From assembly GCA_003217735.2 (NCBI GenBank), contig CP031585.1, positions 2,777,501 through 2,841,500 on the forward strand: DNA of 64,000 nt. Reading direction: 5' to 3'. The stretch is from Marinibacterium anthonyi. GTDB lineage: Bacteria > Pseudomonadota > Alphaproteobacteria > Rhodobacterales > Rhodobacteraceae. Of this stretch, positions 1 through 64,000 are shown one piece after another. Position 1 is the first letter of the stretch, and every line of letters begins with the position of its first letter. The notes below the pieces were generated by a model. That model had not been told where the DNA came from and made no database searches. It was given only the letters and a program-made list of their open reading frames with translations. The position numbers and the translations under genes are program-made.

Positions 1-336
1 CTTCAGGTCGGGCATCTTCTGAACCACGCGGTCGGGGCGGACGACCTCTTCGGCCCAGACGGCTTCGGCCGCGACGATGTCGCCGGGGGCAAAGCGGGGC
101 GACCGGCTTTCGACCACCTCGCAGATCGCGTAGGTCGGCATGACATCGCCCGCCAGCACCGGCGCGCGATAGGTGGCGCCCTGCAGCCAGGACCGGTTGG
201 CCGCGTCGATCGACATCAGGATGACCCGCAGGCGAACCTCTCCGTCCCGGGGAACGGGCGGCGGGGCGTCTTCGATCCGGTAGGTTTCGGGTGTCAGCGG
301 CCCCTTGGGCAGCGCTGCGACAACGATCTGTTTCAT
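1..336 (-). CDS. NADP-dependent oxidoreductase, MDR superfamily (partial, C-terminus off the window)
   Basis: The reverse strand from 336 reads MKQIVVAALPKGPLTPETYR and continues open to the window edge, giving 112 codons of N-terminus. The pattern of a short beta-strand start, then 'VLMSIDAANRSWLQG' -type and 'GDVMPTYAICEVVES' -type segments resembles the zinc-free prostaglandin-reductase/CurA-like branch of the medium-chain reductases (NADPH-dependent enone reduction). The NADP-binding half lies outside the window, so this rests on the N-terminal catalytic domain only. An AGGAGG sits just upstream of the ATG and decides the start. It is divergent from the histidine phosphatase at 395. Confidence 0.75.
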   Translation of the reverse strand, partial: MKQIVVAALPKGPLTPETYRIEDAPPPVPRDGEVRLRVILMSIDAANRSWLQGATYRAPVLAGDVMPTYAICEVVESRSPRFAPGDIVAAEAVWAEEVVRPDRVVQKMPDLK

Positions 337-394
337 CTCTTCCTCCTGTGCCGGAGCCCGGCTAGGGTCGCGCCCGACCACAGGGGGCCGGCCT

Positions 395-1054
395 TTGACC
401 AAGACATACCCGCAACCGCGCTTTGCGCCGCCTCCGGGCTTTTGCGACATTCTTCTCATACGTCACGGGACATCCCAACCCGCCGATCCCGACAGGCCCT
501 TTCCGATGGCCGACGGGCAGGGCGACCCGGCGCTTGCGCCCGAAGGCGAGGCCCAGGCACAGGCCATCGCCGACCGCCTGAGAACCCGGCCCATCGCCGC
601 GATCTACGTCACAACCCTGCGCCGCACCCACCAGACGGCGGCGCCGCTGGCCACCGCCCTGGGCCTGACCCCACGGGTCGAACCCCGCCTGCGCGAGGTC
701 TTCCTGGGCGACTGGGACGGCGGGCTTTACCGCAAGATGGCGGCCGAACGACACCCCACCTACGTCAAGGCGCACGAGACCGGCGATTGGGGCCATATCC
801 CCGGCGCGGAAACCACCGCCGCGCTGCGCGCCCGCGTCGAGGCCGGGCTGGTCGACATCGCCGCGCGCCATCCCGACCAGCTGGTCGCCGTCTTCTCGCA
901 CGGGGGCGCCATCGGCGCGGCGCTGGACCTGGCGACCGGTGCGCGGCCCAACAGCTTTGCCGGCACGGCCAACGGCGCCATTGCCCGGCTGGTCATGCAG
1001 GGCGACACGCGGATCCTGCGGGGCTTCAACGATTGCGCACATCTGGACGGCTGA
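395..1054 (+). CDS. histidine phosphatase family protein
   Basis: About 219 residues with the phosphoglycerate-mutase/acid-phosphatase signature RHG at residues 23-25, where the His is the phospho-acceptor, and a second conserved His in VFSHGG near residue 168. The acid residue is probably the Glu in REVFLGDWDG. No good ATG precedes the RHG motif. I chose TTG at 395 because an AGGGGG lies about 8 nt upstream and it leaves room for the divergent gene ending at 336; longer TTG starts exist back to 305. The substrate is unknown. The stop codon abuts the stop of the convergent oxidoreductase with no spacer. Confidence 0.75.
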   Translation: MTKTYPQPRFAPPPGFCDILLIRHGTSQPADPDRPFPMADGQGDPALAPEGEAQAQAIADRLRTRPIAAIYVTTLRRTHQTAAPLATALGLTPRVEPRLREVFLGDWDGGLYRKMAAERHPTYVKAHETGDWGHIPGAETTAALRARVEAGLVDIAARHPDQLVAVFSHGGAIGAALDLATGARPNSFAGTANGAIARLVMQGDTRILRGFNDCAHLDG

Positions 1055-2050
1055 TCAGTCGAAGGTCACCACCACCTTGCCGGTGACCTTTCGGTCCTGC
1101 ATCGCTTCCAGCGCTTCGCCCGCCTTTTCAAGCGGATAGCGCGCGGTGATGCGCGGGCGAATCTTGCCGTCCCGGTACATCGCGAACAATTCGTAGACGT
1201 TTTTCGCATGCCCCTTGGGGTCGCGCATCACCGAGGCCCCCCAGAAAACGCCGACGATCTGGCAGGACTTCAGCAACGTCAGGTTCAGCGGGATCTTCGG
1301 GATCCCGGCGGGAAAGCCCACCACCAGGTACCGTCCGTCCCAGCCCATAGACCGGATCACCGGTTCGGCGTAATCGCCGCCCACCGCGTCATAGGCCACG
1401 GTCACGCCATTGGGCCCCGCCAGGTCCTTCAACCTCGCCGACAGCGCCTTTTGCGCATCGCGATCCATCTCGCGCGGATAGACGATCGTTTCATCCGCGC
1501 CGATCTTGCGGCAAAAGGCGGCCTTGTCCTCGGACGACACGCCGGCGATGACCCGCGCGCCCATGGCCTTGCCCAGTTCGATCGCCGCCGCCCCGACACC
1601 GCCCGACGCGCCCAGGATGAACAGCTTGTCGCCGGGCTTGAGATAACCGCGATCCTTCAGCGCGTGGTAGGACGTGCCATAGGTAAAGACGAAACAGGCG
1701 GCCTCGTCATAGGGCATCTCGTCCGGGATTTTCGTCGCCCGCTTCGCATCGGCACAGACGAATTCCGCGAACCCGCCATGCCCGGTCAGCGCCAGCACCC
1801 GGTCGCCGGTCTTGAAGGATGTCACACCTTCGCCAAGCGCATCGACAACGCCCGCAACCTCGCCCCCCGGGGCAAACGGGCGGGGCGGTTTCATCTGGTA
1901 CAGGTCCCGGATCATCAGCGTATCGGGAAAATTCACCCCCGCCGCGTGAACGGCGATCCGGATCTGGCCGGGCCCCGGTTCGGGCACCGGCATGTCGGCC
2001 AGTTCCAGTGTCTCCGGTCCGCCGACGGCGGTGCTCAGCATCGTTTTCAT
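1055..2050 (-). CDS. NADPH:quinone oxidoreductase family protein (zinc-free MDR)
   Basis: 332 residues of the zeta-crystallin/QOR branch of medium-chain reductases. The N-terminal GroES-like domain has the usual VHAAGVNFPDTLMI and PFAPGGEVAGVV segments, and the Rossmann domain has GASGGVGAAAIELGKAMGA at about residues 145-165. No zinc ligands are seen. Such enzymes transfer hydride from NADPH to quinones or conjugated enones; in acyl-CoA gene clusters some act as acryloyl- or enoyl-CoA reductases. The start MKTMLST at 2050 is preceded by GGGAGGGATGG. It is divergent from the SDR operon at 2260, so the 209-bp gap between them must hold both promoters. Confidence 0.85.
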   Translation of the reverse strand: MKTMLSTAVGGPETLELADMPVPEPGPGQIRIAVHAAGVNFPDTLMIRDLYQMKPPRPFAPGGEVAGVVDALGEGVTSFKTGDRVLALTGHGGFAEFVCADAKRATKIPDEMPYDEAACFVFTYGTSYHALKDRGYLKPGDKLFILGASGGVGAAAIELGKAMGARVIAGVSSEDKAAFCRKIGADETIVYPREMDRDAQKALSARLKDLAGPNGVTVAYDAVGGDYAEPVIRSMGWDGRYLVVGFPAGIPKIPLNLTLLKSCQIVGVFWGASVMRDPKGHAKNVYELFAMYRDGKIRPRITARYPLEKAGEALEAMQDRKVTGKVVVTFD

Positions 2051-2259
2051 CCATCCCTCCCCAAGGCTCTTTGACGTCCGGTCCCAGTGATCGGGCCGCA
2101 TATCCGGGTTGTCAACGCATATTCGAAATGCAATTCTGCACAGCGAAACACGGGTTGGCGCTTGGGGGAGGAGCAGCGCCGCGCGGCTCTTCGCCCCCGG
2201 CGCTTGATCGCGGGGCCGATGCCATCTTCTCGAAATTGACGCGTCTGGAAAGGACATTC

Positions 2260-3081
2260 ATGACACCGGACTCTCTGTTTTCGCTCGACGGCAAGACCGC
2301 GCTGGTCACCGGCGGGGCCACGGGGATCGGCCGCATGGCCGCCGAAGCGCTGGTCGGCGCCGGCGCCCGCGTGCTGATCGCCTCGCGCAAGGGCGAAGCC
2401 TGCGAAGCCGCGGCGGCCGAGCTGAACCAGTTGCAGTTGCCGGGCACCGCCGAAGGTTTTGCCGGGGATGTCGGCACCAGGGAAGGGCTTGAGAAGCTGG
2501 CCGCCGAGGTGGCGGCGCGGACCGACACGCTGAACATCCTGATGAACAACGCGGGCATCACCTGGGGCGCACCGCTGGGGAAATTCCCCTACGGCGCCTG
2601 GCAGAAGGTGATGAACGTCAACATCGCCGGCGTCTTTCACCTGACCCAGTTGCTGTTGCCGATGCTGCGCGACGCGGCCACACCGGACGATCCGTCGCGG
2701 GTGGTGAACCTGGGTTCGGTCATGGGAGAGATCCCGATGGGCGACGGCGCCTATTCCTATTCCGCGTCCAAGGCGGCGGTGATCCACATGTCCAAGGTGC
2801 TGGCCAAGGAGCTGGCCGGCGATTTCATCACCGTGAACGCGCTGGCCCCGGGACCTTTCGTGTCGCGGATGACCGAATTCGCCACCGGAACCGACGAACA
2901 GCAGGCCGAGGTCGGGGCCGACGTGCCGCTGAAACGCATGGGCCGGGCCGAGGATATCGGCGGCTGCGTGTTGTTCCTGTGCGGCAAGGGCGGCGCCTAT
3001 GTGACCGGCGCGGTGATCCCGGTGTCGGGCGGGATCAACGTGCAGGCGGGCCATAATCTTTTTGAAAAAGCAATGGACTAG
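2260..3081 (+). CDS. SDR family oxidoreductase
   Basis: 273 residues of a classical short-chain dehydrogenase. The cofactor motif TGGATGIG lies at about residues 16-23, NNAG near 96, and the catalytic Ser with YSASK near residue 170. The substrate is probably a hydroxyacyl-CoA or secondary alcohol, judging from the thiolase and second SDR downstream. The start at 2260 has GGAAAGGA 6-12 nt upstream; a longer in-frame opening to 1819 overlaps the divergent gene and is rejected. It is the first gene of a tight + strand operon that runs to the IclR gene at 8779. Confidence 0.85.
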   Translation: MTPDSLFSLDGKTALVTGGATGIGRMAAEALVGAGARVLIASRKGEACEAAAAELNQLQLPGTAEGFAGDVGTREGLEKLAAEVAARTDTLNILMNNAGITWGAPLGKFPYGAWQKVMNVNIAGVFHLTQLLLPMLRDAATPDDPSRVVNLGSVMGEIPMGDGAYSYSASKAAVIHMSKVLAKELAGDFITVNALAPGPFVSRMTEFATGTDEQQAEVGADVPLKRMGRAEDIGGCVLFLCGKGGAYVTGAVIPVSGGINVQAGHNLFEKAMD

Positions 3082-3093
3082 GGGGCGCAGGCC

Positions 3094-4029
3094 ATGGGGG
3101 AGATCAACTTTGACGGCCGCGTGGCCATCGTGACCGGGGCCGGCGTGGGGTTGGGACGGTCCCATGCCCTGGGGCTGGCGGCGCGCGGCGCGAAGGTGGT
3201 GGTGAACGACCTGGGCGTGTCGACCGCGGGCGAGGGCGCGTCGGACTCTGCCGCCGAACAGGTGGTGGAAGAGATCCGCGCGATGGGCGGCGAGGCCATG
3301 GCCCATGGCGCGGACGTATCGGACGAGGCGCAGGTCAAGGACATGGTCGCACAGGCCATGCAGGCCTGGGGCCGCATCGACATCGTGGTGAACAACGCCG
3401 GAATCCTGCGCGACAAGACCTTCGCCAAGATGGACCTGTCGGATTTCCGCAAGGTGGTCGAGGTGCACCTGATGGGCGCGGCCACGGTCACGCATACGGT
3501 CTGGCCGATCATGCGCGACCAGAAATACGGGCGGATCGTGATGACGTCGTCGGCCTCCGGCATCTACGGCAATTTCGGCCAGTCGAATTATGGCGCGGCC
3601 AAGATGGGCGTCGTCGGGTTGATGAACGTGCTGGCGCTGGAAGGCGCGCGGGACAACATCCGGGTGAACACGCTGGCGCCCACCGCCGCCACGCGGATGA
3701 CCGAGGATCTGCTGCCGCCCGAGGCGCTGGAGGTGCTGAAGCCCGAAACCATCACGCCGGGGCTGCTGTTCCTGGTGTCCGAAGGCGCGCCGACCAAGAC
3801 GATCCTGGGCGCCGGGGCCGGGGTCTTTGCCCAAAGCCGGATCTACGAGACCCCCGGCGTGCTGCTGGAAGGCGCGGACAATTCGCCCGAAGCCATCGCC
3901 GCGGCGTTCGAACAGATCCACGACGAAGACGGGCAAAGGGAGTTGCCCGACGCCTTCGCCCAGACCCGCAAGTTCGCCCGCAAGGCTGCACAGGCAAAAG
4001 GACTTTCGCTGCCCTGGGGCGAAGATTGA
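3094..4029 (+). CDS. SDR family oxidoreductase, 3-hydroxyacyl-CoA dehydrogenase (MFE2-like) type
   Basis: 311 residues, longer than a classical SDR. TGAGVGLGRSHAL is the nucleotide motif at about residues 12-24, followed by VVVNDLG, which is typical of the dehydrogenase domain of peroxisomal multifunctional enzyme type 2. NNAG and the catalytic YGAAK (about residues 167-171) are intact. The C-terminal extension of about 60 residues after the Rossmann fold is also as in MFE2-like proteins. The likely role is NAD-dependent oxidation of a 3-hydroxyacyl-CoA to the 3-keto form that the thiolase 27 bp downstream would cleave. It lies 12 bp after the preceding SDR. Confidence 0.8.
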   Translation: MGEINFDGRVAIVTGAGVGLGRSHALGLAARGAKVVVNDLGVSTAGEGASDSAAEQVVEEIRAMGGEAMAHGADVSDEAQVKDMVAQAMQAWGRIDIVVNNAGILRDKTFAKMDLSDFRKVVEVHLMGAATVTHTVWPIMRDQKYGRIVMTSSASGIYGNFGQSNYGAAKMGVVGLMNVLALEGARDNIRVNTLAPTAATRMTEDLLPPEALEVLKPETITPGLLFLVSEGAPTKTILGAGAGVFAQSRIYETPGVLLEGADNSPEAIAAAFEQIHDEDGQRELPDAFAQTRKFARKAAQAKGLSLPWGED

Positions 4030-4056
4030 AACACGGATTCAGGGAGGATCCACATC

Positions 4057-5253
4057 ATGCGTGACGCCGTCATCGTCTCGACCGCGCGCACCCCGATCGG
4101 CAAGGCCTATCGCGGCGCGTTCAATGCCACCCCCCCCCAGGCCCTGATCGGCCACGCCGTGGGCCAGGCCGTGTCCCGCGCCGGGATCGACCCGGCCGAG
4201 GTCGCCGATTGCATCGTTGGATCGGCGCTGCAGCAGGGCCACCAGGCGGGCAACATCGGCCGTCAGGCCGCCATGCGCGCCGGTCTGCCCGTGACGGTCG
4301 CGGGCATGTCGCTGGACCGGCAATGTGCATCCGGCATGATGGCCATCGCGACCGCCGCCAAGCAGGTGGTGATGGACGGGATGGACGTGGTCGTGGGCGG
4401 CGGGGTTGAAAGCATCTCGATGGTCCAGACCCCGGACATGCGGGTGAACCGCGATCCGTGGCTTGTTGAAAACAAACCGGAAATCTACATGTCGATGCTG
4501 GAGACGGCGGAAACCGTCGCCGCCCGCTACGGCATCACCCGCGAGGCGCAGGATGCCTATGCCGCCCAGTCCCAGGCCCGCACGCACGAGGCCCAGCAGG
4601 CCGGGCGGCTGGACGCCGAGATCGTGCCGCTGAGCACCGTCATGAAGATGCAGAACCGCGAGACGGGCGAAGTGACCGAAGCCGAGGTGACGCTGGAGAA
4701 GGACGAGGGCAACCGCCCCGGAACCAGCGCCGAAAGCCTCGCCGGGCTGCAGCCGGTCTTCAAGGACGGCATCCACATCAAGCAGGGCGGCTATATCACC
4801 GCCGGCAATGCCTCGCAGCTGTCCGATGGCGCGTCGGCCGCCGTGGTGATGGACGCCAAGCTGGCCGAACAGAAGGGGCTGGAACCGCTGGGCCGCTACG
4901 TCGGCGTCATGGCCGCCGGCTGCGAGCCCGACGAGATGGGCATCGGCCCGGTCTTTGCCGTGCCCAAGCTGCTGGCCGCGCATGGGCTGAAGATGGACGA
5001 CATCGGGCTTTGGGAGCTGAACGAGGCCTTCGCGGTGCAGGTGCTGTATTGCCGCGACACGCTGGGCATCCCGGACGAGATCCTGAACGTCAACGGCGGC
5101 GCGATTTCCATCGGGCATCCCTATGGCATGTCCGGCGCGCGCATGGTCGGCACCGCGCTGATCGAAGGCAAACGCCGGGGCGCGAAATACGTGGTCTGCA
5201 CCATGTGCGTCGGCGGCGGCATGGGGGCGGCGGGCCTCTTCGAGGTGTTCTGA
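4057..5253 (+). CDS. acetyl-CoA C-acyltransferase (thiolase)
   Basis: 398 residues, the normal length for thiolase II enzymes. The acylated Cys is C90 in DRQCASG; the His is in [10 protein letters not shown] near residue 354, and the second Cys is C384 in [13 protein letters not shown] is present as the third signature. It would cleave a 3-ketoacyl-CoA with CoA to acetyl-CoA plus a shortened acyl-CoA, or run in the condensing direction. The start has AGGGAGGA 9 nt upstream. It ends in a one-base TGATG overlap with the next gene, so the two are probably translationally coupled. Confidence 0.93.
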
Positions 5254-6260
5254 TGGCCGCCTGGCACCGCGACGACACCCATCTGCCCGCGCCTTTGCGC
5301 GGGCTCCGGCTGCCGCTGGTGGCCTCGCCCATGTTCATCATTTCCGGTCCCGAACTGGTCATCGCCCAGTGCAAGGCCGGCATCATCGGATCCTTCCCCG
5401 CGTTGAACGCGCGCGAGGCCGAAGGCGAGCCGCCGCTGCTGGACAACTGGCTGACCCGCATCACCGAGGAACTTGACCGCCACAACCAGGCCAACCCCGA
5501 TCACCCGGCCGCACCTTTCGCCGTCAACCAGATCGTGCACCGGTCGAACGCGCGGCTGGAGCGGGATCTTGAGATCTGCGTCAGGCACAAGGTGCCGATC
5601 TGGATCACCTCGCTGGGTGCCCGGGTCGAGGTCAACGAGGCCGCGCATTCCTGCGGCGGCATCACGCTGCACGACGTGATCAACAACACCTTCGCGAAAA
5701 AGGCCATCGACAAGGGCGCCGACGGTCTGATCGCCGTGGCGGCCGGCGCCGGGGGCCATGCCGGCATGCAATCGCCCTTTGCCCTGATCCGCGAGATCCG
5801 GGGATGGTTCGACGGCCCGCTGCTGCTGTCGGGCGCCATCGCATCCGGCGCGGCGCTGCTGGCCGCGCGCGCTTTGGGCGCCGATTTCGGGTATGCCGGA
5901 TCGCCCTTCATCGCCACGCACGAGGCCAATGCCGATGCCGCCTACAAGCAAATGATCGTCGACAGCGGGGCGGAGGATATCGTTTATTCCTCGCTGTTTA
6001 CGGGCGTTCACGGGAATTACCTGAAAGGATCGGTCAGGGCGGCGGGAATGGATCCCGACAACCTGCCCTCGGCGGAAGCGTCATCGATGAACTTTGGCGT
6101 AGGGTCATCGAAACCCAAGGCCTGGAAGACGATCTGGGGTTCGGGCCAGGGGATCGGCGATGTGACGGCGGTGGTGGATACAGCCGACCTGGTCGACCGG
6201 ATCGACGGCGAATACCGGGCCGCCGGCGCGCGGCTGGCGGCCGAGTTCAGGGACAGCTGA
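5253..6260 (+). CDS. nitronate monooxygenase family protein (FMN-dependent)
   Basis: 335 residues of the 2-nitropropane dioxygenase/nitronate monooxygenase TIM-barrel family. ASPMFIISGPELVIAQCKAG at the N-terminus, AAGAGGHAG mid-protein and AGSPFIATHEA are the phosphate- and FMN-binding signatures. Family members oxidise alkyl nitronates, but in acyl-CoA operons of alphaproteobacteria the true substrate is usually unknown, and some relatives reduce enoyl thioesters or quinones. The start is set by the TGATG overlap with thiolase. A claim of nitronate detoxification from sequence alone would be weak. Confidence 0.85.
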   Translation: MAAWHRDDTHLPAPLRGLRLPLVASPMFIISGPELVIAQCKAGIIGSFPALNAREAEGEPPLLDNWLTRITEELDRHNQANPDHPAAPFAVNQIVHRSNARLERDLEICVRHKVPIWITSLGARVEVNEAAHSCGGITLHDVINNTFAKKAIDKGADGLIAVAAGAGGHAGMQSPFALIREIRGWFDGPLLLSGAIASGAALLAARALGADFGYAGSPFIATHEANADAAYKQMIVDSGAEDIVYSSLFTGVHGNYLKGSVRAAGMDPDNLPSAEASSMNFGVGSSKPKAWKTIWGSGQGIGDVTAVVDTADLVDRIDGEYRAAGARLAAEFRDS

Positions 6261-6261
6261 A

Positions 6262-6924
6262 ATGCCCGAGCTGATCGTCATCCGACACGGCCAGGCGTCC
6301 TTTGGGTCGGCCGAGGCCGCCGGCTATGACCGGCTGTCGCCGCTGGGGGAGGACCAGGCGCGCATGGTCGGTGCGGCGCTGAAGGCCTCGGGGCTCAGGC
6401 CCGACCGGCTGGTGACCGGCAGCCTGGCCCGCCAGAAGGAGACGATGGCGCTGATGGGGTTCGGCGACGAGGTCGAGGAACACGCGGGCTTCAACGAATA
6501 CGATTTCCACGACCTGCTGAAGGTGCGGTTCAACGGCGAGGTCCCCGCCGAGGTGGTCGGCGACCGGCGCGCCCATTTCCGGAACCTGCGGGACACGCTG
6601 AAGATCTGGCAGCAGGGCGGTCTGGACGGGGCGCGCGAAAGCTGGACGGATTACATCGCCCGGGTCGACGCCGCGCGCGCCCATGCCACGCGGCCGGGGG
6701 CCGAACGCGTGCTGGCAGTGTCCTCGGGCGGGACCATCGGGCGGTTGGTGGCGCAGGCCATCCAGGCGCCGGACGAAATGATGATCACGCTGAACCTGCA
6801 GGTCAAGAACACCTCGATCACACGGTTCATCTTTAACGACAAGGGGCGGTTTTTCCTGAATGAATTCAACGCCACACCGCATTTCCTTGAGGCCCGTGCC
6901 GCCCGGCACATGACCTATAGCTGA
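6262..6924 (+). CDS. histidine phosphatase family protein
   Basis: 220 residues. RHG at residues 8-10 (MPELIVIRHGQASFG) is the phospho-His motif. The acid residue is probably in EEHAGFNEYDFHDLL, and SSGGTIGRL near residue 155 occupies the place of the second-His region, where the usual H is replaced by SSGG, so a canonical second catalytic His is not seen. It starts one base after the nitronate monooxygenase stop and is followed 10 bp later by an APH-type kinase. A kinase and a phosphatase side by side suggest a phosphorylated pathway intermediate; this is inference. Confidence 0.75.
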   Translation: MPELIVIRHGQASFGSAEAAGYDRLSPLGEDQARMVGAALKASGLRPDRLVTGSLARQKETMALMGFGDEVEEHAGFNEYDFHDLLKVRFNGEVPAEVVGDRRAHFRNLRDTLKIWQQGGLDGARESWTDYIARVDAARAHATRPGAERVLAVSSGGTIGRLVAQAIQAPDEMMITLNLQVKNTSITRFIFNDKGRFFLNEFNATPHFLEARAARHMTYS

Positions 6925-6934
6925 GGAGGACAAC

Positions 6935-7963
6935 ATGACGAGTGACACCCAGACGCTGGACACACGGGCCGTCGCCGCCTACCTCGGGACGCATCTGCCG
7001 GGGTTCCAGGGGCCGCTGACCGCAGAGAAGTTCCAGACCGGCCAGTCGAACCCGACCTTCCTGCTGAAAACGCCTGCGCGCAATTACGTTCTGCGCCGCA
7101 AGCCCCCGGGAACGTTACTGAAATCCGCCCACGCGGTGGATCGCGAATTCCGGGTGCAACGCGCGCTGGCCGACACCGACGTGCCGGTGCCGAAGATGTA
7201 TCTGCTGTGCGAGGACGACGCGGTGATCGGGTCGGCCTTCTACATCATGGACCACGTCCGGGGCCGCAACTTTGCCGATCCCCGGATGGAGGGCGAGGAC
7301 AACGCGACACGCGCGGCGGTCATAAAGGACATGAACCGGGTGCTGGCCGCGCTGCACGATGTCGATGTCGACGCGGTCGGGCTGGGCGATTACGGGCCGC
7401 CGGGCAATTACTACGAACGCCAGATCGCGCGCTGGACAAAGCAGTACCGCGCCTCGCAAACCGTTGATATTCCAGCGATGAACCGGCTGATCGACGGGCT
7501 GGCCGAAGCGATGCCCGAAGACGACGGGCAGCGCGGGCTTGTTCACGGAGATTACCGGATCGACAACATGATCTTCGACGCCCGACAGCCGGTGTGCCGC
7601 GCCGTGCTGGACTGGGAATTGTCGACCATCGGCCATCCCTACGCCGATCTGGCGGCGGTGATCATGCAATGGCAGATGCCGGCCGGCGCCGAAGGCCGCG
7701 GGTTGGCGGGGGTGGACCGCAAAGCACTCGGGCTTCCCTCGGACGCAGAGTTCATCGCACTGTATTGCGAACGAAGGGGAATTTCCGGTATCGACAATTT
7801 CGGCTTCTACCTGGCGTTCTGCTTCTTCCGGATGGCGGCGATCATCCAGGGCGTGCTGAAACGGGCGCTGGACGGAAACGCGTCGAACCCGGACCGGGCC
7901 AGGACGCTGGGAACCTACGTTCCCGCCTTCGCCGAAGGCGGCTGGACGGCACTGAACGGATGA
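6935..7963 (+). CDS. phosphotransferase family protein (APH/ACAD10-like kinase)
   Basis: 342 residues of the aminoglycoside-phosphotransferase-like kinase fold. LVHGDYRIDN (about residues 201-210) is the Brenner catalytic loop and VLDWELSTIGHPYADLA the metal-binding segment. GTLLKSAHAVDREFRV at about residues 60-75 is typical of the branch fused to acyl-CoA dehydrogenase in ACAD10/11. Characterised relatives phosphorylate the 4-hydroxyl of 4-hydroxyacyl-CoAs before elimination. Here it is a separate polypeptide in an operon with SDRs and thiolase, which fits hydroxyacyl-CoA chemistry rather than drug resistance. A GAGGAGG precedes the ATG. Confidence 0.85.
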   Translation: MTSDTQTLDTRAVAAYLGTHLPGFQGPLTAEKFQTGQSNPTFLLKTPARNYVLRRKPPGTLLKSAHAVDREFRVQRALADTDVPVPKMYLLCEDDAVIGSAFYIMDHVRGRNFADPRMEGEDNATRAAVIKDMNRVLAALHDVDVDAVGLGDYGPPGNYYERQIARWTKQYRASQTVDIPAMNRLIDGLAEAMPEDDGQRGLVHGDYRIDNMIFDARQPVCRAVLDWELSTIGHPYADLAAVIMQWQMPAGAEGRGLAGVDRKALGLPSDAEFIALYCERRGISGIDNFGFYLAFCFFRMAAIIQGVLKRALDGNASNPDRARTLGTYVPAFAEGGWTALNG

Positions 7964-7969
7964 ACCGAC

Positions 7970-8779
7970 ATGGTTGACGACCTGGAACTGGCGGCCGGCG
8001 ATCCCGAGAAGGACCGCAACTTCATCACCGCCCTGGCGCGCGGTCTGGACATCCTGCGCGCCTTCCGCCCGGGCGAAACCGAGCTGACCAATACCGACCT
8101 GGCCGAACGCACCGGTCTGCCCAAGCCCACGGTGTCGCGGCTGACCTACACGCTGTGCCAGCTGGACTACCTGACCGCCGATCGCCAAAGCGGCGGATAT
8201 CGCCTTGGGGCAGGGGTGTTGCAACTGGGCTATGGCGTCCTGTCGGGGATGGAAATGGCGCGCCGGGCCCAGGCGGTGATGAAGGACCTGCAATCGGGGC
8301 CCAATACCTACACCACATCGGCACTGGCCGAACGGCATCGCGTGCGGGCGGTCTATGTTGCCGTGCATGCGTCCGAGGAGGACATCTCGCTCCAGCTGCA
8401 CGTGGGCTCGCGCCTGCCGCTGTTTCAGTCGGCGATCGGGCGGGCGATCCTGGTGGCCATGCCGGGGGACGAACAGGAACGGATCCTGGCGCTGGCCGCC
8501 GTGGACGATCCCGACGGCGATGCGGATCGCCGCGCGCATCTGGACACCGCGCGGGAAGAATTCCGGACCCGCCATTACGTGACCGGTTTCGGGGAATGGC
8601 GCCGGGACGTGAACGGTATCGCGGTGCCGGTGACGTCGCTGGACGGGCGGCGGATCTGGGGGATGAACGTGGGCGGACCGTCCTTCCACGTGACCCCGGA
8701 AGAGCTGGAAAAGGTCTATGCGCCCCGCCTGATCGAGGCCGCGCGGGCGTTGGGACCATTTTCGCCCGAATCGGTTTGA
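7970..8779 (+). CDS. IclR family transcriptional regulator
   Basis: 269 residues. A winged helix-turn-helix occupies about residues 20-80 (ALARGLDILRAF, then LAERTGLPKPTVSRLTYTL as recognition helix), followed by the IclR effector domain with SAIGRAIL near residue 155. It is the last gene of the catabolic operon, 6 bp behind the kinase, and lies directly upstream of a perfect IclR-type palindrome at 8806-8828 and an ABC importer operon. It most likely controls that importer and perhaps its own operon in response to a pathway acid. Confidence 0.9.
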   Translation: MVDDLELAAGDPEKDRNFITALARGLDILRAFRPGETELTNTDLAERTGLPKPTVSRLTYTLCQLDYLTADRQSGGYRLGAGVLQLGYGVLSGMEMARRAQAVMKDLQSGPNTYTTSALAERHRVRAVYVAVHASEEDISLQLHVGSRLPLFQSAIGRAILVAMPGDEQERILALAAVDDPDGDADRRAHLDTAREEFRTRHYVTGFGEWRRDVNGIAVPVTSLDGRRIWGMNVGGPSFHVTPEELEKVYAPRLIEAARALGPFSPESV

Positions 8780-8805
8780 AATCAACGTTTTGGGCGTAAC
8801 GGCCA

Positions 8806-8828
8806 GCTGTTCCGCAGTGCGGAACAGC
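8806..8828. promoter_or_regulatory. IclR-type operator, perfect 23-bp palindrome
   Basis: Two perfect 11-base arms around one central G: the left arm is GCTGTTCCGCA and the right arm its exact complement. The core TTCCGCA-n-TGCGGAA is the type of site bound by many IclR-family proteins. It lies 27 bp after the iclR stop and 338 bp before the binding-protein start. No T-run follows, so it is not a terminator. A further half-site, TGCGGAACA, sits at 9035-9043. The rest of the 386-bp gap contains no convincing gene; a TTGACT at 9078 could be a -35 box but I see no good -10. Confidence 0.65.
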
Positions 8829-9165
8829 ATGTGGGCCACAACCGGCAAGGACGCCACGGAACCCGGGCCGCAACCGCCCGGCGGGGCGGCTTTGGCCGGT
8901 GAGATGGTATCGCCAACACGCCGACAACCGAACGGTGGTCGCGACTTCGGATCAAAAAATACCCGTTAAAATACAATGATCTGATGGGCACTCCTGAAGT
9001 AAACAATCCGCCCGCGTCCTGCGCGAAATCCACTTGCGGAACACCATTCCATTTCCGGTCACCGTCGCCCGCCCGGCTTGACTTTGCGGGCGTTTGTGCA
9101 AGGCTCGGTCGTGGAACCCGCCGTGCGGAGGAGAACGCGGCGGGGTTTCCAAGGGAGGAAAACAC

Positions 9166-10410
9166 ATGCGTAAGACCACGCGGATCGGCCTTGGGGCCGT
9201 CATCGCTACCCTATTGGCTGCTGGTGCGGCAGGGGCGGATACCATCAAGATCGCCTATATCGACCCCCTGTCCGGCCCCTTTGCCAGCACCGGGACGAAC
9301 GGGTTGCACCAGTATGAATTCGCTGCAGAAACCCTGGTGAACGAAAAGGGCGGCGTGCTGGGCGGCGACATGTTCGAAATCGTCGCCTTCGACAACAAGA
9401 CCAGCCCCAAGGAGTCGCTGGTCCAGTTGCAGGTCGCCATCGACCAGGGCATCCGCTTTGTCGTCCAGGGCAACGGGTCGGCGGTGGCACATGCGCTGAC
9501 CGATGCGATCGACAAGCACAACCGGCGCAATCCGGACGACCGGGTGCTGTTCCTGAACTATTCCGCCGTCGATCCCGCGCTGACCAACGAGAACTGCAAC
9601 TTCTGGCATTTCCGGTTCGACGCCAACGCCGACATCAAGATGGACGCGCTGACCGACATCATCGCGACGAATCCCGACATCACGAAGATCTACGTGATCG
9701 GGCAGGACTACAGCTTTGGCAAATCGGTCTCGGCGGCGGCCACGAAATACCTGGCCGAAAAGCGCCCCGATATCGAAATCGTCGGGAACGAGCTGCATCC
9801 CATTGGAAAGGTGAAGGATTTCACCCCCTATTCGCGCAAGATCATCGCCTCGGACGCCGACGCGATCATCACCGGGAACTGGGGCGCGGACATGCTGAAC
9901 CTTGGCAAGTCGGTGATCGACACCGGCTTTGACGGGCCGATCTACACCTATTACGCGGCCGCCGACGGCATCACCGCCGCCTTCGGGGAAAGCGGCAAGG
10001 ACCGGCTGCGCCTGGTAACAGAGGGTCAGACCAACCCGCCGCCCAACGACACCGCCGCCGATTACATCAAAGCGTTCAAGGCCAAGTATCCGGACGGCAA
10101 CATGAGCCAGACGCGCATCACCAACGTGATGGAAATGCTGGCCAAGGCAATCGACCAGGCCGGCACCGCCACCGACGTCGTCGCCGTGGGCGAGGCGCTG
10201 GAAGGGATGGAGATGGACAGCATGTGGGGCGGCAAGCTGTACATGCGCCCCGAAGACCACCAGCTGATCCAGGACGTGCTGATCACCGTGCACACGGATG
10301 ACGACATCCAGTACGACCTGGACAATTCGGGCTATGGCCAACACCTGGAAAGCCGGGTCGAAATGGCCGGCATGGACAGCCCGACCACCTGCAAGATGCG
10401 CCGTCCCTGA
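9166..10410 (+). CDS. branched-chain amino-acid-type ABC transporter substrate-binding protein
   Basis: 414 residues of the LivJ-like periplasmic binding fold (HAAT family). Residues 1-24 are a Sec signal peptide (RKTTR, hydrophobic core, cleavage probably after AGA). The mature protein opens DTIKIAYIDPLSGPFAS, the usual start of the fold. Members bind amino acids, amides, urea or aromatic and aliphatic acids, so the family alone does not tell the substrate; the flanking CoA catabolic genes suggest an organic acid. AAGGGAGGAAA precedes the ATG at a good distance. First gene of a five-gene importer operon. Confidence 0.92.
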   Translation: MRKTTRIGLGAVIATLLAAGAAGADTIKIAYIDPLSGPFASTGTNGLHQYEFAAETLVNEKGGVLGGDMFEIVAFDNKTSPKESLVQLQVAIDQGIRFVVQGNGSAVAHALTDAIDKHNRRNPDDRVLFLNYSAVDPALTNENCNFWHFRFDANADIKMDALTDIIATNPDITKIYVIGQDYSFGKSVSAAATKYLAEKRPDIEIVGNELHPIGKVKDFTPYSRKIIASDADAIITGNWGADMLNLGKSVIDTGFDGPIYTYYAAADGITAAFGESGKDRLRLVTEGQTNPPPNDTAADYIKAFKAKYPDGNMSQTRITNVMEMLAKAIDQAGTATDVVAVGEALEGMEMDSMWGGKLYMRPEDHQLIQDVLITVHTDDDIQYDLDNSGYGQHLESRVEMAGMDSPTTCKMRRP

Positions 10411-10418
10411 CGCGCACC

Positions 10419-10445
10419 GGATCCGCGCCAGACCGGCGCGGATCC
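10419..10445 (+). terminator. intercistronic hairpin after the binding-protein gene
   Basis: A perfect 11-bp stem, GGATCCGCGCC with its complement, around the 5-nt loop AGACC, lies 9 nt after the binding-protein stop. There is no T-run, so it is more likely an mRNA-stabilising or partially terminating element that keeps the binding protein more abundant than the permeases. Its core is shared with the palindrome between pstS and pstC at 31791. Confidence 0.55.
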
Positions 10446-10499
10446 CCGCATCGCGGAAATACGCACAAGACTAACCGCTTACAGGGGGGAAACCGGGGC

Positions 10500-11456
10500 A
10501 TGGACCTCGTATTGGTGAACCTGATTGACGGTCTGGTGACGGGGCTCTTGCTGTTCATGCTCTCCGCCGGCCTGACGCTGATCTTTTCGATGATGGGCGT
10601 GCTGAACTTCGCGCACGCCAGTTTCTACATGCTGGGCGCCTATTTCGCCTACCAGATCTCGGTCTACCTGGGCTTCTGGATAGGGCTGCTGGTGGCGCCT
10701 CTCATCGTGGGGGTTCTGGGCGCCGGGATCGAACGCTACGGGCTGAGACGGGTGCACCAGTACGGCCATGTTCCCGAACTGATCTTCACCTTCGGCCTGG
10801 CGCTGCTGATCGAAGAGGTCGTGCAGTTCGTCTGGGGCAAGGACCAGGTGCCCTACGTGATCCCCCAGATCCTCGAAGGCGCGGCCTTTGCCATCGCGGG
10901 AAACACCATCCCGCTTTACAAGGTCTTCATGATCTTCCTGTCGCTGGCGATCTTCGGCGGGCTGCTCTACGTGCTGACGAAAACGCGTGTCGGCATGATC
11001 ATCCAGGCCGCCCTGTCCTATCCCCGCACGGTCGAAGCCCTGGGTCACAACGTGCCGCTGGTCTTCATGGGCGTCTTCGGCGTGGGCACGGCGCTGGCCG
11101 GGGTTGCGGGCGTCATTGCCGGCCCGGTGCTGTCGACCTTCCCGGGCATGGGCGTCGTGCTGGGCTCCATCGTCTTCGTGACCATCGTCATCGGCGGTCT
11201 CGGCTCGCTGGGCGGCGCACTGTTCGCCTCGCTCATCATCGGCTGGATGACCACCTTCGCCAAGGCCTACGACATGCGCATGGAAGACCTGCTGACCGCC
11301 GTCGGCTTCACGAAACCGGACCCCATCTGGGACAGCGCCTGGCAGGATCTGTGGACGCTGACATCGCCGCAGGTGGCCGACATCCTGCCATACCTGCTGA
11401 TGGTGGTGGTGCTGATCATCCGTCCCTACGGCCTGTTCGGAAAGCGTGACGCATGA
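10500..11456 (+). CDS. branched-chain amino-acid-type ABC transporter permease (LivH-like)
   Basis: 318 residues, about eight membrane spans, with the family opening 'LINGLVTGLLLFMLSAGLTLIFSMMGVLNFAHASFYMLGAY' -like order (NFAHASFYMLGA near residue 40) that marks LivH permeases. It forms the membrane channel with the LivM-like protein encoded next, overlapping it by four bases (ATGA). GGGGGGAAACCGGGGC precedes the start at 10500. Substrate not deducible. Confidence 0.92.
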   Translation: MDLVLVNLIDGLVTGLLLFMLSAGLTLIFSMMGVLNFAHASFYMLGAYFAYQISVYLGFWIGLLVAPLIVGVLGAGIERYGLRRVHQYGHVPELIFTFGLALLIEEVVQFVWGKDQVPYVIPQILEGAAFAIAGNTIPLYKVFMIFLSLAIFGGLLYVLTKTRVGMIIQAALSYPRTVEALGHNVPLVFMGVFGVGTALAGVAGVIAGPVLSTFPGMGVVLGSIVFVTIVIGGLGSLGGALFASLIIGWMTTFAKAYDMRMEDLLTAVGFTKPDPIWDSAWQDLWTLTSPQVADILPYLLMVVVLIIRPYGLFGKRDA

Positions 11457-12748
11457 GCGATACAACCCATTCCCCCGCCTTCGCCGGCTCCGGCCTGACC
11501 CTGGCCAAGGCGCTGCCCTGGCTGATCGCCATCGTCTTCCTGTGCGCGATGCCCTTCGTCTTCGCGTCGAATTCGGCCATCACCATCATGAACCAGATGG
11601 CCATCACCATCATCTTCGCGCTGTCCTACAACATGCTGCTGGGGCAGGGCGGGATGCTGTCCTTCGGCCACGCGGTCTACATGGGTGTCGGCGGGTTCTT
11701 CTGCATGCACATCATGAACTGGGCCAATGTCTTCGCCCTTCTGCCGCTGCCGGTCCTGCCGATCTTCGGAGGCCTGTTCGGCATGGGGCTGGCGATGATC
11801 GTCGGATCCTTCTCGACCCGGCGCGCCGGGACGGTCTTTGCCATGATCTCGCTGGGCGTGGGCGAATTGATCGCGGCCTGTTCGGTGATCATCGTCGTCT
11901 TCTTCGGCGGCGAGGAAGGCATCAGCGGCGACCGCACCTATGGCCTGCCGGTCTTCGGCGTCGAATTCCTGCAACAGATCCAGGTCTATTATCTCACCGC
12001 CTTCTGGCTGGTGCTTTCGGCGCTGCTGATGTTCCTGTTTTCGCGCACGCCGGTGGGCCGCATGGCCAACGCGGTGCGCGACAACCCGGAACGTGCTGAA
12101 TTCCTTGGCTATTCCAGCCGCTGGGTCCGGTTCTATTCCTTCGTGGCTTCCGGGTTTTTCGCGGGCATCGCCGGCGGTCTCTTCGCCATCAACTACGAGA
12201 TCCTGACCGAAGAGAACCTCAACCTCGCCACCTCCGGGTCGATCCTGCTGGTGACCTTCCTGGGCGGCGTCGGCTTCTTCTTCGGCCCGATCCTGGGGGC
12301 CATCGTCTTCACGCTGCTGCAAACGGTCCTCAGCCTGCAGACCGAGCTTTGGGCGCTGTACGTCGGCGCCCTGTTCGTGGCCGCGGTGATGTTCTTTCCC
12401 GGCGGGCTGGCGGGCGTGCTGATGATGCACATGCCGCCGCTGATCCTGGGCAAGCTGCACCTGCTGGTGAAACCCTACATCAAGACCCTGATCCCGGCGC
12501 TGATCAGCATCCTGGCCACGGCGGGCTTTGTCGAGATCCTGTTCCACGCCCGTCACGCCCCCGTCGGCGACGACCGGATGACGGTCTACTGGATCACGTT
12601 TTCGCATCTGAACCCGGTCCCCTGGATCGTCTGCGCGGTGCTGTCGCTGGGCGGCTTCTGGCTGGCGAAACGCACTGCGCCCGAACTGGCCGCGGCCTGG
12701 CACGAGGCCAATACCGACGACAGGGCCAACCGGGGAGCCCGCCGATGA
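11453..12748 (+). CDS. branched-chain amino-acid-type ABC transporter permease (LivM-like)
   Basis: 431 residues, about ten membrane spans. LSYNMLLGQGGMLSFGHAVYMGVG near residues 60-85 is the LivM signature. It is longer than the typical 330-350 residues because of an extended C-terminal membrane part (residues about 330-420 with further hydrophobic spans). It overlaps its upstream and downstream neighbours by ATGA, so translation of the operon is coupled. Confidence 0.92.
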   Translation: MSDTTHSPAFAGSGLTLAKALPWLIAIVFLCAMPFVFASNSAITIMNQMAITIIFALSYNMLLGQGGMLSFGHAVYMGVGGFFCMHIMNWANVFALLPLPVLPIFGGLFGMGLAMIVGSFSTRRAGTVFAMISLGVGELIAACSVIIVVFFGGEEGISGDRTYGLPVFGVEFLQQIQVYYLTAFWLVLSALLMFLFSRTPVGRMANAVRDNPERAEFLGYSSRWVRFYSFVASGFFAGIAGGLFAINYEILTEENLNLATSGSILLVTFLGGVGFFFGPILGAIVFTLLQTVLSLQTELWALYVGALFVAAVMFFPGGLAGVLMMHMPPLILGKLHLLVKPYIKTLIPALISILATAGFVEILFHARHAPVGDDRMTVYWITFSHLNPVPWIVCAVLSLGGFWLAKRTAPELAAAWHEANTDDRANRGARR

Positions 12749-13503
12749 CCGCCGCGCTGGAAATCACCAACCTCCGCAAAAGCTTCGGCCAGGCCGAGAT
12801 CATCCGCGGCGTCGATCTGCAGATCATGCCGGGCGAACGCCACGCGGTGATCGGGCCCAACGGGGCGGGCAAATCCACGCTGTTCAACCTGATCACCGGC
12901 CGCTTCCCCCAAACGGGCGGCGTCATCGCGCTGCACGGCCACGACCTGAAGGGCAAGGCCCCTTACGAAATCAACCGCATGGGCCTGTCCCGCTCGTTCC
13001 AGATCACCAACATCTTCCCCAGGATGACGGTCTTCGAAAACGTCCGCTGCTCGCTCCTGTGGTCGATGGGCTACCGCTATTCCTTCTGGAACATGGTCGC
13101 CCGGTCGCGCGCGCTGAACGAAGGGGCCGACGCCATCCTCGAACAGATCAACCTGCAGCGCCGCCGCGACATCCCCGCGGGCATGCTGTCCTACGCCGAA
13201 CAGCGCGCATTGGAGATCGGCATCACCATCGCAGGCGGCGCCGACGTGATCATGCTGGACGAACCCACCGCGGGCATGAGTCATTCGGAAACCGACTACA
13301 TCGTCGACCTGATCCGCGCGGTCACGATCGGCAAGACCCTGATCATGGTCGAACACGACATGGGCGTGGTCTTTGGCCTCGCGGACCGGATCTCGGTCCT
13401 GGTCTACGGCGAGATCATCGCCACCGGCACCCCCGAAGAGGTCCGCGGCGATCCACGGGTCCAGGAAGCCTATCTCGGCACCGCGCTGGAGGCGGAACAC
13501 TGA
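12745..13503 (+). CDS. ABC transporter ATP-binding protein (LivG-like)
   Basis: 252 residues. Walker A GPNGAGKST near residue 37, Q-loop SRSFQITNIFP, signature LSYAEQRALEI (the LivG version of LSGGQ), Walker B VIMLDEPTAGMS and H-loop VEHDMGVV are all intact. One of two ATPases powering the importer. The start at 12745 overlaps the permease stop by four bases; a longer opening in the same frame back to 12349 lies inside the permease gene and is rejected. Confidence 0.92.
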   Translation: MTAALEITNLRKSFGQAEIIRGVDLQIMPGERHAVIGPNGAGKSTLFNLITGRFPQTGGVIALHGHDLKGKAPYEINRMGLSRSFQITNIFPRMTVFENVRCSLLWSMGYRYSFWNMVARSRALNEGADAILEQINLQRRRDIPAGMLSYAEQRALEIGITIAGGADVIMLDEPTAGMSHSETDYIVDLIRAVTIGKTLIMVEHDMGVVFGLADRISVLVYGEIIATGTPEEVRGDPRVQEAYLGTALEAEH

Positions 13504-14204
13504 TGCTCGACGTCACCGACATGCACGCCTTCTACGGCAAGTCCCACATCCTTCAGGGCGTTTCGATGACCATCGCCGAAGGCGAGATCGTCGCGCTTCT
13601 GGGCCGCAACGGGGTGGGCCGGTCGACCACCTGCAAGGCGATCATGGGCGAAGTTCCCCCGCAAGGATCCGTCCGCTTCAAGGGCCAGGACATCGCCGGC
13701 CGCAAGGCCTACGAGATCGCCAACCTCGGCATCGGCTACGTGCCGGAAAACCGCGACATCTTCCCCGGCCTCACCACGCGCCAGAACCTGAACCTCGGCC
13801 TCAAGCCGGGGCAAAAGGACGGGGCAGGGCGCTGGTCGATGCAGGACATGTTCGACATGTTCTCCAACCTCGCCAACCGCGCCGATGTCGAAGCCTCGGT
13901 TCTGTCGGGCGGCGAACAGCAGATGCTGACGATGTGCCGCACGCTGATGGGCGATCCCGACCTGGTAATGATCGACGAGCCGACCGAAGGCCTGTCGCCC
14001 CAGATGGTCCAGCGCGTGGCGGACCTGCTGCAGGAAATCGCCCGCCGCCGCGTCGCCATCCTGCTGGTGGAACAGAAACTCGCCATCGCGCTCGACATCG
14101 CCCACCGGGTCTACGTGATGGGCCACGGCCGGATGGTCTTCGAAGGCACGCCGGCAGACCTGAAAGCGCGCGAGGACATCCGCAAGGAATGGCTAGAAGT
14201 CTGA
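13503..14204 (+). CDS. ABC transporter ATP-binding protein (LivF-like) with Arg in Walker A
   Basis: 233 residues, start set by a TGATG overlap with the LivG-like gene. Walker A reads GRNGVGRST: the invariant Lys is Arg (codon CGG at 13618-13620). The other motifs are normal: LSGGEQQML signature, VMIDEPTEGLSP Walker B and VEQKL H-loop. A Lys-to-Arg change usually weakens ATP binding, so either this subfamily tolerates it or the LivG-like partner does most of the hydrolysis. It is the last transporter gene and is followed by an intergenic repeat. Confidence 0.9.
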   Translation: MLDVTDMHAFYGKSHILQGVSMTIAEGEIVALLGRNGVGRSTTCKAIMGEVPPQGSVRFKGQDIAGRKAYEIANLGIGYVPENRDIFPGLTTRQNLNLGLKPGQKDGAGRWSMQDMFDMFSNLANRADVEASVLSGGEQQMLTMCRTLMGDPDLVMIDEPTEGLSPQMVQRVADLLQEIARRRVAILLVEQKLAIALDIAHRVYVMGHGRMVFEGTPADLKAREDIRKEWLEV

Positions 14205-14221
14205 CCCCCGCCGCGCCCATG

Positions 14222-14286
14222 TCTTCTTCTTGGCCCAAATACCTCCGGGGGAGGCCGCCGCAGGCGGACGGGGGCAGCGCCCCCAA
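14222..14286 (+). repeat. dispersed intergenic repeat, copy 1
   Basis: Copy of the seven-member family with core CTTGGCCCAAATACCTC, followed here by a GC-rich tail (GCCGCCGCAGGCGGAC and GGGGGCAGCGCCCCC) that can fold into small hairpins. It nearly matches the copy at 46513-46576 over its full length. It lies between the ATPase gene and the esterase-like gene, both on the + strand. Confidence 0.75.
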
Positions 14287-14358
14287 ACCTGCCCCCAACC
14301 CCTCGACTCCGAAAGGAAATCGCGCTCTGCTCGTCCCCGACCACCCAAAGGACATGAC

Positions 14359-15603
14359 ATGATGGACCTCGCAGATCCGCACGCCCTCGGCCTTTCCCCG
14401 GACCGGCTGAACCGCATCGCCCCCTGGATGCAAAGCTACGTGGACCGCCGCCGCTATCCCGGCGCCTCGATCCTGATCGCCCGCCACGGCCGCGAGGCGT
14501 ATTTCCACGCCTGCGGGCAGCGCAATATCGAAGCCGGGCTGCCCTTCACCCGCGACACGCTGGTGCGCATCTATTCGATGACCAAGCCGGTCACCTCGGT
14601 CGTTATCATGACTCTGGTCGAACGGGGCCTCTTCCCGCTGGACGCGCCGGTGTCGGATTTCATCCCCGGTTTCAAGGACATGCAGGCCCTTGTCCCCGGG
14701 GCCACGCGCATCGACCAGGTCGAACCCTGCACCACGCCGACGGTCCACCAGCTGCTGACCCATACCGCGGGGCTGACCTACGGCTTCAACACCAATCCCG
14801 TCTCCGACCTCATGCGCGAAGAGAAGCTCGATTTCGGCCCGGGCGAACGCACCCTGGAAGACAACGCGAACCGCATCGCCGAATTGCCGCTGGTGTTCGC
14901 GCCGGGCAGGCACTGGGAATATTCCGTCGCCATCGACATCCTGGGCCGCATCGTCGAGGTCGTTACCGGCCAGACTCTGGCCACCTGTTTCGCCGACACA
15001 ATCCTTGACCCGCTGGGCATGACCGACACCGCCTTCCAGGTGCCACAGGGCACCGGGAGCCGCTTTGCCGCGCTCTACACCCCGCTCGAAGGCGATCCGA
15101 TGTCCGTCGCGGCCCCCGATCACGGCGCCGACACGCTGAAACTGTCGGATGCGCCTGAAGACAGCCGGTACCACACGACAAAGATGCAGTCGGGCGGCGG
15201 CGGGCTGGTGTCGACCATCGACGATTACATGCGCTTCACCGAGATGCTGCGCCGGGGCGGCGAGGGCAATGGCGCGCGGATCCTGTCGCCGAAAACCGTC
15301 GCATACATGATGCGCAACCACCTGAAGGGCGACATTGCCGACATGGGCGCCGACAGCTTTGCCGAACAGCCCATGCGCGGCACCGGCTTTGGCCTCGGCG
15401 GATCCGTCGTGCTGGAACCGGGCCTGGCCCGCGTGCCCGGTTCGGTCGGCGATTTCTCCTGGGGCGGCATGGCCTCGACCTATTTCTGGATCGACCGGGC
15501 CAATGCTCTGTCGGTCGTCTTCTTCACCCAACTGGCGCCCTCCAGCTCCTATCCCTCGCGGGCCGAGCTGAAGGCGTTGGTGCACGCAGCGATGATGGCA
15601 TGA
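14359..15603 (+). CDS. serine hydrolase, beta-lactamase/family VIII esterase type
   Basis: 414 residues of the class C beta-lactamase-like fold (Pfam Beta-lactamase). S73-M-T-K76 is the nucleophile motif and Y188-S-V is in the place of the YxN motif, the pattern found in family VIII carboxylesterases rather than true cephalosporinases. No signal peptide, so it probably acts in the cytoplasm on an ester or lactone. ATG at 14359 has AAAGGAC upstream; ATG at 14362 is equally possible. It overlaps the acetoacetyl-CoA synthetase gene by ATGA, suggesting it releases a substrate for that pathway. Confidence 0.85.
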   Translation: MMDLADPHALGLSPDRLNRIAPWMQSYVDRRRYPGASILIARHGREAYFHACGQRNIEAGLPFTRDTLVRIYSMTKPVTSVVIMTLVERGLFPLDAPVSDFIPGFKDMQALVPGATRIDQVEPCTTPTVHQLLTHTAGLTYGFNTNPVSDLMREEKLDFGPGERTLEDNANRIAELPLVFAPGRHWEYSVAIDILGRIVEVVTGQTLATCFADTILDPLGMTDTAFQVPQGTGSRFAALYTPLEGDPMSVAAPDHGADTLKLSDAPEDSRYHTTKMQSGGGGLVSTIDDYMRFTEMLRRGGEGNGARILSPKTVAYMMRNHLKGDIADMGADSFAEQPMRGTGFGLGGSVVLEPGLARVPGSVGDFSWGGMASTYFWIDRANALSVVFFTQLAPSSSYPSRAELKALVHAAMMA

Positions 15604-17561
15604 CCCAGAACCCGATCCTCTGGATCCCTTCGGTGGATCGGGCACAGGCCAGCCGCATGGCGGACTTCCTGCGGTTTCTTGCCGGGCGCGGGCTGGTCTT
15701 CGACGACTACCAGGCCCTCTGGGACTGGAGCGTTCGTGACCTGGACGCCTTCTGGGCCGCGATCTGGGATTTCGCCGACATTCGCGCCGCCACGCCCTAT
15801 GACAAGGTTCTGGCGAAACGCGTGATGCCCGGGGCCGTCTGGTTCCCCGGCGCCACGCTGAACTTCGCCGACCAGATCCTGCGCCATGCCGAAACCACGC
15901 CGGACAAGCAGGCGCTTGTCGTCCATTCCGAAACCTTCGCGCCGCTGCACATGACCTACGCCCAGCTGCGCGATGCGGTGGCCAGCGTCGCGGGCGAATT
16001 GCGCGCCATGGGCGTGGGGCAGGGTGACCGGGTGGTCGCCATCCTGCCCAATACCGACGTCGCGATGATCGCCATGCTGGCCACCGTGTCGATCGGCGCG
16101 ATCTGGTCGCTGTGCGCGCCCGACATGGGCGACACGGCGATCATCGACCGGTTCGCCCAGATCGAACCCAAGGTGCTGATCGCGCAGGACGGATACATCC
16201 ACGCCGGACGCGCCATCGACCGGCGCGACGCGCTGTCCCATATAAAGGACAACCTCCCGACATTAAGACACACGATCTGGCTGCCCGTCGCCGGGGACCT
16301 GCCCGAAGGCGCCATCGCCTGGGCGGACATGCTGGGACGGGATCACGCCCTGGATATCGCCCCGGTCCCCTTCGACCACCCGATCTGGATCGTCTATTCC
16401 TCGGGCACCACCGGCAATCCGAAGCCCATCGTGCACGGCCACGGCGGCGTTCTGGTCGAAGGCGTCAAGCAGGCGCTGCACCAGGACATCGGCCCCAATG
16501 ACCGGTTCTGCTGGCTGACGTCGTCGGGCTGGATCATGTGGAACGTCCAGACCATGGCGCTGGGGCAGGGCGCCACGGTGGCGATCTTCGATGCCGCGCC
16601 CAACCATCCCGACATGATGGCGCTCTGGCGTTTTGCCGCCCGCGAACGCCTGACCTGCCTCGGCGCCGGCGCCGCCTTCTTCGACACCTGCCGCAAGGCC
16701 GGCATCCGCCCGGTGGACGAGGTCGACCTTTCCGCGCTGGTCTCCATCGGGTCAACCGGATCGCCGCTGTCGCAGGACGCCTATGACTGGATCTACACCG
16801 CCGCGAAACCCGATGTCTGGCTGGCCCCGATCTCGGGCGGGACCGACATTGCCGGGGCCTTCGTGGCCGGCAACCCGATGCTGCCCGTGCGCGCGGGCGA
16901 AATGCAGTGCCGCGTGCTGGGCAATGCCGTGCGCAGCTTTGACGACGCCGGAAACGAGCTGATCGGCGAGGTCGGCGAACTGGTCTGCACCGAACCGCTG
17001 CCCTCGATGCCGCTGTATTTCTGGGGCGACGACGGCACGCGCCTGCATGAAAGTTATTTCGACACCTACCCCGGAATCTGGCGCCACGGCGACTGGATCG
17101 AGATCACCGAAACCGGCGGCGCGATCATCTACGGCCGCTCGGACGCCACCATCAACCGCAAGGGGCTGCGGCTGGGCACGTCGGAAATCTACCGCGCGGT
17201 CGAAGCGCTGGAGGACATCACCGACAGCCTTGTCGTCGACCTGGAATTCCTGGGCCGCGACAGTTTCATGCCGCTGTTCGTGGTTCCGGCGCCGGGTGTC
17301 ACGCTGGACGACGGCCTGAAGGCGCGCATCAACCAGGCCATCCGCACCGGCGTCTCGGCCCGCTTCCTGCCGAACGAAATCGTGGCAATAGACCAGGTTC
17401 CGCGCACGCTTTCGGGAAAGAAGCTGGAAGTTCCGGTCAAAAAGCTGCTTCTTGGCGGCGATCCGGACCAGGTCGTGAATCGCGATTCCATGGCCAACCC
17501 CGGATCCTTCGACACGTTCATCGCCTATGCGACAGCACGGGCGGCAGCACAGGATCACTGA
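15600..17561 (+). CDS. acetoacetate-CoA ligase
   Basis: 653 residues, the length of acetoacetyl-CoA synthetases, which are related to acetyl-CoA synthetase. The N-terminal ACAS segment is followed by the AMP-binding motif YSSGTTGNPKPIVHG near residue 265, GRSDATINRKGLRLGT (hinge/A8) near residue 510 and the C-terminal Lys loop TLSGKKLEVPVKKLL. It activates acetoacetate with ATP and CoA; thiolase would then yield two acetyl-CoA. It is coupled to the esterase by ATGA and followed 4 bp later by TesB. Confidence 0.92.
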   Translation: MTQNPILWIPSVDRAQASRMADFLRFLAGRGLVFDDYQALWDWSVRDLDAFWAAIWDFADIRAATPYDKVLAKRVMPGAVWFPGATLNFADQILRHAETTPDKQALVVHSETFAPLHMTYAQLRDAVASVAGELRAMGVGQGDRVVAILPNTDVAMIAMLATVSIGAIWSLCAPDMGDTAIIDRFAQIEPKVLIAQDGYIHAGRAIDRRDALSHIKDNLPTLRHTIWLPVAGDLPEGAIAWADMLGRDHALDIAPVPFDHPIWIVYSSGTTGNPKPIVHGHGGVLVEGVKQALHQDIGPNDRFCWLTSSGWIMWNVQTMALGQGATVAIFDAAPNHPDMMALWRFAARERLTCLGAGAAFFDTCRKAGIRPVDEVDLSALVSIGSTGSPLSQDAYDWIYTAAKPDVWLAPISGGTDIAGAFVAGNPMLPVRAGEMQCRVLGNAVRSFDDAGNELIGEVGELVCTEPLPSMPLYFWGDDGTRLHESYFDTYPGIWRHGDWIEITETGGAIIYGRSDATINRKGLRLGTSEIYRAVEALEDITDSLVVDLEFLGRDSFMPLFVVPAPGVTLDDGLKARINQAIRTGVSARFLPNEIVAIDQVPRTLSGKKLEVPVKKLLLGGDPDQVVNRDSMANPGSFDTFIAYATARAAAQDH

Positions 17562-17565
17562 TCAC

Positions 17566-18438
17566 ATGGCGGATACGACCCACCGGCACCTCATGGACCT
17601 TCTCGACATCGAAAAGCTTGAAGTCGACCTGTTCCGGGGGATCGGCAGCGGCGGCGAGACGTCCAAACGGATCTTTGGCGGGCAGGTCATCGCCCAGGCG
17701 CTGATGGCGGCCTATCGCACGGTGCCCGACCGGTTGTGCCATTCGCTGCACGGCTATTTCATCCGCCCCGGCGATCCGTCGATCCCGGTGATCTACCAGG
17801 TCGACCGGTCCCGCGACGGCGGCAGTTTTACCACCCGGCGCGTCGTCGCGATCCAGCACGGCAAGCAGATCCTGAACCTCGCCGCGTCCTTCCAGGTGGA
17901 AGAAGACGGCTGGGAACACCAGCACCCGATGCCCGAGATCAAGGGCCCCGATGGGCTGACCACGCTGCAGGACAGGCGCGCGGCCGCCGCCGACAAGATC
18001 CCCGAGAAATACCGCGCCGATTTCCTGCGCATGCGCCCGATCGAGATCCGCGAGGTCGCGCCCATCGACTTCTTCGATCCGGGTCCGGCGGACGACCGCA
18101 ACCAGATCTGGTTCCGCGTCCCCGGCGCGGCCGGCACCTCGCCGGTGATGCAGCATTGCATGCTGGCCTATGCCTCGGACCTGTACCTTCTGGGGTCGTC
18201 CCTGCGCCCGCACGGGCTGACCTGGCTGCAGCCCCGGGTGATGACGGCCAGCCTGGACCACGCCATGTGGTTCCACGCGCCGATCGCCTTCGAGAACTGG
18301 CACCTGTACGTGATGGACAGCCCGCGCGCCGGTGGCGCCCGCGGCTTCAGCCGCGGGTCCATCTACACGCAGGACGGTCAGCTGGTGGCCAGCACCGCCC
18401 AGGAAGGTCTGATCCGCCCGGTCAAGCCCAAAGCCTAG
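17566..18438 (+). CDS. tesB: acyl-CoA thioesterase II
   Basis: 290 residues, matching E. coli TesB (286). It has a double hot-dog fold with FGGQVIAQAL near the N-terminus. LDHAMWFH supplies the Asp and ASTAQEGLIR the Thr/Gln of the catalytic set. It hydrolyses a broad range of acyl-CoAs. The ATG at 17566 is 4 bp after the ligase stop. It is convergent with the LLM oxidoreductase: the two stop codons overlap in the palindrome CTAG at 18435-18438. Confidence 0.92.
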   Translation: MADTTHRHLMDLLDIEKLEVDLFRGIGSGGETSKRIFGGQVIAQALMAAYRTVPDRLCHSLHGYFIRPGDPSIPVIYQVDRSRDGGSFTTRRVVAIQHGKQILNLAASFQVEEDGWEHQHPMPEIKGPDGLTTLQDRRAAAADKIPEKYRADFLRMRPIEIREVAPIDFFDPGPADDRNQIWFRVPGAAGTSPVMQHCMLAYASDLYLLGSSLRPHGLTWLQPRVMTASLDHAMWFHAPIAFENWHLYVMDSPRAGGARGFSRGSIYTQDGQLVASTAQEGLIRPVKPKA

Positions 18439-19451
18439 CGCCAGCCAAGCGCCGGGGCGACATCGCGCAGGATCGTCTCGATCACGTGGACGTTGTAATC
18501 CACGCCCAGCATGTTCGGCACGGTCAGCAGCAGGGTATCGGCCTCGGCGATGGCTTCGTCCCCCTTCAGCTGCTCGATCAGCTTGTCGGGCTCGTCGGCA
18601 TAGCCACGGCCAAAGATCGATCGCGTCTCGTCGATGAAACCGACCTGGTCGCTTTCCTTGCCACGGCCGAAATAGGCCCGGTCCATGTCGTTGGTCAGCG
18701 CGAATATCGACCGGCTGACCGACACGCGCGGCTCGCGCGCATGGCCGGCCTCCTTCCACGCCTCGCGATAGACGCGGATCTGTTTCGCCTGCTGGATGTG
18801 GAACGGCTCGCCCGTCTCGTCATCCTTCAGGGTCGAACTTTGCAGGTTCATCCCCAGTTCGCCCGCCCATTTCGCCGTGGCGTTCGACCCGGCGCCCCAC
18901 CAGATCCGGTCGCGCAGGCCCTCGGAATGGGGTTCCAGCCGCAGCAGGCCCGGCGGGTTGGGGAACATCGGACGCGGGTTCGGCTGGGCAAAGCCTTCGC
19001 CCCTCAGCAGGTCCAGGAAAACCTGCGTGTGCCGCCGCGCCATGTCGGCGCCGGTCTCGCCCTCGGCCGGGGCGTAGCCGAAATGCTTCCAGCCATCGAT
19101 CACCTGTTCGGGCGACCCGCGCGAGATCCCCAGCTGCAGCCGCCCGCCAGAGATCAGGTCCGCCGACCCGGCGTCCTCGGCCATGTAGAACGGGTTCTCG
19201 TAGCGCATGTCGATCACGCCGGTGCCGATCTCGATCTTGCTGGTCCGCGCACCGACCGCCGCCAGCAGCGGAAAGGGCGACGCCAGCTGCTGGGCGAAAT
19301 GGTGCACCCGGAAATAGGCGCCATCCAGCCCCAGTTCCTCGGCGGCGACGGCCAGGTCGATGGATTGCGTGAGCACGTCACGCGCGTTGCGGACCACGGA
19401 CCCCCGGGAGGGGTTCCAGTGGCCAAAGGACAGAAAGCCGATCTTTTTCAT
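18435..19451 (-). CDS. LLM class flavin-dependent oxidoreductase
   Basis: 338 residues of the bacterial luciferase-like TIM barrel. MKKIGFLSFGHWNP opens the first strand, followed by LAVAAEELGLDGAYFRVHHF and later LQLGISRGSPEQVI, the conserved region around the FMN phosphate site. It probably uses reduced FMN and oxygen to hydroxylate or cleave an unknown substrate. No flavin reductase is encoded nearby. The Shine-Dalgarno is weak (AGAG). Its start lies downstream of another dispersed repeat copy. Confidence 0.85.
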   Translation of the reverse strand: MKKIGFLSFGHWNPSRGSVVRNARDVLTQSIDLAVAAEELGLDGAYFRVHHFAQQLASPFPLLAAVGARTSKIEIGTGVIDMRYENPFYMAEDAGSADLISGGRLQLGISRGSPEQVIDGWKHFGYAPAEGETGADMARRHTQVFLDLLRGEGFAQPNPRPMFPNPPGLLRLEPHSEGLRDRIWWGAGSNATAKWAGELGMNLQSSTLKDDETGEPFHIQQAKQIRVYREAWKEAGHAREPRVSVSRSIFALTNDMDRAYFGRGKESDQVGFIDETRSIFGRGYADEPDKLIEQLKGDEAIAEADTLLLTVPNMLGVDYNVHVIETILRDVAPALGWR

Positions 19452-19581
19452 GGTACGTCTCTTGGAATACGGAAGTCGTTGATCCCGATGTAGGAAACCC
19501 CGCACCCCGATAACAAGCCCGCCCGCCGTTCACCCAAGCGCAGGCCCTGTGCACGCCCCGAATACCCCCTGTGCACGTCGC

Positions 19582-19633
19582 GGGGCAGGGGCGCCACCTG
19601 CCCCCTTCTTCTTGGGCCAAATACCTCAGACCG
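19582..19633 (-). repeat. dispersed intergenic repeat, copy 2, with GC hairpin
   Basis: A GGGGCAGG/CCTGCCCC hairpin (19582-19604) is followed by the family core, here CTTGGGCCAAATACCTC (19610-19627). It lies in the 221-bp gap between two - strand genes. Read along the - strand, the core comes first and the hairpin after it, so the arrangement differs from copy 1, where the GC tail follows the core on the + strand. Nothing else is recognisable in the gap. Confidence 0.65.
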
Positions 19634-19672
19634 ACCGAAACGCCCGCACAGCACCCCGACAAGCGCGTCAGC

Positions 19673-20443
19673 TCACAGCTTGTCCCCGTAGACCCGGTTC
19701 AACTTGCGCATCCCGCCGATCCAGCGGTCGTAATTCTCGGCCTTCCTGCGCATGTAACCCAGCACCTCGGCATGCGGCAGCACCAAAAATGTCTCGTCCC
19801 GGATCGCCTGCACGCAGGCCTCGGCCACGGGCTCGGGCTCAAGCATCCCGTCCTGGGCGGCCACGCCATCCTCGTGGCCTTCGGTCATCGCGGTGCGCAC
19901 CGCCTGCGGGCACAGCACGCTGACCTTGATCCCGTCGTCGCCATGGGTCAGCGCCAGCCATTCGGCCAGGCCAACGGCGGCATGCTTGGTCACCCCGTAA
20001 GGCGCCGATCCGACCTGGTTCAGCAGACCGGCGGCCGAGGCGGTGTTCAGCAGGTAGCCGCCGCCGCGTTCGGTCATCAGCGGCACCAGGTGGCGCGCGG
20101 CCCAGACATGGGCCATCACGTTGACCTCCCAGATCTTCTGCCAGTCGGCATCGGCCACCTCGGTGCCGCCGGGCACCAGGATGCCGGCATTGGAACAGAA
20201 CAGGTCGATCGGCCCGATGGCGGATTCGACCTTGTCGATCATCCCCGCGATCTCGACCTCGCGGGCGACGTTGACCTCGAAGGCGGTGCCGCCGATCTCG
20301 TGCGCGGTGGCTGTCGCGCCTTCGCCGTCCAGGTCCGCGCAGATGATATGCGCCGGACCTTCTTGCGCGAAACGCCGGCACAGGGCGCGCCCGATGCCGC
20401 CCGCCGCGCCGGTGACGACGATGATCTTGTCCTTCAGTTCCAT
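19673..20443 (-). CDS. SDR family oxidoreductase
   Basis: 256 residues. TGAAGGIG nucleotide motif at residues 13-20, DLDGE after the second strand (Asp, so NAD preferred), NAG, and the catalytic YGVTK near residue 157. Classical SDR, substrate unknown. ATG at 20443 begins MELKDKIIVVTG. It follows the next SDR gene by only 4 bp in an operon with an acyl-CoA ligase, so it probably oxidises a hydroxylated acyl-CoA or alcohol of the same pathway. Confidence 0.87.
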   Translation of the reverse strand: MELKDKIIVVTGAAGGIGRALCRRFAQEGPAHIICADLDGEGATATAHEIGGTAFEVNVAREVEIAGMIDKVESAIGPIDLFCSNAGILVPGGTEVADADWQKIWEVNVMAHVWAARHLVPLMTERGGGYLLNTASAAGLLNQVGSAPYGVTKHAAVGLAEWLALTHGDDGIKVSVLCPQAVRTAMTEGHEDGVAAQDGMLEPEPVAEACVQAIRDETFLVLPHAEVLGYMRRKAENYDRWIGGMRKLNRVYGDKL

Positions 20444-20447
20444 AGTC

Positions 20448-21221
20448 TTACGCCCACATGCTGGACCCGCCACAGACCGTCAGAGCCTGGCCGGTCATGT
20501 ATCTACCGGCATCCGAGGCCAAAAGAACGGCCACGCCCGCCAGATCCTCCGCCTCTCCAAGACGGCGCAGAGGAATGTCGTTCTGGATCCGGTCCTCAAC
20601 CTCCGGGTTGTCCCAAAGTTCCCGGGCGAATTCCGTCTTCACAAGCCCCGGGCAGATCGCGTTCACGCGGATGCCCCGGGGCCCGTATTCCAGCGCAAGG
20701 TTGCGCACCATGCCGATCAGCGCAAGTTTCGAGATCCCGTAGGCGCCGAGTTTCGCCGACGCCTTGAACGCCCCGATGGACGAGGTGAACATCATCGAAC
20801 CGCCGCCCTTGGCATACATGTCCGGCACCACCAGCCTGGCCAGCCACAGCGCCGATTGCACGTTCACCTGCATGACCTTCTCGTAGGTGTCGTCGGGGAT
20901 CTTGGTGATGGATCCGTAATGCGGGTTGACGCCCGCGTTGCCCACGACGATGTCGATCGGCCCGGCCTTGGCGCGCGTCTGCTCGACCAGCGCTTCCAGC
21001 TGGTCCTTGTGGCCGACGTTGCAGGCCAGGGGTATCGCGCGATCCGCGCCAACCGCCGCGTTGATCTGCGCCGCGGCGGCCTCCAGCTGATCCATCTTGC
21101 GGGCGGAAATCACCACTGTCGCACCGTGATCGGCCAGCGCCGTGGCCATCGCCAGCCCCATGCCCCGGGACGCCCCGGTCAACAGCGCGACCTTGCCCGT
21201 CAGGTCAAACATTGCCCGCAT
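20448..21221 (-). CDS. SDR family oxidoreductase
   Basis: 257 residues. TGASRGMG motif at about residues 13-20, ISARKMDQL after the second strand (Arg-Lys, suggesting NADP), NAGVNPHYG, and YGISK as the catalytic pair. The C-terminus TVCGGSSMWA is the usual SDR end. I chose ATG at 21221 because AAGGAG is 9 nt upstream; ATG at 21212 (MFDLTGKVALLTG) is the alternative. The start lies inside the last codons of the acyl-CoA ligase gene (17-bp overlap), which implies translational coupling. Confidence 0.87.
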   Translation of the reverse strand: MRAMFDLTGKVALLTGASRGMGLAMATALADHGATVVISARKMDQLEAAAAQINAAVGADRAIPLACNVGHKDQLEALVEQTRAKAGPIDIVVGNAGVNPHYGSITKIPDDTYEKVMQVNVQSALWLARLVVPDMYAKGGGSMMFTSSIGAFKASAKLGAYGISKLALIGMVRNLALEYGPRGIRVNAICPGLVKTEFARELWDNPEVEDRIQNDIPLRRLGEAEDLAGVAVLLASDAGRYMTGQALTVCGGSSMWA

Positions 21222-22923
21222 CTTCACTTGCTCCTTCATTGAATTTCTCGGTGCACCGGCTGCGAATGCCGCGCCGGTCCAGCTTGTCGGTGGCGCCGCG
21301 GGGCAGGGGATCGACTTGGGTCCAGATGTGGTCCGGTATCTTGAAATGGGCAATGTGGTCCTTCAGGAACGCCTGCAGATCGCCCTGCGTCACCTCGTGG
21401 CCCGGCAGCACCCGCACCAGCGCGCCGACCGTCTCGCCCAGCCTCTCATCGGGCAGCGGAAAGGCACAGGCCTCGCTGACCGCCGGATGATGATGCAACG
21501 CGTTTTCCACGTCGAGACAGGCGATGTTTTCACCCCCCCGGATGATGATGTTCTTCGACCGGTCGACGATGGTCACGAACCCGTCCGGGTCGATGAAACC
21601 CAAGTCGCCCGTCCGCAGCCAGCCATCCTTCAGAACCTGCACCGTCGCCTCCGGTTTGTTCAAGTATTCCCGCATGTTGCAGGGACTTTTAACCGTAAGT
21701 TCGCCAATTTCTCCGGGTTTGACGTCACGTCCTTCCTGGTCAAGAAACCGCAGGTCCTGCACCGGCGGATAGAGCCGTCCGCAAACCCCGGGCCGCGCCA
21801 CGTAATCCGCGCCCGCCAGGCCGATGCCGATGGCGTTGGTCTCGGTCATGCCCCAGCCGGTCGCGACCATCGCATTCGGAAAGCGTTTCGCCAGGCGGTC
21901 GACCTGCGCGGCGGGCCGCTTGGCCCCGCCGGCCCCCAGGTATTTCAGCGTGTCCAGCGGCGCGCCCATCCGTTCCGCCGCGTTCATCAGGTCTGCGGAT
22001 TGCGTCGGAACCCCAAGAAAACGCGTGACTTTTTCGGTCTCGATCAGCCTGACGGCCTCGTCGGCATCCCATTTGTGCATCAATATCACCCGCGCGCCGG
22101 CGGGAAGCGAATACAGGAACACCGGATGCGTCGCCGTCACATGGAACAGCGGCGTCACCACCAGGATCACGGATTTCGCATTGGGATCAGGCGCTTCGCC
22201 GGCCATCAGCGGATACATCGCCGATTGCATCAACCAGGTGTAGACCGCGTTGATCGCGCCGCGATGGGTCAGCACGACGCCCTTGGGATGGCCCGTGGTG
22301 CCCGAGGAATACATGATCGCGAAATCGTCGTCGGGATCGATCCGCGCCTGCGGCCAGCCGGCATCGGCGCAGCCTTGCCGGAACGCGTAAAACCCAAGCG
22401 GCGCAATGGCTTGCGCATCCCGCACGCCGATCAGGTCCAGCTTAAGCGGATCCTTCAGCGGCAGCATCCGTTCCATGCGCGGCCCGTCGGCAAAGACCAC
22501 CTTGGGCCGGCTGTCGCGCAGCGCATAGTCCAGTTCTTCCTCGGTCCACCAGGCATTGATGAACACCGCGACGCCGCCAATGGACGCCGTCGCCAGGAAA
22601 AGGATCAGCAGTTCCGGATAGTTGCGCATGGCAATGGCCACGCGGTCGCCATGACCGATGCCACGGTCCTGCAGGGCGCGCGCGGTGGCGCGGACCTCGG
22701 CGCAAAACCCGTCGAACGTCAGCCGTTCGTCCTTGTAGACCAGGTAATCGGCGTTGCCGTCATCGTGGGCCGCGCGCGCATGGTCCAACAGATCGCGCAA
22801 CGTTTCCGGCACGTTGGCAAAGATCCTGCAGGTGACGCCACGGATTTCGGTCGTCGTGATGGCAAAGGCCGGGTTGGTGTCGATCAGATGGGCTGCGGCT
22901 TCGTCATATCCCATCGGGGTCAT
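21205..22923 (-). CDS. acyl-CoA ligase, class I adenylate-forming family
   Basis: 572 residues. AMP-binding motif YSSGTTGHPKGVVLTH (around residue 210), GWGMTETNAIG, GWLRTGDLGFIDPDGFV and DRSKNIIIRGGENI are the A3, A5, A7 and A8 motifs of fatty-acid/aryl-CoA ligases. The C-terminal catalytic Lys is in RGATDKLDRR. It activates an unidentified carboxylic acid and probably feeds the SDRs downstream. The frame is open far upstream of ATG 22923, but the coding character starts there. A 15-codon leader ORF with a much better Shine-Dalgarno ends on this ATG (22967-22920). Confidence 0.88.
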   Translation of the reverse strand: MTPMGYDEAAAHLIDTNPAFAITTTEIRGVTCRIFANVPETLRDLLDHARAAHDDGNADYLVYKDERLTFDGFCAEVRATARALQDRGIGHGDRVAIAMRNYPELLILFLATASIGGVAVFINAWWTEEELDYALRDSRPKVVFADGPRMERMLPLKDPLKLDLIGVRDAQAIAPLGFYAFRQGCADAGWPQARIDPDDDFAIMYSSGTTGHPKGVVLTHRGAINAVYTWLMQSAMYPLMAGEAPDPNAKSVILVVTPLFHVTATHPVFLYSLPAGARVILMHKWDADEAVRLIETEKVTRFLGVPTQSADLMNAAERMGAPLDTLKYLGAGGAKRPAAQVDRLAKRFPNAMVATGWGMTETNAIGIGLAGADYVARPGVCGRLYPPVQDLRFLDQEGRDVKPGEIGELTVKSPCNMREYLNKPEATVQVLKDGWLRTGDLGFIDPDGFVTIVDRSKNIIIRGGENIACLDVENALHHHPAVSEACAFPLPDERLGETVGALVRVLPGHEVTQGDLQAFLKDHIAHFKIPDHIWTQVDPLPRGATDKLDRRGIRSRCTEKFNEGASEDAGNV

Positions 22924-22967
22924 CGGCGGACCTCGACACGTGACAGTCGGCTGCGGGTCATGCGCAT
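22920..22967 (-). CDS. possible leader peptide upstream of the acyl-CoA ligase
   Basis: Short ORF MRMTRSRLSRVEVRR whose TGA overlaps the ligase ATG as ATGA. It is preceded by AAGGGAGGAACC, the strongest ribosome site in the neighbourhood, while the ligase ATG itself has only GAGGTC. This suggests that ribosomes load here and reinitiate at the ligase. The peptide is Arg-rich and has no recognisable function. The alternative is that an old in-frame start was separated from the ligase by a frameshift. Confidence 0.45.
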   Translation of the reverse strand: MRMTRSRLSRVEVRR

Positions 22968-23200
22968 CCGGTTCCTCCCTTGGTATGTGCGGTTCCGGTC
23001 GCTTGGTGCGACTCTGGTTCACGGAGCGAAGGTTAAAGAGGAATGCGGAGCCTGCCAATACCGCATGCCGGAATGGCGTTTCACAGGTGGATGTACAGTC
23101 AAAACAGGCTCTAACAAGGGATTTTGGCACGATCAGGCCCATCCGGGCACCGATTTAATTTACATAATACTGATTACAGGTGAAAAAGACACAGCAAGGG

Positions 23201-24309
23201 TGGATTCACATCCGAAGTGCAAATTCTTTATCAAAACAGAATGTTGCACGGAGGAAGATATATGGGACGCTGCGACCCTCACCTGAGTTTGGAAGAACGC
23301 CGGAAGCTTGCCAAGTGGCGTGAAGCCAAAATGCCGGTTCCGGAGATTGCGGATCGCCTGGGCCGCGCACCGTCCACGATCTATCGCGAGCTGAAGCGAA
23401 ATCACTACGACGACAGGGATTTGCCGGAGCTGAACGGCTACTACGCGCTGAATGCCCAGGCGATGTCCGAACAGCGCCGCGCCATCCATCGCAAGATGGT
23501 CGTGCATCCCGAGCTGAAGGCCGCCATTCAAGATCGGCTCAAGGCTGGCTGGTCGCCCGAACAGATCGCAGGCCGTATGCGGCTTGAACGCCATCCGATC
23601 CGCGTGAGCCACGAGACGATATACCGCTTCGCTTATTCCAGTGATGGTCGCGCTGAGCAGTTCTACCGCCACCTTCCTGAACACCGCCGTCGTCGCAGGC
23701 CGCGTGGCCACCGCAGACACAACCGGACCCACATATTCGATGTGCAAAGCCTCTCTCACAGGCCCGACCGCATCTCGGAGCGCACGGAGTTTGGCCATTG
23801 GGAATGCGATCTGATGATGTTCCGCAAGGAGCATGGAAAGGTGAATGTGACGTCCTTGGTCGAACGCGTCAGCCGGTTCGCCGTCGTCATGCGAAACGAG
23901 GACCGCCAGTCCAGGCCGATCATGGAAGCGCTGATCCAGGGCCTTGCTCCCCTGCCCGCTGACGCGCGTCAATCGATCACGTTCGACCGCGGCACCGAGT
24001 TCTCGGCCTGGCGGCATCTCAAGGCCGGGATCGGCGCGGATGCGTGGTTCTGTGATCCACAGGCACCGTACCAGAAAGGCACCGTGGAAAACACGAACAA
24101 CAGGCTGCGGAAGTACCTTCCCCGCTCAACCGAACCGACGGCGCTGACAAATCGATATTTGAGGTCGATTTGCCAGCGCCTCAATTCTACGCCGCGCAAG
24201 TGCCTCGGCTACCACACGCCTGCCGAGATCTTCGAAGCCAAGCTGATGGAAAGCCAGAACCGATTGGAATAAAAAGGCAGTTCAGAAATTGCGCTTCAGC
24301 GTGAGCTCA
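23201..24309 (+). mobile_element. IS30-family insertion sequence
   Basis: About 1.1 kb element holding one transposase. Imperfect inverted ends are visible: 23212-23230 (CCGAAGTGCAAATTCTTTA) against the complement of 24281-24299, 14 matches in 19. The similarity may extend outward to about 23201 and 24309 with one gap. I could not fix the exact ends or a target duplication. It sits between glutaryl-CoA dehydrogenase and the acyl-CoA ligase, both on the - strand, so it probably interrupts an operon. The gap 22924-23200 next to it holds an A/T-richer stretch (23085-23200) without a gene. Confidence 0.8.
23262..24272 (+). CDS. IS30-family transposase
   Basis: 336 residues, full length for the family. 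Helix-turn-helix at about residues 8-45 (LSLEERRKLAKW, then APSTIYRELKRN) binds the ends. The DDE catalytic residues are visible: Asp in EFGHWECDLMM, Asp in ITFDRGTEF and Glu in KGTVENTNNRLRKYLPR. The ATG at 23262 has GGAGGAAGATAT directly upstream; the frame is open back to a GTG in the left inverted repeat. Nothing suggests inactivation. Confidence 0.95.
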   Translation: MGRCDPHLSLEERRKLAKWREAKMPVPEIADRLGRAPSTIYRELKRNHYDDRDLPELNGYYALNAQAMSEQRRAIHRKMVVHPELKAAIQDRLKAGWSPEQIAGRMRLERHPIRVSHETIYRFAYSSDGRAEQFYRHLPEHRRRRRPRGHRRHNRTHIFDVQSLSHRPDRISERTEFGHWECDLMMFRKEHGKVNVTSLVERVSRFAVVMRNEDRQSRPIMEALIQGLAPLPADARQSITFDRGTEFSAWRHLKAGIGADAWFCDPQAPYQKGTVENTNNRLRKYLPRSTEPTALTNRYLRSICQRLNSTPRKCLGYHTPAEIFEAKLMESQNRLE

Positions 24310-24357
24310 CACAAAAGGGCGGCCCCATGGACCGCCCTCAATCACACGAATATCAGA

Positions 24358-25584
24358 TCAGAAGAACGCCTGCAGCCCGGTCTGCGCCCGGCCCAGGATC
24401 AGCGCATGGACGTCATGCGCGCCTTCGTAGGTGTTCACCGTCTCAAGGTTCATCATGTGGCGGATCACCTGGAATTCCAGGCTGATGCCGTTGCCGCCGT
24501 GCATATCCCGCGCCATCCGCGCGATATCCAGCGCCTTGCCGCAGTTGTTGCGCTTGACGATCGACACCATCTCGGGCGCCGCGCGCGCCTCGTCCATCAG
24601 GCGACCCACGCGCAGCGCGCCCTGCAGGCCCAGCGAAATCTCGGTCTGCATGTCGGCCAGCTTCTTCTGGTACAGCTGCGTCTGCGCCAGCGGCTTGTTG
24701 AACTGCTTGCGGTCCAGCCCGTACTGGCGCGCCGCATGCCAGCAGAATTCGGCGGCCCCCATGGCCCCCCAGGCAATGCCATAGCGCGCGCGGTTCAGAC
24801 AGCCGAACGGGCCCTTCAGCCCCTGCACATGCGGCAGCAGCGCGTCTTCGGACACTTCGACACCGTCCAGCACGACCTCACCGGTGACCGAGGCGCGCAG
24901 CGACATCTTGTTGGCGATCTTGGGCGCCGACAGGCCCTTCATGCCCTTTTCCAGGACAAAGCCGCGGATCTTGCCGCCATGGGCTTCGGACTTGGCCCAG
25001 ATCACGAAGACATCCGCGATCGGCGCGTTCGAGATCCACATCTTGGATCCGGTAATCTTGTAGCCGCCGTCGATCTTCTCGGCCCGGGTCTTCATGCCGG
25101 CGGGGTCCGATCCGGCGTCGGGTTCGGTCAGGCCAAAGCAGCCGATCCATTCTCCGCTGGCCAGTTTCGGCAGGTACTTCTGGCGCTGTTCTTCGGACCC
25201 GTAGGCATAGATCGGATAGATCACCAGGCTGGCCTGAACCGACATCATCGACCGGTATCCGGAATCCACCCGCTCGACTTCCCGCGCGACCAGGCCGTAG
25301 GACACATAGCCCGATCCCAGGCCGCCGTATTCCTCGGGCAGCGTCACGCCCAGCAGGCCCATCTCGCCCATTTCGGCAAAGATCTCGGGCTCGACCGTTT
25401 CATTGGCATAGGCCTCGGTCACGCGGGTCTGCAGGTTTTCCTGGGCATAGGCCCGGGCCGAGGCCGCGATCATGCGTTCGTCTTCGCTCAGCTGATCGTC
25501 CAGAAGGAACGGATCGGACCAGTCGAAAGAGCTGAGATCGGGGGCGTCCTTCGCCCGGAGTGTCGGCTTGGTTGGGGCGTCCAT
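24358..25584 (-). CDS. gcdH: glutaryl-CoA dehydrogenase
   Basis: 408 residues of the acyl-CoA dehydrogenase fold with [23 protein letters not shown] is the flavin/substrate loop, and the catalytic base is E387 in [16 protein letters not shown], a segment diagnostic for glutaryl-CoA dehydrogenase. It oxidises and decarboxylates glutaryl-CoA to crotonyl-CoA, which joins lysine, tryptophan and dicarboxylate catabolism to beta-oxidation. GGAGG 5 nt upstream fixes ATG 25584. It is divergent from a LysR regulator. The IS30 element follows its 3' end. Confidence 0.92.
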
Positions 25585-25650
25585 GATGTCCTCCATCTTT
25601 GGGGTTGGCCCCGATCTACGCCAAGGCGGCGCGAAGAAACAGCGAGACTT

Positions 25651-25668
25651 TGTCATCGCCTTATGACA
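25651..25668. promoter_or_regulatory. LysR-type operator between gcdH and its regulator
   Basis: Inverted repeat TGTCAT-N6-ATGACA in the 95-bp divergent region, 12 bp before the LysR start. It fits the T-N11-A dyad of LysR regulators and would allow both autoregulation and activation of gcdH. Confidence 0.55.
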
Positions 25669-25679
25669 TTTCCTCATAC

Positions 25680-26588
25680 ATGGCCTTTGCTCGCAAACTC
25701 CTGCCGTCCATGTCCGCGCTTCGCATGATCGAAGCGCTGGACCGTCTGGACAGCGCCTCCGCCGCCGCCGACGACCTGGCGCTGACCCAGGGCGCGGTCA
25801 GCCGGCAATTGCAGGCGCTCGAGGCGCAGCTGGGGCTGGAGCTGGCCCGGCGCGAGGGCCGCCGGCTGGTGTTGACGCCCCAGGCGCGGGCCTATGCGGC
25901 GGATGTGCGCGCGGCGCTGACACGGGTGGCCGAGGCGACGATGCGGCTGCAGGCGGTGCCGCTTGCGGGCACGCTGAGCCTGGCGATCCTGCCGGCCTTC
26001 GGGATGCGCTGGCTGATGCCTCGCCTGCCCGATTTCGCGCGGCTGCATCCGGATATCACCATCAACATGACCACCCGGCTGGAAGGCGGCAACTTTGGCA
26101 CCGATCCCTTCGACGCCGCGATCCGATACGGCACCGGTGACTGGCCGGGCACGCAAAGCCTGCTGCTGAAGCACGAACAGCTGATCCCGGTGGCCGCTCC
26201 GGACCTGGCGCCATCCGCGCCGATGCAGGCCAGCGCGGTCGCCCGGCTGCCGCTGCTGCAAATCCGCACAAGGCCCAATGCCTGGACACAATGGTTCGCC
26301 CGTGCGGGCCTCAGCCCCGAGACGGATCGCGGCGGGTCGATCCATGATCAGTTCTCAACCATCACCCAGGCGGCGTGCCACGGGCTGGGCGCGGCGCTGA
26401 TGCCGGATTACCTGGTGGAACAAGAATTGGCGACAGGACAGCTTGTGGCGCTGGATCGCCGCCCGATGGAAGCGGACGGGGCCTATTACCTGGTCTGGCC
26501 CGAAGCGAAATCGGCGGATCGCGACCTGAAACTGTTGCGCGACTGGCTGGCGGAGCAGGCGGAACCCGAAGACCCCCTGCCCCGTTGA
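25680..26588 (+). CDS. LysR family transcriptional regulator (GcvA-like branch)
   Basis: 302 residues. The winged HTH is at about residues 10-68 ([28 protein letters not shown] spans helices 2-3), followed by the LysR substrate-binding domain ([22 protein letters not shown]). Divergent from gcdH with a dyad between them, so it is most simply the glutaryl-CoA dehydrogenase regulator. Convergent with phoB. Confidence 0.88.
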
Positions 26589-26593
26589 GCGCC

Positions 26594-26613
26594 ATTTTTT
26601 GCGTGCAAAAAAT
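26594..26613. terminator. AT-rich palindrome between convergent lysR and phoB
   Basis: Perfect 9-base arms ATTTTTTGC and complement around GT. T-runs occur at both sides, so each strand offers a stem with U-rich sequence. The stem is weak and the loop is only 2 nt, so a bidirectional terminator is plausible but a protein-binding site is possible. Confidence 0.45.
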
Positions 26614-26645
26614 CGCAGCCCGGATCTATTCGCCGAACGAAATCG

Positions 26646-27335
26646 TCACCCCAGCGCATATCCCGCACCGCGCACGGTGCGCACCGGATCGGCGCCGCCA
26701 TGCGTGGTCAGCGCCTTGCGCAGCCGGCCGATATGCACGTCGACGGTGCGCGTATCCACGTAGATGTCGCGCCCCCAGACCCGGTCCAGCAGCTGTTCGC
26801 GCGACCAGACGCGGCCGGGCTTTTCCATGAAGGTCGACAGCAGGCGAAACTCTGTCGGGCCCAGCTTCAGCGGCTTGTCCGCGCGGCTCACCTTGTGGGT
26901 CTCGGCATCCAGAACGATATCGTCGAATTCCAGCCGCAGGCCGACGGTCGATGGCCGCACCCGGCGGAGCTGCGAGCGCACGCGCGCCATCAGCTCGATC
27001 ACCGAATAGGGCTTCACCACGTAATCGTCCGCCCCGGTTTCCAGGCCGCGCACCTTGTCGACCTCTTCGGACCGGGCCGACAGCATGATGATCGGGATCG
27101 ATCGGGTTTCCGGCCGGGTCTTCAGCTGGCGGCAGACCTCGATGCCCGAGACATTCGGCATCATCCAGTCCAGCACGATGATGTCGGGCGTGTCCTCGTC
27201 GACATGCAGCAGGGCTTCGTCTCCGTTCCCGGCCTTCACGACGCGAAATCCTTCCGCCTCCAGATTGTAGGCCAGGACTTCCCGCTGAGCCAATTCATCC
27301 TCGACCACAAGGACCGTGGGTTGATCCGCGGACAT
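26646..27335 (-). CDS. phoB: phosphate regulon response regulator PhoB
   Basis: 229 residues. Receiver domain with the acidic pocket VEDE, phospho-acceptor D56 in VLDWMMP, and Lys in YVVKPYS; OmpR-type winged helix from about residue 130, with the recognition helix in RTVDVHIGRLRKAL. Activated by PhoR at low phosphate to bind Pho boxes such as the one before pstS. AGGAGAAG precedes the start. It is the last gene of the pst operon, 12 bp after phoU. Confidence 0.96.
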   Translation of the reverse strand: MSADQPTVLVVEDELAQREVLAYNLEAEGFRVVKAGNGDEALLHVDEDTPDIIVLDWMMPNVSGIEVCRQLKTRPETRSIPIIMLSARSEEVDKVRGLETGADDYVVKPYSVIELMARVRSQLRRVRPSTVGLRLEFDDIVLDAETHKVSRADKPLKLGPTEFRLLSTFMEKPGRVWSREQLLDRVWGRDIYVDTRTVDVHIGRLRKALTTHGGADPVRTVRGAGYALG

Positions 27336-27347
27336 GGGCGTCTTCTC

Positions 27348-28049
27348 CTAGTTCATTTTCGAGGTCATATCGGCTTTCGGCCGCGCCTCGTCGGGGCGTT
27401 CGCCGGTCACCAGATAAATGACCCATTCCGCGATCGATGTCGCGTGGTCGCCCATCCGTTCCACGTTCTTCGCGATGAAGTGCATGTGCATGAAGGGCGT
27501 GATGTTGCGGGGATCTTCCATCATGAAGGTCAGGAATTCCCGGAACAGCGCGTTGTAGATCTGGTCCACTTCGCGATCACGGTCGATCACGTCGCGGGCC
27601 AGTTGTTCGTCGCGCTGGATATAGGCATCCAGCGCATCGTTCAGCATGCGTTCCACCTCGCGCGCCATCCGGCGCAGCGAAGACGTGCCGGCGGGCATCG
27701 GCGACATGGTGGACAGCACATGGGTGCGCTTGGCCATGTTCTTGGCGTAATCGCCGATCCGCTCCAGGCTCGACGACACTTTCATCACCGTCAGGATCAG
27801 GCGCAGGTCGACGGCGGTGGGCGCGCGCAGGGCGATCAGGCGCGCCACCTCCTGGTTGATCAGCTCGTCAAGCTCGTCGATCGTGTGATCGGCGGCAACG
27901 ATCTTGTCCGCCAGGTCCAGATCCAGCTCCTCCAGCGCCTTGGCCGAGGTTCGGATCGCTTCCTCCACAAGCCCCCCCATGCGCATGATCTGCGCCTGGA
28001 TGGCTTCCAACTCTCGGTCGTAAGCTGTTGTAATGTGCTGGCTTTGCAT
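27348..28049 (-). CDS. phoU: phosphate signalling protein PhoU
   Basis: 233 residues, two PhoU three-helix repeats. ERIGDYAKNMAKR and ERMGDHATSIAEW are the two metal-binding signatures. It connects the Pst transporter to PhoR, keeping the kinase off when phosphate is plentiful. Weak ribosome site; 40 bp after pstB. Confidence 0.96.
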   Translation of the reverse strand: MQSQHITTAYDRELEAIQAQIMRMGGLVEEAIRTSAKALEELDLDLADKIVAADHTIDELDELINQEVARLIALRAPTAVDLRLILTVMKVSSSLERIGDYAKNMAKRTHVLSTMSPMPAGTSSLRRMAREVERMLNDALDAYIQRDEQLARDVIDRDREVDQIYNALFREFLTFMMEDPRNITPFMHMHFIAKNVERMGDHATSIAEWVIYLVTGERPDEARPKADMTSKMN

Positions 28050-28089
28050 GATCCGATACCAATACTTGGGGGCGCGGGCCCGGGTTCCC

Positions 28090-28893
28090 TTACCCGATCC
28101 GGCCGGTAATGTAGCTTTCCGTGCGCGGATCTTCGGGGTTCGTGAAGATCTGGCCGGTCTCGCCGAACTCCACCAGATTTCCCAGGTGGAAGAAAGCGGT
28201 CTTCTGGCTGACGCGGGCCGCCTGTTGCATCGAATGCGTCACGATCACCACCGAATAGTTCTCGCGCAGCTCGTCGATCAGTTCCTCGACCTGGGCGGTG
28301 GCGATCGGGTCAAGCGCGGAACAGGGTTCGTCCATCAGCAGGACCTCGGGTTCCGTCGCCACGGCGCGCGCGATGCACAGGCGCTGCTGCTGGCCGCCCG
28401 ACAGGCCGGTGCCCGGCGCGTGCAGCCGGTCCTTGACCTCGTCCCAGATGGCGCCCCGGCGCAGCGATTTTTCCACGATCACGTCCAGCTCGGCCTTGTT
28501 CTTGGCCAGCCCGTGGATCCGCGGCCCGTAGGCGATGTTGTCGTAGATCGACTTGGGGAACGGGTTGGGCTTCTGGAACACCATGCCGACCTTGGCGCGC
28601 AGCTGCACCGGGTCGACCTTGGGGTCATAGATGTCTTCGCCGTCCAGGTTGATCCGGCCCTCGACGCGGCAGATGTCGATCGTGTCGTTCATCCGGTTCA
28701 GGCAGCGCAGAAAGGTCGACTTGCCGCAGCCCGACGGGCCGATGAAGGCGGTGACCATCTTGTCCTGAATTTCCACGTCCACGTCCTTGATGGCATGGGT
28801 GTCGCCATAATAGACCTGAACCTTGTTTGCCGAAATCTTCACCTCGTTGGCGGTGACATCAGCGCTGACGGCGGGCGTATCGTACATTTTCAT
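28090..28893 (-). CDS. pstB: phosphate ABC transporter ATP-binding protein PstB
   Basis: 267 residues. Walker [10 protein letters not shown], signature [14 protein letters not shown], Walker [14 protein letters not shown]. The [18 protein letters not shown] segment is specific to PstB. The start at 28893 has AAGGA 5 nt upstream; ATG 28887 is possible. Energises PstCA. Confidence 0.96.
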
Positions 28894-28910
28894 GTGGTCC
28901 TTCAGGGGAT

Positions 28911-30281
28911 TTACCAGCGGCGCTCGAAGCGGCGGCGCAAGATGATGGCGATGATGTTCATGGTCATCAGGAACACGAGCAGGATGATGATGCCACCCCA
29001 GGCCCGTTCGTACCATGCTCCATCGGCGCGGCTGGCCCAGATATAGATCTCGGCGGGCATCCCCACGTTCGGGCTCGTGAAGAAGCCGCCGACCGAATTC
29101 ACATCCATCTGCACAAAGGCGACCATGCCGATCATCAGCAGCGGCGCGGTTTCGCCAAGCGCGGCGGCCAGGCCGATGATCGTGCCTGTCAGGATCCCCG
29201 GCATGGCCAGCGGCAGGACGTGGTGGAACACCGCCTGCATCTTGGATGCGCCCAGGCCAAGCGCGGCGTCCTTGATCGACGGCGGCACCGCCTTCAGCGA
29301 CGCGCGCGTGGCGATGATGATCGTGGGCAGCGTCATCAGCGACAGCGCCAGCCCGCCGACCAGCGGCGCGGACGACCGTAGCTGCTGGATCCCCAGCGTG
29401 CCGCCGCCGAACTGGATGAACGCCGCCAGCGCCAGGATCCCGAAGACGATCGACGGCACGGCGGCCAGGTTCGAGATGTTGACCTCGATGAAATCGGTGA
29501 ACCGGTTCTTGGGCGCGAATTCTTCCAGGTAGATCGACGCCGCGACCGAGATCGGCAGGCAGACCAGCAGCACCACGAACATCATCGCCAGCGAGCCCAG
29601 CATCGACTGGCCAAAGCCCGATTGTTCGGGGCGCAGGTCGGACGCGTCCGACCCGGTGATGAACGTCCAGTTGAACCCCCGGTGCATGATCCCGGCCTGG
29701 GTCAGCTGATCGGCCAGGTCCAGGTCTTCGGTGCTGATGTTCTTGTCGCGGGCAATGCTGTCGCGGGTCACGCGGCCCTTGAAATATCCATCGACCGACG
29801 GCGCCGCGAAGATGCGGAAATCCACCGTGTCGCCGATCCGCTCGGGGTTGTTCAGCACGAATTCCCGCACCTGTCCCGCGGCCGAGCGCGAGATCAGCGC
29901 CTTCATCTGGCTGCCCTTTTGCAGCGGCGTGTCGATGCCGGCCTTCTGCACCACGCCCAGCAGACCGTTCTGGATCAGCGGATCGTAGGTGAAGGTGGTG
30001 GCCTTCTTGATCTCTTCAAGGTCGCGGTTGCCGTTCTTGTCCAGCTTGGCGGGATCCAGGTAGACCGGCACGTCGATGAAGGTCTGGGTAAAGGCCTTGC
30101 CGCCATTGCCGATGATCTGGGTCAGCAGGATCACCAGGAACAGGATCCCGATCACGATGGCCGCGATGCCAAGCGCCTGGAACCGCTTCTCGCGGGCTTG
30201 CCGGCGGCGGGTATGCGGGTCCTGCACCAGCAGCGAAGCGCCGTGCCGCTTCTGGGGCGCGGCTGCGTTCTCCATGGTCAT
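28911..30281 (-). CDS. pstA: phosphate ABC transporter permease PstA with periplasmic insert
   Basis: 456 residues against about 290 in E. coli. After the first membrane span (residues about 35-60) comes a soluble stretch of about 170 residues, with [16 protein letters not shown] and [16 protein letters not shown], as in the alphaproteobacterial DUF3333-containing form. The permease core begins at about residue 215 ([15 protein letters not shown]) with the EAA-like loop in [18 protein letters not shown]. Start overlaps the pstC stop by ATGA. Confidence 0.94.
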
Positions 30282-31747
30282 GTGTATTGCTCCCGGTACT
30301 TGGCGACGATGTGCTGGGCGATGTAGTTCAGGATCAGCGTCACCACGAAAAGGGTCGTGCCAAGCGCATAGGCCACCAGCACTTCGGGTGCGGTGAAATC
30401 CGCGTCCCCGGTCAACTGCGACACGATCTTGGCGGTCACGGTGGTCATGGCCTCGAACGGGTTCAGCGACAGCCGGCCCGCGGCCCCTGCCCCGAACACC
30501 ACCAGCATGGTTTCCCCGATGGCGCGCGAGGCGGCCAGGATGATGGCCCCGACGATGCCCGGCAGCGCCGCCGGCAGGATCACCTGGCGGATGGTTTCCG
30601 ACTGGGTCGCGCCCAGGCCATAGGATCCGTCGCGCATCGCCTGCGGCACGGCGTTGATGATGTCGTCCGACAGCGAACTGACGAAGGGGATCAGCATGAT
30701 GCCCATCACCAGGCCGGCGGTCATGACCGACGACGCACCACCCATCCAGCCAAGCGCGCCGGGTCCGAAGACCTTCATCAGCGTCGGCCCGACGGTCAGC
30801 AGCGCGAAAAGCCCGTAGACGATCGACGGGATCCCCGCCAGCACTTCCAGCGCCGGCTTGACGATCCCCCGCACCCGTCTGGACGCATATTCCGACAGGT
30901 AGATCGCCGCGAACAGCCCGATCGGGACGGCGACCAGCAGCGCGATGAACGAGATGTACATCGTGCCCCACAGCAGCGGGATCAGGCCCAGCGGCTGGTT
31001 CACGCCGCCGCCCGACTTGGGCTGCCAGGTGGTGCCGAACAGGTACTGCTGCCAGGGATAGAGCCGGAAGAAATCGATGGTGTTGAAAGCCAGCGACAGG
31101 ATGATCCCCACCGTGGTCAGCACCGCGATCGACGCCGCGACGATCAGGATCGCCAGCAGCGCCTTTTCCACCGTGTTGCGGGCGCGGAAATCCTTGTGCG
31201 TGCGCATGTAGCCATAGGCAAAGCCCGCCAGCGCCAGCAGGATCGTCACCACGATGACGATCGTGTGGATCCGCTTGGTCGAGGCGCGGTATTCCTGCGC
31301 CGCCTTCAGCACGTTGACGGTCACGTCGGCGGTGATGATCTGGCCGGCGTCCTTCAGCCGGGCGGTCATGTCGGTGAAATCGGCGCGCGCGTTGCGGGCC
31401 ATGTCCTCGGGCATCGCGCCGATGGCCACGGCATTGTCCAGCCCGTCCGCGACCCGGCGGACTTCGGCCATCACCAGGTTCCTGCTCGACCCGTCGCGGA
31501 CATCGGCGGCGGTGATCATCCTGGACACGTGGCTCTCGACGTACATCGGCGCCACGACCAGCGCGACGATCAGGAAGGCCACCGCCGGCAGCAGCGCGGA
31601 AATGAAAACGTTGGACCCGTAGTAGATGGGCAGGGAATGCAGTTCGCGGATCTCGCCGCCGGCCGACGACATCGCCCGCTGGCGGCCAAGCACGAAGCCC
31701 ACGCTGCCAAGCGCCAGGAGTATCAGGAGTAGCAAGGACAGGGGCAT
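30278..31747 (-). CDS. pstC: phosphate ABC transporter permease PstC, long form
   Basis: 489 residues, much longer than E. coli PstC (319). The first about 200 residues add two or three membrane spans and a helical soluble part (VRRVADGLDNAVAIGAMPEDMARNARADF region), typical of alphaproteobacteria. The transporter core from about residue 250 contains YLSEYASRRVRGIVKPALEVL and the EAA-type loop YGLGATQSETIRQVILPAA. ATG at 31747 is chosen over GTG at 31753. The gene is separated from pstS by a strong palindrome. Confidence 0.93.
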   Translation of the reverse strand: MPLSLLLLILLALGSVGFVLGRQRAMSSAGGEIRELHSLPIYYGSNVFISALLPAVAFLIVALVVAPMYVESHVSRMITAADVRDGSSRNLVMAEVRRVADGLDNAVAIGAMPEDMARNARADFTDMTARLKDAGQIITADVTVNVLKAAQEYRASTKRIHTIVIVVTILLALAGFAYGYMRTHKDFRARNTVEKALLAILIVAASIAVLTTVGIILSLAFNTIDFFRLYPWQQYLFGTTWQPKSGGGVNQPLGLIPLLWGTMYISFIALLVAVPIGLFAAIYLSEYASRRVRGIVKPALEVLAGIPSIVYGLFALLTVGPTLMKVFGPGALGWMGGASSVMTAGLVMGIMLIPFVSSLSDDIINAVPQAMRDGSYGLGATQSETIRQVILPAALPGIVGAIILAASRAIGETMLVVFGAGAAGRLSLNPFEAMTTVTAKIVSQLTGDADFTAPEVLVAYALGTTLFVVTLILNYIAQHIVAKYREQYT

Positions 31748-31790
31748 GATCACCGCCGAGGTCGTCAGGGAAAAATCAGGGACAGAAAAC

Positions 31791-31816
31791 GAGACGGCGC
31801 GGATCCGCGCCGTCTC
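31791..31816 (-). terminator. 26-bp perfect palindrome between pstS and pstC
   Basis: Arms GAGACGGCGCGG and complement around AT, 18 nt after the pstS stop on the - strand. It is followed there by GTTTTC and, 14 nt on, ATTTTT. This is a likely partial terminator or 3' stabiliser that keeps PstS in excess over the membrane parts. Confidence 0.65.
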
Positions 31817-31834
31817 GGACAGACAGGGTTTCGA

Positions 31835-32860
31835 TTACGAGCCCGAGCCCATGGTGGTCAGGTTGGCAACCGTGTCCTGAACCGTTGCCAGTTCGGGATC
31901 CGACACCAGGCCGTATTGCGACAGCGGGCCGTCGGGGCCGGCGATCTCGTCGCTGACGAAGAACTCGGCATATTCCTGCAGGCCGGGGATCACGCCGACG
32001 TGGGCCTTCTTGATGTAGAAGTACAGCGGACGCGACACCGGGTAGTCGCCCGACGCGATGGTCTCGGTCGACGGTGCGATGCCGGACATGGTGGCGACCT
32101 TCAGCTTGTCGGTGTTGTTCTCGTAGAACGCCAGGCCGAACACGCCGATGCCGTTGGGGTTGCTGTCGATGCGGGCCAGGGTCTCGGTGTAGTCGCCGTC
32201 GATGTCGACCGCCTTGCCGTCGGTGCGCACGTCCAGGCAGCCGTCTTCGATGCCGGCCGCTTCCAGGGCTTCCTTGGCGCCGGTGGCTTCACAGCCTGCC
32301 GCCATCACCTTTTCCTCGAACACTTCACGGGTGCCGTGCTTGGTGCCGGGGATGAACGCCAGGATGTCGGAATCCGGCAGGTCGGCGTTGAAGTCGGACC
32401 ACTTGGTGTAGGGGTTGTCGACCAGTTCGCCGTCTTTCACGACCTTGGGCGCCAGGGCGTTGTACAGGTCGGCGGGTTCGAACGCGGTGAAGGCCGGGCC
32501 GTCGATCTGGCTGGCGAAGACGATGCCGTCATAGCCGATGCGGACTTCGACGATGTCGGTCACGCCGGCGTCGGCACAGGCCTTGATTTCCTTGTCCTTG
32601 ATCTTGCGCGAGGCGTTCGCGATGTCGATCGTGTTTTCGCCCACGCCTTCGCAGAAGCGCTTCAGACCGGCCGACGACCCGCCCGATTCAACAACCGGCG
32701 TCGGGAAGTCGAAGTTTTCGCCGAAGGCTTCGGCCACGATCGAGGCATAGGGAAGAACGGTCGAGGACCCTGCGACCTGAACGTTGTCGCGCGCCGCGGC
32801 AGCGGTTGCCGACACTGCGGCGATGGCCAGCGTGGAGGCCGTCAGTTTCACAAAAGACAT
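31835..32860 (-). CDS. pstS: phosphate-binding protein PstS
   Basis: 341 residues. Signal peptide at residues 1-23 ending in TAAAA. Phosphate ligand loops are visible: VAGSSTVLPYAS, ESGGSSAGLKRFCEG and PGTKHGTREVFEE. It captures inorganic phosphate in the periplasm for PstCAB. AGGAG precedes the ATG and a Pho box lies about 82 bp upstream. Confidence 0.96.
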   Translation of the reverse strand: MSFVKLTASTLAIAAVSATAAAARDNVQVAGSSTVLPYASIVAEAFGENFDFPTPVVESGGSSAGLKRFCEGVGENTIDIANASRKIKDKEIKACADAGVTDIVEVRIGYDGIVFASQIDGPAFTAFEPADLYNALAPKVVKDGELVDNPYTKWSDFNADLPDSDILAFIPGTKHGTREVFEEKVMAAGCEATGAKEALEAAGIEDGCLDVRTDGKAVDIDGDYTETLARIDSNPNGIGVFGLAFYENNTDKLKVATMSGIAPSTETIASGDYPVSRPLYFYIKKAHVGVIPGLQEYAEFFVSDEIAGPDGPLSQYGLVSDPELATVQDTVANLTTMGSGS

Positions 32861-32941
32861 GTGAGTCTCCTAAAGGGTAGAATAGTGGTCCCCCCCATGA
32901 GGACCTTGCGCCCCCTCCTATGGGCCGCGCGTGTGGCTTTT

Positions 32942-32970
32942 GTGAAAGTTATGTAACAACTGCATGACAC
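32942..32970 (-). promoter_or_regulatory. Pho box, three half-sites
   Basis: On the - strand three 7-mers spaced every 11 bp resemble CTGTCAT: GTGTCAT (32964-32970, 6/7), TTGTTAC (32953-32959, 4/7) and CTTTCAC (32942-32948, 5/7), separated by AT-containing 4-mers. This is the PhoB direct-repeat arrangement, with one unit more than the minimal box, in front of pstS. Confidence 0.75.
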
Positions 32971-33234
32971 TCGGCCAGGTTCGGGCGAATTTCGACAAAT
33001 TCTTCTCGGGACGCCCCGTCCGGGTCCCTTGCCCGCCTATGTGTCAGTGGGCCCAAGCCCCTGATAATGAGGCTAAAAACCAACCCGGCGCCGGCCATTT
33101 CGCTTGCCGCAACGGAAAGCCCCCGACAAGCAGACAACTTGGAAAATTCAACCCGACGCGGCAGCCCGTCCCCGGGATTCGCCCCGATTGGCCCCGATTG
33201 CCCCCGAATGAACCGAATTTTCGGGGCTTTCATG
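32971..33234. other. intergenic gap between phoR and the pst promoter, with a 10-bp tandem repeat
   Basis: No gene is convincing here. 33181-33210 holds three 10-bp units (GCCCCGATTG twice, then CCCCCGAATG). A 7-bp hairpin CCCCGAA/TTCGGGG (33202-33226) lies just after the phoR stop and may end its transcript, although no T-run follows. Confidence 0.5.
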
Positions 33235-34284
33235 TCATCTTGGCAGAATCACCGTGAAGGTCGATCCCTTGCCCAGCTCGCTTTCCACCCTCAACCGGCC
33301 GCGATGGCGGTTGATGATGTGCTTGACGATGGCCAGGCCCAGCCCGGTTCCGCCCAGTTCGCGCGATCTGTGGCTGTCGGCGCGGTAGAACCGTTCGGTC
33401 AGGCGCGGCAGGTGCACCGGGTCGATCCCCGGCCCCTTGTCGATCACCTGCACCCGCGCCGCCGATCCCCGCACCGCCGGGTCGCGTTCGGTCGTGCTCA
33501 GCACCAGGTGCACGCTCTTGCCCGCCGGCGCATAGGTGATCGCGTTGCCGATGAGGTTGGTAAAGACCTGCTGCAGCTGATCGGCATCGCCTGTCACCGT
33601 CACGGGGTCCTCGGGCGCCTCCAGCGTCAGCTCCATCCCCGCTTCCTCGGCCAGCGGCTTGACCGACCTCAGGGTGGCTTCCAGGATCCCCGTCAGGTTC
33701 ACCGTCTCGCGCGGGCGGATGCGTTCCTCGTCCTCGACCCGGCTCAGCGACAGCAGGTCGCCCACCAGCCGGTTCATCCGCGCCGCCTCGCCCTCCATGA
33801 TCTCAAGGAACCGGTCGCGCACCGCCTCGTCGTCGCGGGCGGGGCCGCGCAGGGTTTCGATGAACCCCATGATCGCGGTCAGCGGCGTGCGCAGTTCATG
33901 GCTGACATTGGCCACGAAATCGCGGCGCATCCGTTCCGCCTGTTCCAGGTGCGTCACGTCCTGGAAACAGATCAGAAGCGCCCCGGCATTCACCGCCCCG
34001 ATCCCGCTTACATAGCGGCACGACACCTCGTACAGCGTGTCCTGCACCCCGTCGTTGGTCATGTGCCTGGCATGGCGCGGACGCCGGTCGCGCAGGGATT
34101 CCTCGACCAGTTGCAGAACCTGCGGCTGGCGCAGGATGGTGGCAAAGTGGCGGCCCACGATCTGCTGGCCCAGCAGGTTCAGCGCCTCGCCATTGGCGGC
34201 GATGATGCGTTCGGACTGGTCGATGATCAGGCCGGGCAAGGGCACCGCCGCCAGGACGTCGGCAATCAGATCGGCAGTGCTCAT
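33235..34284 (-). CDS. phoR: phosphate regulon sensor histidine kinase PhoR
   Basis: 349 residues, no obvious membrane span. PAS domain at about residues 10-115, then the HisKA box with H129 in NVSHELRTPLTAI, and HATPase motifs NLIGNAITYAP, DKGPGI and GGTGLGLAIV. It should phosphorylate PhoB under phosphate starvation, probably sensing through PstCAB-PhoU. The start codon is the last of four tandem copies of an 11-bp unit; ATG 34284 is the only one that reads into the kinase. No terminator-like spacer separates it cleanly from the pst operon promoter. Confidence 0.94.
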   Translation of the reverse strand: MSTADLIADVLAAVPLPGLIIDQSERIIAANGEALNLLGQQIVGRHFATILRQPQVLQLVEESLRDRRPRHARHMTNDGVQDTLYEVSCRYVSGIGAVNAGALLICFQDVTHLEQAERMRRDFVANVSHELRTPLTAIMGFIETLRGPARDDEAVRDRFLEIMEGEAARMNRLVGDLLSLSRVEDEERIRPRETVNLTGILEATLRSVKPLAEEAGMELTLEAPEDPVTVTGDADQLQQVFTNLIGNAITYAPAGKSVHLVLSTTERDPAVRGSAARVQVIDKGPGIDPVHLPRLTERFYRADSHRSRELGGTGLGLAIVKHIINRHRGRLRVESELGKGSTFTVILPR

Positions 34285-34319
34285 GGGGTGCTCATCGGGT
34301 GTTCATCGGGTGTTCATGG
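34281..34319 (-). repeat. 11-bp tandem repeat of start codons before phoR
   Basis: On the - strand ATG occurs at 34317, 34306, 34295 and 34284, exactly 11 bp apart, in units ATGAACACCCG, ATGAACACCCG, ATGAGCACCCC and the phoR start. Each of the first three opens a four-codon ORF (MNTR, MNTR, MSTP) whose TGA overlaps the next ATG as ATGA. The only good ribosome site, GAGGGAGCAAGG, precedes the first ATG. Confidence 0.8.
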
Positions 34320-34388
34320 GGCCTTGCTCCCTCGGCCGGTACGGCATCCAAAACGGGGTCCATCAGGTTTGACCGACGTTTGTAACGT

Positions 34389-35549
34389 TTATGCTGTGGC
34401 CGCCGCGGTCGCCTGGGCAAACACCGCCAGCAACGCCGCCGGATCCTCAAGCCCCACCGACACCCGGAAGAACCCTTCGGACATGCCCAGCTTTTCGCGG
34501 GCCTCGGCCGTCAGCGCCCGGTGCGACGACGACGCGGGATGGGACAGCGTCGTGCCCGCGTCGCCCAGCGTCGGCGCAAAGCTCAGCTGCCCCTGCGCGG
34601 CGCGTGCGAAGGCGTTGGCCGCCGCCCTGCCCCCGTCGATTTCAAAGCTGACCATGTTGCAGCCATGGCCCTTCAACAGCGCCATCGCCTTGTCATGATC
34701 CGGATGATCACCGCGCCCCGGATAGATCACCCGTTTCACCCCCGGCATTTCGGCCAGCGCATCCGCCAGCATCGCCGCCGTCGCCTCGGCCCGGTCGAAC
34801 CGCAGGTCGAACGACAGCAAGCCCCGTTCCGCCAGCCAGCAATCGAACGGGCTGGGCGTCAGCCCCGCCGTCACCGAAAACACCCGCATCCGCTGGCTGA
34901 TCGCGGCATCCTTCGCCACCACGTAGCCCAGCATCGCATCCGAATGGCCCGCCATCAGCTTGGTCACCGAATGCAGCACGATATCCGCGCCATGGTCGAA
35001 CGGCCTGAACGCACGCGGCGTGGTGAAGGTATTGTCCACCACCAGCAACAGGCCCCTGGCCTTGCACAGCGCCGCCAGCCCGTCGATATCCGCCAGCCGC
35101 AGCGTCGGGTTCGACAGGACCTCGACCAGCACCATCCTGGTTTGCGGCGTGATCGCCGCCTCGACCGATGCCACATCGCCCGGATCGGCCAGCGTGGTCG
35201 CGATCCCCAGACGCGGCAGATCCTCGGCCATCAGCCGCAGCGACCGGCCATACAGCTGGTTGCCCCCGATCACGTGATCGCCCGCCGACAGCAGCCCCAT
35301 CAGAACCGCCGACACCGCGCCCATGCCGGACCCGGTGACCACGCCGCCCTCGGCGCCCTCCATCGCGTCGATGCGGCCCGCGACCACCTCGGCATTCGGA
35401 TGGCCCTCGCGGCTATAGGTGAACCCCTGCGCGCGGCCCTCGTATTGGTCGTCCAGCGCATCGGGCGTCTCGGAGGCATACACCACCGACGGCGACAGCG
35501 GCGTCACCACCGGCCAGCTTGAACTTTCGGGCAGCCCGTCGGGCCGCAT
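34389..35549 (-). CDS. trans-sulfuration family PLP-dependent enzyme (Cys/Met metabolism)
   Basis: 386 residues of the cystathionine gamma-synthase/beta-lyase/methionine gamma-lyase family. The PLP lysine is in HSVTKLMAGHSD, with DNTFTTP before it and YSREGHPNAEVV near the N-terminus; GTTLSHPASSSH is the C-terminal substrate segment. The exact reaction cannot be read from sequence. ATG 35549 is preferred because of AAAGGGG upstream; ATG 35576, overlapping the carbonic anhydrase stop, is the alternative and may provide coupling. Confidence 0.85.
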   Translation of the reverse strand: MRPDGLPESSSWPVVTPLSPSVVYASETPDALDDQYEGRAQGFTYSREGHPNAEVVAGRIDAMEGAEGGVVTGSGMGAVSAVLMGLLSAGDHVIGGNQLYGRSLRLMAEDLPRLGIATTLADPGDVASVEAAITPQTRMVLVEVLSNPTLRLADIDGLAALCKARGLLLVVDNTFTTPRAFRPFDHGADIVLHSVTKLMAGHSDAMLGYVVAKDAAISQRMRVFSVTAGLTPSPFDCWLAERGLLSFDLRFDRAEATAAMLADALAEMPGVKRVIYPGRGDHPDHDKAMALLKGHGCNMVSFEIDGGRAAANAFARAAQGQLSFAPTLGDAGTTLSHPASSSHRALTAEAREKLGMSEGFFRVSVGLEDPAALLAVFAQATAAATA

Positions 35550-35572
35550 CAGCGACCCCTTTCCATTTCTTC

Positions 35573-36097
35573 TCATCCCATCACCGTCAGGCCTGTGCGG
35601 AACCGCCGCATGTTTTCCTGGTAGCGCATCGCTGTGGCCGCAAGCCCCGCGATCGCCGTCTCGTCCAGCTGGCGCACCACCTTGCCCGGCGCGCCCATCA
35701 CCAGGGATCCCGGCGGAATCTCCTTGCCCTCGGTAATCAGCGCCCCCGCCCCGATCAGGCAGTTTTCACCAATCACGGCGTGATTCAGGATGATCGCGCC
35801 CATGCCGATCAGCGAATTGTCCCCGATGGTGCAGCCATGCAGCATGACCTTGTGGCCGATGGTGCAATTGCGCCCGATGGTCAGCGGCGCGCCCGGATCG
35901 GTGTGGCAGACCACGTTTTCCTGCAGGTTCGATCCCGCGCCCACGACGATGGGCTCGTTGTCGCCGCGCAGCGTGCATCCGAACCAGACCGAAGCCGCCT
36001 CTTCCAGCACGATCTTCCCGATCAGGTTGGCATCGGGCGCCACCCAGGTGTCCTCGTGCAATTCCGGATGGATCCCGTTCAGGGCATAGACCGTCAT
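35573..36097 (-). CDS. gamma carbonic anhydrase family protein
   Basis: 174 residues of hexapeptide repeats forming a left-handed beta-helix. [25 protein letters not shown] carries the three His candidates for the zinc site. Family members are gamma-carbonic anhydrases or inactive relatives (PaaY, CaiE), so activity is uncertain. Overlaps gmk upstream by ATGA and the PLP enzyme region downstream. Confidence 0.9.
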
Positions 36098-36756
36098 GAC
36101 AGTTCCTCGAATTCCTCTTGCAGCGCCCGGACATGGTCCGTCAGGTCGGGCCGCTGGATACGACGCAGGCGCGTGGCTTCGATGATGGTCTTCAGCCGCG
36201 CCTCGGTGGCATCCAGGTCGTCGTTCACCAGCACGAAATCATAGCCGTCCCAATGGCTGATCTCGTCCCAGCTTTTCTGCATCCGCCGCTTGATCACCTC
36301 TTCGTCGTCCTGCCCGCGCGCTTCCAGACGGCGGCGCAGTTCGGCGATGGACGGCGGCAGCAGGAAGATCGACAGCGTGTGCTGGCCCAGCACCGAATTG
36401 CGGATCTGCTGCGCGCCCTGCCAGTCGATGTCGAACAGCACGTCCTGCCCCGCGTCGATGGCCTCCTGCACCGGCTGCCTGGGCGAGCCGTAGAAATTGC
36501 CGAACACATGCGCATGTTCCAGCATCTCGCCGCGCGCCACCTGGGTCTTGAAGGTCGCCTCGGGCAGGAAATGGTAATCCTGCCCGTCCACTTCGCCCGG
36601 CCGGGGCGCGCGTGTCGTGGCCGAGACGGAAAAGACGATGGAATTGTCCCAGTGCCGCAGCCGCCGCGCCAGCGTCGATTTCCCCGCGCCCGACGGCGAC
36701 GACAGGATGACAAGCAGACCGCGTCGGGTCCGGGTTATGGTGTCTTTCATGGTCAT
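36094..36756 (-). CDS. gmk: guanylate kinase
   Basis: 220 residues. P-loop [10 protein letters not shown], then [20 protein letters not shown] for GMP binding and the lid [16 protein letters not shown]. Converts GMP to GDP with ATP. Start 36756 overlaps the yicC stop by ATGA; the same four-gene order yicC-gmk is common in alphaproteobacteria. Confidence 0.95.
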
Positions 36757-37643
36757 TCCACGTTCTGTACCTGTTCGCGGATCTGGTCGATCACGGCCTT
36801 CAGCTCCAGCCCGACAGCGGTCAGGTCCGCCGACTGCGACTTGGCGCACAGGGTATTGGCCTCGCGATTGAATTCCTGCATCAGGAAGTCGAGCTTGCGC
36901 CCGACGACGCCTCCCTTGTCCACCAGCGTGCGGGTGGCCTCCACATGGGTGCGCAGCCGGTCGATCTCCTCCGTCACGTCCGCCTTCACGGCCAGCAGCG
37001 CCAATTCCTGCGCCACCCGGTCGGGATCGGCGGCCTCGGCGCCTTCCATGATCCGCGCCAGGTTGGCCTTCAGCGTCTCGGCCACCACGGGCTTGCGCGC
37101 CTCTGCCAGAACGGCGGCCTGCGCGGCCAGATCGCCGACACGCCCCAGCTGGTCCAGCAGCACCTTCTGCAACGCCGCGCCCTCGGTCTTGCGCATCGCC
37201 AGGAAATCGGCCAGCACATCGGGGAATTCCGCCTTCAGCGCCGCCAGCAGCGGCGCGGTGTCGTCTTCGGCCGCGGCGCTGTCCCAGACGCCGCGCAGCG
37301 CCAGCACATCCGCCGCCCGCGACGGTTCCATCACCAGGCCGCGATCCTCGGCGCGCCGTTCCGTTTCGGCCAGCGCCTCCAGCACCACGTCCAGCGCCGC
37401 ACCGTTCAGCCGCAGCCCGGCGCCGTCATCGCCGCGCTGCACCCGCAGCGACAGCGTCAGGCTGCCCCGCTTGACCGCCGCCGTCAGCTCCGTGCGCAGC
37501 GCGGTTTCCAGACCGTCCAGCCAGTCGGGCACCCGCATCCTCAGGTCCAGCCCCTTGGCGTTGACACCGCGCAGTTCCCAGGCCCAGGAATAGGCGCCAA
37601 GTGCGCCGCGCGCCGCGGCAAATCCGGTCATCGACATGATCAT
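36753..37643 (-). CDS. YicC/YloC family endoribonuclease
   Basis: 296 residues. [10 protein letters not shown] at the N-terminus and the C-terminal DUF1732-type segment ([46 protein letters not shown], shown here only by its key HV/GRKLDF/REANT pattern) define the family. Members cut RNA. ATG 37643 (MIMSMTGFA) is chosen by family alignment. First gene of the yicC-gmk-gammaCA-PLP operon. Confidence 0.92.
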
Positions 37644-37748
37644 GGGGGCGCGTGTCCTTTGCTCTGGAATGCAGGCAGCTAAAGCAAAGCCTCCCCCAAG
37701 GGCAAGCCCTGCCATCCCCCGAACGGGTTTACCCTGCCTCGCGCGGGA

Positions 37749-37813
37749 TTAACCAATAGTAAAGGAATCACTGAAGATTTGCCTCAACCCATGGCACGTT
37801 AAGACTTGGGTAA
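37749..37813 (+). promoter_or_regulatory. two CtrA-like boxes before the PAS protein
   Basis: TTAA-N7-TAAA at 37749-37763 and TTAA-N7-GTAA at 37799-37813 each match the CtrA consensus TTAA-N7-TTAA in seven of eight positions, and lie 75-140 bp before the GTG of the PAS_5 gene. In such GC-rich DNA two near-perfect boxes are unlikely by chance. The 244-bp gap has no other visible feature. Confidence 0.5.
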
Positions 37814-37887
37814 GCATTTCGTCGGTAAGCTCTTGGGGGGCTCCCTCCGGCGGGGTGCACGTGTGGTGGAAAGTTGAGGTATCAGAC

Positions 37888-38745
37888 GTGTTTGGACACA
37901 GATCCGTCCCGCCGGGCAACGGAAAGGTCATTCAATTGGATCGGTTCCTGGACGGGGCAAGCCTGTCACCCATCCGTCAGATCGAAGCGTATTGGACCGC
38001 GCTTCGAGAGGATGGCAGGATCCCGATGAGATCGCAGATCGACCCCAGAGGCATGGGGTCGACATTGGAATACACCTTCATCCTGGAACGCATCGCGCCG
38101 GGCATGGCGCGGTTCCGCATCGCGGGGCAGCACCTGTGCACCATTGCGGGAATGGAAGTGCGCGGCATGCCGCTGACCGCCTTCTTCACGCCGGTCGCCC
38201 GGCCCGAGGTGTCGGCGACTCTGGAACATGTCTTCGACACGCCGGCGGTGGCCGAACTGGACCTGCGCGGCGAAGTCGCCCGTACCGGCGCGCCCTCGAT
38301 CGCGGCCCGGATGCTCGTCATGCCCCTGCGCAGCGACTTCGGCCGGGTCGACCGCATCCTCGGCGCATTGATGTCGACGGAACGGGGCAAACCGGACCGG
38401 ACGCCCGTGCGCTTCGAAATCGCCTCGTCGCGCATCCGGTCGGTCGACGGCATCCCGGACGGCCTGGACCGCGCCGAACCGGCGCCGCGCCAGGACACGA
38501 CGCCCCTGCCGCCGGGCTTTGGCGAGGATCCGGCCGGGTTCGACCGCGCGCCCGCGCCCGAACGCGCATCCGCACCGGCGCCCGCCTGGCAGGATCCGGC
38601 CCTGTCCGCCGACCGCCCGGTCGACCGGTTCGGCACCCCGCGCCCGGCTGACATCCGCGATCGCGCGCGCTCCCAAACGCAAGGGACGCCGCGACCCAAG
38701 GCCGGCGGCGTCCCCTATCTGCGTCTCGTCAAAAGCGACGACTGA
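37888..38745 (+). CDS. PAS domain-containing protein (PAS_5 type)
   Basis: 285 residues. Residues about 15-160 match the PAS_5 family of alphaproteobacteria (LSPIRQIEAYWTALR, ERIAPGMARFRIAGQHL, GMEVRGMPLTAFF). The rest, about residues 165-285, is Pro/Ala/Arg-rich and probably disordered. Relatives in Caulobacter (MopJ) relay cell-cycle and stress signals. GTG 37888 has GAGG 8 nt upstream; an upstream GTG at 37855 is possible. The last four codons plus stop are duplicated just after the gene. Confidence 0.75.
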   Translation: MFGHRSVPPGNGKVIQLDRFLDGASLSPIRQIEAYWTALREDGRIPMRSQIDPRGMGSTLEYTFILERIAPGMARFRIAGQHLCTIAGMEVRGMPLTAFFTPVARPEVSATLEHVFDTPAVAELDLRGEVARTGAPSIAARMLVMPLRSDFGRVDRILGALMSTERGKPDRTPVRFEIASSRIRSVDGIPDGLDRAEPAPRQDTTPLPPGFGEDPAGFDRAPAPERASAPAPAWQDPALSADRPVDRFGTPRPADIRDRARSQTQGTPRPKAGGVPYLRLVKSDD

Positions 38746-38775
38746 AAAAGCGACGACTGAGGCGTGACGCCTCAG
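38731..38775. repeat. in-frame duplication of the stop region plus shared hairpin
   Basis: The 15-bp unit AAAAGCGACGACTGA (codons KSDD-stop) occurs twice, at 38731-38745 and 38746-38760, in the same frame. It runs into an 8-bp hairpin CTGAGGCG-TGA-CGCCTCAG (38757-38775) that contains the stop of the convergent DAHP synthase gene. Probable bidirectional terminator without T-run. Confidence 0.6.
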
Positions 38776-40142
38776 CCCACCGCCCGGTTCTGACCGGCCT
38801 GGCGCAGGCCGGTCAGTTCCTCGGCGACCAGGAAGGCCAGTTCCAGCGACTGGCTGGCGTTCAGGCGCGGGTCGCAGGCGGTGTGATAGCGATCCGACAG
38901 GGTGTCGTCGGTCACCGCATGCACCCCGCCGGTGCATTCGGTCACATCCAGTCCCGTCATTTCGAAATGCACGCCGCCCGGCACGGTGCCCTCGGCCGCA
39001 TGCACGGCAAAGAACTCGCGGACTTCGCGCAGCACGCTGTCGAACGGCCGGGTCTTGTAGCCCGTCGACGACTTGATCGTGTTGCCATGCATCGCGTCGC
39101 AGACCCAGACCACCTTGGCGCCTTCCTCTTCCACGGTCTTGATCAGCCGCGGCAGGTGATCGCCCACGCTGCCCGCGCCGAACCGCGCGATCAGCGTCAG
39201 ACGCCCGGCCTCGTTTTCCGGGTTCAGCGTCGCCATCAGGCGCTTCAGGTCATCGCTCGTCATCGACGGCCCGCATTTCAGCCCGATCGGGTTCATCACG
39301 CCACGGCAATATTCCACGTGCGCGCCGTCAGGCTGGCGCGTCCGGTCGCCGATCCAGATCAGGTGCCCCGACCCCGCCAGCCACTTGCCCGATGTCGAAT
39401 CCTGGCGCGTCAGCGCCTCTTCGTACTCCAGCAGCAGGCTTTCGTGGCTGGTATAGAAATCCACCGTCGAAAACTCGTGGCTGTTGCCCTGGTCGATCCC
39501 GGCGGCGGCCATGAAGTCGATGCTGTCCTGGATCCGGTTGGCGATCTCGCGGTACCGCTCGGCCTCGGGGCCATCGGCAAAGCCCAGGGTCCAGGCGTGC
39601 ACCCGGTTCATGTCGGCAAAGCCACCGGTCGAAAAAGCCCGGATCAGGTTCAGCGTCGCGGCCGCCTGGGTGTAGGCCTGCAGCATCTTGCCCGGATCGG
39701 GGATCCGGGATTCAGGCGTGAACGCCAGGTCGTTGATGATGTCGCCGCGGTAGCTGGGCAGTTCGACACCGTTCACCGTCTCGGTCGGGGCGGACCGCGG
39801 CTTGGCGAACTGGCCGGCCATGCGGCCCACCTTGATGACGGGCACCTTGGCGCCATAGGTCAGCACCATGGCCATCTGCAGCATCACCCGGAACGTGTCG
39901 CGGATGCTGTCGGCGCTGAACTGCTCGAAGCTCTCGGCGCAATCCCCGCCCTGCAGCAGGAACGCCTCGCCGCGCGATGCCTTGCCCAGTTGCGCCTTGA
40001 GCTTGCGTGCCTCGCCGGCAAACACCAGCGGGGGATATTTCGACAGCTGTGCCTCGACGGCCTGCAATGCCGCGGGATCGGTGTAGTCCGGCATCTGCAC
40101 GCGCGGTTTGCTGCGCCAGCCGGTCTTGAGCCACTCGGTCAT
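38772..40142 (-). CDS. class II 3-deoxy-7-phosphoheptulonate (DAHP) synthase
   Basis: 456 residues, the plant-like type II enzyme. [28 protein letters not shown] and [16 protein letters not shown] are family signatures, and CDAMHGNT the metal/active-site segment. It condenses PEP and erythrose 4-phosphate as the first step of the shikimate pathway. GGAGAGGACGAT precedes ATG 40142. Divergent from the GlxA-type regulator. Confidence 0.95.
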
Positions 40143-40308
40143 ATCGTCCTCTCCGCTCCGATGTTGACGCACTCCTATACAAAAGCACATCCCCGCTGGC
40201 CATATCCGTTTTGCGACACTTGACGGCGCAGGCGAAGCCTGAGCACCCTTCGCGCCACCCTGCAGGCCTCCGGCGCGGCGCGGGGCGCGAATCAAGGACC
40301 CCCAGCCG

Positions 40309-41313
40309 ATGTCGACATCATCCGTGCCCAGCACGCCGCTCATCAACCCGGACAAACCCCGGCGTTTCGTGTTCCTTCTGCTGGACAAATTCAGCATGCT
40401 GTCCTTTGCCTCGGCCGTGGAATGCCTGCGCATCGCCAACCGGATGAGCGACCTCACCCTCTACGACTGGCGGCTGATCGGCGAAGGCGGCGACGCGGTC
40501 AGCTGCTCGGCGGGCACCACGTTCAAGCTCGATTCCGACCTGGTCGAGCTCACGCGCGACGACACGGTCCTGGTCTGCGGCGGGCTCGACGTGCAGACGG
40601 CGGCAACCAGGAAGGTGCTGGGCTGGCTCCGGCGCGAGGCCCGCAAGGGGCTGGGCGTCGGCGGGCTCTGCACGGCGGCGCATGCGCTGGCGATGGCGGG
40701 GCTGCTGGACGGCAAGCGGGCGACGATCCACTGGGAAAACCAGGACAGCTTTGCCGAAGCCTTCGACGATGTCGAACTGACCAAGTCGGTCTTCGTCATC
40801 GACGGCAACCGGATGACCACCGCCGGCGGCACCTCGTCGATCGACCTGATGCTCAAGCTCATCGCCGACGATCACGGCGAAGACCTGGCCAACGCGGTGG
40901 CCGACCAGCTGATCTATTCCTCGATCCGCACCGACCAGGACACCCAGCGCCTGTCGGTGCCCACGCGGATCGGCGTGCGCCACCCCAAGCTCAGCCAGGT
41001 CATCCAGATGATGGAGACCAACATCGAGGAACCGATCAGCCCGGCGATCCTCGCGCGCGAGGTCGCCATGTCCACCCGCCAGCTCGAACGCCTGTTCCGC
41101 CGCTACCTCAACCGCTCGCCGAAACGCTACTACATGGAACTGCGCCTGCAAAAGGCCCGCAACCTGCTGATGCAGACCGACATGTCCGTCATCAACGTGG
41201 CCTTGGCCTGCGGCTTCGCCAGCCCGTCGCATTTCTCCAAATGCTACCGGTCCCACTACGACACCACCCCCTACCGCGAACGCGGCGCCCGGGGCACCCG
41301 CCTCTCGGTCTGA
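40309..41313 (+). CDS. GlxA family transcriptional regulator (DJ-1/PfpI + AraC HTH)
   Basis: 334 residues. The N-terminal glutamine-amidotransferase-like domain (about 20-190; [34 protein letters not shown]) serves as ligand sensor, and the AraC double HTH is at about 225-325 ([38 protein letters not shown]). Close in pattern to regulators of glycine betaine, carnitine and choline use (GbdR/CdhR), but no such genes are in the window. Confidence 0.88.
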
Positions 41314-41340
41314 CGGACCTCATCCGCAGACCGGCCCCTC

Positions 41341-41468
41341 ATCTTCTTCTTGGCAAAAATACCTCCCACCGGAGGTGACCGCTCCGCCAGGAGCGGTTGC
41401 GCCGCCTTCGGCGGCGCCCGGGGCCAAGGCGGGGGCGCGCTGCGCGCGCCCCCGCCTTGGCCCTCCCG
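41341..41468. repeat. dispersed intergenic repeat, copy 3, with hairpin array
   Basis: The core variant CTTGGCAAAAATACCTC is followed by three hairpins: GACCGCTCC/GGAGCGGTT type, GCGCCGCC-TTC-GGCGGCGC, and a 19-bp perfect stem (41422-41440 with 41444-41462, loop TGC). It fills the space between convergent glxA-type and pgi genes. Confidence 0.75.
41422..41462. terminator. 19-bp perfect hairpin between convergent genes
   Basis: Left arm GGCCAAGGCGGGGGCGCGC pairs perfectly with 41444-41462 around TGC. No T-run. It is most likely a transcription barrier and 3'-end stabiliser for the regulator and pgi transcripts. Confidence 0.65.
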
Positions 41469-43091
41469 TCACCCGTCGGACGGTCCACCCCCGTGCAGGT
41501 GCACGAACGCGACCAGCGCCGCGGTCGATCCGTCCTTGCCCTCGGCGCTTTCCTCGCCATCGACGATCGGCGCCAGCGAGGTCGCCAGTTCCTTGCCCAG
41601 CTCCACGCCCCACTGGTCGAACGAATTGATCCCCAGGATCACCCCTTCGACGAACACCCGGTGTTCATAGGCGGCCACGATCTGGCCCAGAACGAACGGC
41701 GTCAGCTGCGGGTAGATCAGCATGGTCGATGGCCGGTTGCCCGGGAACACCCGGTGGCGCGCCTGCCGGTCCAGCTCGGCCCCGGCGAACCCCTTTGCCG
41801 CCATCCGCTCGCGCGCCTCGGCCAGCGACCGGCCGCGCATCAGCGCCTCGGACTGCGCCAGGCAATTGGCCACCAGCAGGCGGTGATGATGCGCCAGGTC
41901 GGGCTCGTGCCCCTGTGCGGCCACCATGAATTCGCAGGGAATGACCGACGTGCCCTGGTGGATCAGCTGGTAGAACGCGTGCTGCCCGTTGGTCCCCGGC
42001 GCGCCCCAGACCACCGGCCCCGACGGCACCTTCAGCGCCACGCCGTCCATGGTCACCGACTTGCCGTTGGATTCCATCTCCAGCTGCTGCAGATACGCGG
42101 GCAGCTTCTCCAGCCGCTGGTCGTACGGCAGCACCGCGCGCGTGCCATATCCGCAGACCTGGTTGTGCCAGATCCCCACCAGCGCCAGCATCACCGGCAG
42201 GTTGTGCCCCCATTCGGCGGCCTTGAAATGCACGTCCATCGCCTCGGCGCCGCGCAGGAAGGATTCAAACGCCTTGCCCCCGATGGCGATCATCAGCGAC
42301 AGCCCGATCGGGCCCCACATGGAATAGCGCCCGCCGACCCAGTCGGCGAAGCCAAAGACATGCTCGGGCAGCACGCCGAACGCCTTCGTCTTGTCGCCCG
42401 CCGTCGACAGCGCCACCATCTGCAGCGCCGCATCGCCCCCGCCCTCGGTCAGCCAGGCCCTGGCCGTGCGCGCATTGGTCATCGTCTCGACGGTGGTGAA
42501 CGTCTTGGACGCGATGATCAGCAACGTCGTCTTCGGGTCCAGGCCCCGCAGCGTGTCGGCGACATGCGCGCCATCGACGTTGGACACGAAATGGCACCGC
42601 GGCCCGTCGGCATAGGGCGACAGCGCGCCGACCGCCATGGCCGGCCCCAGGTCCGATCCCCCGATCCCGATGTTCACCACGTCGGTAAAGGCCCCGCCGG
42701 CCCCCCCCTTGTCGCCCGACCGCACGGCCTCGGCGAAATGCTGCATGTCGACCAGCGTCTCGCGCACGCCGTCCATCACGTCGATCCCGTCGACGACGAC
42801 GGGCCCGCCATCCAGGTTGCGCAACGCCGTATGCAGCACCGCGCGCCCCTCGGTCTCGTTGATCGGCGTGCCGGAAAACATCGCCGCGCGCCGCCCGGCC
42901 AGGTCGACCTTGTCGCACAGCGCGATCAGCGCGTCGCGCACCTCGGCATCGATCAGCGTCTTGGAATAATCCAGCCGCATGTCCCCGGTCGAGGCGCAAA
43001 ACGTCGTGGCCCGGTCGGGATCCTCGGCGAAAAGGTCAAGCATGTGCCGGTCCGCGGCCTTGGCGCGCAGACTGACGAGAGGATCGAACAT
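41469..43091 (-). CDS. pgi: glucose-6-phosphate isomerase
   Basis: 540 residues. NIGIGGSDLGPAM, GRYSMWGPIGLS and NSFDQWGVELGKELA are the PGI signatures; SKTFTT binds the phosphate. Interconverts glucose 6-phosphate and fructose 6-phosphate. Third gene of zwf-pgl-pgi, 5 bp after pgl. Confidence 0.96.
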   Translation of the reverse strand: MFDPLVSLRAKAADRHMLDLFAEDPDRATTFCASTGDMRLDYSKTLIDAEVRDALIALCDKVDLAGRRAAMFSGTPINETEGRAVLHTALRNLDGGPVVVDGIDVMDGVRETLVDMQHFAEAVRSGDKGGAGGAFTDVVNIGIGGSDLGPAMAVGALSPYADGPRCHFVSNVDGAHVADTLRGLDPKTTLLIIASKTFTTVETMTNARTARAWLTEGGGDAALQMVALSTAGDKTKAFGVLPEHVFGFADWVGGRYSMWGPIGLSLMIAIGGKAFESFLRGAEAMDVHFKAAEWGHNLPVMLALVGIWHNQVCGYGTRAVLPYDQRLEKLPAYLQQLEMESNGKSVTMDGVALKVPSGPVVWGAPGTNGQHAFYQLIHQGTSVIPCEFMVAAQGHEPDLAHHHRLLVANCLAQSEALMRGRSLAEARERMAAKGFAGAELDRQARHRVFPGNRPSTMLIYPQLTPFVLGQIVAAYEHRVFVEGVILGINSFDQWGVELGKELATSLAPIVDGEESAEGKDGSTAALVAFVHLHGGGPSDG

Positions 43092-43096
43092 CGGTA

Positions 43097-43768
43097 TTAC
43101 TCCGCCCAGTGTATCGTGGTTCCGTTGAGTATGGCCCGCACCGGCGCCTCTTCAAGCGGCAGGCCCCGCGCCTTGTCCAGCGCCGCGCGTTTGTCCGCCC
43201 CCGTGATCACGATGTGACGGTGGATCGCGTCGCGCAGCACCCGCGCCGTCAGGCTGACGCGCACCTCGGGCTGGCTGTCGGGTTTCAGCACCGCCAGGAT
43301 CGGCGCATCGGCGGCCAGCGCCTCGCTCAGGCCCGGCGTGCCGGGGAACAGCGACGCGGTGTGCATGTCGCCCCCCATCCCCAACACCACCACGTTCAGC
43401 GGCAGCAGCGGCGCGATCTTCGCCTCAAGCCCGGCCAGCACGTCGTCCGGTTCCTTGCCATCCACCGACAGCGGCACATAGGTGGCCTTCGCAGCGCGCC
43501 CCACCAGCAGGCGTTCGCGGATCAGCCTGGCGTTCGAACGCGGATCGTCCTGGGGCACCCAACGCTCATCCGTGGGCAGCACCCTGACCCGGTCCCAATC
43601 CAGGTCCACGTCGCACAAAACGTCGAATATCGGCCCCGGCGTCGTCCCGCCCGCCACCGCCAGCGACACCACGTCCTCATGCGACAGCGCCGCCCTCAGT
43701 TCCGAAGCCAGCTTGTCGGCGACATCCATCGCCAGGATCTCGCGGTCCTGATAGGTTTCCAGGCTCAC
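43097..43768 (-). CDS. pgl: 6-phosphogluconolactonase
   Basis: 223 residues of the SOL/DevB type. AVAGGTTPGPIF, PTDERWVPQDDPRSNARL and GMGGDMHTASLFPG are the conserved active-site stretches. It opens 6-phosphogluconolactone for the Entner-Doudoroff or pentose phosphate path. GTG 43768 overlaps the zwf stop (GTGA), which decides the start; the ATG 18 nt earlier lies within zwf. Confidence 0.94.
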   Translation of the reverse strand: MSLETYQDREILAMDVADKLASELRAALSHEDVVSLAVAGGTTPGPIFDVLCDVDLDWDRVRVLPTDERWVPQDDPRSNARLIRERLLVGRAAKATYVPLSVDGKEPDDVLAGLEAKIAPLLPLNVVVLGMGGDMHTASLFPGTPGLSEALAADAPILAVLKPDSQPEVRVSLTARVLRDAIHRHIVITGADKRAALDKARGLPLEEAPVRAILNGTTIHWAE

Positions 43769-45225
43769 GGGTTGATCCCCCGCCATTCCCGTCCGTTGCG
43801 CCGCAGCAATAGGTCCGCATCCGCCGGCCCCGCGCTGCCCGAGGGATAGGCCTTGGGCACGTCGTGGCGCGCCTCCCAGCCCTCGATGATCGGGTCGGTC
43901 CAGGCCCATGCGGCCTCGACCTCGTCACCGCGCATGAACAGCGTCTGATTGCCCCGGATCACGTCCATGATCAGCCGTTCATAGGCATCCGCCGTATCGG
44001 CCCCATCGGGCCCCAGCGCATCGGCGAATGTCATGTCCAGCGGCACGTCCACCAGCCGCATGCCGCCCAGCCCCGGTTCCTTGATCGTCACGCCCAGCGT
44101 GATGCCCTCGTTCGGCTGCAACCGGATCGACAGCACGTTCTGATGCTCGCCCGCCTCGACGCCAAAGATCGAATGCGGCATCCGCTTGAACATCACGTTG
44201 ATCACCGACGACCGCGCCTTCAGACGCTTGCCGGTGCGCAAATAGAACGGCGTGCCCGCCCACCGCCAGTTGGAAATCGTCGTGCGCATCGCGACATAGC
44301 TTTCGGTGCGCGACCGTTCGTTGGCCACCGCCTCGCGATAGCTCGGATGCACGCCGTCCTCGTCCTCGGACGCCTCGTATTGACCGCGCACGATATGATG
44401 GGGCGGCACCGGGTCCAGCGCGCGGATCACCTTCAGCTTCTCGTCGCGCACCGCGTCGGGGTCGAACTTGGCCGGCGGCTCCATCGCGATCAGGCACAGC
44501 AGCTGCATCAGGTGGTTCTGCACCATGTCCCGCATCGCGCCCGACGTGTCGTAATATTCGCCGCGCCCGCCAACACCCACGGTTTCGGCCACGGTGATCT
44601 GGATGTGATCGACGAACTGGCTGTTCCACAAAGGTTCGAACAGCATGTTGCCGAACCGGATCGCCATCAGGTTCTGGACGGTTTCCTTCCCCAGGTAATG
44701 GTCGATCCGATAGATCTGCCCCTCGTCGAAATAGGACGCCATCGTCCGGTTCAGCGCGCGCGCCGTCTCAAGGTTCTTGCCAAAGGGCTTTTCCACCACG
44801 ATCCGGCTGGTCGCATCGGCAAGCCCGTACTTGCTCAGACGTTCGGCGATGTCGGAAAACAGCGCCGGCGCGACCGAAAAATAGAACGCCCGCACCACGT
44901 CGGGCCGCAACAGCCTGCCCAGGTCGTCCCAGCCGTCATCGCCGCGCGCATCGATGGTGACGTAGTCCAGCCGCTGCAGGAATTCCCCGACCCAGACCGC
45001 GTCGGCGTCCTTGACGAACTCGCGCAGCGCTTCGGCGGCAAAGGTCCGGAATTCCTCGGACGTCATCTCGCCCCGGGCCGCGCCGATGATTCTGGCGTCG
45101 GCCGGCACCTGGCCGGCATGGAACCGGTGGAACAGCGCCGGAAGGATCTTGCGACGGGCCAGGTCGCCGGTGCCACCAAAGATGACCAGGTCAAAAGGAT
45201 CCACCGGGATGACGCGCGATACCAT
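43765..45225 (-). CDS. zwf: glucose-6-phosphate 1-dehydrogenase
   Basis: 486 residues. IFGGTGDLARRKILPAL is the NADP-binding motif and RIDHYLGKETVQNLM the catalytic His/Lys segment. First step from glucose 6-phosphate. AGGGAG precedes ATG 45225. Its promoter region carries a near-palindromic LacI-type site and a small hairpin GTCGGG/CCCGAC at 45242-45259 in the leader. Confidence 0.96.
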   Translation of the reverse strand: MVSRVIPVDPFDLVIFGGTGDLARRKILPALFHRFHAGQVPADARIIGAARGEMTSEEFRTFAAEALREFVKDADAVWVGEFLQRLDYVTIDARGDDGWDDLGRLLRPDVVRAFYFSVAPALFSDIAERLSKYGLADATSRIVVEKPFGKNLETARALNRTMASYFDEGQIYRIDHYLGKETVQNLMAIRFGNMLFEPLWNSQFVDHIQITVAETVGVGGRGEYYDTSGAMRDMVQNHLMQLLCLIAMEPPAKFDPDAVRDEKLKVIRALDPVPPHHIVRGQYEASEDEDGVHPSYREAVANERSRTESYVAMRTTISNWRWAGTPFYLRTGKRLKARSSVINVMFKRMPHSIFGVEAGEHQNVLSIRLQPNEGITLGVTIKEPGLGGMRLVDVPLDMTFADALGPDGADTADAYERLIMDVIRGNQTLFMRGDEVEAAWAWTDPIIEGWEARHDVPKAYPSGSAGPADADLLLRRNGREWRGINP

Positions 45226-45312
45226 AAGCTTTCTCCCTTTCGTCGGGACGATACCCGACCTCTTCAAGGCGGTCGACCGCATAGCGCGGCCTTCGCGGGC
45301 TTGCGTGGGCGT

Positions 45313-45326
45313 TGTTAGCGCAATCA
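45313..45326. promoter_or_regulatory. LacI-type operator-like site before zwf
   Basis: TGTTAGCGCAATCA differs at two positions from the symmetric TGTTAGCGCTAACA typical of LacI-family sugar regulators. It is 88 bp before the zwf start. No regulator gene is linked. Confidence 0.35.
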
Positions 45327-45436
45327 TCCCTGATGACAAAGAGATTATCACGATGGCGACAGAACCTTGCCCGATCCGCTTTCCTTTTTCCCCGCACTCC
45401 CTAAGCTTTGCCGCACCCCCAGCCAGCGGACCGCCC

Positions 45437-46390
45437 ATGAAAGATCTCGCCCATCCTCCCGCCAACCGCGACAAGTTCCGCGACCCGCAGGTCACGGCAA
45501 CAGGTGACCCGCGCGCGACGGTGCCCTTCAGCGATCCGCGCACGCTGTGGTTCAACACCGGGACCCTGTGCAACATTACCTGCGCGCATTGCTACATCGA
45601 CTCCAGCCCCACCAACGACGCGCTGGTCTACCTGACCGCAGACGAGGTGCGGGGCTATCTCGACCAGATCCGCGACCGCGGCTGGCCGGTGCGCGAAATC
45701 GGTTTCACCGGCGGCGAACCCTTCATGAACCCCCGGATGATCGACATGGCGCGCCTGTCCCTGGCCAGCGGCTTCGAGGTTCTGATCCTGACGAACGCCA
45801 TGGCCCCGATGATGCGTCCGGCCATGCGCGACGGCCTTTCGCAGATGCGCGCGACCTACGGTGACAGGCTGACCCTGCGCGTCTCGCTCGACCACCACGA
45901 TCGCGCCCATCACGACGCCGAACGCGGCGCGGGCAGCTACGACAAGACCATCGCCGGCATGCAATGGCTGCGCGACGCCGGCATCCGCATGTCGGTTGCC
46001 GGCCGCACGCTCTGGCACGACACCGAATCCGACACCCGCGCCGGCTTCGCCGCGCTCTACGCCCGCCACGGCTTTGCCATCGACGCGGACAATCCCCTGG
46101 AAACGGTGCTCTTCCCCGAAATGGACCTCGCCGCCGAGGTCCCCGAAATCACCACCGCCTGCTGGAGCATCCTGAACAAGTCCCCCCGCGACGTGATGTG
46201 CGCCTCGTCGCGCATGGTGGTCAAACGCAAGGGCGCCGCCCGGCCCAGTGTCCTGGCCTGCACCCTCCTGCCCTACGACCCGCAGTTCGAATTGGGCGAA
46301 ACGCTCGCCGAAGCCGAACGCGACGTCGCGCTGAACCATCCGCACTGCGCCAAGTTCTGTGTTCTGGGCGGCGCAAGCTGTTCCGGCTGA
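45437..46390 (+). CDS. radical SAM protein, unknown substrate
   Basis: 317 residues. C45-x3-C49-x2-C52 in GTLCNITCAHCYI is the iron-sulfur site, GFTGGEPFMNPRM the SAM-binding GGE motif. A C-terminal Cys cluster (CTLLPYDPQFEL, then HCAKFCVLGGASC at the end) may hold a second cluster or be structural. I chose ATG 45437 (MKDLAHPPANRDKFRDP) over ATG 45353, since the residues between look non-coding. Function not deducible; no maturation partner or peptide substrate is seen nearby. Confidence 0.85.
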   Translation: MKDLAHPPANRDKFRDPQVTATGDPRATVPFSDPRTLWFNTGTLCNITCAHCYIDSSPTNDALVYLTADEVRGYLDQIRDRGWPVREIGFTGGEPFMNPRMIDMARLSLASGFEVLILTNAMAPMMRPAMRDGLSQMRATYGDRLTLRVSLDHHDRAHHDAERGAGSYDKTIAGMQWLRDAGIRMSVAGRTLWHDTESDTRAGFAALYARHGFAIDADNPLETVLFPEMDLAAEVPEITTACWSILNKSPRDVMCASSRMVVKRKGAARPSVLACTLLPYDPQFELGETLAEAERDVALNHPHCAKFCVLGGASCSG

Positions 46391-46412
46391 CGGCGCTGCC
46401 GGTCAGGTCGGG

Positions 46413-46576
46413 CCGGGGTATTTGGAAAGAGAAAGAAGCAGCAGGTCGCGCTTCTGTTCATCGGTACAAAACGGCCAAACCGCGCCGCGGGTTATGTACA
46501 AAACGGACGATATCTTCTTCTTGGCCCAAATACCTCCGGGGGAGTCCGCCAGCGGCGGACGGGGGCAGCGCCCCCT
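46413..46576. repeat. dispersed intergenic repeat, copies 4 and 5, facing outward
   Basis: 46413-46442 is an inverted copy (GGGTATTTGGAAAGAGAAAG) and 46513-46576 a direct copy almost identical to that at 14222. Between them are two GTACAAAACGG direct repeats (from 46464 and about 46496). It lies between convergent radical SAM and usg genes and ends exactly at the usg stop. Confidence 0.75.
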
Positions 46577-46839
46577 TAATGATAGGTAAATTCCCCCACC
46601 ACGTTCCGCCATTCCCCCGACTTCAGCATCTTGCGATGGGAAAAGCGCACCGAATGCAGCGGCCCGTCGATCTCGCGCTGCCAGAACTCGATGAATTCGA
46701 ACAGCCGCGGATGATCCGGTGCGATGTCGTAGTCCTGCCAGACGAAGGTATTGATAACATGCACATAATCCGGCATCCGGTAAAAGATTTCCGCCGTGGT
46801 CAGCCCATATCCCTTCAGCATCATTTCCGTCTCGGTCAT
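46576..46839 (-). CDS. usg: Usg family protein
   Basis: 87 residues, full length for the small alphaproteobacterial Usg family: MLKGYGLTTAEIFYRMPDY, NTFVWQDYDIAPDHPRLFEF and FWQREIDGPLHSVR are its conserved blocks. Function is unknown; the name comes from its place next to trpF elsewhere, which is not the case here. ATG 46839 is preferred; ATG 46821 is the alternative. Divergent from gyrA. Confidence 0.88.
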   Translation of the reverse strand: MTETEMMLKGYGLTTAEIFYRMPDYVHVINTFVWQDYDIAPDHPRLFEFIEFWQREIDGPLHSVRFSHRKMLKSGEWRNVVGEFTYH

Positions 46840-46964
46840 CTTGTCATGCAACCTCGTTGATGGTACCTGCCCGACGAGTTTTCCCAAGAGAAATGAACTT
46901 TTCAATAAAAACAGTGTGTTAGAAGCCATCCAAAGTGGCTGCCAAAGGCACTGTCCCGCAGCCA

Positions 46965-46994
46965 TTGCACCTTATGTGCCGGACCTGCTAGAGT
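46965..46994 (+). promoter_or_regulatory. candidate gyrA promoter
   Basis: TTGCAC (46965-46970), 18-bp spacer, TAGAGT (46989-46994), in the A/T-richer 199-bp region before gyrA. Would place the transcript start about 37 nt before the GTG. Confidence 0.4.
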
Positions 46995-47038
46995 GCAGCC
47001 ACAAGATATAGACCCTGCAAAAAGAACGGGCATAAAAC

Positions 47039-49765
47039 GTGAGCGATACCCCCGAACCGCCTGAAAACGAAGAGGAAAAGCCGGCTCGCCCGCCTTATGA
47101 CGGGCCCACGGTCTCGATCGAGACCGAGATGAAGACGGCCTATCTCGACTATGCGATGTCGGTCATTGTCAGCCGCGCGATCCCTGATCTGCGCGACGGG
47201 CTGAAGCCCGTCCATCGGCGTATTCTTTATGCAATGGACGAAGTCGGGAACTCTCACGACAAGCCCTACCGCAAGTCCTCGCGCCCCGTCGCCGACACCA
47301 TGGGCAAGTACCACCCGCACGGGGATTCGGCGATCTACGACGCGCTGGTGCGCATGGCGCAGGATTTTTCCATGTCCCTGCCGCTGCTTGACGGCCAGGG
47401 CAACTTTGGCTCGATGGACGGCGATCCGCCCGCCGCCTTCCGGTATACCGAGGTTCGACTGGCCAAGACGGCGCGCGGCCTGCTGGACGATATCGACAAG
47501 GATACCGTTGATTTCCAAGACAATTACGACGGCAAGGACCGCGAGCCCACGGTCCTACCGGCGCGCTACCCGAACATGCTGGTCAACGGCGCCGAAGGCA
47601 TCGCCGTCGGCATGGCCACGCGCATCCCGCCCCACAACCTGGGCGAAGTGATCGACGCGACGCTGGCACTGATCGTGGATCCGGACCTCAGCTCGGAACA
47701 GCTGATCGAATATATCCCCGCCCCGGATTTCCCGACCGGTGCGCAGATCCTGGGCCGCTCCGGTGCGCGCAAGGCCTATATCGAAGGCCGCGGCAGCGTG
47801 ATCATCCGCGCCAAGACCCACGTCGAAGAGATCCGCAAGGACCGCTTTGCCATCATCATCGACGAGATCTGTTACCAGGTGAACAAGGCCTCGATGATCG
47901 AGAAGATCGCCGAAGCCGTGCGCGACAAGCGCATCGACGGCATCGCCCACGTGCAGGATGAATCCGACCGCTCTGGCGTGCGCGTGGTGATCGAACTGAA
48001 ACGCGACGCCACACCGGATGTGGTGCTGAACCAGCTCTGGCGGTTCACGCCGATGCAAATGTCTTTTGGTTGCAATATGTTGGCGCTCAACGGCGGGCGG
48101 CCGGAACAGCTGACCCTGCGCGGCTTCCTGACCGCCTTCCTCGACTTCCGCGAGGACGTGATCGCGCGGCGCACCGCCTACCTGCTGCGCAAGGCGCGCG
48201 AACGCAGCCATATCCTGTGCGGCCTGGCCGTCGCCGTCAGCAACGTTGACGAGGTCGTCGCGACCATCCGCGCTTCGGCCGATGCGGCGGAAGCGCGTGA
48301 AAAGCTGATGACCCGCCGCTGGCCCGCCGCCGAGATCGCCGGATACATCCGCCTGATCGACGATCCGACCCATCCGATCAACGAGGACGGCACCTACAAC
48401 CTGTCCGAAACCCAGGCGCGCGCCATCCTGGAACTGCGCCTGCAGCGCCTGACCCAACTGGGCGTGCGCGAGGTGACGGACGAGCTGGAGGAACTGGCCG
48501 CCAAGATCAAGGATTACCTCGACATCCTTGGCTCGCGCGAACGGATCATGGAGATCATCTCGACCGAACTGACCGAGATGAAAGACCAATTCGCCGTGCC
48601 CCGCCGGACCGAGATCCTCGACTGGTCGGGCGACATGGAGGACGAGGACCTCATCGAGCGCGAGGACATGGTCGTCACGGTCACCGCCGGCGGCTATATC
48701 AAACGCACGCCGCTTGCCGATTTCCGCGCGCAAAAGCGCGGCGGCAAGGGTGTTTCGGGTGGCGGGCTCAAGGACGAAGACGTGGTCACCACGCTGTTCG
48801 TCGCCAACACCCACACGCCGCTGCTGTTCTTCACCACCGACGGCATGGTCTACAAGCTGAAGACCTGGCGCCTGCCGGCCGGCGGACGGACGTCGCGGGG
48901 CAAGGCCATCGTCAACATCCTGCCGATCCCGCAGGGCGTGTCGATCGCGGCGATCATGCCGGTCGACCGGGACGAGGCAGACTGGGCCGATCTGCAGATC
49001 GTCTTTGCGACTTCTGGCGGCGATGTGCGGCGCAACGCCTTGTCGGACTTCACGAACGTGATGCGCAACGGCAAGATCGCCATGAAGCTGCCCGAGGGCG
49101 TCGAACTGGTGAATGCCCGCATCGCGTCCGAGGACGAGGACGTCATGCTGGTCACGGATTCGGGCCGCGCGATCCGCTTCCGGACAACGGATGTTCGGAT
49201 CTTCAAGGGCCGCGATTCCACCGGCGTACGCGGCATCCGCCTGCTGAACGGCGACCGCGTGGTTTCCATGGCCGTGATCCGCCATTTCGAGGCGACACCG
49301 GATCAGCGGGCCACCTACCTCAAGATGCGCCGGCTGATGGCAGGCGTGGTCGAGGATGGCGAAGCGGACGAGGATGGCGGCAACGCCGACAGCCTGCTGC
49401 CGCAGGAACGCTATGCCGAGATGTCCGCAGCCGAGAACCTGATCCTGACGATCACGTCGCAGGGGTCGGGCAAGCTCAGCTCCAGCTTCGATTATCCGCT
49501 GCGCGGCCGGGGCGGCATGGGGGTCCAGGCGATGGACAAGGCCATGCGTGGCGGGCCGCTGGTGGCCTGTTTCCCGGTGGAAATGGACGACCAGATCATG
49601 CTGGCCACCTCGCGCGGCCAGTCGATCCGGGTGCCGGTCGACGGGATCTCGTTCCGCTCGCGCAGCGCGGGCGGCGTGAAGGTGTTCAATACCGGCGAGG
49701 GCGAGGAAGTCGTCAGCGTGGCCTGGATCGCCGACCAGGGCGAGGAGGAGGACGGCGAGGATTAA
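47039..49765 (+). CDS. gyrA: DNA gyrase subunit A
   Basis: 908 residues. The catalytic Tyr is Y136 in FRYTEVRL. The quinolone region GDSAIYD keeps the sensitive residues (S97 and D101, equivalent to E. coli S83 and D87). C-terminal beta-pinwheel repeats are present, including [10 protein letters not shown], the GyrA box. It ends in an acidic tail (GEEEDGED). GTG start with a weak ribosome site. Supercoils DNA with GyrB, not in the window. Confidence 0.97.
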
Positions 49766-49788
49766 TCCTCGCTAAACCTCTCGCCCGT

Positions 49789-49821
49789 ATCGTGCGGCCC
49801 GGAACCGGAGGGCCGCACGAT
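49789..49821 (+). promoter_or_regulatory. hairpin that covers the start codon after gyrA
   Basis: Perfect 12-bp stem, ATCGTGCGGCCC with its complement at 49810-49821, around GGAACCGGA. The AU of the next gene's AUG lies in the 3' arm, and its Shine-Dalgarno (GGAGGG) spans loop and stem. It lies 24 nt after the gyrA stop and could also act as 3' stabiliser. Confidence 0.6.
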
Positions 49822-50170
49822 GAACCTTTACACCTGCATGATCGACCTGAAGAACGAGGCCAAGGCGCTTAACTTCGCCATGGCGCTCGAGGCCTGGATG
49901 ACCCATCTGCAGGACAAGGGCGTGATCGCCGGATGGCAGCTGTATCGGCGCAAGCTGAACCTGGCGTCATCGGTGCATCGGGATTTCCTGCTGGAAATCG
50001 CGGTCAACGACCTGACGCAACTCGACCAGGCGTTCCGCACGCTGGCCTCACATGACGATGAGGTCGAGACACTGTATCGAACGATCCACGAGCAGATCCA
50101 GGTTGCGGAATTCGGGCTCTACCGCCCCTTCCCGGACCCCGAGCGTGCGGAGCGCATGGCCCTGATCTGA
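49820..50170 (+). CDS. conserved small protein, possibly DUF6614 family
   Basis: 116 residues, MNLYTCMIDLKNEAKALNFA start, ferredoxin-like alternation of beta strands and helices (WQLYRRKLNL, DFLLEIAVNDL). It resembles a family of Rhodobacteraceae proteins of about 115 residues without known role; I am unsure of the family number. It has a proper GGAGG before the ATG and ends before a repeat block. Probably cotranscribed with gyrA. Confidence 0.7.
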   Translation: MNLYTCMIDLKNEAKALNFAMALEAWMTHLQDKGVIAGWQLYRRKLNLASSVHRDFLLEIAVNDLTQLDQAFRTLASHDDEVETLYRTIHEQIQVAEFGLYRPFPDPERAERMALI

Positions 50171-50194
50171 CAGCGGTCAGGGGCCCGGTGTCCT

Positions 50195-50279
50195 GGCTTC
50201 TTCTTGGTGAAAATACCTCTATCCGACCGGTCCGCATGCGGCTCGGCCGGGACAGGGGTATTTCAAAAGAGAAAGAAGC
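50195..50279. repeat. dispersed intergenic repeat, copy 6 as inward-facing pair
   Basis: A direct core variant (CTTGGTGAAAATACCTC, about 50203-50219) and an inverted one (GGGGTATTTCAAAAGAG, about 50256-50272) flank a GC-rich centre with ACCGGTCCGCATGCGG. The whole can fold into one imperfect long hairpin. It lies between convergent genes. Confidence 0.75.
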
Positions 50280-50345
50280 AGAAGGCGGCGCGACATCCAT
50301 TCCGCACCACCTGCGCAGGGCGGGGTTCACCCCGCCGCTTGCCGA

Positions 50346-51815
50346 TCAAAGTTCGTAGAGCGCCCCGAACTTGGCTTCGAGATAGGCCAGAAGCGGCTCT
50401 TCCGTCGGGGCCGCGCCGCTGGCCTTTTCGATCACCTCGCGGGGGGTATAAAGCCCGCCGTGCCGCTGCAGGTTCTCCTTAAGCCACCCTGTCGCGCCCG
50501 AGGTATCGCCCGCCGCCAGTTGCCCGTCCAGGTCGGGGAGCGACTTGCGCATCGCCGCGTGCAGGCAGCCGGCATAGACATTGCCCAGGGCATAGGTCGG
50601 GAAATAGCCGAACAGACCCACCGACCAGTGCACATCCTGCAGCATCCCGTTGGACGGACGATCCACCGCATAGCCGAAATCGGACAGGAATCGATCGTTC
50701 CAGGCGGCCTCAAGATCCTCGACCGCAAGGTCGCCGGACACCAGCGCCCGCTCCAGATCGAAGCGCAGCATGATGTGCAGGTTGTACTGCACTTCGTCCG
50801 CCTCGGTCCGGATATAGCCGTTCTGCACCCGGTTGGCGGCCGCGTAGAAGGCGTCGGGTCCGTCGATCCCCAGTTCGCCGAAGGCGGATGTCGCCGCGCC
50901 GTACATCCATCCGGCAAAGGCACGCGACCGGCCGATCTGGTTCTCGTAGATCCGGCTCTGGCTTTCGTGCACGCCCATGGACACACCCTGCCCCAGCGGC
51001 GTCATCGCGTAGGCCGGATCGATCGCCAGCTCGTAGGATGCGTGACCGACCTCGTGGATCGTCGAGTAGAAGCAGTTGAACGGATCGTCCGGGTTGGTCC
51101 GCGTGGTGATCCGCACGTCCGACCCGCTGCCCGAGCTGAAGGGATGCACCGCCCTGTCGATCCGCCCGCGCGAGAAATCGTAGCCGAAGGCACGCGCCAG
51201 CTGGTCCGACACCGCCATCTGCACCGCCGGATCGAACGTGCCCGTCAGGCCCGCAGGCATCGGTTTTTCAAGGATCGCCGCCCGCAGATCCACCAGCCGG
51301 GGCCGCATCGCGTCAAAGACCGCGCCGATCTCGCCGCCCGTGGTGCCCGGTTCGTAATCCTGCACCAGCGCGTCGTAAGGGTTGCCCCCGTCCGACAGCG
51401 CCGCCGCCTCTTCGCGGCGCAGGCGCACCACTTCGCCCAGCGTCGGCAGGAAACCGGCCACGTCCTCGTTCGACCGTGCCTCGGCCCAGATTCCCTGCGC
51501 CACCGAGGTCAGCCGCGCCAACGCCTTGGCCAGGTCCGCCGGCACCTTGGTGGCCCTGTCGTAGCCGCGCCGGATCTCGCGCACCTGGGCTTGACCCACG
51601 GCATCCACGGGGTCCGCCGCCGCCAGCCAGTCACCGACCCGCGGGTCGCAGCGGCGGGCGTGCAGGACCGACTCGATGGCGGCCATTTCCTCGCCCCGCT
51701 GTTCGGCGGCGCCGCGCGGCATCACCGTTTCCTGGTCCCAGCTCAGCCGCATGGCGATCAGTTTCAGCGCTTCGGTCTCGCGCGCAAAGGCCATCAGGTC
51801 GTCATAGGCGGTCAT
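50346..51815 (-). CDS. carboxypeptidase M32
   Basis: 489 residues of the Taq carboxypeptidase family. H254-E-V-G-H258 is the zinc/catalytic motif, HES at 283-285 adds the third ligand, with HPFSSG before. Cytoplasmic, removes C-terminal residues from peptides. Start overlaps the ctaA stop by ATGA. Confidence 0.95.
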   Translation of the reverse strand: MTAYDDLMAFARETEALKLIAMRLSWDQETVMPRGAAEQRGEEMAAIESVLHARRCDPRVGDWLAAADPVDAVGQAQVREIRRGYDRATKVPADLAKALARLTSVAQGIWAEARSNEDVAGFLPTLGEVVRLRREEAAALSDGGNPYDALVQDYEPGTTGGEIGAVFDAMRPRLVDLRAAILEKPMPAGLTGTFDPAVQMAVSDQLARAFGYDFSRGRIDRAVHPFSSGSGSDVRITTRTNPDDPFNCFYSTIHEVGHASYELAIDPAYAMTPLGQGVSMGVHESQSRIYENQIGRSRAFAGWMYGAATSAFGELGIDGPDAFYAAANRVQNGYIRTEADEVQYNLHIMLRFDLERALVSGDLAVEDLEAAWNDRFLSDFGYAVDRPSNGMLQDVHWSVGLFGYFPTYALGNVYAGCLHAAMRKSLPDLDGQLAAGDTSGATGWLKENLQRHGGLYTPREVIEKASGAAPTEEPLLAYLEAKFGALYEL

Positions 51816-52966
51816 GCGCGGCCCTCCTTCAGGGATGTGGCGATGGGGTACAGCGACAGGAACCGGGCGCGCAGGATCGCGGTGAACAGCGCCACGGCCC
51901 CCAATTGGTGCACGATGGCGATATGGGCCGGCGCGCCGTAAAGAACGGTCATGATGCCCAGGACCACCTGCAGGGCCAGCACGGCCGCCATCACGTTGAA
52001 CGCGCCGCGGGTGCGCGGATGGGCGCTGCGCCGGCCGCGCAGCCAGACGACGACGCCGAAAGCCGCGACAAGGTAGCCGACGATGCGGTGGATGAACTGC
52101 ACCAGGCCCGGGCTTTCGAAGAAGTTGCGCCAGAACGGATCGGCGAAGAAGGCATTGGGCGGGAAGATCTGTCCGCCCATCAGCGGCCAGTCGGTATAGG
52201 ACCGGCCCGCGTCGATGCCGGCCACCAGCGCGCCGATCAGGATCTGCAGGAACGCCAGGTGCAGAAGCCCCGTGGACATGCCGTACAGCTTGCGTTCGCC
52301 GGCCCTGTGGGCCTGCATCAGGTCACGTTCGGTGCGGCCCAGTTTCATCACGAACCAGGCGATGGTGCCCAGGATGACGAAGGCCAGCCCCAGGTGCAGC
52401 GCCAGGCGGTAGCTGGCGACGTCAGTCATGCCTTCGCCCTGGGTCACGCCCGAAGACACCATCCACCAGCCCAGACCGCCCTGCAGCCCGCCAAGCGCGC
52501 CGGGGATGACCAGCCGGCCTTTCCAGCCGGTGGGGATCTTGCCCAGCACCAGGAACCCCAGGTAGCCCAGGGCCCAGACCAGCCCGATGGCGCGGCCCAA
52601 CTGGCGGTGGGACCATTCCCACCAGAAGATCTGTTTGAAATCGGGCAGTTCCATCCACTGGTTCTGGATCCGGAATTCGTCGATCTGCTGGTAGCGGTCG
52701 AATTCGGCCTGCCAGTCGGCGTCGTTCATCGGCGGCAGCGCGCCGGAAATCGGCGCCCATTCCGTGATCGACAGGCCGCTGTCCGTCAGCCGGGTCAACC
52801 CGCCGACACAGATCATCGCCACGACCATGACGAACAGCAGCATCAGCCAGACACGTATGGCGCCGCGCGCGCCGCCCCGGCCGCGGTCGATGCCGCCCGG
52901 GGCGCTGGCCGGCTTGCTCGGACCCTCGGCTCCGACGTCCTCGAAGATGCTGCGTTGTCCGGTCAT
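51812..52966 (-). CDS. ctaA: heme A synthase
   Basis: 384 residues, COX15-type. Eight membrane spans; heme-ligand His are in WEWSHRQLGRAIG, ALHLGLAF, FIHRIVGY and IVHQLGAVAL. Converts heme O to heme A for cytochrome oxidase. The ATG 52966 lacks a good ribosome site and is reached from a block of 13-bp tandem repeats that carry mini-ORFs. Confidence 0.95.
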   Translation of the reverse strand: MTGQRSIFEDVGAEGPSKPASAPGGIDRGRGGARGAIRVWLMLLFVMVVAMICVGGLTRLTDSGLSITEWAPISGALPPMNDADWQAEFDRYQQIDEFRIQNQWMELPDFKQIFWWEWSHRQLGRAIGLVWALGYLGFLVLGKIPTGWKGRLVIPGALGGLQGGLGWWMVSSGVTQGEGMTDVASYRLALHLGLAFVILGTIAWFVMKLGRTERDLMQAHRAGERKLYGMSTGLLHLAFLQILIGALVAGIDAGRSYTDWPLMGGQIFPPNAFFADPFWRNFFESPGLVQFIHRIVGYLVAAFGVVVWLRGRRSAHPRTRGAFNVMAAVLALQVVLGIMTVLYGAPAHIAIVHQLGAVALFTAILRARFLSLYPIATSLKEGRA

Positions 52967-52976
52967 GTCACAACCC

Positions 52977-53067
52977 TTCTTTCATGGCCTTCTTTCATGG
53001 CCTTCTTTCATGGCCCATTTTCACGGCCTGCTGTCATGGCCCGCGTTCCTGGCCTGCATTCCTGGCG
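52977..53067 (-). repeat. 13-bp tandem repeat (seven units) leading into ctaA
   Basis: Units on the + strand: TTCTTTCATGGCC three times, then four diverged units (CATTTTCACGGCC, TGCTGTCATGGCC, CGCGTTCCTGGCC, TGCATTCCTGGCG). On the - strand ATGs at 53011, 52998 and 52985 open mini-ORFs. The one from 52998 (MKEGHERRVVT) stops on the ctaA ATG as ATGA, and the one from 53011 stops on the ATG at 52985. Confidence 0.85.
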
Positions 53068-53116
53068 GCGACCCTAGGGTGCCTGCGCGAGGACGTCCAG
53101 CCGACGCCGGACGACC

Positions 53117-53863
53117 CTAGTCGCCGCGTTCCTTCCAGCGGACCATCTGCCGCATGATCCCGTGCAGCATCTGCACGTCCGACCGCGTCAGGCGCATCCG
53201 GCTCCACAGGTTGCGCAGCACGATCTTCATGCCCTCGGCCTTCTCGGGCGGGAAATAGAACCCCGCCTGGTCCAGCCGGTCCTCGTAATGTTCGGCGAGC
53301 TTGTCGATCTCGATCGCGGTGGCCCAGTCGGCGCCGGCCATCTCGATGCGCTCGTGGTCGATCTCGGACGAGGCGCGGCGCCATTCATAGGCCGTCAGAA
53401 GCACGCATTGCGCCAGGTTGAGCGACGCGAAGTCCGGGTTCACCGGGACCGAGATGATCGCATTGGCCCGCGCGATGTCGTCGTTTTCCAGCCCGGCGCG
53501 TTCGGGGCCGAACAGAACGGCGACCCGTTCTCCGGCGGCGATCTTCTCGGCCGCCATGGACATGGCGCGTTCCGGGCTGACCACCGGCTTGGTCAATCCG
53601 CGCGACCGGGCGGTGGTGGCGAAGACATAGGCGCAATCGCCCACCGCGTCGGCCGTGGTGTCATAGACCCGCGCATCGTCCAGCAGGCGTCCCGCGCCGC
53701 TGGACATGGCGATGGCGGCCGGGTTGGGCCAGCCGTCGCGGGGCGCGACAAGGCGCATCCGGTCCAGGCCAAAGTTCCACATGGCGCGCGACGCCGCCCC
53801 GATGTTCTCGCCCATCTGGGGGCGGACAAGGACGAAGGCTGGCTGTGGCATCTCTGAGGGCAT
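53117..53863 (-). CDS. trmJ: tRNA/rRNA methyltransferase, TrmJ-like SPOUT family
   Basis: 248 residues. VLVRPQMGENIGAASRAMWNFG, LFGPERAGLEN and SLNLAQCVLLTAYEWRR are the three SPOUT knot motifs of TrmH/TrmJ; about 80 C-terminal residues match the TrmJ extension. Likely methylates the 2'-O of tRNA position 32. ATG 53863 or 53851 possible. Confidence 0.9.
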   Translation of the reverse strand: MPSEMPQPAFVLVRPQMGENIGAASRAMWNFGLDRMRLVAPRDGWPNPAAIAMSSGAGRLLDDARVYDTTADAVGDCAYVFATTARSRGLTKPVVSPERAMSMAAEKIAAGERVAVLFGPERAGLENDDIARANAIISVPVNPDFASLNLAQCVLLTAYEWRRASSEIDHERIEMAGADWATAIEIDKLAEHYEDRLDQAGFYFPPEKAEGMKIVLRNLWSRMRLTRSDVQMLHGIMRQMVRWKERGD

Positions 53864-54004
53864 GGGGCTCGCGCGTGTTTGGGAAGGTCGCGCGTGCTCT
53901 AGAGGCCGGGCGCGCCAAGGGCAAGGGTCCCGACACAGGTTGCATTTGCTTCCGCTGCACAATCCGTTAAACGGCGGGTCACCTCATTGCGATAACAAGA
54001 CCCC

Positions 54005-54622
54005 ATGACCGAGCAGCCGCAGACATACCTCATCACGCCGCCCACCTTCGATCCCGATGCCTTTGCGCCGGAACTTGCGAGGGTGATGGACGCCGTCCCC
54101 GTGGCCTGCGTCCGCCTGGCCATGGCCTCGCGCGATGAAGACGAGATCGCGCGCGCCGCCGATACGCTGCGCCTGGTCTGCCATGATCGCGACGTCAGCA
54201 TCGTGGCCGCCGATCACCTTCTGCTGGCCCAGCGGCTGGGGCTGGACGGGGTGCACCTGACGTCCGCCGCGCGCGGCGTGCGCGACGCGCGCAAGGCGAT
54301 GGGGATCGAAGGCATCGTCGGCTGCTTCTGCGGCACCTCGCGCCACGACGGCATTTCCGCCGGCGAAGCCGGCGCCGATTACGTCAGCTTCGGCCCGGTG
54401 GGCGGATCGCTGGGCGACGGAACGCTGGCCGACCGCGACGTCTTTGAATGGTGGTCGCAGATGATCGAACTGCCCGTCGTCGCCGAAGGCGGGCTGAGCG
54501 CGAGCGAAGTCCGCGACCTGGCGCCCTTCACCGATTTCTTCGGCTTCGGAGAGGAGATCTGGTCGACCGAGGATCCGCTGGCCACCCTGCGCACCCTGCG
54601 CGCGGCCATGGCCGACGGCTGA
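54005..54622 (+). CDS. ThiE/TenI-like thiamine phosphate synthase family protein
   Basis: 205 residues, TIM barrel. DGVHL, DYVSFGPV and VVAEGGLS match ThiE/TenI, but the LRxK and T-x-TK motifs that bind the pyrimidine diphosphate are absent, and GPV is followed by GGSLGDG. This looks like a divergent paralogue whose catalysis is doubtful. No thi genes are nearby. Confidence 0.7.
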   Translation: MTEQPQTYLITPPTFDPDAFAPELARVMDAVPVACVRLAMASRDEDEIARAADTLRLVCHDRDVSIVAADHLLLAQRLGLDGVHLTSAARGVRDARKAMGIEGIVGCFCGTSRHDGISAGEAGADYVSFGPVGGSLGDGTLADRDVFEWWSQMIELPVVAEGGLSASEVRDLAPFTDFFGFGEEIWSTEDPLATLRTLRAAMADG

Positions 54623-54638
54623 GCGGCCAATAAGCAGC

Positions 54639-54678
54639 GGCCAGTTGGTTGGGGCCAGTTGGTTGGGGCCAGTTGGCC
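54639..54678. repeat. 14-bp tandem repeat
   Basis: GGCCAGTTGGTTGG twice, then GGCCAGTTGGCC, between convergent thiE-like and hupE-like genes. Each unit can form a small dyad GGCCA/TTGGCC. May contribute to termination. Confidence 0.7.
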
Positions 54679-54696
54679 GCGACCTGCCGACAGCGG

Positions 54697-55836
54697 TTAC
54701 AGGAACACCCGTTCCACGAACCAGTACGCGCCGATCAGCGCAATCACGGCCGAGGCCGGGTTGGCGATGCGGGCGCGGTACCACCACTTGTGGCCGAACC
54801 AGGCGCCCACCGCCAGGAAGGCGAAGGCCAGCACCGACAGCTGGCCGAATTCCACGCCCACGTTGAACCCGATCAGTGCCGGGAAGAACTGCGCCCGCGG
54901 CATGCCGACGTTGGCCAGCACGCTGGCAAAGCCCAGCCCGTGCAACAGGCCAAAGCCAAAGATCACCACCGGTCGCCACCGCGTCAGATGGCCCAGGAAG
55001 ATATTTTCCAGCGCCACGTAGCAGATCGAGGCGGCGATCAGCGGCTCGACGATCGAAAGCGGCACGCTCACCCAGCCAAGCGCCCCAAGCGCCAGCGTCA
55101 CCGTATGGGCCAGAGTGAAGGCCGAAACCTGCCACAACAACGTCCGCCATCCGATGCTGAGGAAGAACAGCCCCAGCACGAACAGGATGTGATCCAGCCC
55201 CAGCGGCACGATATGCTCGAATCCCACCGGGATGTATTGCGCAAAGACCTTCAGCCCCGACACCTGCGCGCCCCCGTCCAGCGGGATCGGCGGCGTCGAC
55301 TGCCCGCCCTGCAGGATGCCGGTATAGGGCGCCTCGACCCCGATCTGGCGCAGCACCAGCGCCCCGGCCCCGGCCGGCCAGCTCAGCACCATGTCCGCCG
55401 CCAGCGGCGGCAGGCTGCCCCGGATCACCAGGGTCGAGCTGCGGGCAAGGGCGGGATCGCCCATGGGCCCCGGGTCGAAGCGTTCAACGTGCATCATGAC
55501 GCGGCCGCCGACATCGACCACCAGCTCGTCCAGCCAGGCCGAGATGAAGGGCACGAACCGATCCGACAGCGCCTCGGGCTCCAGCGCGCGCAAGCGGTCG
55601 TAGATGGCGCCGCGATCGGTGGAATCCGTGTTCTCCAGACCGTCCAGGTCCAGCCCGGCCAGTAACGCTTCGGCATTCAGACGGAATTCGATGGTCAGTT
55701 CGGTGCCGTTCACCGAGAAATCCGCAACCGTCGGGGCAACTTCATGCGCCCGTGCGGGCTGCACGGACATCAAGACGATTGACAAAAGCGCAGCCAGACA
55801 CAGCTTCAGGCTGTGCAGGAAAGGAAAGTGCAGCAT
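54697..55836 (-). CDS. HupE/UreJ family protein, probable metal (Ni/Co) permease
   Basis: 379 residues. Signal peptide 1-30 ending in PARA, so the mature protein begins HEVAP. A periplasmic domain of about 160 residues is followed by six or seven membrane spans with GLDHILFVLGLFFLS, HTVTLALG and GLLHGLGFA, the HupE/UreJ_2 motifs with membrane His. Predicted to import nickel or cobalt. Divergent start overlaps that of the DUF4198 gene by two bases. Confidence 0.85.
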   Translation of the reverse strand: MLHFPFLHSLKLCLAALLSIVLMSVQPARAHEVAPTVADFSVNGTELTIEFRLNAEALLAGLDLDGLENTDSTDRGAIYDRLRALEPEALSDRFVPFISAWLDELVVDVGGRVMMHVERFDPGPMGDPALARSSTLVIRGSLPPLAADMVLSWPAGAGALVLRQIGVEAPYTGILQGGQSTPPIPLDGGAQVSGLKVFAQYIPVGFEHIVPLGLDHILFVLGLFFLSIGWRTLLWQVSAFTLAHTVTLALGALGWVSVPLSIVEPLIAASICYVALENIFLGHLTRWRPVVIFGFGLLHGLGFASVLANVGMPRAQFFPALIGFNVGVEFGQLSVLAFAFLAVGAWFGHKWWYRARIANPASAVIALIGAYWFVERVFL

Positions 55837-56632
55837 GTCGCTCTCGTGTTACGTCTTTGGTCTTGTTGCCTGTATGGCAGCGACGCCCGCACTAAGCCAC
55901 GAATTTTGGCTGGAACCCCAGGACTACACGCTGCAGGCGGGAACACCGCTGACCGCGCAGCTCATGAACGGTCAGAATTTCACCGGGCAGAGCCTCAGCT
56001 ATTACGAACCGCGCATCGCCCGGTTCGACATGATCCGCGGCGGCACCGTTCTGCCCGCCAAGGGGCGCACCGGCGACATTCCCGCGCTGGTGGCCGACCT
56101 GCCCCGGGACGGGCTTTGGACCATCGTGCACGAGACCCGGGCGCAGCCGCTGACCTACGACACCTGGGCCAAGTTCGAAGCCTTTGCCGAACACAAGGAT
56201 TTTCCCGATATCCGCGCCCGCCATGACCGGCGCGGCCTGCCCGAGGACGGCTTTGCCGAACGCTACACACGTCACGCCAAGACGCTGGTGGCGGTGGGCG
56301 ACGGGGCCGGCGCCGATGTCGTCACGGGGATGGAGACCGAGTTCGTGGCGCTCGCCAACCCCTATACCGACGACATGACCGAAGGGCTGCCCGTGCGGCT
56401 TCTGTACCAGGGCGCGCCACGCGGCGATGCGCAGGTGGAAATCTTTGACCGTGCGCCCGATGGCACGGTCAGTGTCACCAGGACCCGCACCGACAATGCG
56501 GGCGAGGCGCGGATCGCGGTCGCGCCGGGCCATGACTACCTGCTGGACGGAGTCGTGCTGCGCGAGGCGCCGCCCGACAGCGACGCGGTGTGGGAAACGC
56601 TCTGGGCGGCGCTGACCTTCGCGGTCCCCTGA
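55835..56632 (+). CDS. DUF4198 domain periplasmic protein
   Basis: 265 residues. Short signal peptide MSLSCYVFGLVACMAATPALS, mature start HEFWLEPQ. The DUF4198 beta-sandwich with GHDYLLDGVVLREAP at the end is the fold of NikK-type metal-uptake subunits. Paired with the divergent HupE-like permease. AAAGGAAAG upstream. Confidence 0.85.
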   Translation: MSLSCYVFGLVACMAATPALSHEFWLEPQDYTLQAGTPLTAQLMNGQNFTGQSLSYYEPRIARFDMIRGGTVLPAKGRTGDIPALVADLPRDGLWTIVHETRAQPLTYDTWAKFEAFAEHKDFPDIRARHDRRGLPEDGFAERYTRHAKTLVAVGDGAGADVVTGMETEFVALANPYTDDMTEGLPVRLLYQGAPRGDAQVEIFDRAPDGTVSVTRTRTDNAGEARIAVAPGHDYLLDGVVLREAPPDSDAVWETLWAALTFAVP

Positions 56633-56684
56633 GCCGGCCGCGTAAGGCTTGCGGGCGCAGGATTTTCCGGCCATTGGTTCGGGC

Positions 56685-57584
56685 ATGACACGCGATCCCG
56701 CCTCCGACATCCTGTGCATCGGCTCCGTCCTGTGGGACGTGATCGGCCGCGCGCCCTTGCACATGCGCCAGGGCTCGGACGTGCCCGGCCGCATCAGCCG
56801 CCTGCCCGGCGGCGTGGCCCTGAACATCGCCATGACGCTGGCCCGCTTCGGCATGCGCCCCGTGCTGCTGTCGGCCGTGGGCCGCGACGCCGAAGGCGAC
56901 GAGCTGACGCGCGCCTGCCAGGGGCTGGGGCTGGTGACCGATCATCTGTATCGCTCCGACGACCTGCCCACCGATCGCTACATGGCGGTCGAGGGCGCCA
57001 ATGGCCTGATTGCCGCCATCGCCGATGCCCATTCGCTGGAAGCCGCCGGCGCCAAGATCCTGCGCCCCCTGCTGGGCGGCGCCCTGGGCAGTGAAAATGA
57101 CCCCTACGACGGGCCCATCGCGCTGGACGGCAACCTGACGGTCGCCCTGCTGGACGACATTTCCAGGCACCCTGCCTTTGCCCGCGCCGACCTGCGTGTC
57201 GCGCCCGCCTCGCCCGGCAAGGCGGACCGGCTGCTGCCCTTCCTGGCGGCGGGCCGCGCGACGCTTTACGTCAACCTCGAAGAGGCCGGTCTGCTGTCGG
57301 GGCGCACCTTCGCGACATCGGGCGAGGCCGCGCGGCACCTGGTGGCGCGCGGCGCTGCCCGCGTGCTGGTCACCGATGGCGGCCAGGCTACCAGCGACGC
57401 CGACGCCACCGGCTGCATCACCGAAACCCCGCCCGAAGTCATGGTGACCCGCGTCACCGGCGCGGGCGATACCTTCATGGCCGCCCATATCGCCGGCGAG
57501 GCCCGCGGCCTGGCCCGCGAAGAGGCCCTGCACGAGGCGCTGTCTGCCGCGGCCACCTATGTCTCCGGAGGACACGAAGCATGA
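56685..57584 (+). CDS. psuK: PfkB carbohydrate kinase, probable pseudouridine kinase
   Basis: 299 residues. Ribokinase-fold start ILCIGSVLWDVIGRAP, GGVALNIAMTLARFG, and anion-hole VTGAGDTFMAA. Overlaps psuG by ATGA, which points to pseudouridine to pseudouridine 5'-phosphate. ATG 56685 has no strong ribosome site. Confidence 0.9.
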   Translation: MTRDPASDILCIGSVLWDVIGRAPLHMRQGSDVPGRISRLPGGVALNIAMTLARFGMRPVLLSAVGRDAEGDELTRACQGLGLVTDHLYRSDDLPTDRYMAVEGANGLIAAIADAHSLEAAGAKILRPLLGGALGSENDPYDGPIALDGNLTVALLDDISRHPAFARADLRVAPASPGKADRLLPFLAAGRATLYVNLEEAGLLSGRTFATSGEAARHLVARGAARVLVTDGGQATSDADATGCITETPPEVMVTRVTGAGDTFMAAHIAGEARGLAREEALHEALSAAATYVSGGHEA

Positions 57585-58498
57585 TCGATCTCGTCTTCAG
57601 CACCGAAGTTTCGGCCGCGCAATCCCAGGGCCGGCCCATCGTGGCGCTGGAAAGCACGATCATCACCCATGGCATGCCCGCCCCCCGCAATGTCGAGGTC
57701 GCGCGCAAGGTCGAGGACATCATCCGCGCCGAAGGCGCCGTGCCCGCCACCATCGCGGTGCTGCAGGGATCGCTGCACATCGGGCTGGAAGCGCATGCGC
57801 TGGACACCCTGGGCCGGGCACAGGACGTCGCCAAGCTGTCGCGCGCCGACATGGCCGCGTGCCTGGCCACCGGCGGCACCGGGGCGACCACCGTGGCCGC
57901 GACGATGATCGCCGCGCGGCTGGCGGGCATCGACGTCTTTGCCACCGGCGGCATCGGCGGCGTGCACAAGGGGGCCGAGACCAGCTTTGACATCTCGGCC
58001 GACCTGCACGAGCTGGCGCAAAGCGCGGTCACCGTGGTCGCCGCCGGGGCCAAGGCGATCCTCGATCTGCCCAAGACGCTGGAGGTGCTGGAAACGCTTG
58101 GCGTGCCGGTCATCGCCTATGGACAAGACGATTTCCCCGCCTTCTGGTCGCCGTCCTCGGGGCTGAAGGCGCCGCTGCGCATGGACGATCCCGAAACCAT
58201 CGCCCGCGCCCACCTGATGCGCGCCGCGCTCGCCCTGCCCGGCGGTCAGCTGATCGCCAACCCGATCCCCGCGACCGACGCCATCGCCGCCGAAACCCTG
58301 GCCCCGATCATCGCCCGGGCACAGGCCGACGCCGACGTGCAGGGCATCACCGGCAAGGCGGTCACCCCCTTCCTGCTGCAGCGGATTTTCGAGGTCACAG
58401 AGGGCCGGTCACTGGAGGCCAACATCGCATTGGTGGAAAACAATGCCCGCCTGGCGGCACGGATTGCCCATGCCATAGGCAGCGCCCCCCACATTTAA
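57581..58498 (+). CDS. psuG: pseudouridine-5'-phosphate glycosidase
   Basis: 305 residues. [47 protein letters not shown] and SSGLKAPLR are family motifs; the Lys in VHKGAE is the Schiff-base site. Splits pseudouridine phosphate into uracil and ribose 5-phosphate. Confidence 0.95.
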
Positions 58499-58572
58499 CA
58501 ATCGATGACCGGCAACCCATTGTCGGCGTGCGCGGGCGTTCCTAAGTTTAACCGGCCGACACTGGGATACAG

Positions 58573-59289
58573 ATGACAAAGCGCCACACTCCGGAGCCGC
58601 CCCGCAAGGCTGGCCTTCTCTTCAGACTACGGTCCTCGTTCCTGACAGGTATCGTCGTGATCACGCCGGTGGCGCTGACGATCTGGCTGATCTTTGCCGT
58701 GGTCACCTGGGTCGACAAGGTCGTCCTGCCGTTCGTGCCCGACAAGCTGCTGCCGCAGAACCTGATCAACGTGAACTTCTTCGGCGTCGGCGTGGTGATC
58801 TTCCTGGTCTTCACCATCGTGGTGGGCTGGATCGCCAAGGGTCTGATCGGCCGGTCGCTGATCCGCCAGGCCGAAAACATCGTCGACCGCATGCCGGTGG
58901 TGCGCACCATCTACAACGGCATCAAACAGATATCCGAAACCGTCTTTGCCCAAAGCGAACGGTCCTTTGAAAAGGCTGTCCTGGTGGAATATCCCCGCCG
59001 CGGCATCTGGGCCATCGGCTTCATCTCGACCCATGCCAAGGGCGAGATCCTGCGCCGCGCCGGCAATGGCGAAAAGATCATGAGCGTCTTCGTCCCAACC
59101 ACGCCGAACCCGACCTCGGGCTTCCTGCTGTATTTCCCGGCCGACGACGTCATCGAACTGGACATGTCGGTGGAAGAGGCGGCCAAGCTGGTGATCTCGG
59201 CCGGCCTGGTCTATCCGTCCGAAAAGCCCGACGACGACGATGTAGCCAACCTGCTCAACCGCCGCCAGCGCATCCGCGAGCACGCCTGA
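58573..59289 (+). CDS. DUF502 membrane protein
   Basis: 238 residues. Two membrane spans (about 24-48 and 70-92), then VVRTIYNGIKQISETV and PTTPNPTSGFLLYFP, the DUF502 hallmarks. Function unknown. Confidence 0.9.
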   Translation: MTKRHTPEPPRKAGLLFRLRSSFLTGIVVITPVALTIWLIFAVVTWVDKVVLPFVPDKLLPQNLINVNFFGVGVVIFLVFTIVVGWIAKGLIGRSLIRQAENIVDRMPVVRTIYNGIKQISETVFAQSERSFEKAVLVEYPRRGIWAIGFISTHAKGEILRRAGNGEKIMSVFVPTTPNPTSGFLLYFPADDVIELDMSVEEAAKLVISAGLVYPSEKPDDDDVANLLNRRQRIREHA

Positions 59290-59307
59290 CAGGCGTGCCC
59301 GCGCCGT

Positions 59308-60342
59308 TCAGCTGTACATCGCCACCATGTCGACGCTGCTGCGCTTGCCGATGTCGTCGATATGGTTCGACAGGAACGCCTCGGCCGAGGCCCGCCCCGC
59401 CGCCTTCAGCTGCATCAGCACGGGCGGCGACGGCACGGTCTTGGTGGCCACCGACAATTCATTCATCAGCGCGTCATCGGCGATCATGTGCAGGTACAGC
59501 CGCCGCATGCGCCCCTCGGGCAGCGTGCCGTCGTCCAGCAGGCGCTGGACAAAGGCGATGGCCCGCATCTCGCGCAGGATCGAGGTGTTGAACCCGATCT
59601 CGTTGATCCGGTTCTGGATCTGCTGCGGCGTCACGGGCAGGTCCTCGCGCACCAGCGGGTTGATGTTGATGACCACGATGTCCTGCGGCAGGTCGCGGCT
59701 GAACAGCGGGAACAGCGCCGGGTTGCCCGTGTAACCGCCATCCCAATAGGCCTCGATCTTGCCGGTCACCGGATCCTCGATCTCGACCGCCTTGAAGATC
59801 GTCGGCAGGCAGGCCGACGCCAGGATCGCATCCGTGGTGATCTCGGCCCCCGAAAACACCCGGATCTTGCCGGTGCGCACATTGGTGGCGCAGATGAAGA
59901 ACGCCGGGCCGCCCTGGGAACAGACCCGTTCATAATCGAACCCCGTCACCACCGACCGCAAGGGGTTGGCGTAGAACGGCCCGTAGGAATAGGGCGACAT
60001 GATCCGCGACAGGGTCTCGCCCATCTGGTAGGCTGGCGACAGCTCGATCGCACGGGCGACGCGGCGCGGGTTCACGCCTTCCATCCAGTCCGTCCAGCCG
60101 GGCTCGTCGATGGCGCCCATCTGGCTCCACAGCCAGTCAAGCTGTTCGCGCGCGCCCTCGGCTCCGCCGGTCACCATCCCGGCCTTCAAGGCCGCGCCAT
60201 TCAGCGCCCCCGCCGAGGTCCCCGATATCCCGGCGATCTCCAGCTCCGGTTCTTCCAGCATCCGGTCCAGCACGCCCCACGTATAGGCCCCGTGCGCCCC
60301 GCCACCCTGCAGTGCCAGGTTGATCCGCTTCTTTCTTGCCAA
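59308..60342 (-). CDS. patatin-like phospholipase family protein
   Basis: 344 residues. Oxyanion loop GGGAHGAY (13-20), nucleophile S43 in GTSAG, and Asp in DGGYTGN. Cytoplasmic lipid acyl hydrolase; alphaproteobacterial relatives are linked to polyhydroxybutyrate metabolism. Convergent with DUF502. Confidence 0.92.
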   Translation of the reverse strand: MARKKRINLALQGGGAHGAYTWGVLDRMLEEPELEIAGISGTSAGALNGAALKAGMVTGGAEGAREQLDWLWSQMGAIDEPGWTDWMEGVNPRRVARAIELSPAYQMGETLSRIMSPYSYGPFYANPLRSVVTGFDYERVCSQGGPAFFICATNVRTGKIRVFSGAEITTDAILASACLPTIFKAVEIEDPVTGKIEAYWDGGYTGNPALFPLFSRDLPQDIVVININPLVREDLPVTPQQIQNRINEIGFNTSILREMRAIAFVQRLLDDGTLPEGRMRRLYLHMIADDALMNELSVATKTVPSPPVLMQLKAAGRASAEAFLSNHIDDIGKRSSVDMVAMYS

Positions 60343-60382
60343 GTTACCCGCCTTTCCAAGGGGTCCACGTGCCCCTGTGCTT

Positions 60383-60429
60383 CATCTTTGCCCAAGTACC
60401 TCCGGGGGTCCGGGGGCAGCGCCCCCGTC
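60383..60429 (+). repeat. dispersed intergenic repeat, copy 7 (short)
   Basis: Core variant TTTGCCCAAGTACCTCC followed by GGGGGCAGCGCCCCC. Unlike most copies it lies between divergent genes (patatin and ppk2). Confidence 0.65.
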
Positions 60430-60507
60430 ATCCTCACCCCCGTCTTCCTCGGCCCCGTCTTCCTCGGCCCCGTCTGCAGGCCCGTCTTCAGCGCCCGTCT
60501 TCAGGCC
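60423..60507 (+). repeat. imperfect 12-15 bp tandem repeat before ppk2
   Basis: CCCCGTCTTCCTCGG occurs twice in a run of related units (CCCCGTCATCCTCA, CCCCGTCTGCAGG, CCCGTCTTCAGCG, CCCGTCTTCAGG). Possible slippage-prone spacing between divergent promoters. Confidence 0.75.
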
Positions 60508-60673
60508 CGCCACCCGTGACGTTCCAACCAGACACCATGTAATCGCGCCCCTTGCAAATGCTATGGCACGGCCCGCACGGGTTCGGTGCGCCGGCCCGCC
60601 AGCGGAAACAGTCACATTGATGTTGGAAATCTTCTGCTAGAAGCATGCTGCCAGAAACGACAGGAGCCCCGGA

Positions 60674-61594
60674 ATGCCCGACGACAGCAAGAAAGACCCC
60701 GCCCTCGACTGGCTCGAAGCCGAACTGGCCGACACGCTGGACGAGGATTTCGAGCTTGAGCTGTCGGAACCGGCCCTGTCGATGGAACTGCGCCGCCTCT
60801 ACCGCGAAGCGCATCCGCCCACGCTGGAACGCAAGGATTACTTCCAGCAGCTTCTGCGCCTGCAGTCGGAACTGATCAAGCTGCAGGACTGGGTGCAGAA
60901 TAGCGGCGAGAAGGTCGTCGTGATCTTCGAAGGCCGTGACAGCGCCGGAAAGGGCGGTGTCATAAAACGTATCACCCAGCGGCTGAATCCGCGTGTCTGC
61001 CGCGTGGTCGCCCTGCCCGCGCCCACCGACCGCGAGAAGACCCAGTGGTATTTCCAGCGTTACGTGCCGCACCTGCCGGCGGCGGGCGAAATCGTGCTGT
61101 TCGACAGGTCCTGGTACAACCGGTCGGGCGTCGAACGGGTGATGGGCTTTGCCACCGAAGACCAGGTCGAACAGTTCTTCGAGGACGTGCCGGAATTCGA
61201 ACGGATGCTGGTGCGGTCCGGGGTGCGGCTGGTGAAATACTGGTTCTCGATCACCGATGCCGAACAGCAGCTGCGGTTCCTGATGCGCATCCATGACCCG
61301 ATGAAACAATGGAAACTGTCGCCGATGGACCTGCAAAGCCGCGTGCGCTGGGAACACTACACCAAGGCCAAGGAAGACACCTTCGCGCGCACCAACATCC
61401 CCGAGGCGCCCTGGTACATCGTGCCCGCCAACGACAAGAAACGCGCGCGGCTGAACTGCATCGATCACCTGCTCGGCATGGTGCCCTACCAGCCGGTCGC
61501 GCACGAGGAGATCAGCCTCCCGGACCGGGTGCACAACGAACAATACGAGCGCGCCGTGTTGCCGCCCGAGCTGTACGTTCCATCGAAATATTGA
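60674..61594 (+). CDS. ppk2: polyphosphate kinase 2
   Basis: 306 residues, one-domain PPK2. Walker A GRDSAGKGG (87-95), lid DRSWYNRSGVER (144-155). Transfers phosphate between polyphosphate and NDPs. The long acidic N-terminus (EDFELELSE) is typical of class I. Fits with the Pho genes in function but not in position. Confidence 0.95.
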   Translation: MPDDSKKDPALDWLEAELADTLDEDFELELSEPALSMELRRLYREAHPPTLERKDYFQQLLRLQSELIKLQDWVQNSGEKVVVIFEGRDSAGKGGVIKRITQRLNPRVCRVVALPAPTDREKTQWYFQRYVPHLPAAGEIVLFDRSWYNRSGVERVMGFATEDQVEQFFEDVPEFERMLVRSGVRLVKYWFSITDAEQQLRFLMRIHDPMKQWKLSPMDLQSRVRWEHYTKAKEDTFARTNIPEAPWYIVPANDKKRARLNCIDHLLGMVPYQPVAHEEISLPDRVHNEQYERAVLPPELYVPSKY

Positions 61595-61710
61595 CCCTGC
61601 CTGCGGCTGCGGTGCACGTCGGGGGACATCCCGGCGCTGCCTGCCGCCCGGCGCTCTCCATCCTGTGATGCGGCAATGTCTCGACAGGCCCGCGCGGCTC
61701 CCGTAGGGCC

Positions 61711-61740
61711 AAAAAAAAACGCCGGCACGAAGCCGGCGTT
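61711..61740 (-). terminator. intrinsic terminator on the - strand
   Basis: 9-bp stem AACGCCGGC/GCCGGCGTT (61732-61740 with 61718-61726), loop TTCGT, then a run of nine T on the - strand. No protein gene is transcribed into it from that side. Confidence 0.85.
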
Positions 61741-61787
61741 CAGTTATTGAGGCAGGTTTCATACAGGCAAGAAACCTATCGAGCAGT
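61711..61787 (-). ncRNA. candidate small RNA, about 77 nt
   Basis: Promoter at 61822-61794 and terminator at 61740-61711 frame a transcript starting near 61787 (A). It has a 5' hairpin AGGTTTC-N10-GAAACCT (61777-61754) and the terminator hairpin, with a single-stranded linker between. The 299-bp gap between ppk2 and the peptide-binding protein has no ORF of coding quality. Not recognised as a known RNA family. Confidence 0.6.
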
Positions 61788-61793
61788 GCCTTT

Positions 61794-61822
61794 GTTATAA
61801 GCAATTCTCGGCTCGCATCCAA
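61794..61822 (-). promoter_or_regulatory. sigma-70-type promoter of the small RNA
   Basis: On the - strand TTGGAT (61822-61817), exactly 17 bp, TATAAC (61799-61794; five of six to TATAAT). It is the best consensus promoter I saw in the window. Confidence 0.65.
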
Positions 61823-61893
61823 GCTAAAAGTTTGAAAATGCGTAAATCCGGGCCTACGCTCGGCGCGCAATAAAATAAGGGCAGGACAGGTTT

Positions 61894-63726
61894 ATGGGCA
61901 AAACAAGACATAAAATTTTCGCAGGAACTCCCGCATTTGTGGCGCTCGCACTGGCTCTTGCCACCGCCGCGCCCAGTTTCGGAGAATCGTCCCATGGCAT
62001 AGCTATGTACGGTGATCCCGCCCTCCCACCTGATTTTGTGTCCCTCCCCTATGCCAACCCCGACGCCCCCAAGGGCGGAACCGTGGTTTTCGGCAATACC
62101 GGAGGTTTCGATTCCCTTAATCCCTTCATCGAGAAGGGCACCGTCCCCTGGCAGCACAGCTTCTGGTCCTACGAGTCCCTGATGGGCAGATCCTACGATG
62201 AACCGTTTACCTTGTATGGGCTTCTGGCCGAATCGGTGACCACTCCGGATGACAGATCCTGGGTTGAATTCACCCTGCGCCCCGAAGCCAGATTCTCGGA
62301 CGGCACGCCGGTGACCGTCGAGGACGTGATGTGGTCCTACGAGACGCTGGGCACCGAAGGGCACCAGCGCTACCGGTCGTTCTGGGCCCAGGTCGACAAG
62401 ATGGAACAGACCGGCCCGCGCTCGATCCGCTTCACCTTCAAGTCCGACAACCGCGAACTGGCGCTGATCGCCGGGATGCGTCCGATCCTGCAAAAGGCCC
62501 AATATGAGGGCCAGAACGGGAGCAAGGATTTCACCGCCTCGGGGCTGGACACCGTGCCGATCGGCACCGGCCCCTACGTGGTCACCGATTTCGAAGCCGG
62601 CCGGTCCGTTACCTACACCCGCAACCCCGACTACTGGGGCAAGGACCTGCCGTTCCGGCGCGGCACCAACAACTTCGACACGATGCGGCTGGAATTCTTC
62701 GGCGACGGCGTCGCGCTCTTCGAAGCGTTCAAGGCCGGCGACATCTCGGCCGTGCGCGAATTCAACGCCGAGGCCTGGTCGCGCGACTACGATTTCCCCG
62801 CCGTCCAGCGCGGGGATGTCGTCCTGTCCGAGATCCCCGACCAGAAGCCCACCGGCATGACCGGGCTGGTGATGAACACCCGCAAGCCGTTCTTTTCCGA
62901 CTGGCGGGTGCGCGATGCGATGATCCATGCCTTCAACTTCGAATTCATCAACGAGGCCATCACCGGCGGCGCGCAAAGCCGCATCCAGTCCTATTTCGCC
63001 AATTCCGATCTGGGCATGCAGGCCGGCCCCGCCACCGGCCGCGTCAAGGACTTCCTGGACGCCTATGGCGACGCCCTGCCCGACGGCGCGCTGGACGGCT
63101 ATGCCCTGCCGGTGTCCGACGGGACCGAACGGAACCGCAAGAACATCCGCGTCGCCATCAAGCAGCTGCAGGATGCCGGCTATACGGTCGAAGACGGCCA
63201 TCTGACCGGCCCCGACGGCCCGGTGACCTTCGACATCCTGTTGCAGCAATCCGACAAGGAAACCCGCACCGCCGTCGACATGTTCTTGCCCGCGCTGGAA
63301 CGGCTGGGCATCCCGGTGACCGTCACCGTGGTGGACAGCGCCCAGTATACTCAGCGGATGCTGGATTTCGACTTCGACATGACCTCGTTCCGGCGCGCCC
63401 TGTCGCTGTCGCCCGGCAATGAACAGAAACTGTACTGGGGCTCGGACGGGCGCGACACGCCGGGGTCGCGCAATGCCATGGGCGTGGCCAGCCCGGCGGT
63501 CGACGGGTTGATCGACACCATGCTCAGCGTGACCGAGTCCCAGGATTTCACCGCCGCCACCCGGGCCCTTGATCGTGTGCTGACTGCTGAAAGATTGGTC
63601 ATTCCGTTCTGGACTTACGATGTCGGTAGAATTGCACACGTCAGAAACATGCATTTCCCTGCGAAATTGCCCATTTACGGGGACGGACCGGAATTTATGC
63701 CGCAAATGTGGTGGTACGAACCCTAA
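61894..63726 (+). CDS. peptide-type ABC transporter substrate-binding protein
   Basis: 610 residues, SBP family 5, YejA-like. Signal peptide about 1-30 ending in PSFG. GGFDSLNPF, YESLMGRSYDEPFTLYGLLAES and GTGPYVV are family marks. No permease follows inside the window; the next gene is a regulator. Transport of peptides or other small ligands. Confidence 0.92.
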   Translation: MGKTRHKIFAGTPAFVALALALATAAPSFGESSHGIAMYGDPALPPDFVSLPYANPDAPKGGTVVFGNTGGFDSLNPFIEKGTVPWQHSFWSYESLMGRSYDEPFTLYGLLAESVTTPDDRSWVEFTLRPEARFSDGTPVTVEDVMWSYETLGTEGHQRYRSFWAQVDKMEQTGPRSIRFTFKSDNRELALIAGMRPILQKAQYEGQNGSKDFTASGLDTVPIGTGPYVVTDFEAGRSVTYTRNPDYWGKDLPFRRGTNNFDTMRLEFFGDGVALFEAFKAGDISAVREFNAEAWSRDYDFPAVQRGDVVLSEIPDQKPTGMTGLVMNTRKPFFSDWRVRDAMIHAFNFEFINEAITGGAQSRIQSYFANSDLGMQAGPATGRVKDFLDAYGDALPDGALDGYALPVSDGTERNRKNIRVAIKQLQDAGYTVEDGHLTGPDGPVTFDILLQQSDKETRTAVDMFLPALERLGIPVTVTVVDSAQYTQRMLDFDFDMTSFRRALSLSPGNEQKLYWGSDGRDTPGSRNAMGVASPAVDGLIDTMLSVTESQDFTAATRALDRVLTAERLVIPFWTYDVGRIAHVRNMHFPAKLPIYGDGPEFMPQMWWYEP

Positions 63727-63779
63727 GAGACGCGGGATCACGCTTGACGTGGCGAAAACCTCTTCGTAGGTCACCCAGC

Positions 63780-64000
63780 ATGAAAACTCCGGTCACCGAT
63801 CAGATGGCCGCATTGGCGCATGAACGTCGTCTTGACGTGTTCAGGCTTCTAATGCGGCGTTACCCCGATGCAGTCCCCGCGGGCGAGATCGCATCGGTTC
63901 TCGGGCTGCGCCCAAACACGGCTTCTGTCTATCTGTCCAGCCTGCGACAGGCCGGGCTTATCTCGCAGACACGACAGGGCACCTTCCAGCTGTACCAGGT
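63780..64000 (+). CDS. ArsR-like helix-turn-helix regulator (partial)
   Basis: Open to the window end, 73 codons: MKTPVTDQMAALAHERRLDV then VFRLLMRRYPDAVPAG and LGLRPNTASVYLSSLRQAG, a winged HTH of ArsR type. The C-terminus is missing, so ligand and fusion partners are unknown. Confidence 0.8.
   Translation, partial: MKTPVTDQMAALAHERRLDVFRLLMRRYPDAVPAGEIASVLGLRPNTASVYLSSLRQAGLISQTRQGTFQLYQ

Follow-up and report, generated by a model that had tools for sequence, protein, structure and literature searches.

A small RNA gene conserved across the Rhodobacteraceae, very probably that of StsR, beside a transporter gene of Marinibacterium anthonyi

Results

A minus-strand RNA gene between PPK2 and OBP

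Within the window, the 64,000-nucleotide stretch of Marinibacterium anthonyi DNA analysed here, plus-strand genes for PPK2 and an extracellular solute-binding protein of family 5 (OBP) enclose a gap in which we find no convincing minus-strand protein gene, the long minus-strand open reading frames being antisense to PPK2 and OBP. The minus strand of this gap carries the elements of a compact RNA gene (Table 1). Direct reading returns all that the first-pass annotation had described there, from −35 and −10 elements and a start A to one internal hairpin, a 9-bp terminator stem and T9; a spacer of 17 nt separates TTGGAT from TATAAC, and the predicted +1 is either the A at 61787 or the C at 61786. 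The fold of the RNA beats those of shuffled sequences (z −4.76), and BLASTN finds a single full-length copy of the gene in its own genome. A motif scan finds 6 terminator-like sites where shuffled sequences give 5.0, which is near chance, and the promoter of the RNA is absent from the output of a sigma-70 scan; since motif scans alone are insufficient, we accept the gene as real because of its conservation.

Table 1. Features of the RNA gene and its surroundings (window coordinates)
Feature	Position	Strand	Basis or remark
Small RNA gene, probable StsR ortholog, about 75-77 nt	61711..61787	−	Conservation, covariance model
−35 TTGGAT	61822-61817	−	Direct reading
−35 element CTTGGA, RpoH register (predicted)	61818..61823	−	139-locus alignment
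−10 element TATAAC	61794..61799	−	Direct reading; 139-locus alignment
5' segment CTGCTCG	61780..61786	−	Complement of CGAGCAG in the dcw/mraZ leader
Internal hairpin, 7 bp and 10-nt loop	61754..61777	−	Fold, alignment
Hairpin arms AGGTTTC / GAAACCT	61777-61771 / 61760-61754	−	Direct reading
Loop and 3' arm GCCTGTATGAAACCTGC	61752..61768	−	Complement of leader element (G/T)CAGG(T/C)TTCATACAGGC in relatives
Linker CCTCAATAACT	61752-61742	−	Nearly invariant
Intrinsic terminator, covarying 9-bp stem and T run	61711..61740	−	
Terminator stem arms	61740-61732 / 61726-61718	−	
T9	61719-61711	−	Two T's lie within the terminator stem
PPK2	60674-61594	+	Pfam
Extracellular solute-binding protein family 5 (OBP)	61894..63726	+	Pfam PF00496; divergent neighbour, outside the RNA gene
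Predicted sigma-70 promoter of OBP (TTGAAA 61832-61837, 17 nt, TACGCT 61855-61860)	61832..61860	+	

Conservation and covariation

A BLASTN query of 61700-61840 against one Rhodobacteraceae genome per genus, the own genome included, matches 193 of 198 genomes, among them 172 of the 174 that are of good quality. A covariance model trained on 45 loci matches all 196 of 196 genomes (88 genera); these are partly the BLASTN genomes and, like them, are all Rhodobacteraceae, so that the range within the order lies outside this count. We aligned 139 loci: 130 of the 193 BLASTN matches plus 11 from named genomes, from which two sequence duplicates (L191 and L195) were removed; L115 was omitted because it is the same place as L163. 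The 130 came from the better matches listed, the weakest being absent, and the alignment therefore leans to good matches. Across it, 36 of the 39 columns from 61787 to 61749 are identical in every locus, the exceptions being 61787 (138/139), 61780 (138/139) and 61779 (137/139). Measured from the start A through the last T of the run, the RNA is 73–78 nt long, and 75–77 nt in 131 of the 139 loci.

In a class-wide sample of 289 genomes, searched with stricter filters that may lose weak matches, no genome outside the family gave a recognisable copy of the RNA. Four listed family members score at least 104 bits there and 16 'same class' genomes at most 33.8 bits; the four 'same class' loci that we inspected have terminator-like stems without GCCTGTATG. 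One genome of the collection (L325, G652) holds the RNA twice, the second copy lying with a short-chain dehydrogenase and an OBP that differs (64% identity); this may be assembly contamination or a second locus.

The terminator changes in a paired manner. Over the 139 loci, pair 61734/61724 is C-G in 62, G-C in 56, A-T in 16 and T-A in 2, and pair 61737/61721 is G-C in 124 and C-G in 15. In the 45 rows of the covariance model, chosen for diversity of the 3' part, a choice that favours variable pairs, four terminator pairs are changed on both sides (equalled in 12 of 500 shuffles); double-changed cells number 35 where shuffles have 10.6, and the score is 0.161 against 0.061. Further pair types in the same rows are no better than in shuffles, 153 of 500 of which did as well. 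The internal hairpin is invariant across loci, so covariation neither supports nor refutes it; the paired changes that the first-pass annotation had proposed to seek in both stems are thus present in the terminator, whereas the hairpin is uninformative in this respect.

That annotation had also made its proposal depend on the stems and promoter being kept in close relatives, and the 139-locus alignment shows that they are. Family-wide conservation and terminator covariation together support its central proposal, an independent RNA, about 77 nt long, that has a promoter and a terminator to itself and whose transcription is predicted. The RNA gene is strikingly conserved and of an ordinary class, and its annotation is new for this genome.

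An RpoH-like promoter

The promoter elements read in the first pass are present, but their class had gone unrecognised: they are predicted to be RpoH-like rather than housekeeping. The TT of the −35 element and the TAT of the −10 element are invariant, and the G of TTG is found in 132 of the 139 loci. The final T of a sigma-70 −10 box is found in just one locus of 139, and we reject a sigma-70 reading on this ground. RpoHI and RpoHII promoters of Rhodobacter sphaeroides are reported to carry TTG at −36..−34 and A−12, with RpoHI marked by C−37 and T−9 and RpoHII by C−14 and T−13 (PMC3441632); the TTG and TAT are also given in PMC10673084. Numbered from +1 = 61786, a predicted start that fits best, T−13 and A−12 occur in 139 of 139 loci and TTG at −36..−34 in 132. 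The same numbering places the RpoHI marks C−37 and T−9 in 128 and 12 of the 139 loci, respectively, and the RpoHII marks T−13 and C−14 in 139 and 14; the signatures are mixed and mark no clear preference for RpoHI or RpoHII.

Complementarity to the mraZ/dcw leader

A 16-nt complement of the RNA's loop and 3' hairpin arm recurs in the mraZ/dcw leader, the source of the small RNA UpsM. Among 20 mraZ genomes that we picked, CAGG[T/C]TTCATACAGGC is exact in 17 leaders, differs by one base in two (L232 and L233) and has decayed in one (L248, the window's own genome), and CGAGCAG lies downstream in all 20. After trimming around the known element, these leaders give duplex energies with a mean z of −5.0 relative to shuffles; for L245, the lowest-energy duplex lies elsewhere in the leader. 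Genome-wide, 189 of 197 genomes carry the 16-mer, 101 of them at two sites, 88 at one and none at more than two; its reversed control has no match in the 197. Where checked, one of the sites is the RNA gene itself. We inspected 20 second sites of our choosing, exact by that choice: CGAGCAG follows 47–55 nt on in all 20, and an MraZ frame follows 18 of them. Four genomes (G017, G029, G059 and G102) have a BLASTN match and no exact 16-mer, which means that their RNA differs there. In Cereibacter johrii, a close relative of R. sphaeroides, a search permitting up to one mismatch finds the RNA gene and, on two contigs, the mraZ leader, with no further match. The first-pass suggestion of a trans-acting regulator is supported by this complementarity, seen across the family, with the dcw/mraZ leader as the predicted target.

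Published work places the start of UpsM 268 nt before mraZ, with a length of 206 nt and an RNase E product of 130 nt, and already describes the long mraZ leader with its terminator as family-conserved (PMC5089854). These sizes put the cut at −192 relative to mraZ, a position accurate to several bases only, as it takes an assumed start codon and a relative's genome. In C. johrii, −192 falls within a U-rich stretch between the two pairing sites at −215..−199 and −162..−156.

Identity of the RNA

These features point, with high confidence, to the StsR gene of M. anthonyi. The PufL of C. johrii is identical to the R. sphaeroides bait in a bait search, and the RNA is present in all 12 genomes comprising C. 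johrii and the 11 others that this search reached; the first 41 nt of the C. johrii RNA (L118) equal those of the window. StsR of R. sphaeroides (formerly RSs0827) is described as a 72-nt orphan RNA under RpoHI/RpoHII control, Hfq-associated, strongly induced in stationary phase and induced under stress, and named for its binding to the small RNA UpsM, which is made from the dcw 5' leader (PMC8307010); RSs0827 is also covered in PMC3688512 and PMC3413700. Its reported effect is slower cell division. The window RNA shares with StsR its size class, its standing as an orphan gene and its own RpoH-like promoter, and its relatives share complementarity to UpsM and the dcw leader. UpsM (the dcw 5' leader RNA, RSs0682) is itself a different RNA, made from the mraZ leader, and is the predicted partner here.

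The StsR assignment rests on the C. johrii locus, taken as a stand-in for that of R. sphaeroides, and on promoter, size and target. This leaves some room for a family-specific, RpoH-dependent small RNA other than StsR but with a similar target. Such a reading could draw on the published length of 72 nt, against the 75–77 nt predicted for most loci, and on rpoE, a published StsR target reported to pair just after its start codon, for which the C. johrii duplex does not stand out, 106 of 500 shuffles doing as well or better. We nevertheless consider it improbable, since promoter class, size class and target all fit StsR and the 16-mer at up to one mismatch in C. johrii is confined to this gene and the mraZ leader. 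The window's own genus differs from the StsR system in that its dcw target has decayed, as set out below.

A limited literature search returned no published statement of family-wide StsR conservation, and a search for the context of RSs0827 through neighbouring gene numbers returned nothing useful. A survey of Paracoccus denitrificans reports family-conserved small RNAs (PMC5107571).

The neighbouring transporter gene and other readings

The gene neighbourhood is itself well kept. A divergent OBP gene accompanies the RNA in 136 of 141 loci. Downstream of the RNA, 122 of 141 have a short-chain dehydrogenase on the same strand (SDR, by Pfam; presumably 3-hydroxybutyrate dehydrogenase-like). Both counts include the two duplicates. 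In the window, PPK2 occupies the usual place of the SDR, an arrangement also seen in the genus relatives L323 and L324. The block conserved upstream of the RNA is likely to be the housekeeping promoter of the divergent OBP, as its predicted −35 TTGAAA is found in 98 and its −10 TANNNT in 124 of the 139 loci; a reading of this block as the RNA's own control was set aside, the predicted OBP promoter explaining part of it instead.

The constancy of OBP as divergent neighbour would suit a local regulator of the transporter gene, as the first-pass annotation had envisaged, yet this expectation is not supported and keeps very little probability. The predicted promoters of the RNA and OBP diverge, so their transcripts should not overlap. 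Part of the shared conservation is accounted for by the predicted OBP promoter. When the RNA is paired with 200 nt on the OBP side in 35 loci (every fourth of the 139), duplex energies equal those of shuffles (mean z −0.1, one locus below −3), against the mean of −5.0 for the dcw leaders in the same test.

A very short coding gene (ATG AAA CCT GCC TCA ATA ACT ...) could be read from an ATG at 61762, which lies within the conserved block. At most loci it would comprise 7 codons followed by TAA (T at 61741 in 104/139). It lacks a preceding Shine-Dalgarno-like sequence and runs into a hairpin arm that never changes and a terminator whose variation follows its stem, and we reject it as extremely unlikely. 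That the promoter and terminator motifs arose by chance and no RNA exists might be argued from motif counts near shuffled expectation; conservation in 193 of 198 genomes and covariation refute this at the sequence level, leaving it a negligible probability.

Comparison with Rfam offers no competing name. A scan of the window has nothing at gathering score, and three alphaproteobacterial RNAs, SorX (RF02784; 24.6 bits, gathering 46.6), BjrC1505 (RF02356; 31.1 bits, gathering 50) and suhB/mmgR (RF00519; 20.0 bits, gathering 41), all fall below it and were rejected as relatives. Their likeness to the window RNA lies in a hairpin followed by a terminator.

A decayed dcw site in the window's genus

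Within the genus of M. anthonyi, the StsR site of the mraZ leader has decayed (L248 / L319, L320, L321). In all three genus genomes examined the leader reads GTAGGCAA...ATAC(A/G)GGC in place of the copy of the hairpin arm, with CGAGCAG kept; the leader of the window's own genome retains just the loop-binding CATACAGGC and CGAGCAG, and its pairing falls to z −1.87 against the mean of −5.0 over the 20 leaders. The first 39 nt of the RNA are unchanged in all three genus genomes. Because the dcw site has decayed while the RNA has not changed, other targets may be holding the RNA.

We looked for such targets with the 3' part of the RNA. A scan with TTGAGGCAGGTTTC allowing up to one mismatch gives 172 matches in 61 genomes; about 61 of these are the RNA gene. 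The reversed control gives 34, and the excess may reflect base composition. The 40 listed sites that we inspected lie mostly inside open frames, with a single recurring gene pair (L329 and L362). On the minus strand of L352 (G032), a 19-nt complement of the RNA, GAGGCAGGTTTCATACAGG, lies just ahead of a motB-like gene, with 7 nt between its end and the start of that gene. No comparable site precedes four plasmid-borne motB genes of the Rhodobacterales, where the best is 8 nt, and the motB-like site is a single-genome lead.

Discussion

In R. sphaeroides, binding of StsR to UpsM and the dcw leader is reported to lead to RNase E cleavage and less dcw mRNA (PMC11354728, PMC8625941). By extension from that organism, heat, oxidative stress or stationary phase would activate RpoHI/RpoHII and hence transcription of the RNA. 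The leader's AUACAGGC would make first contact with the exposed loop GCCUGUAU of the RNA, whereupon AGGUUUC of the leader, which copies the 5' arm of the RNA's hairpin, would displace that arm. The RNA's 5' end, CUGCUCG, would then clamp CGAGCAG about 50 nt further on, and the U-rich stretch containing the RNase E site would lie between the two clamps. Cleavage of the leader by RNase E and slower growth would follow, again as extrapolated from R. sphaeroides. The proposed pairing would cover most of the 39 invariant nucleotides, with the linker after the hairpin unaccounted for; CCTCAATAACT may be an Hfq segment or a segment for a second target.

Partial loss of the dcw target in the window's genus is the most interesting part of these observations. 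Either a shorter pairing suffices in this genus or other targets keep the RNA unchanged; dcw control there is probably weaker, or the RNA probably serves other targets. A bolder reading holds that StsR of this genus has become uncoupled from dcw and is frozen by unknown targets, and that a loop toehold with strand exchange operates across the family; we offer this whole as a tentative possibility, more likely to fail than to hold. If true, it would mean that a loop-toehold and strand-exchange design, in which the leader mimics the RNA's own hairpin arm, has been kept across the family.

What had been an unnamed gap becomes the site of a predicted stress RNA, found throughout the family, for which a candidate target is defined. 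Annotation by Rfam alone would leave the gene unmarked, as nothing reaches gathering score, and the alignment and covariance model would make family-wide annotation of the RNA possible. With its two parts flanking the published UpsM cut, the leader site provides a pairing model that is directly testable, and the genus with the decayed dcw site offers a natural experiment for finding the other targets of this RNA.
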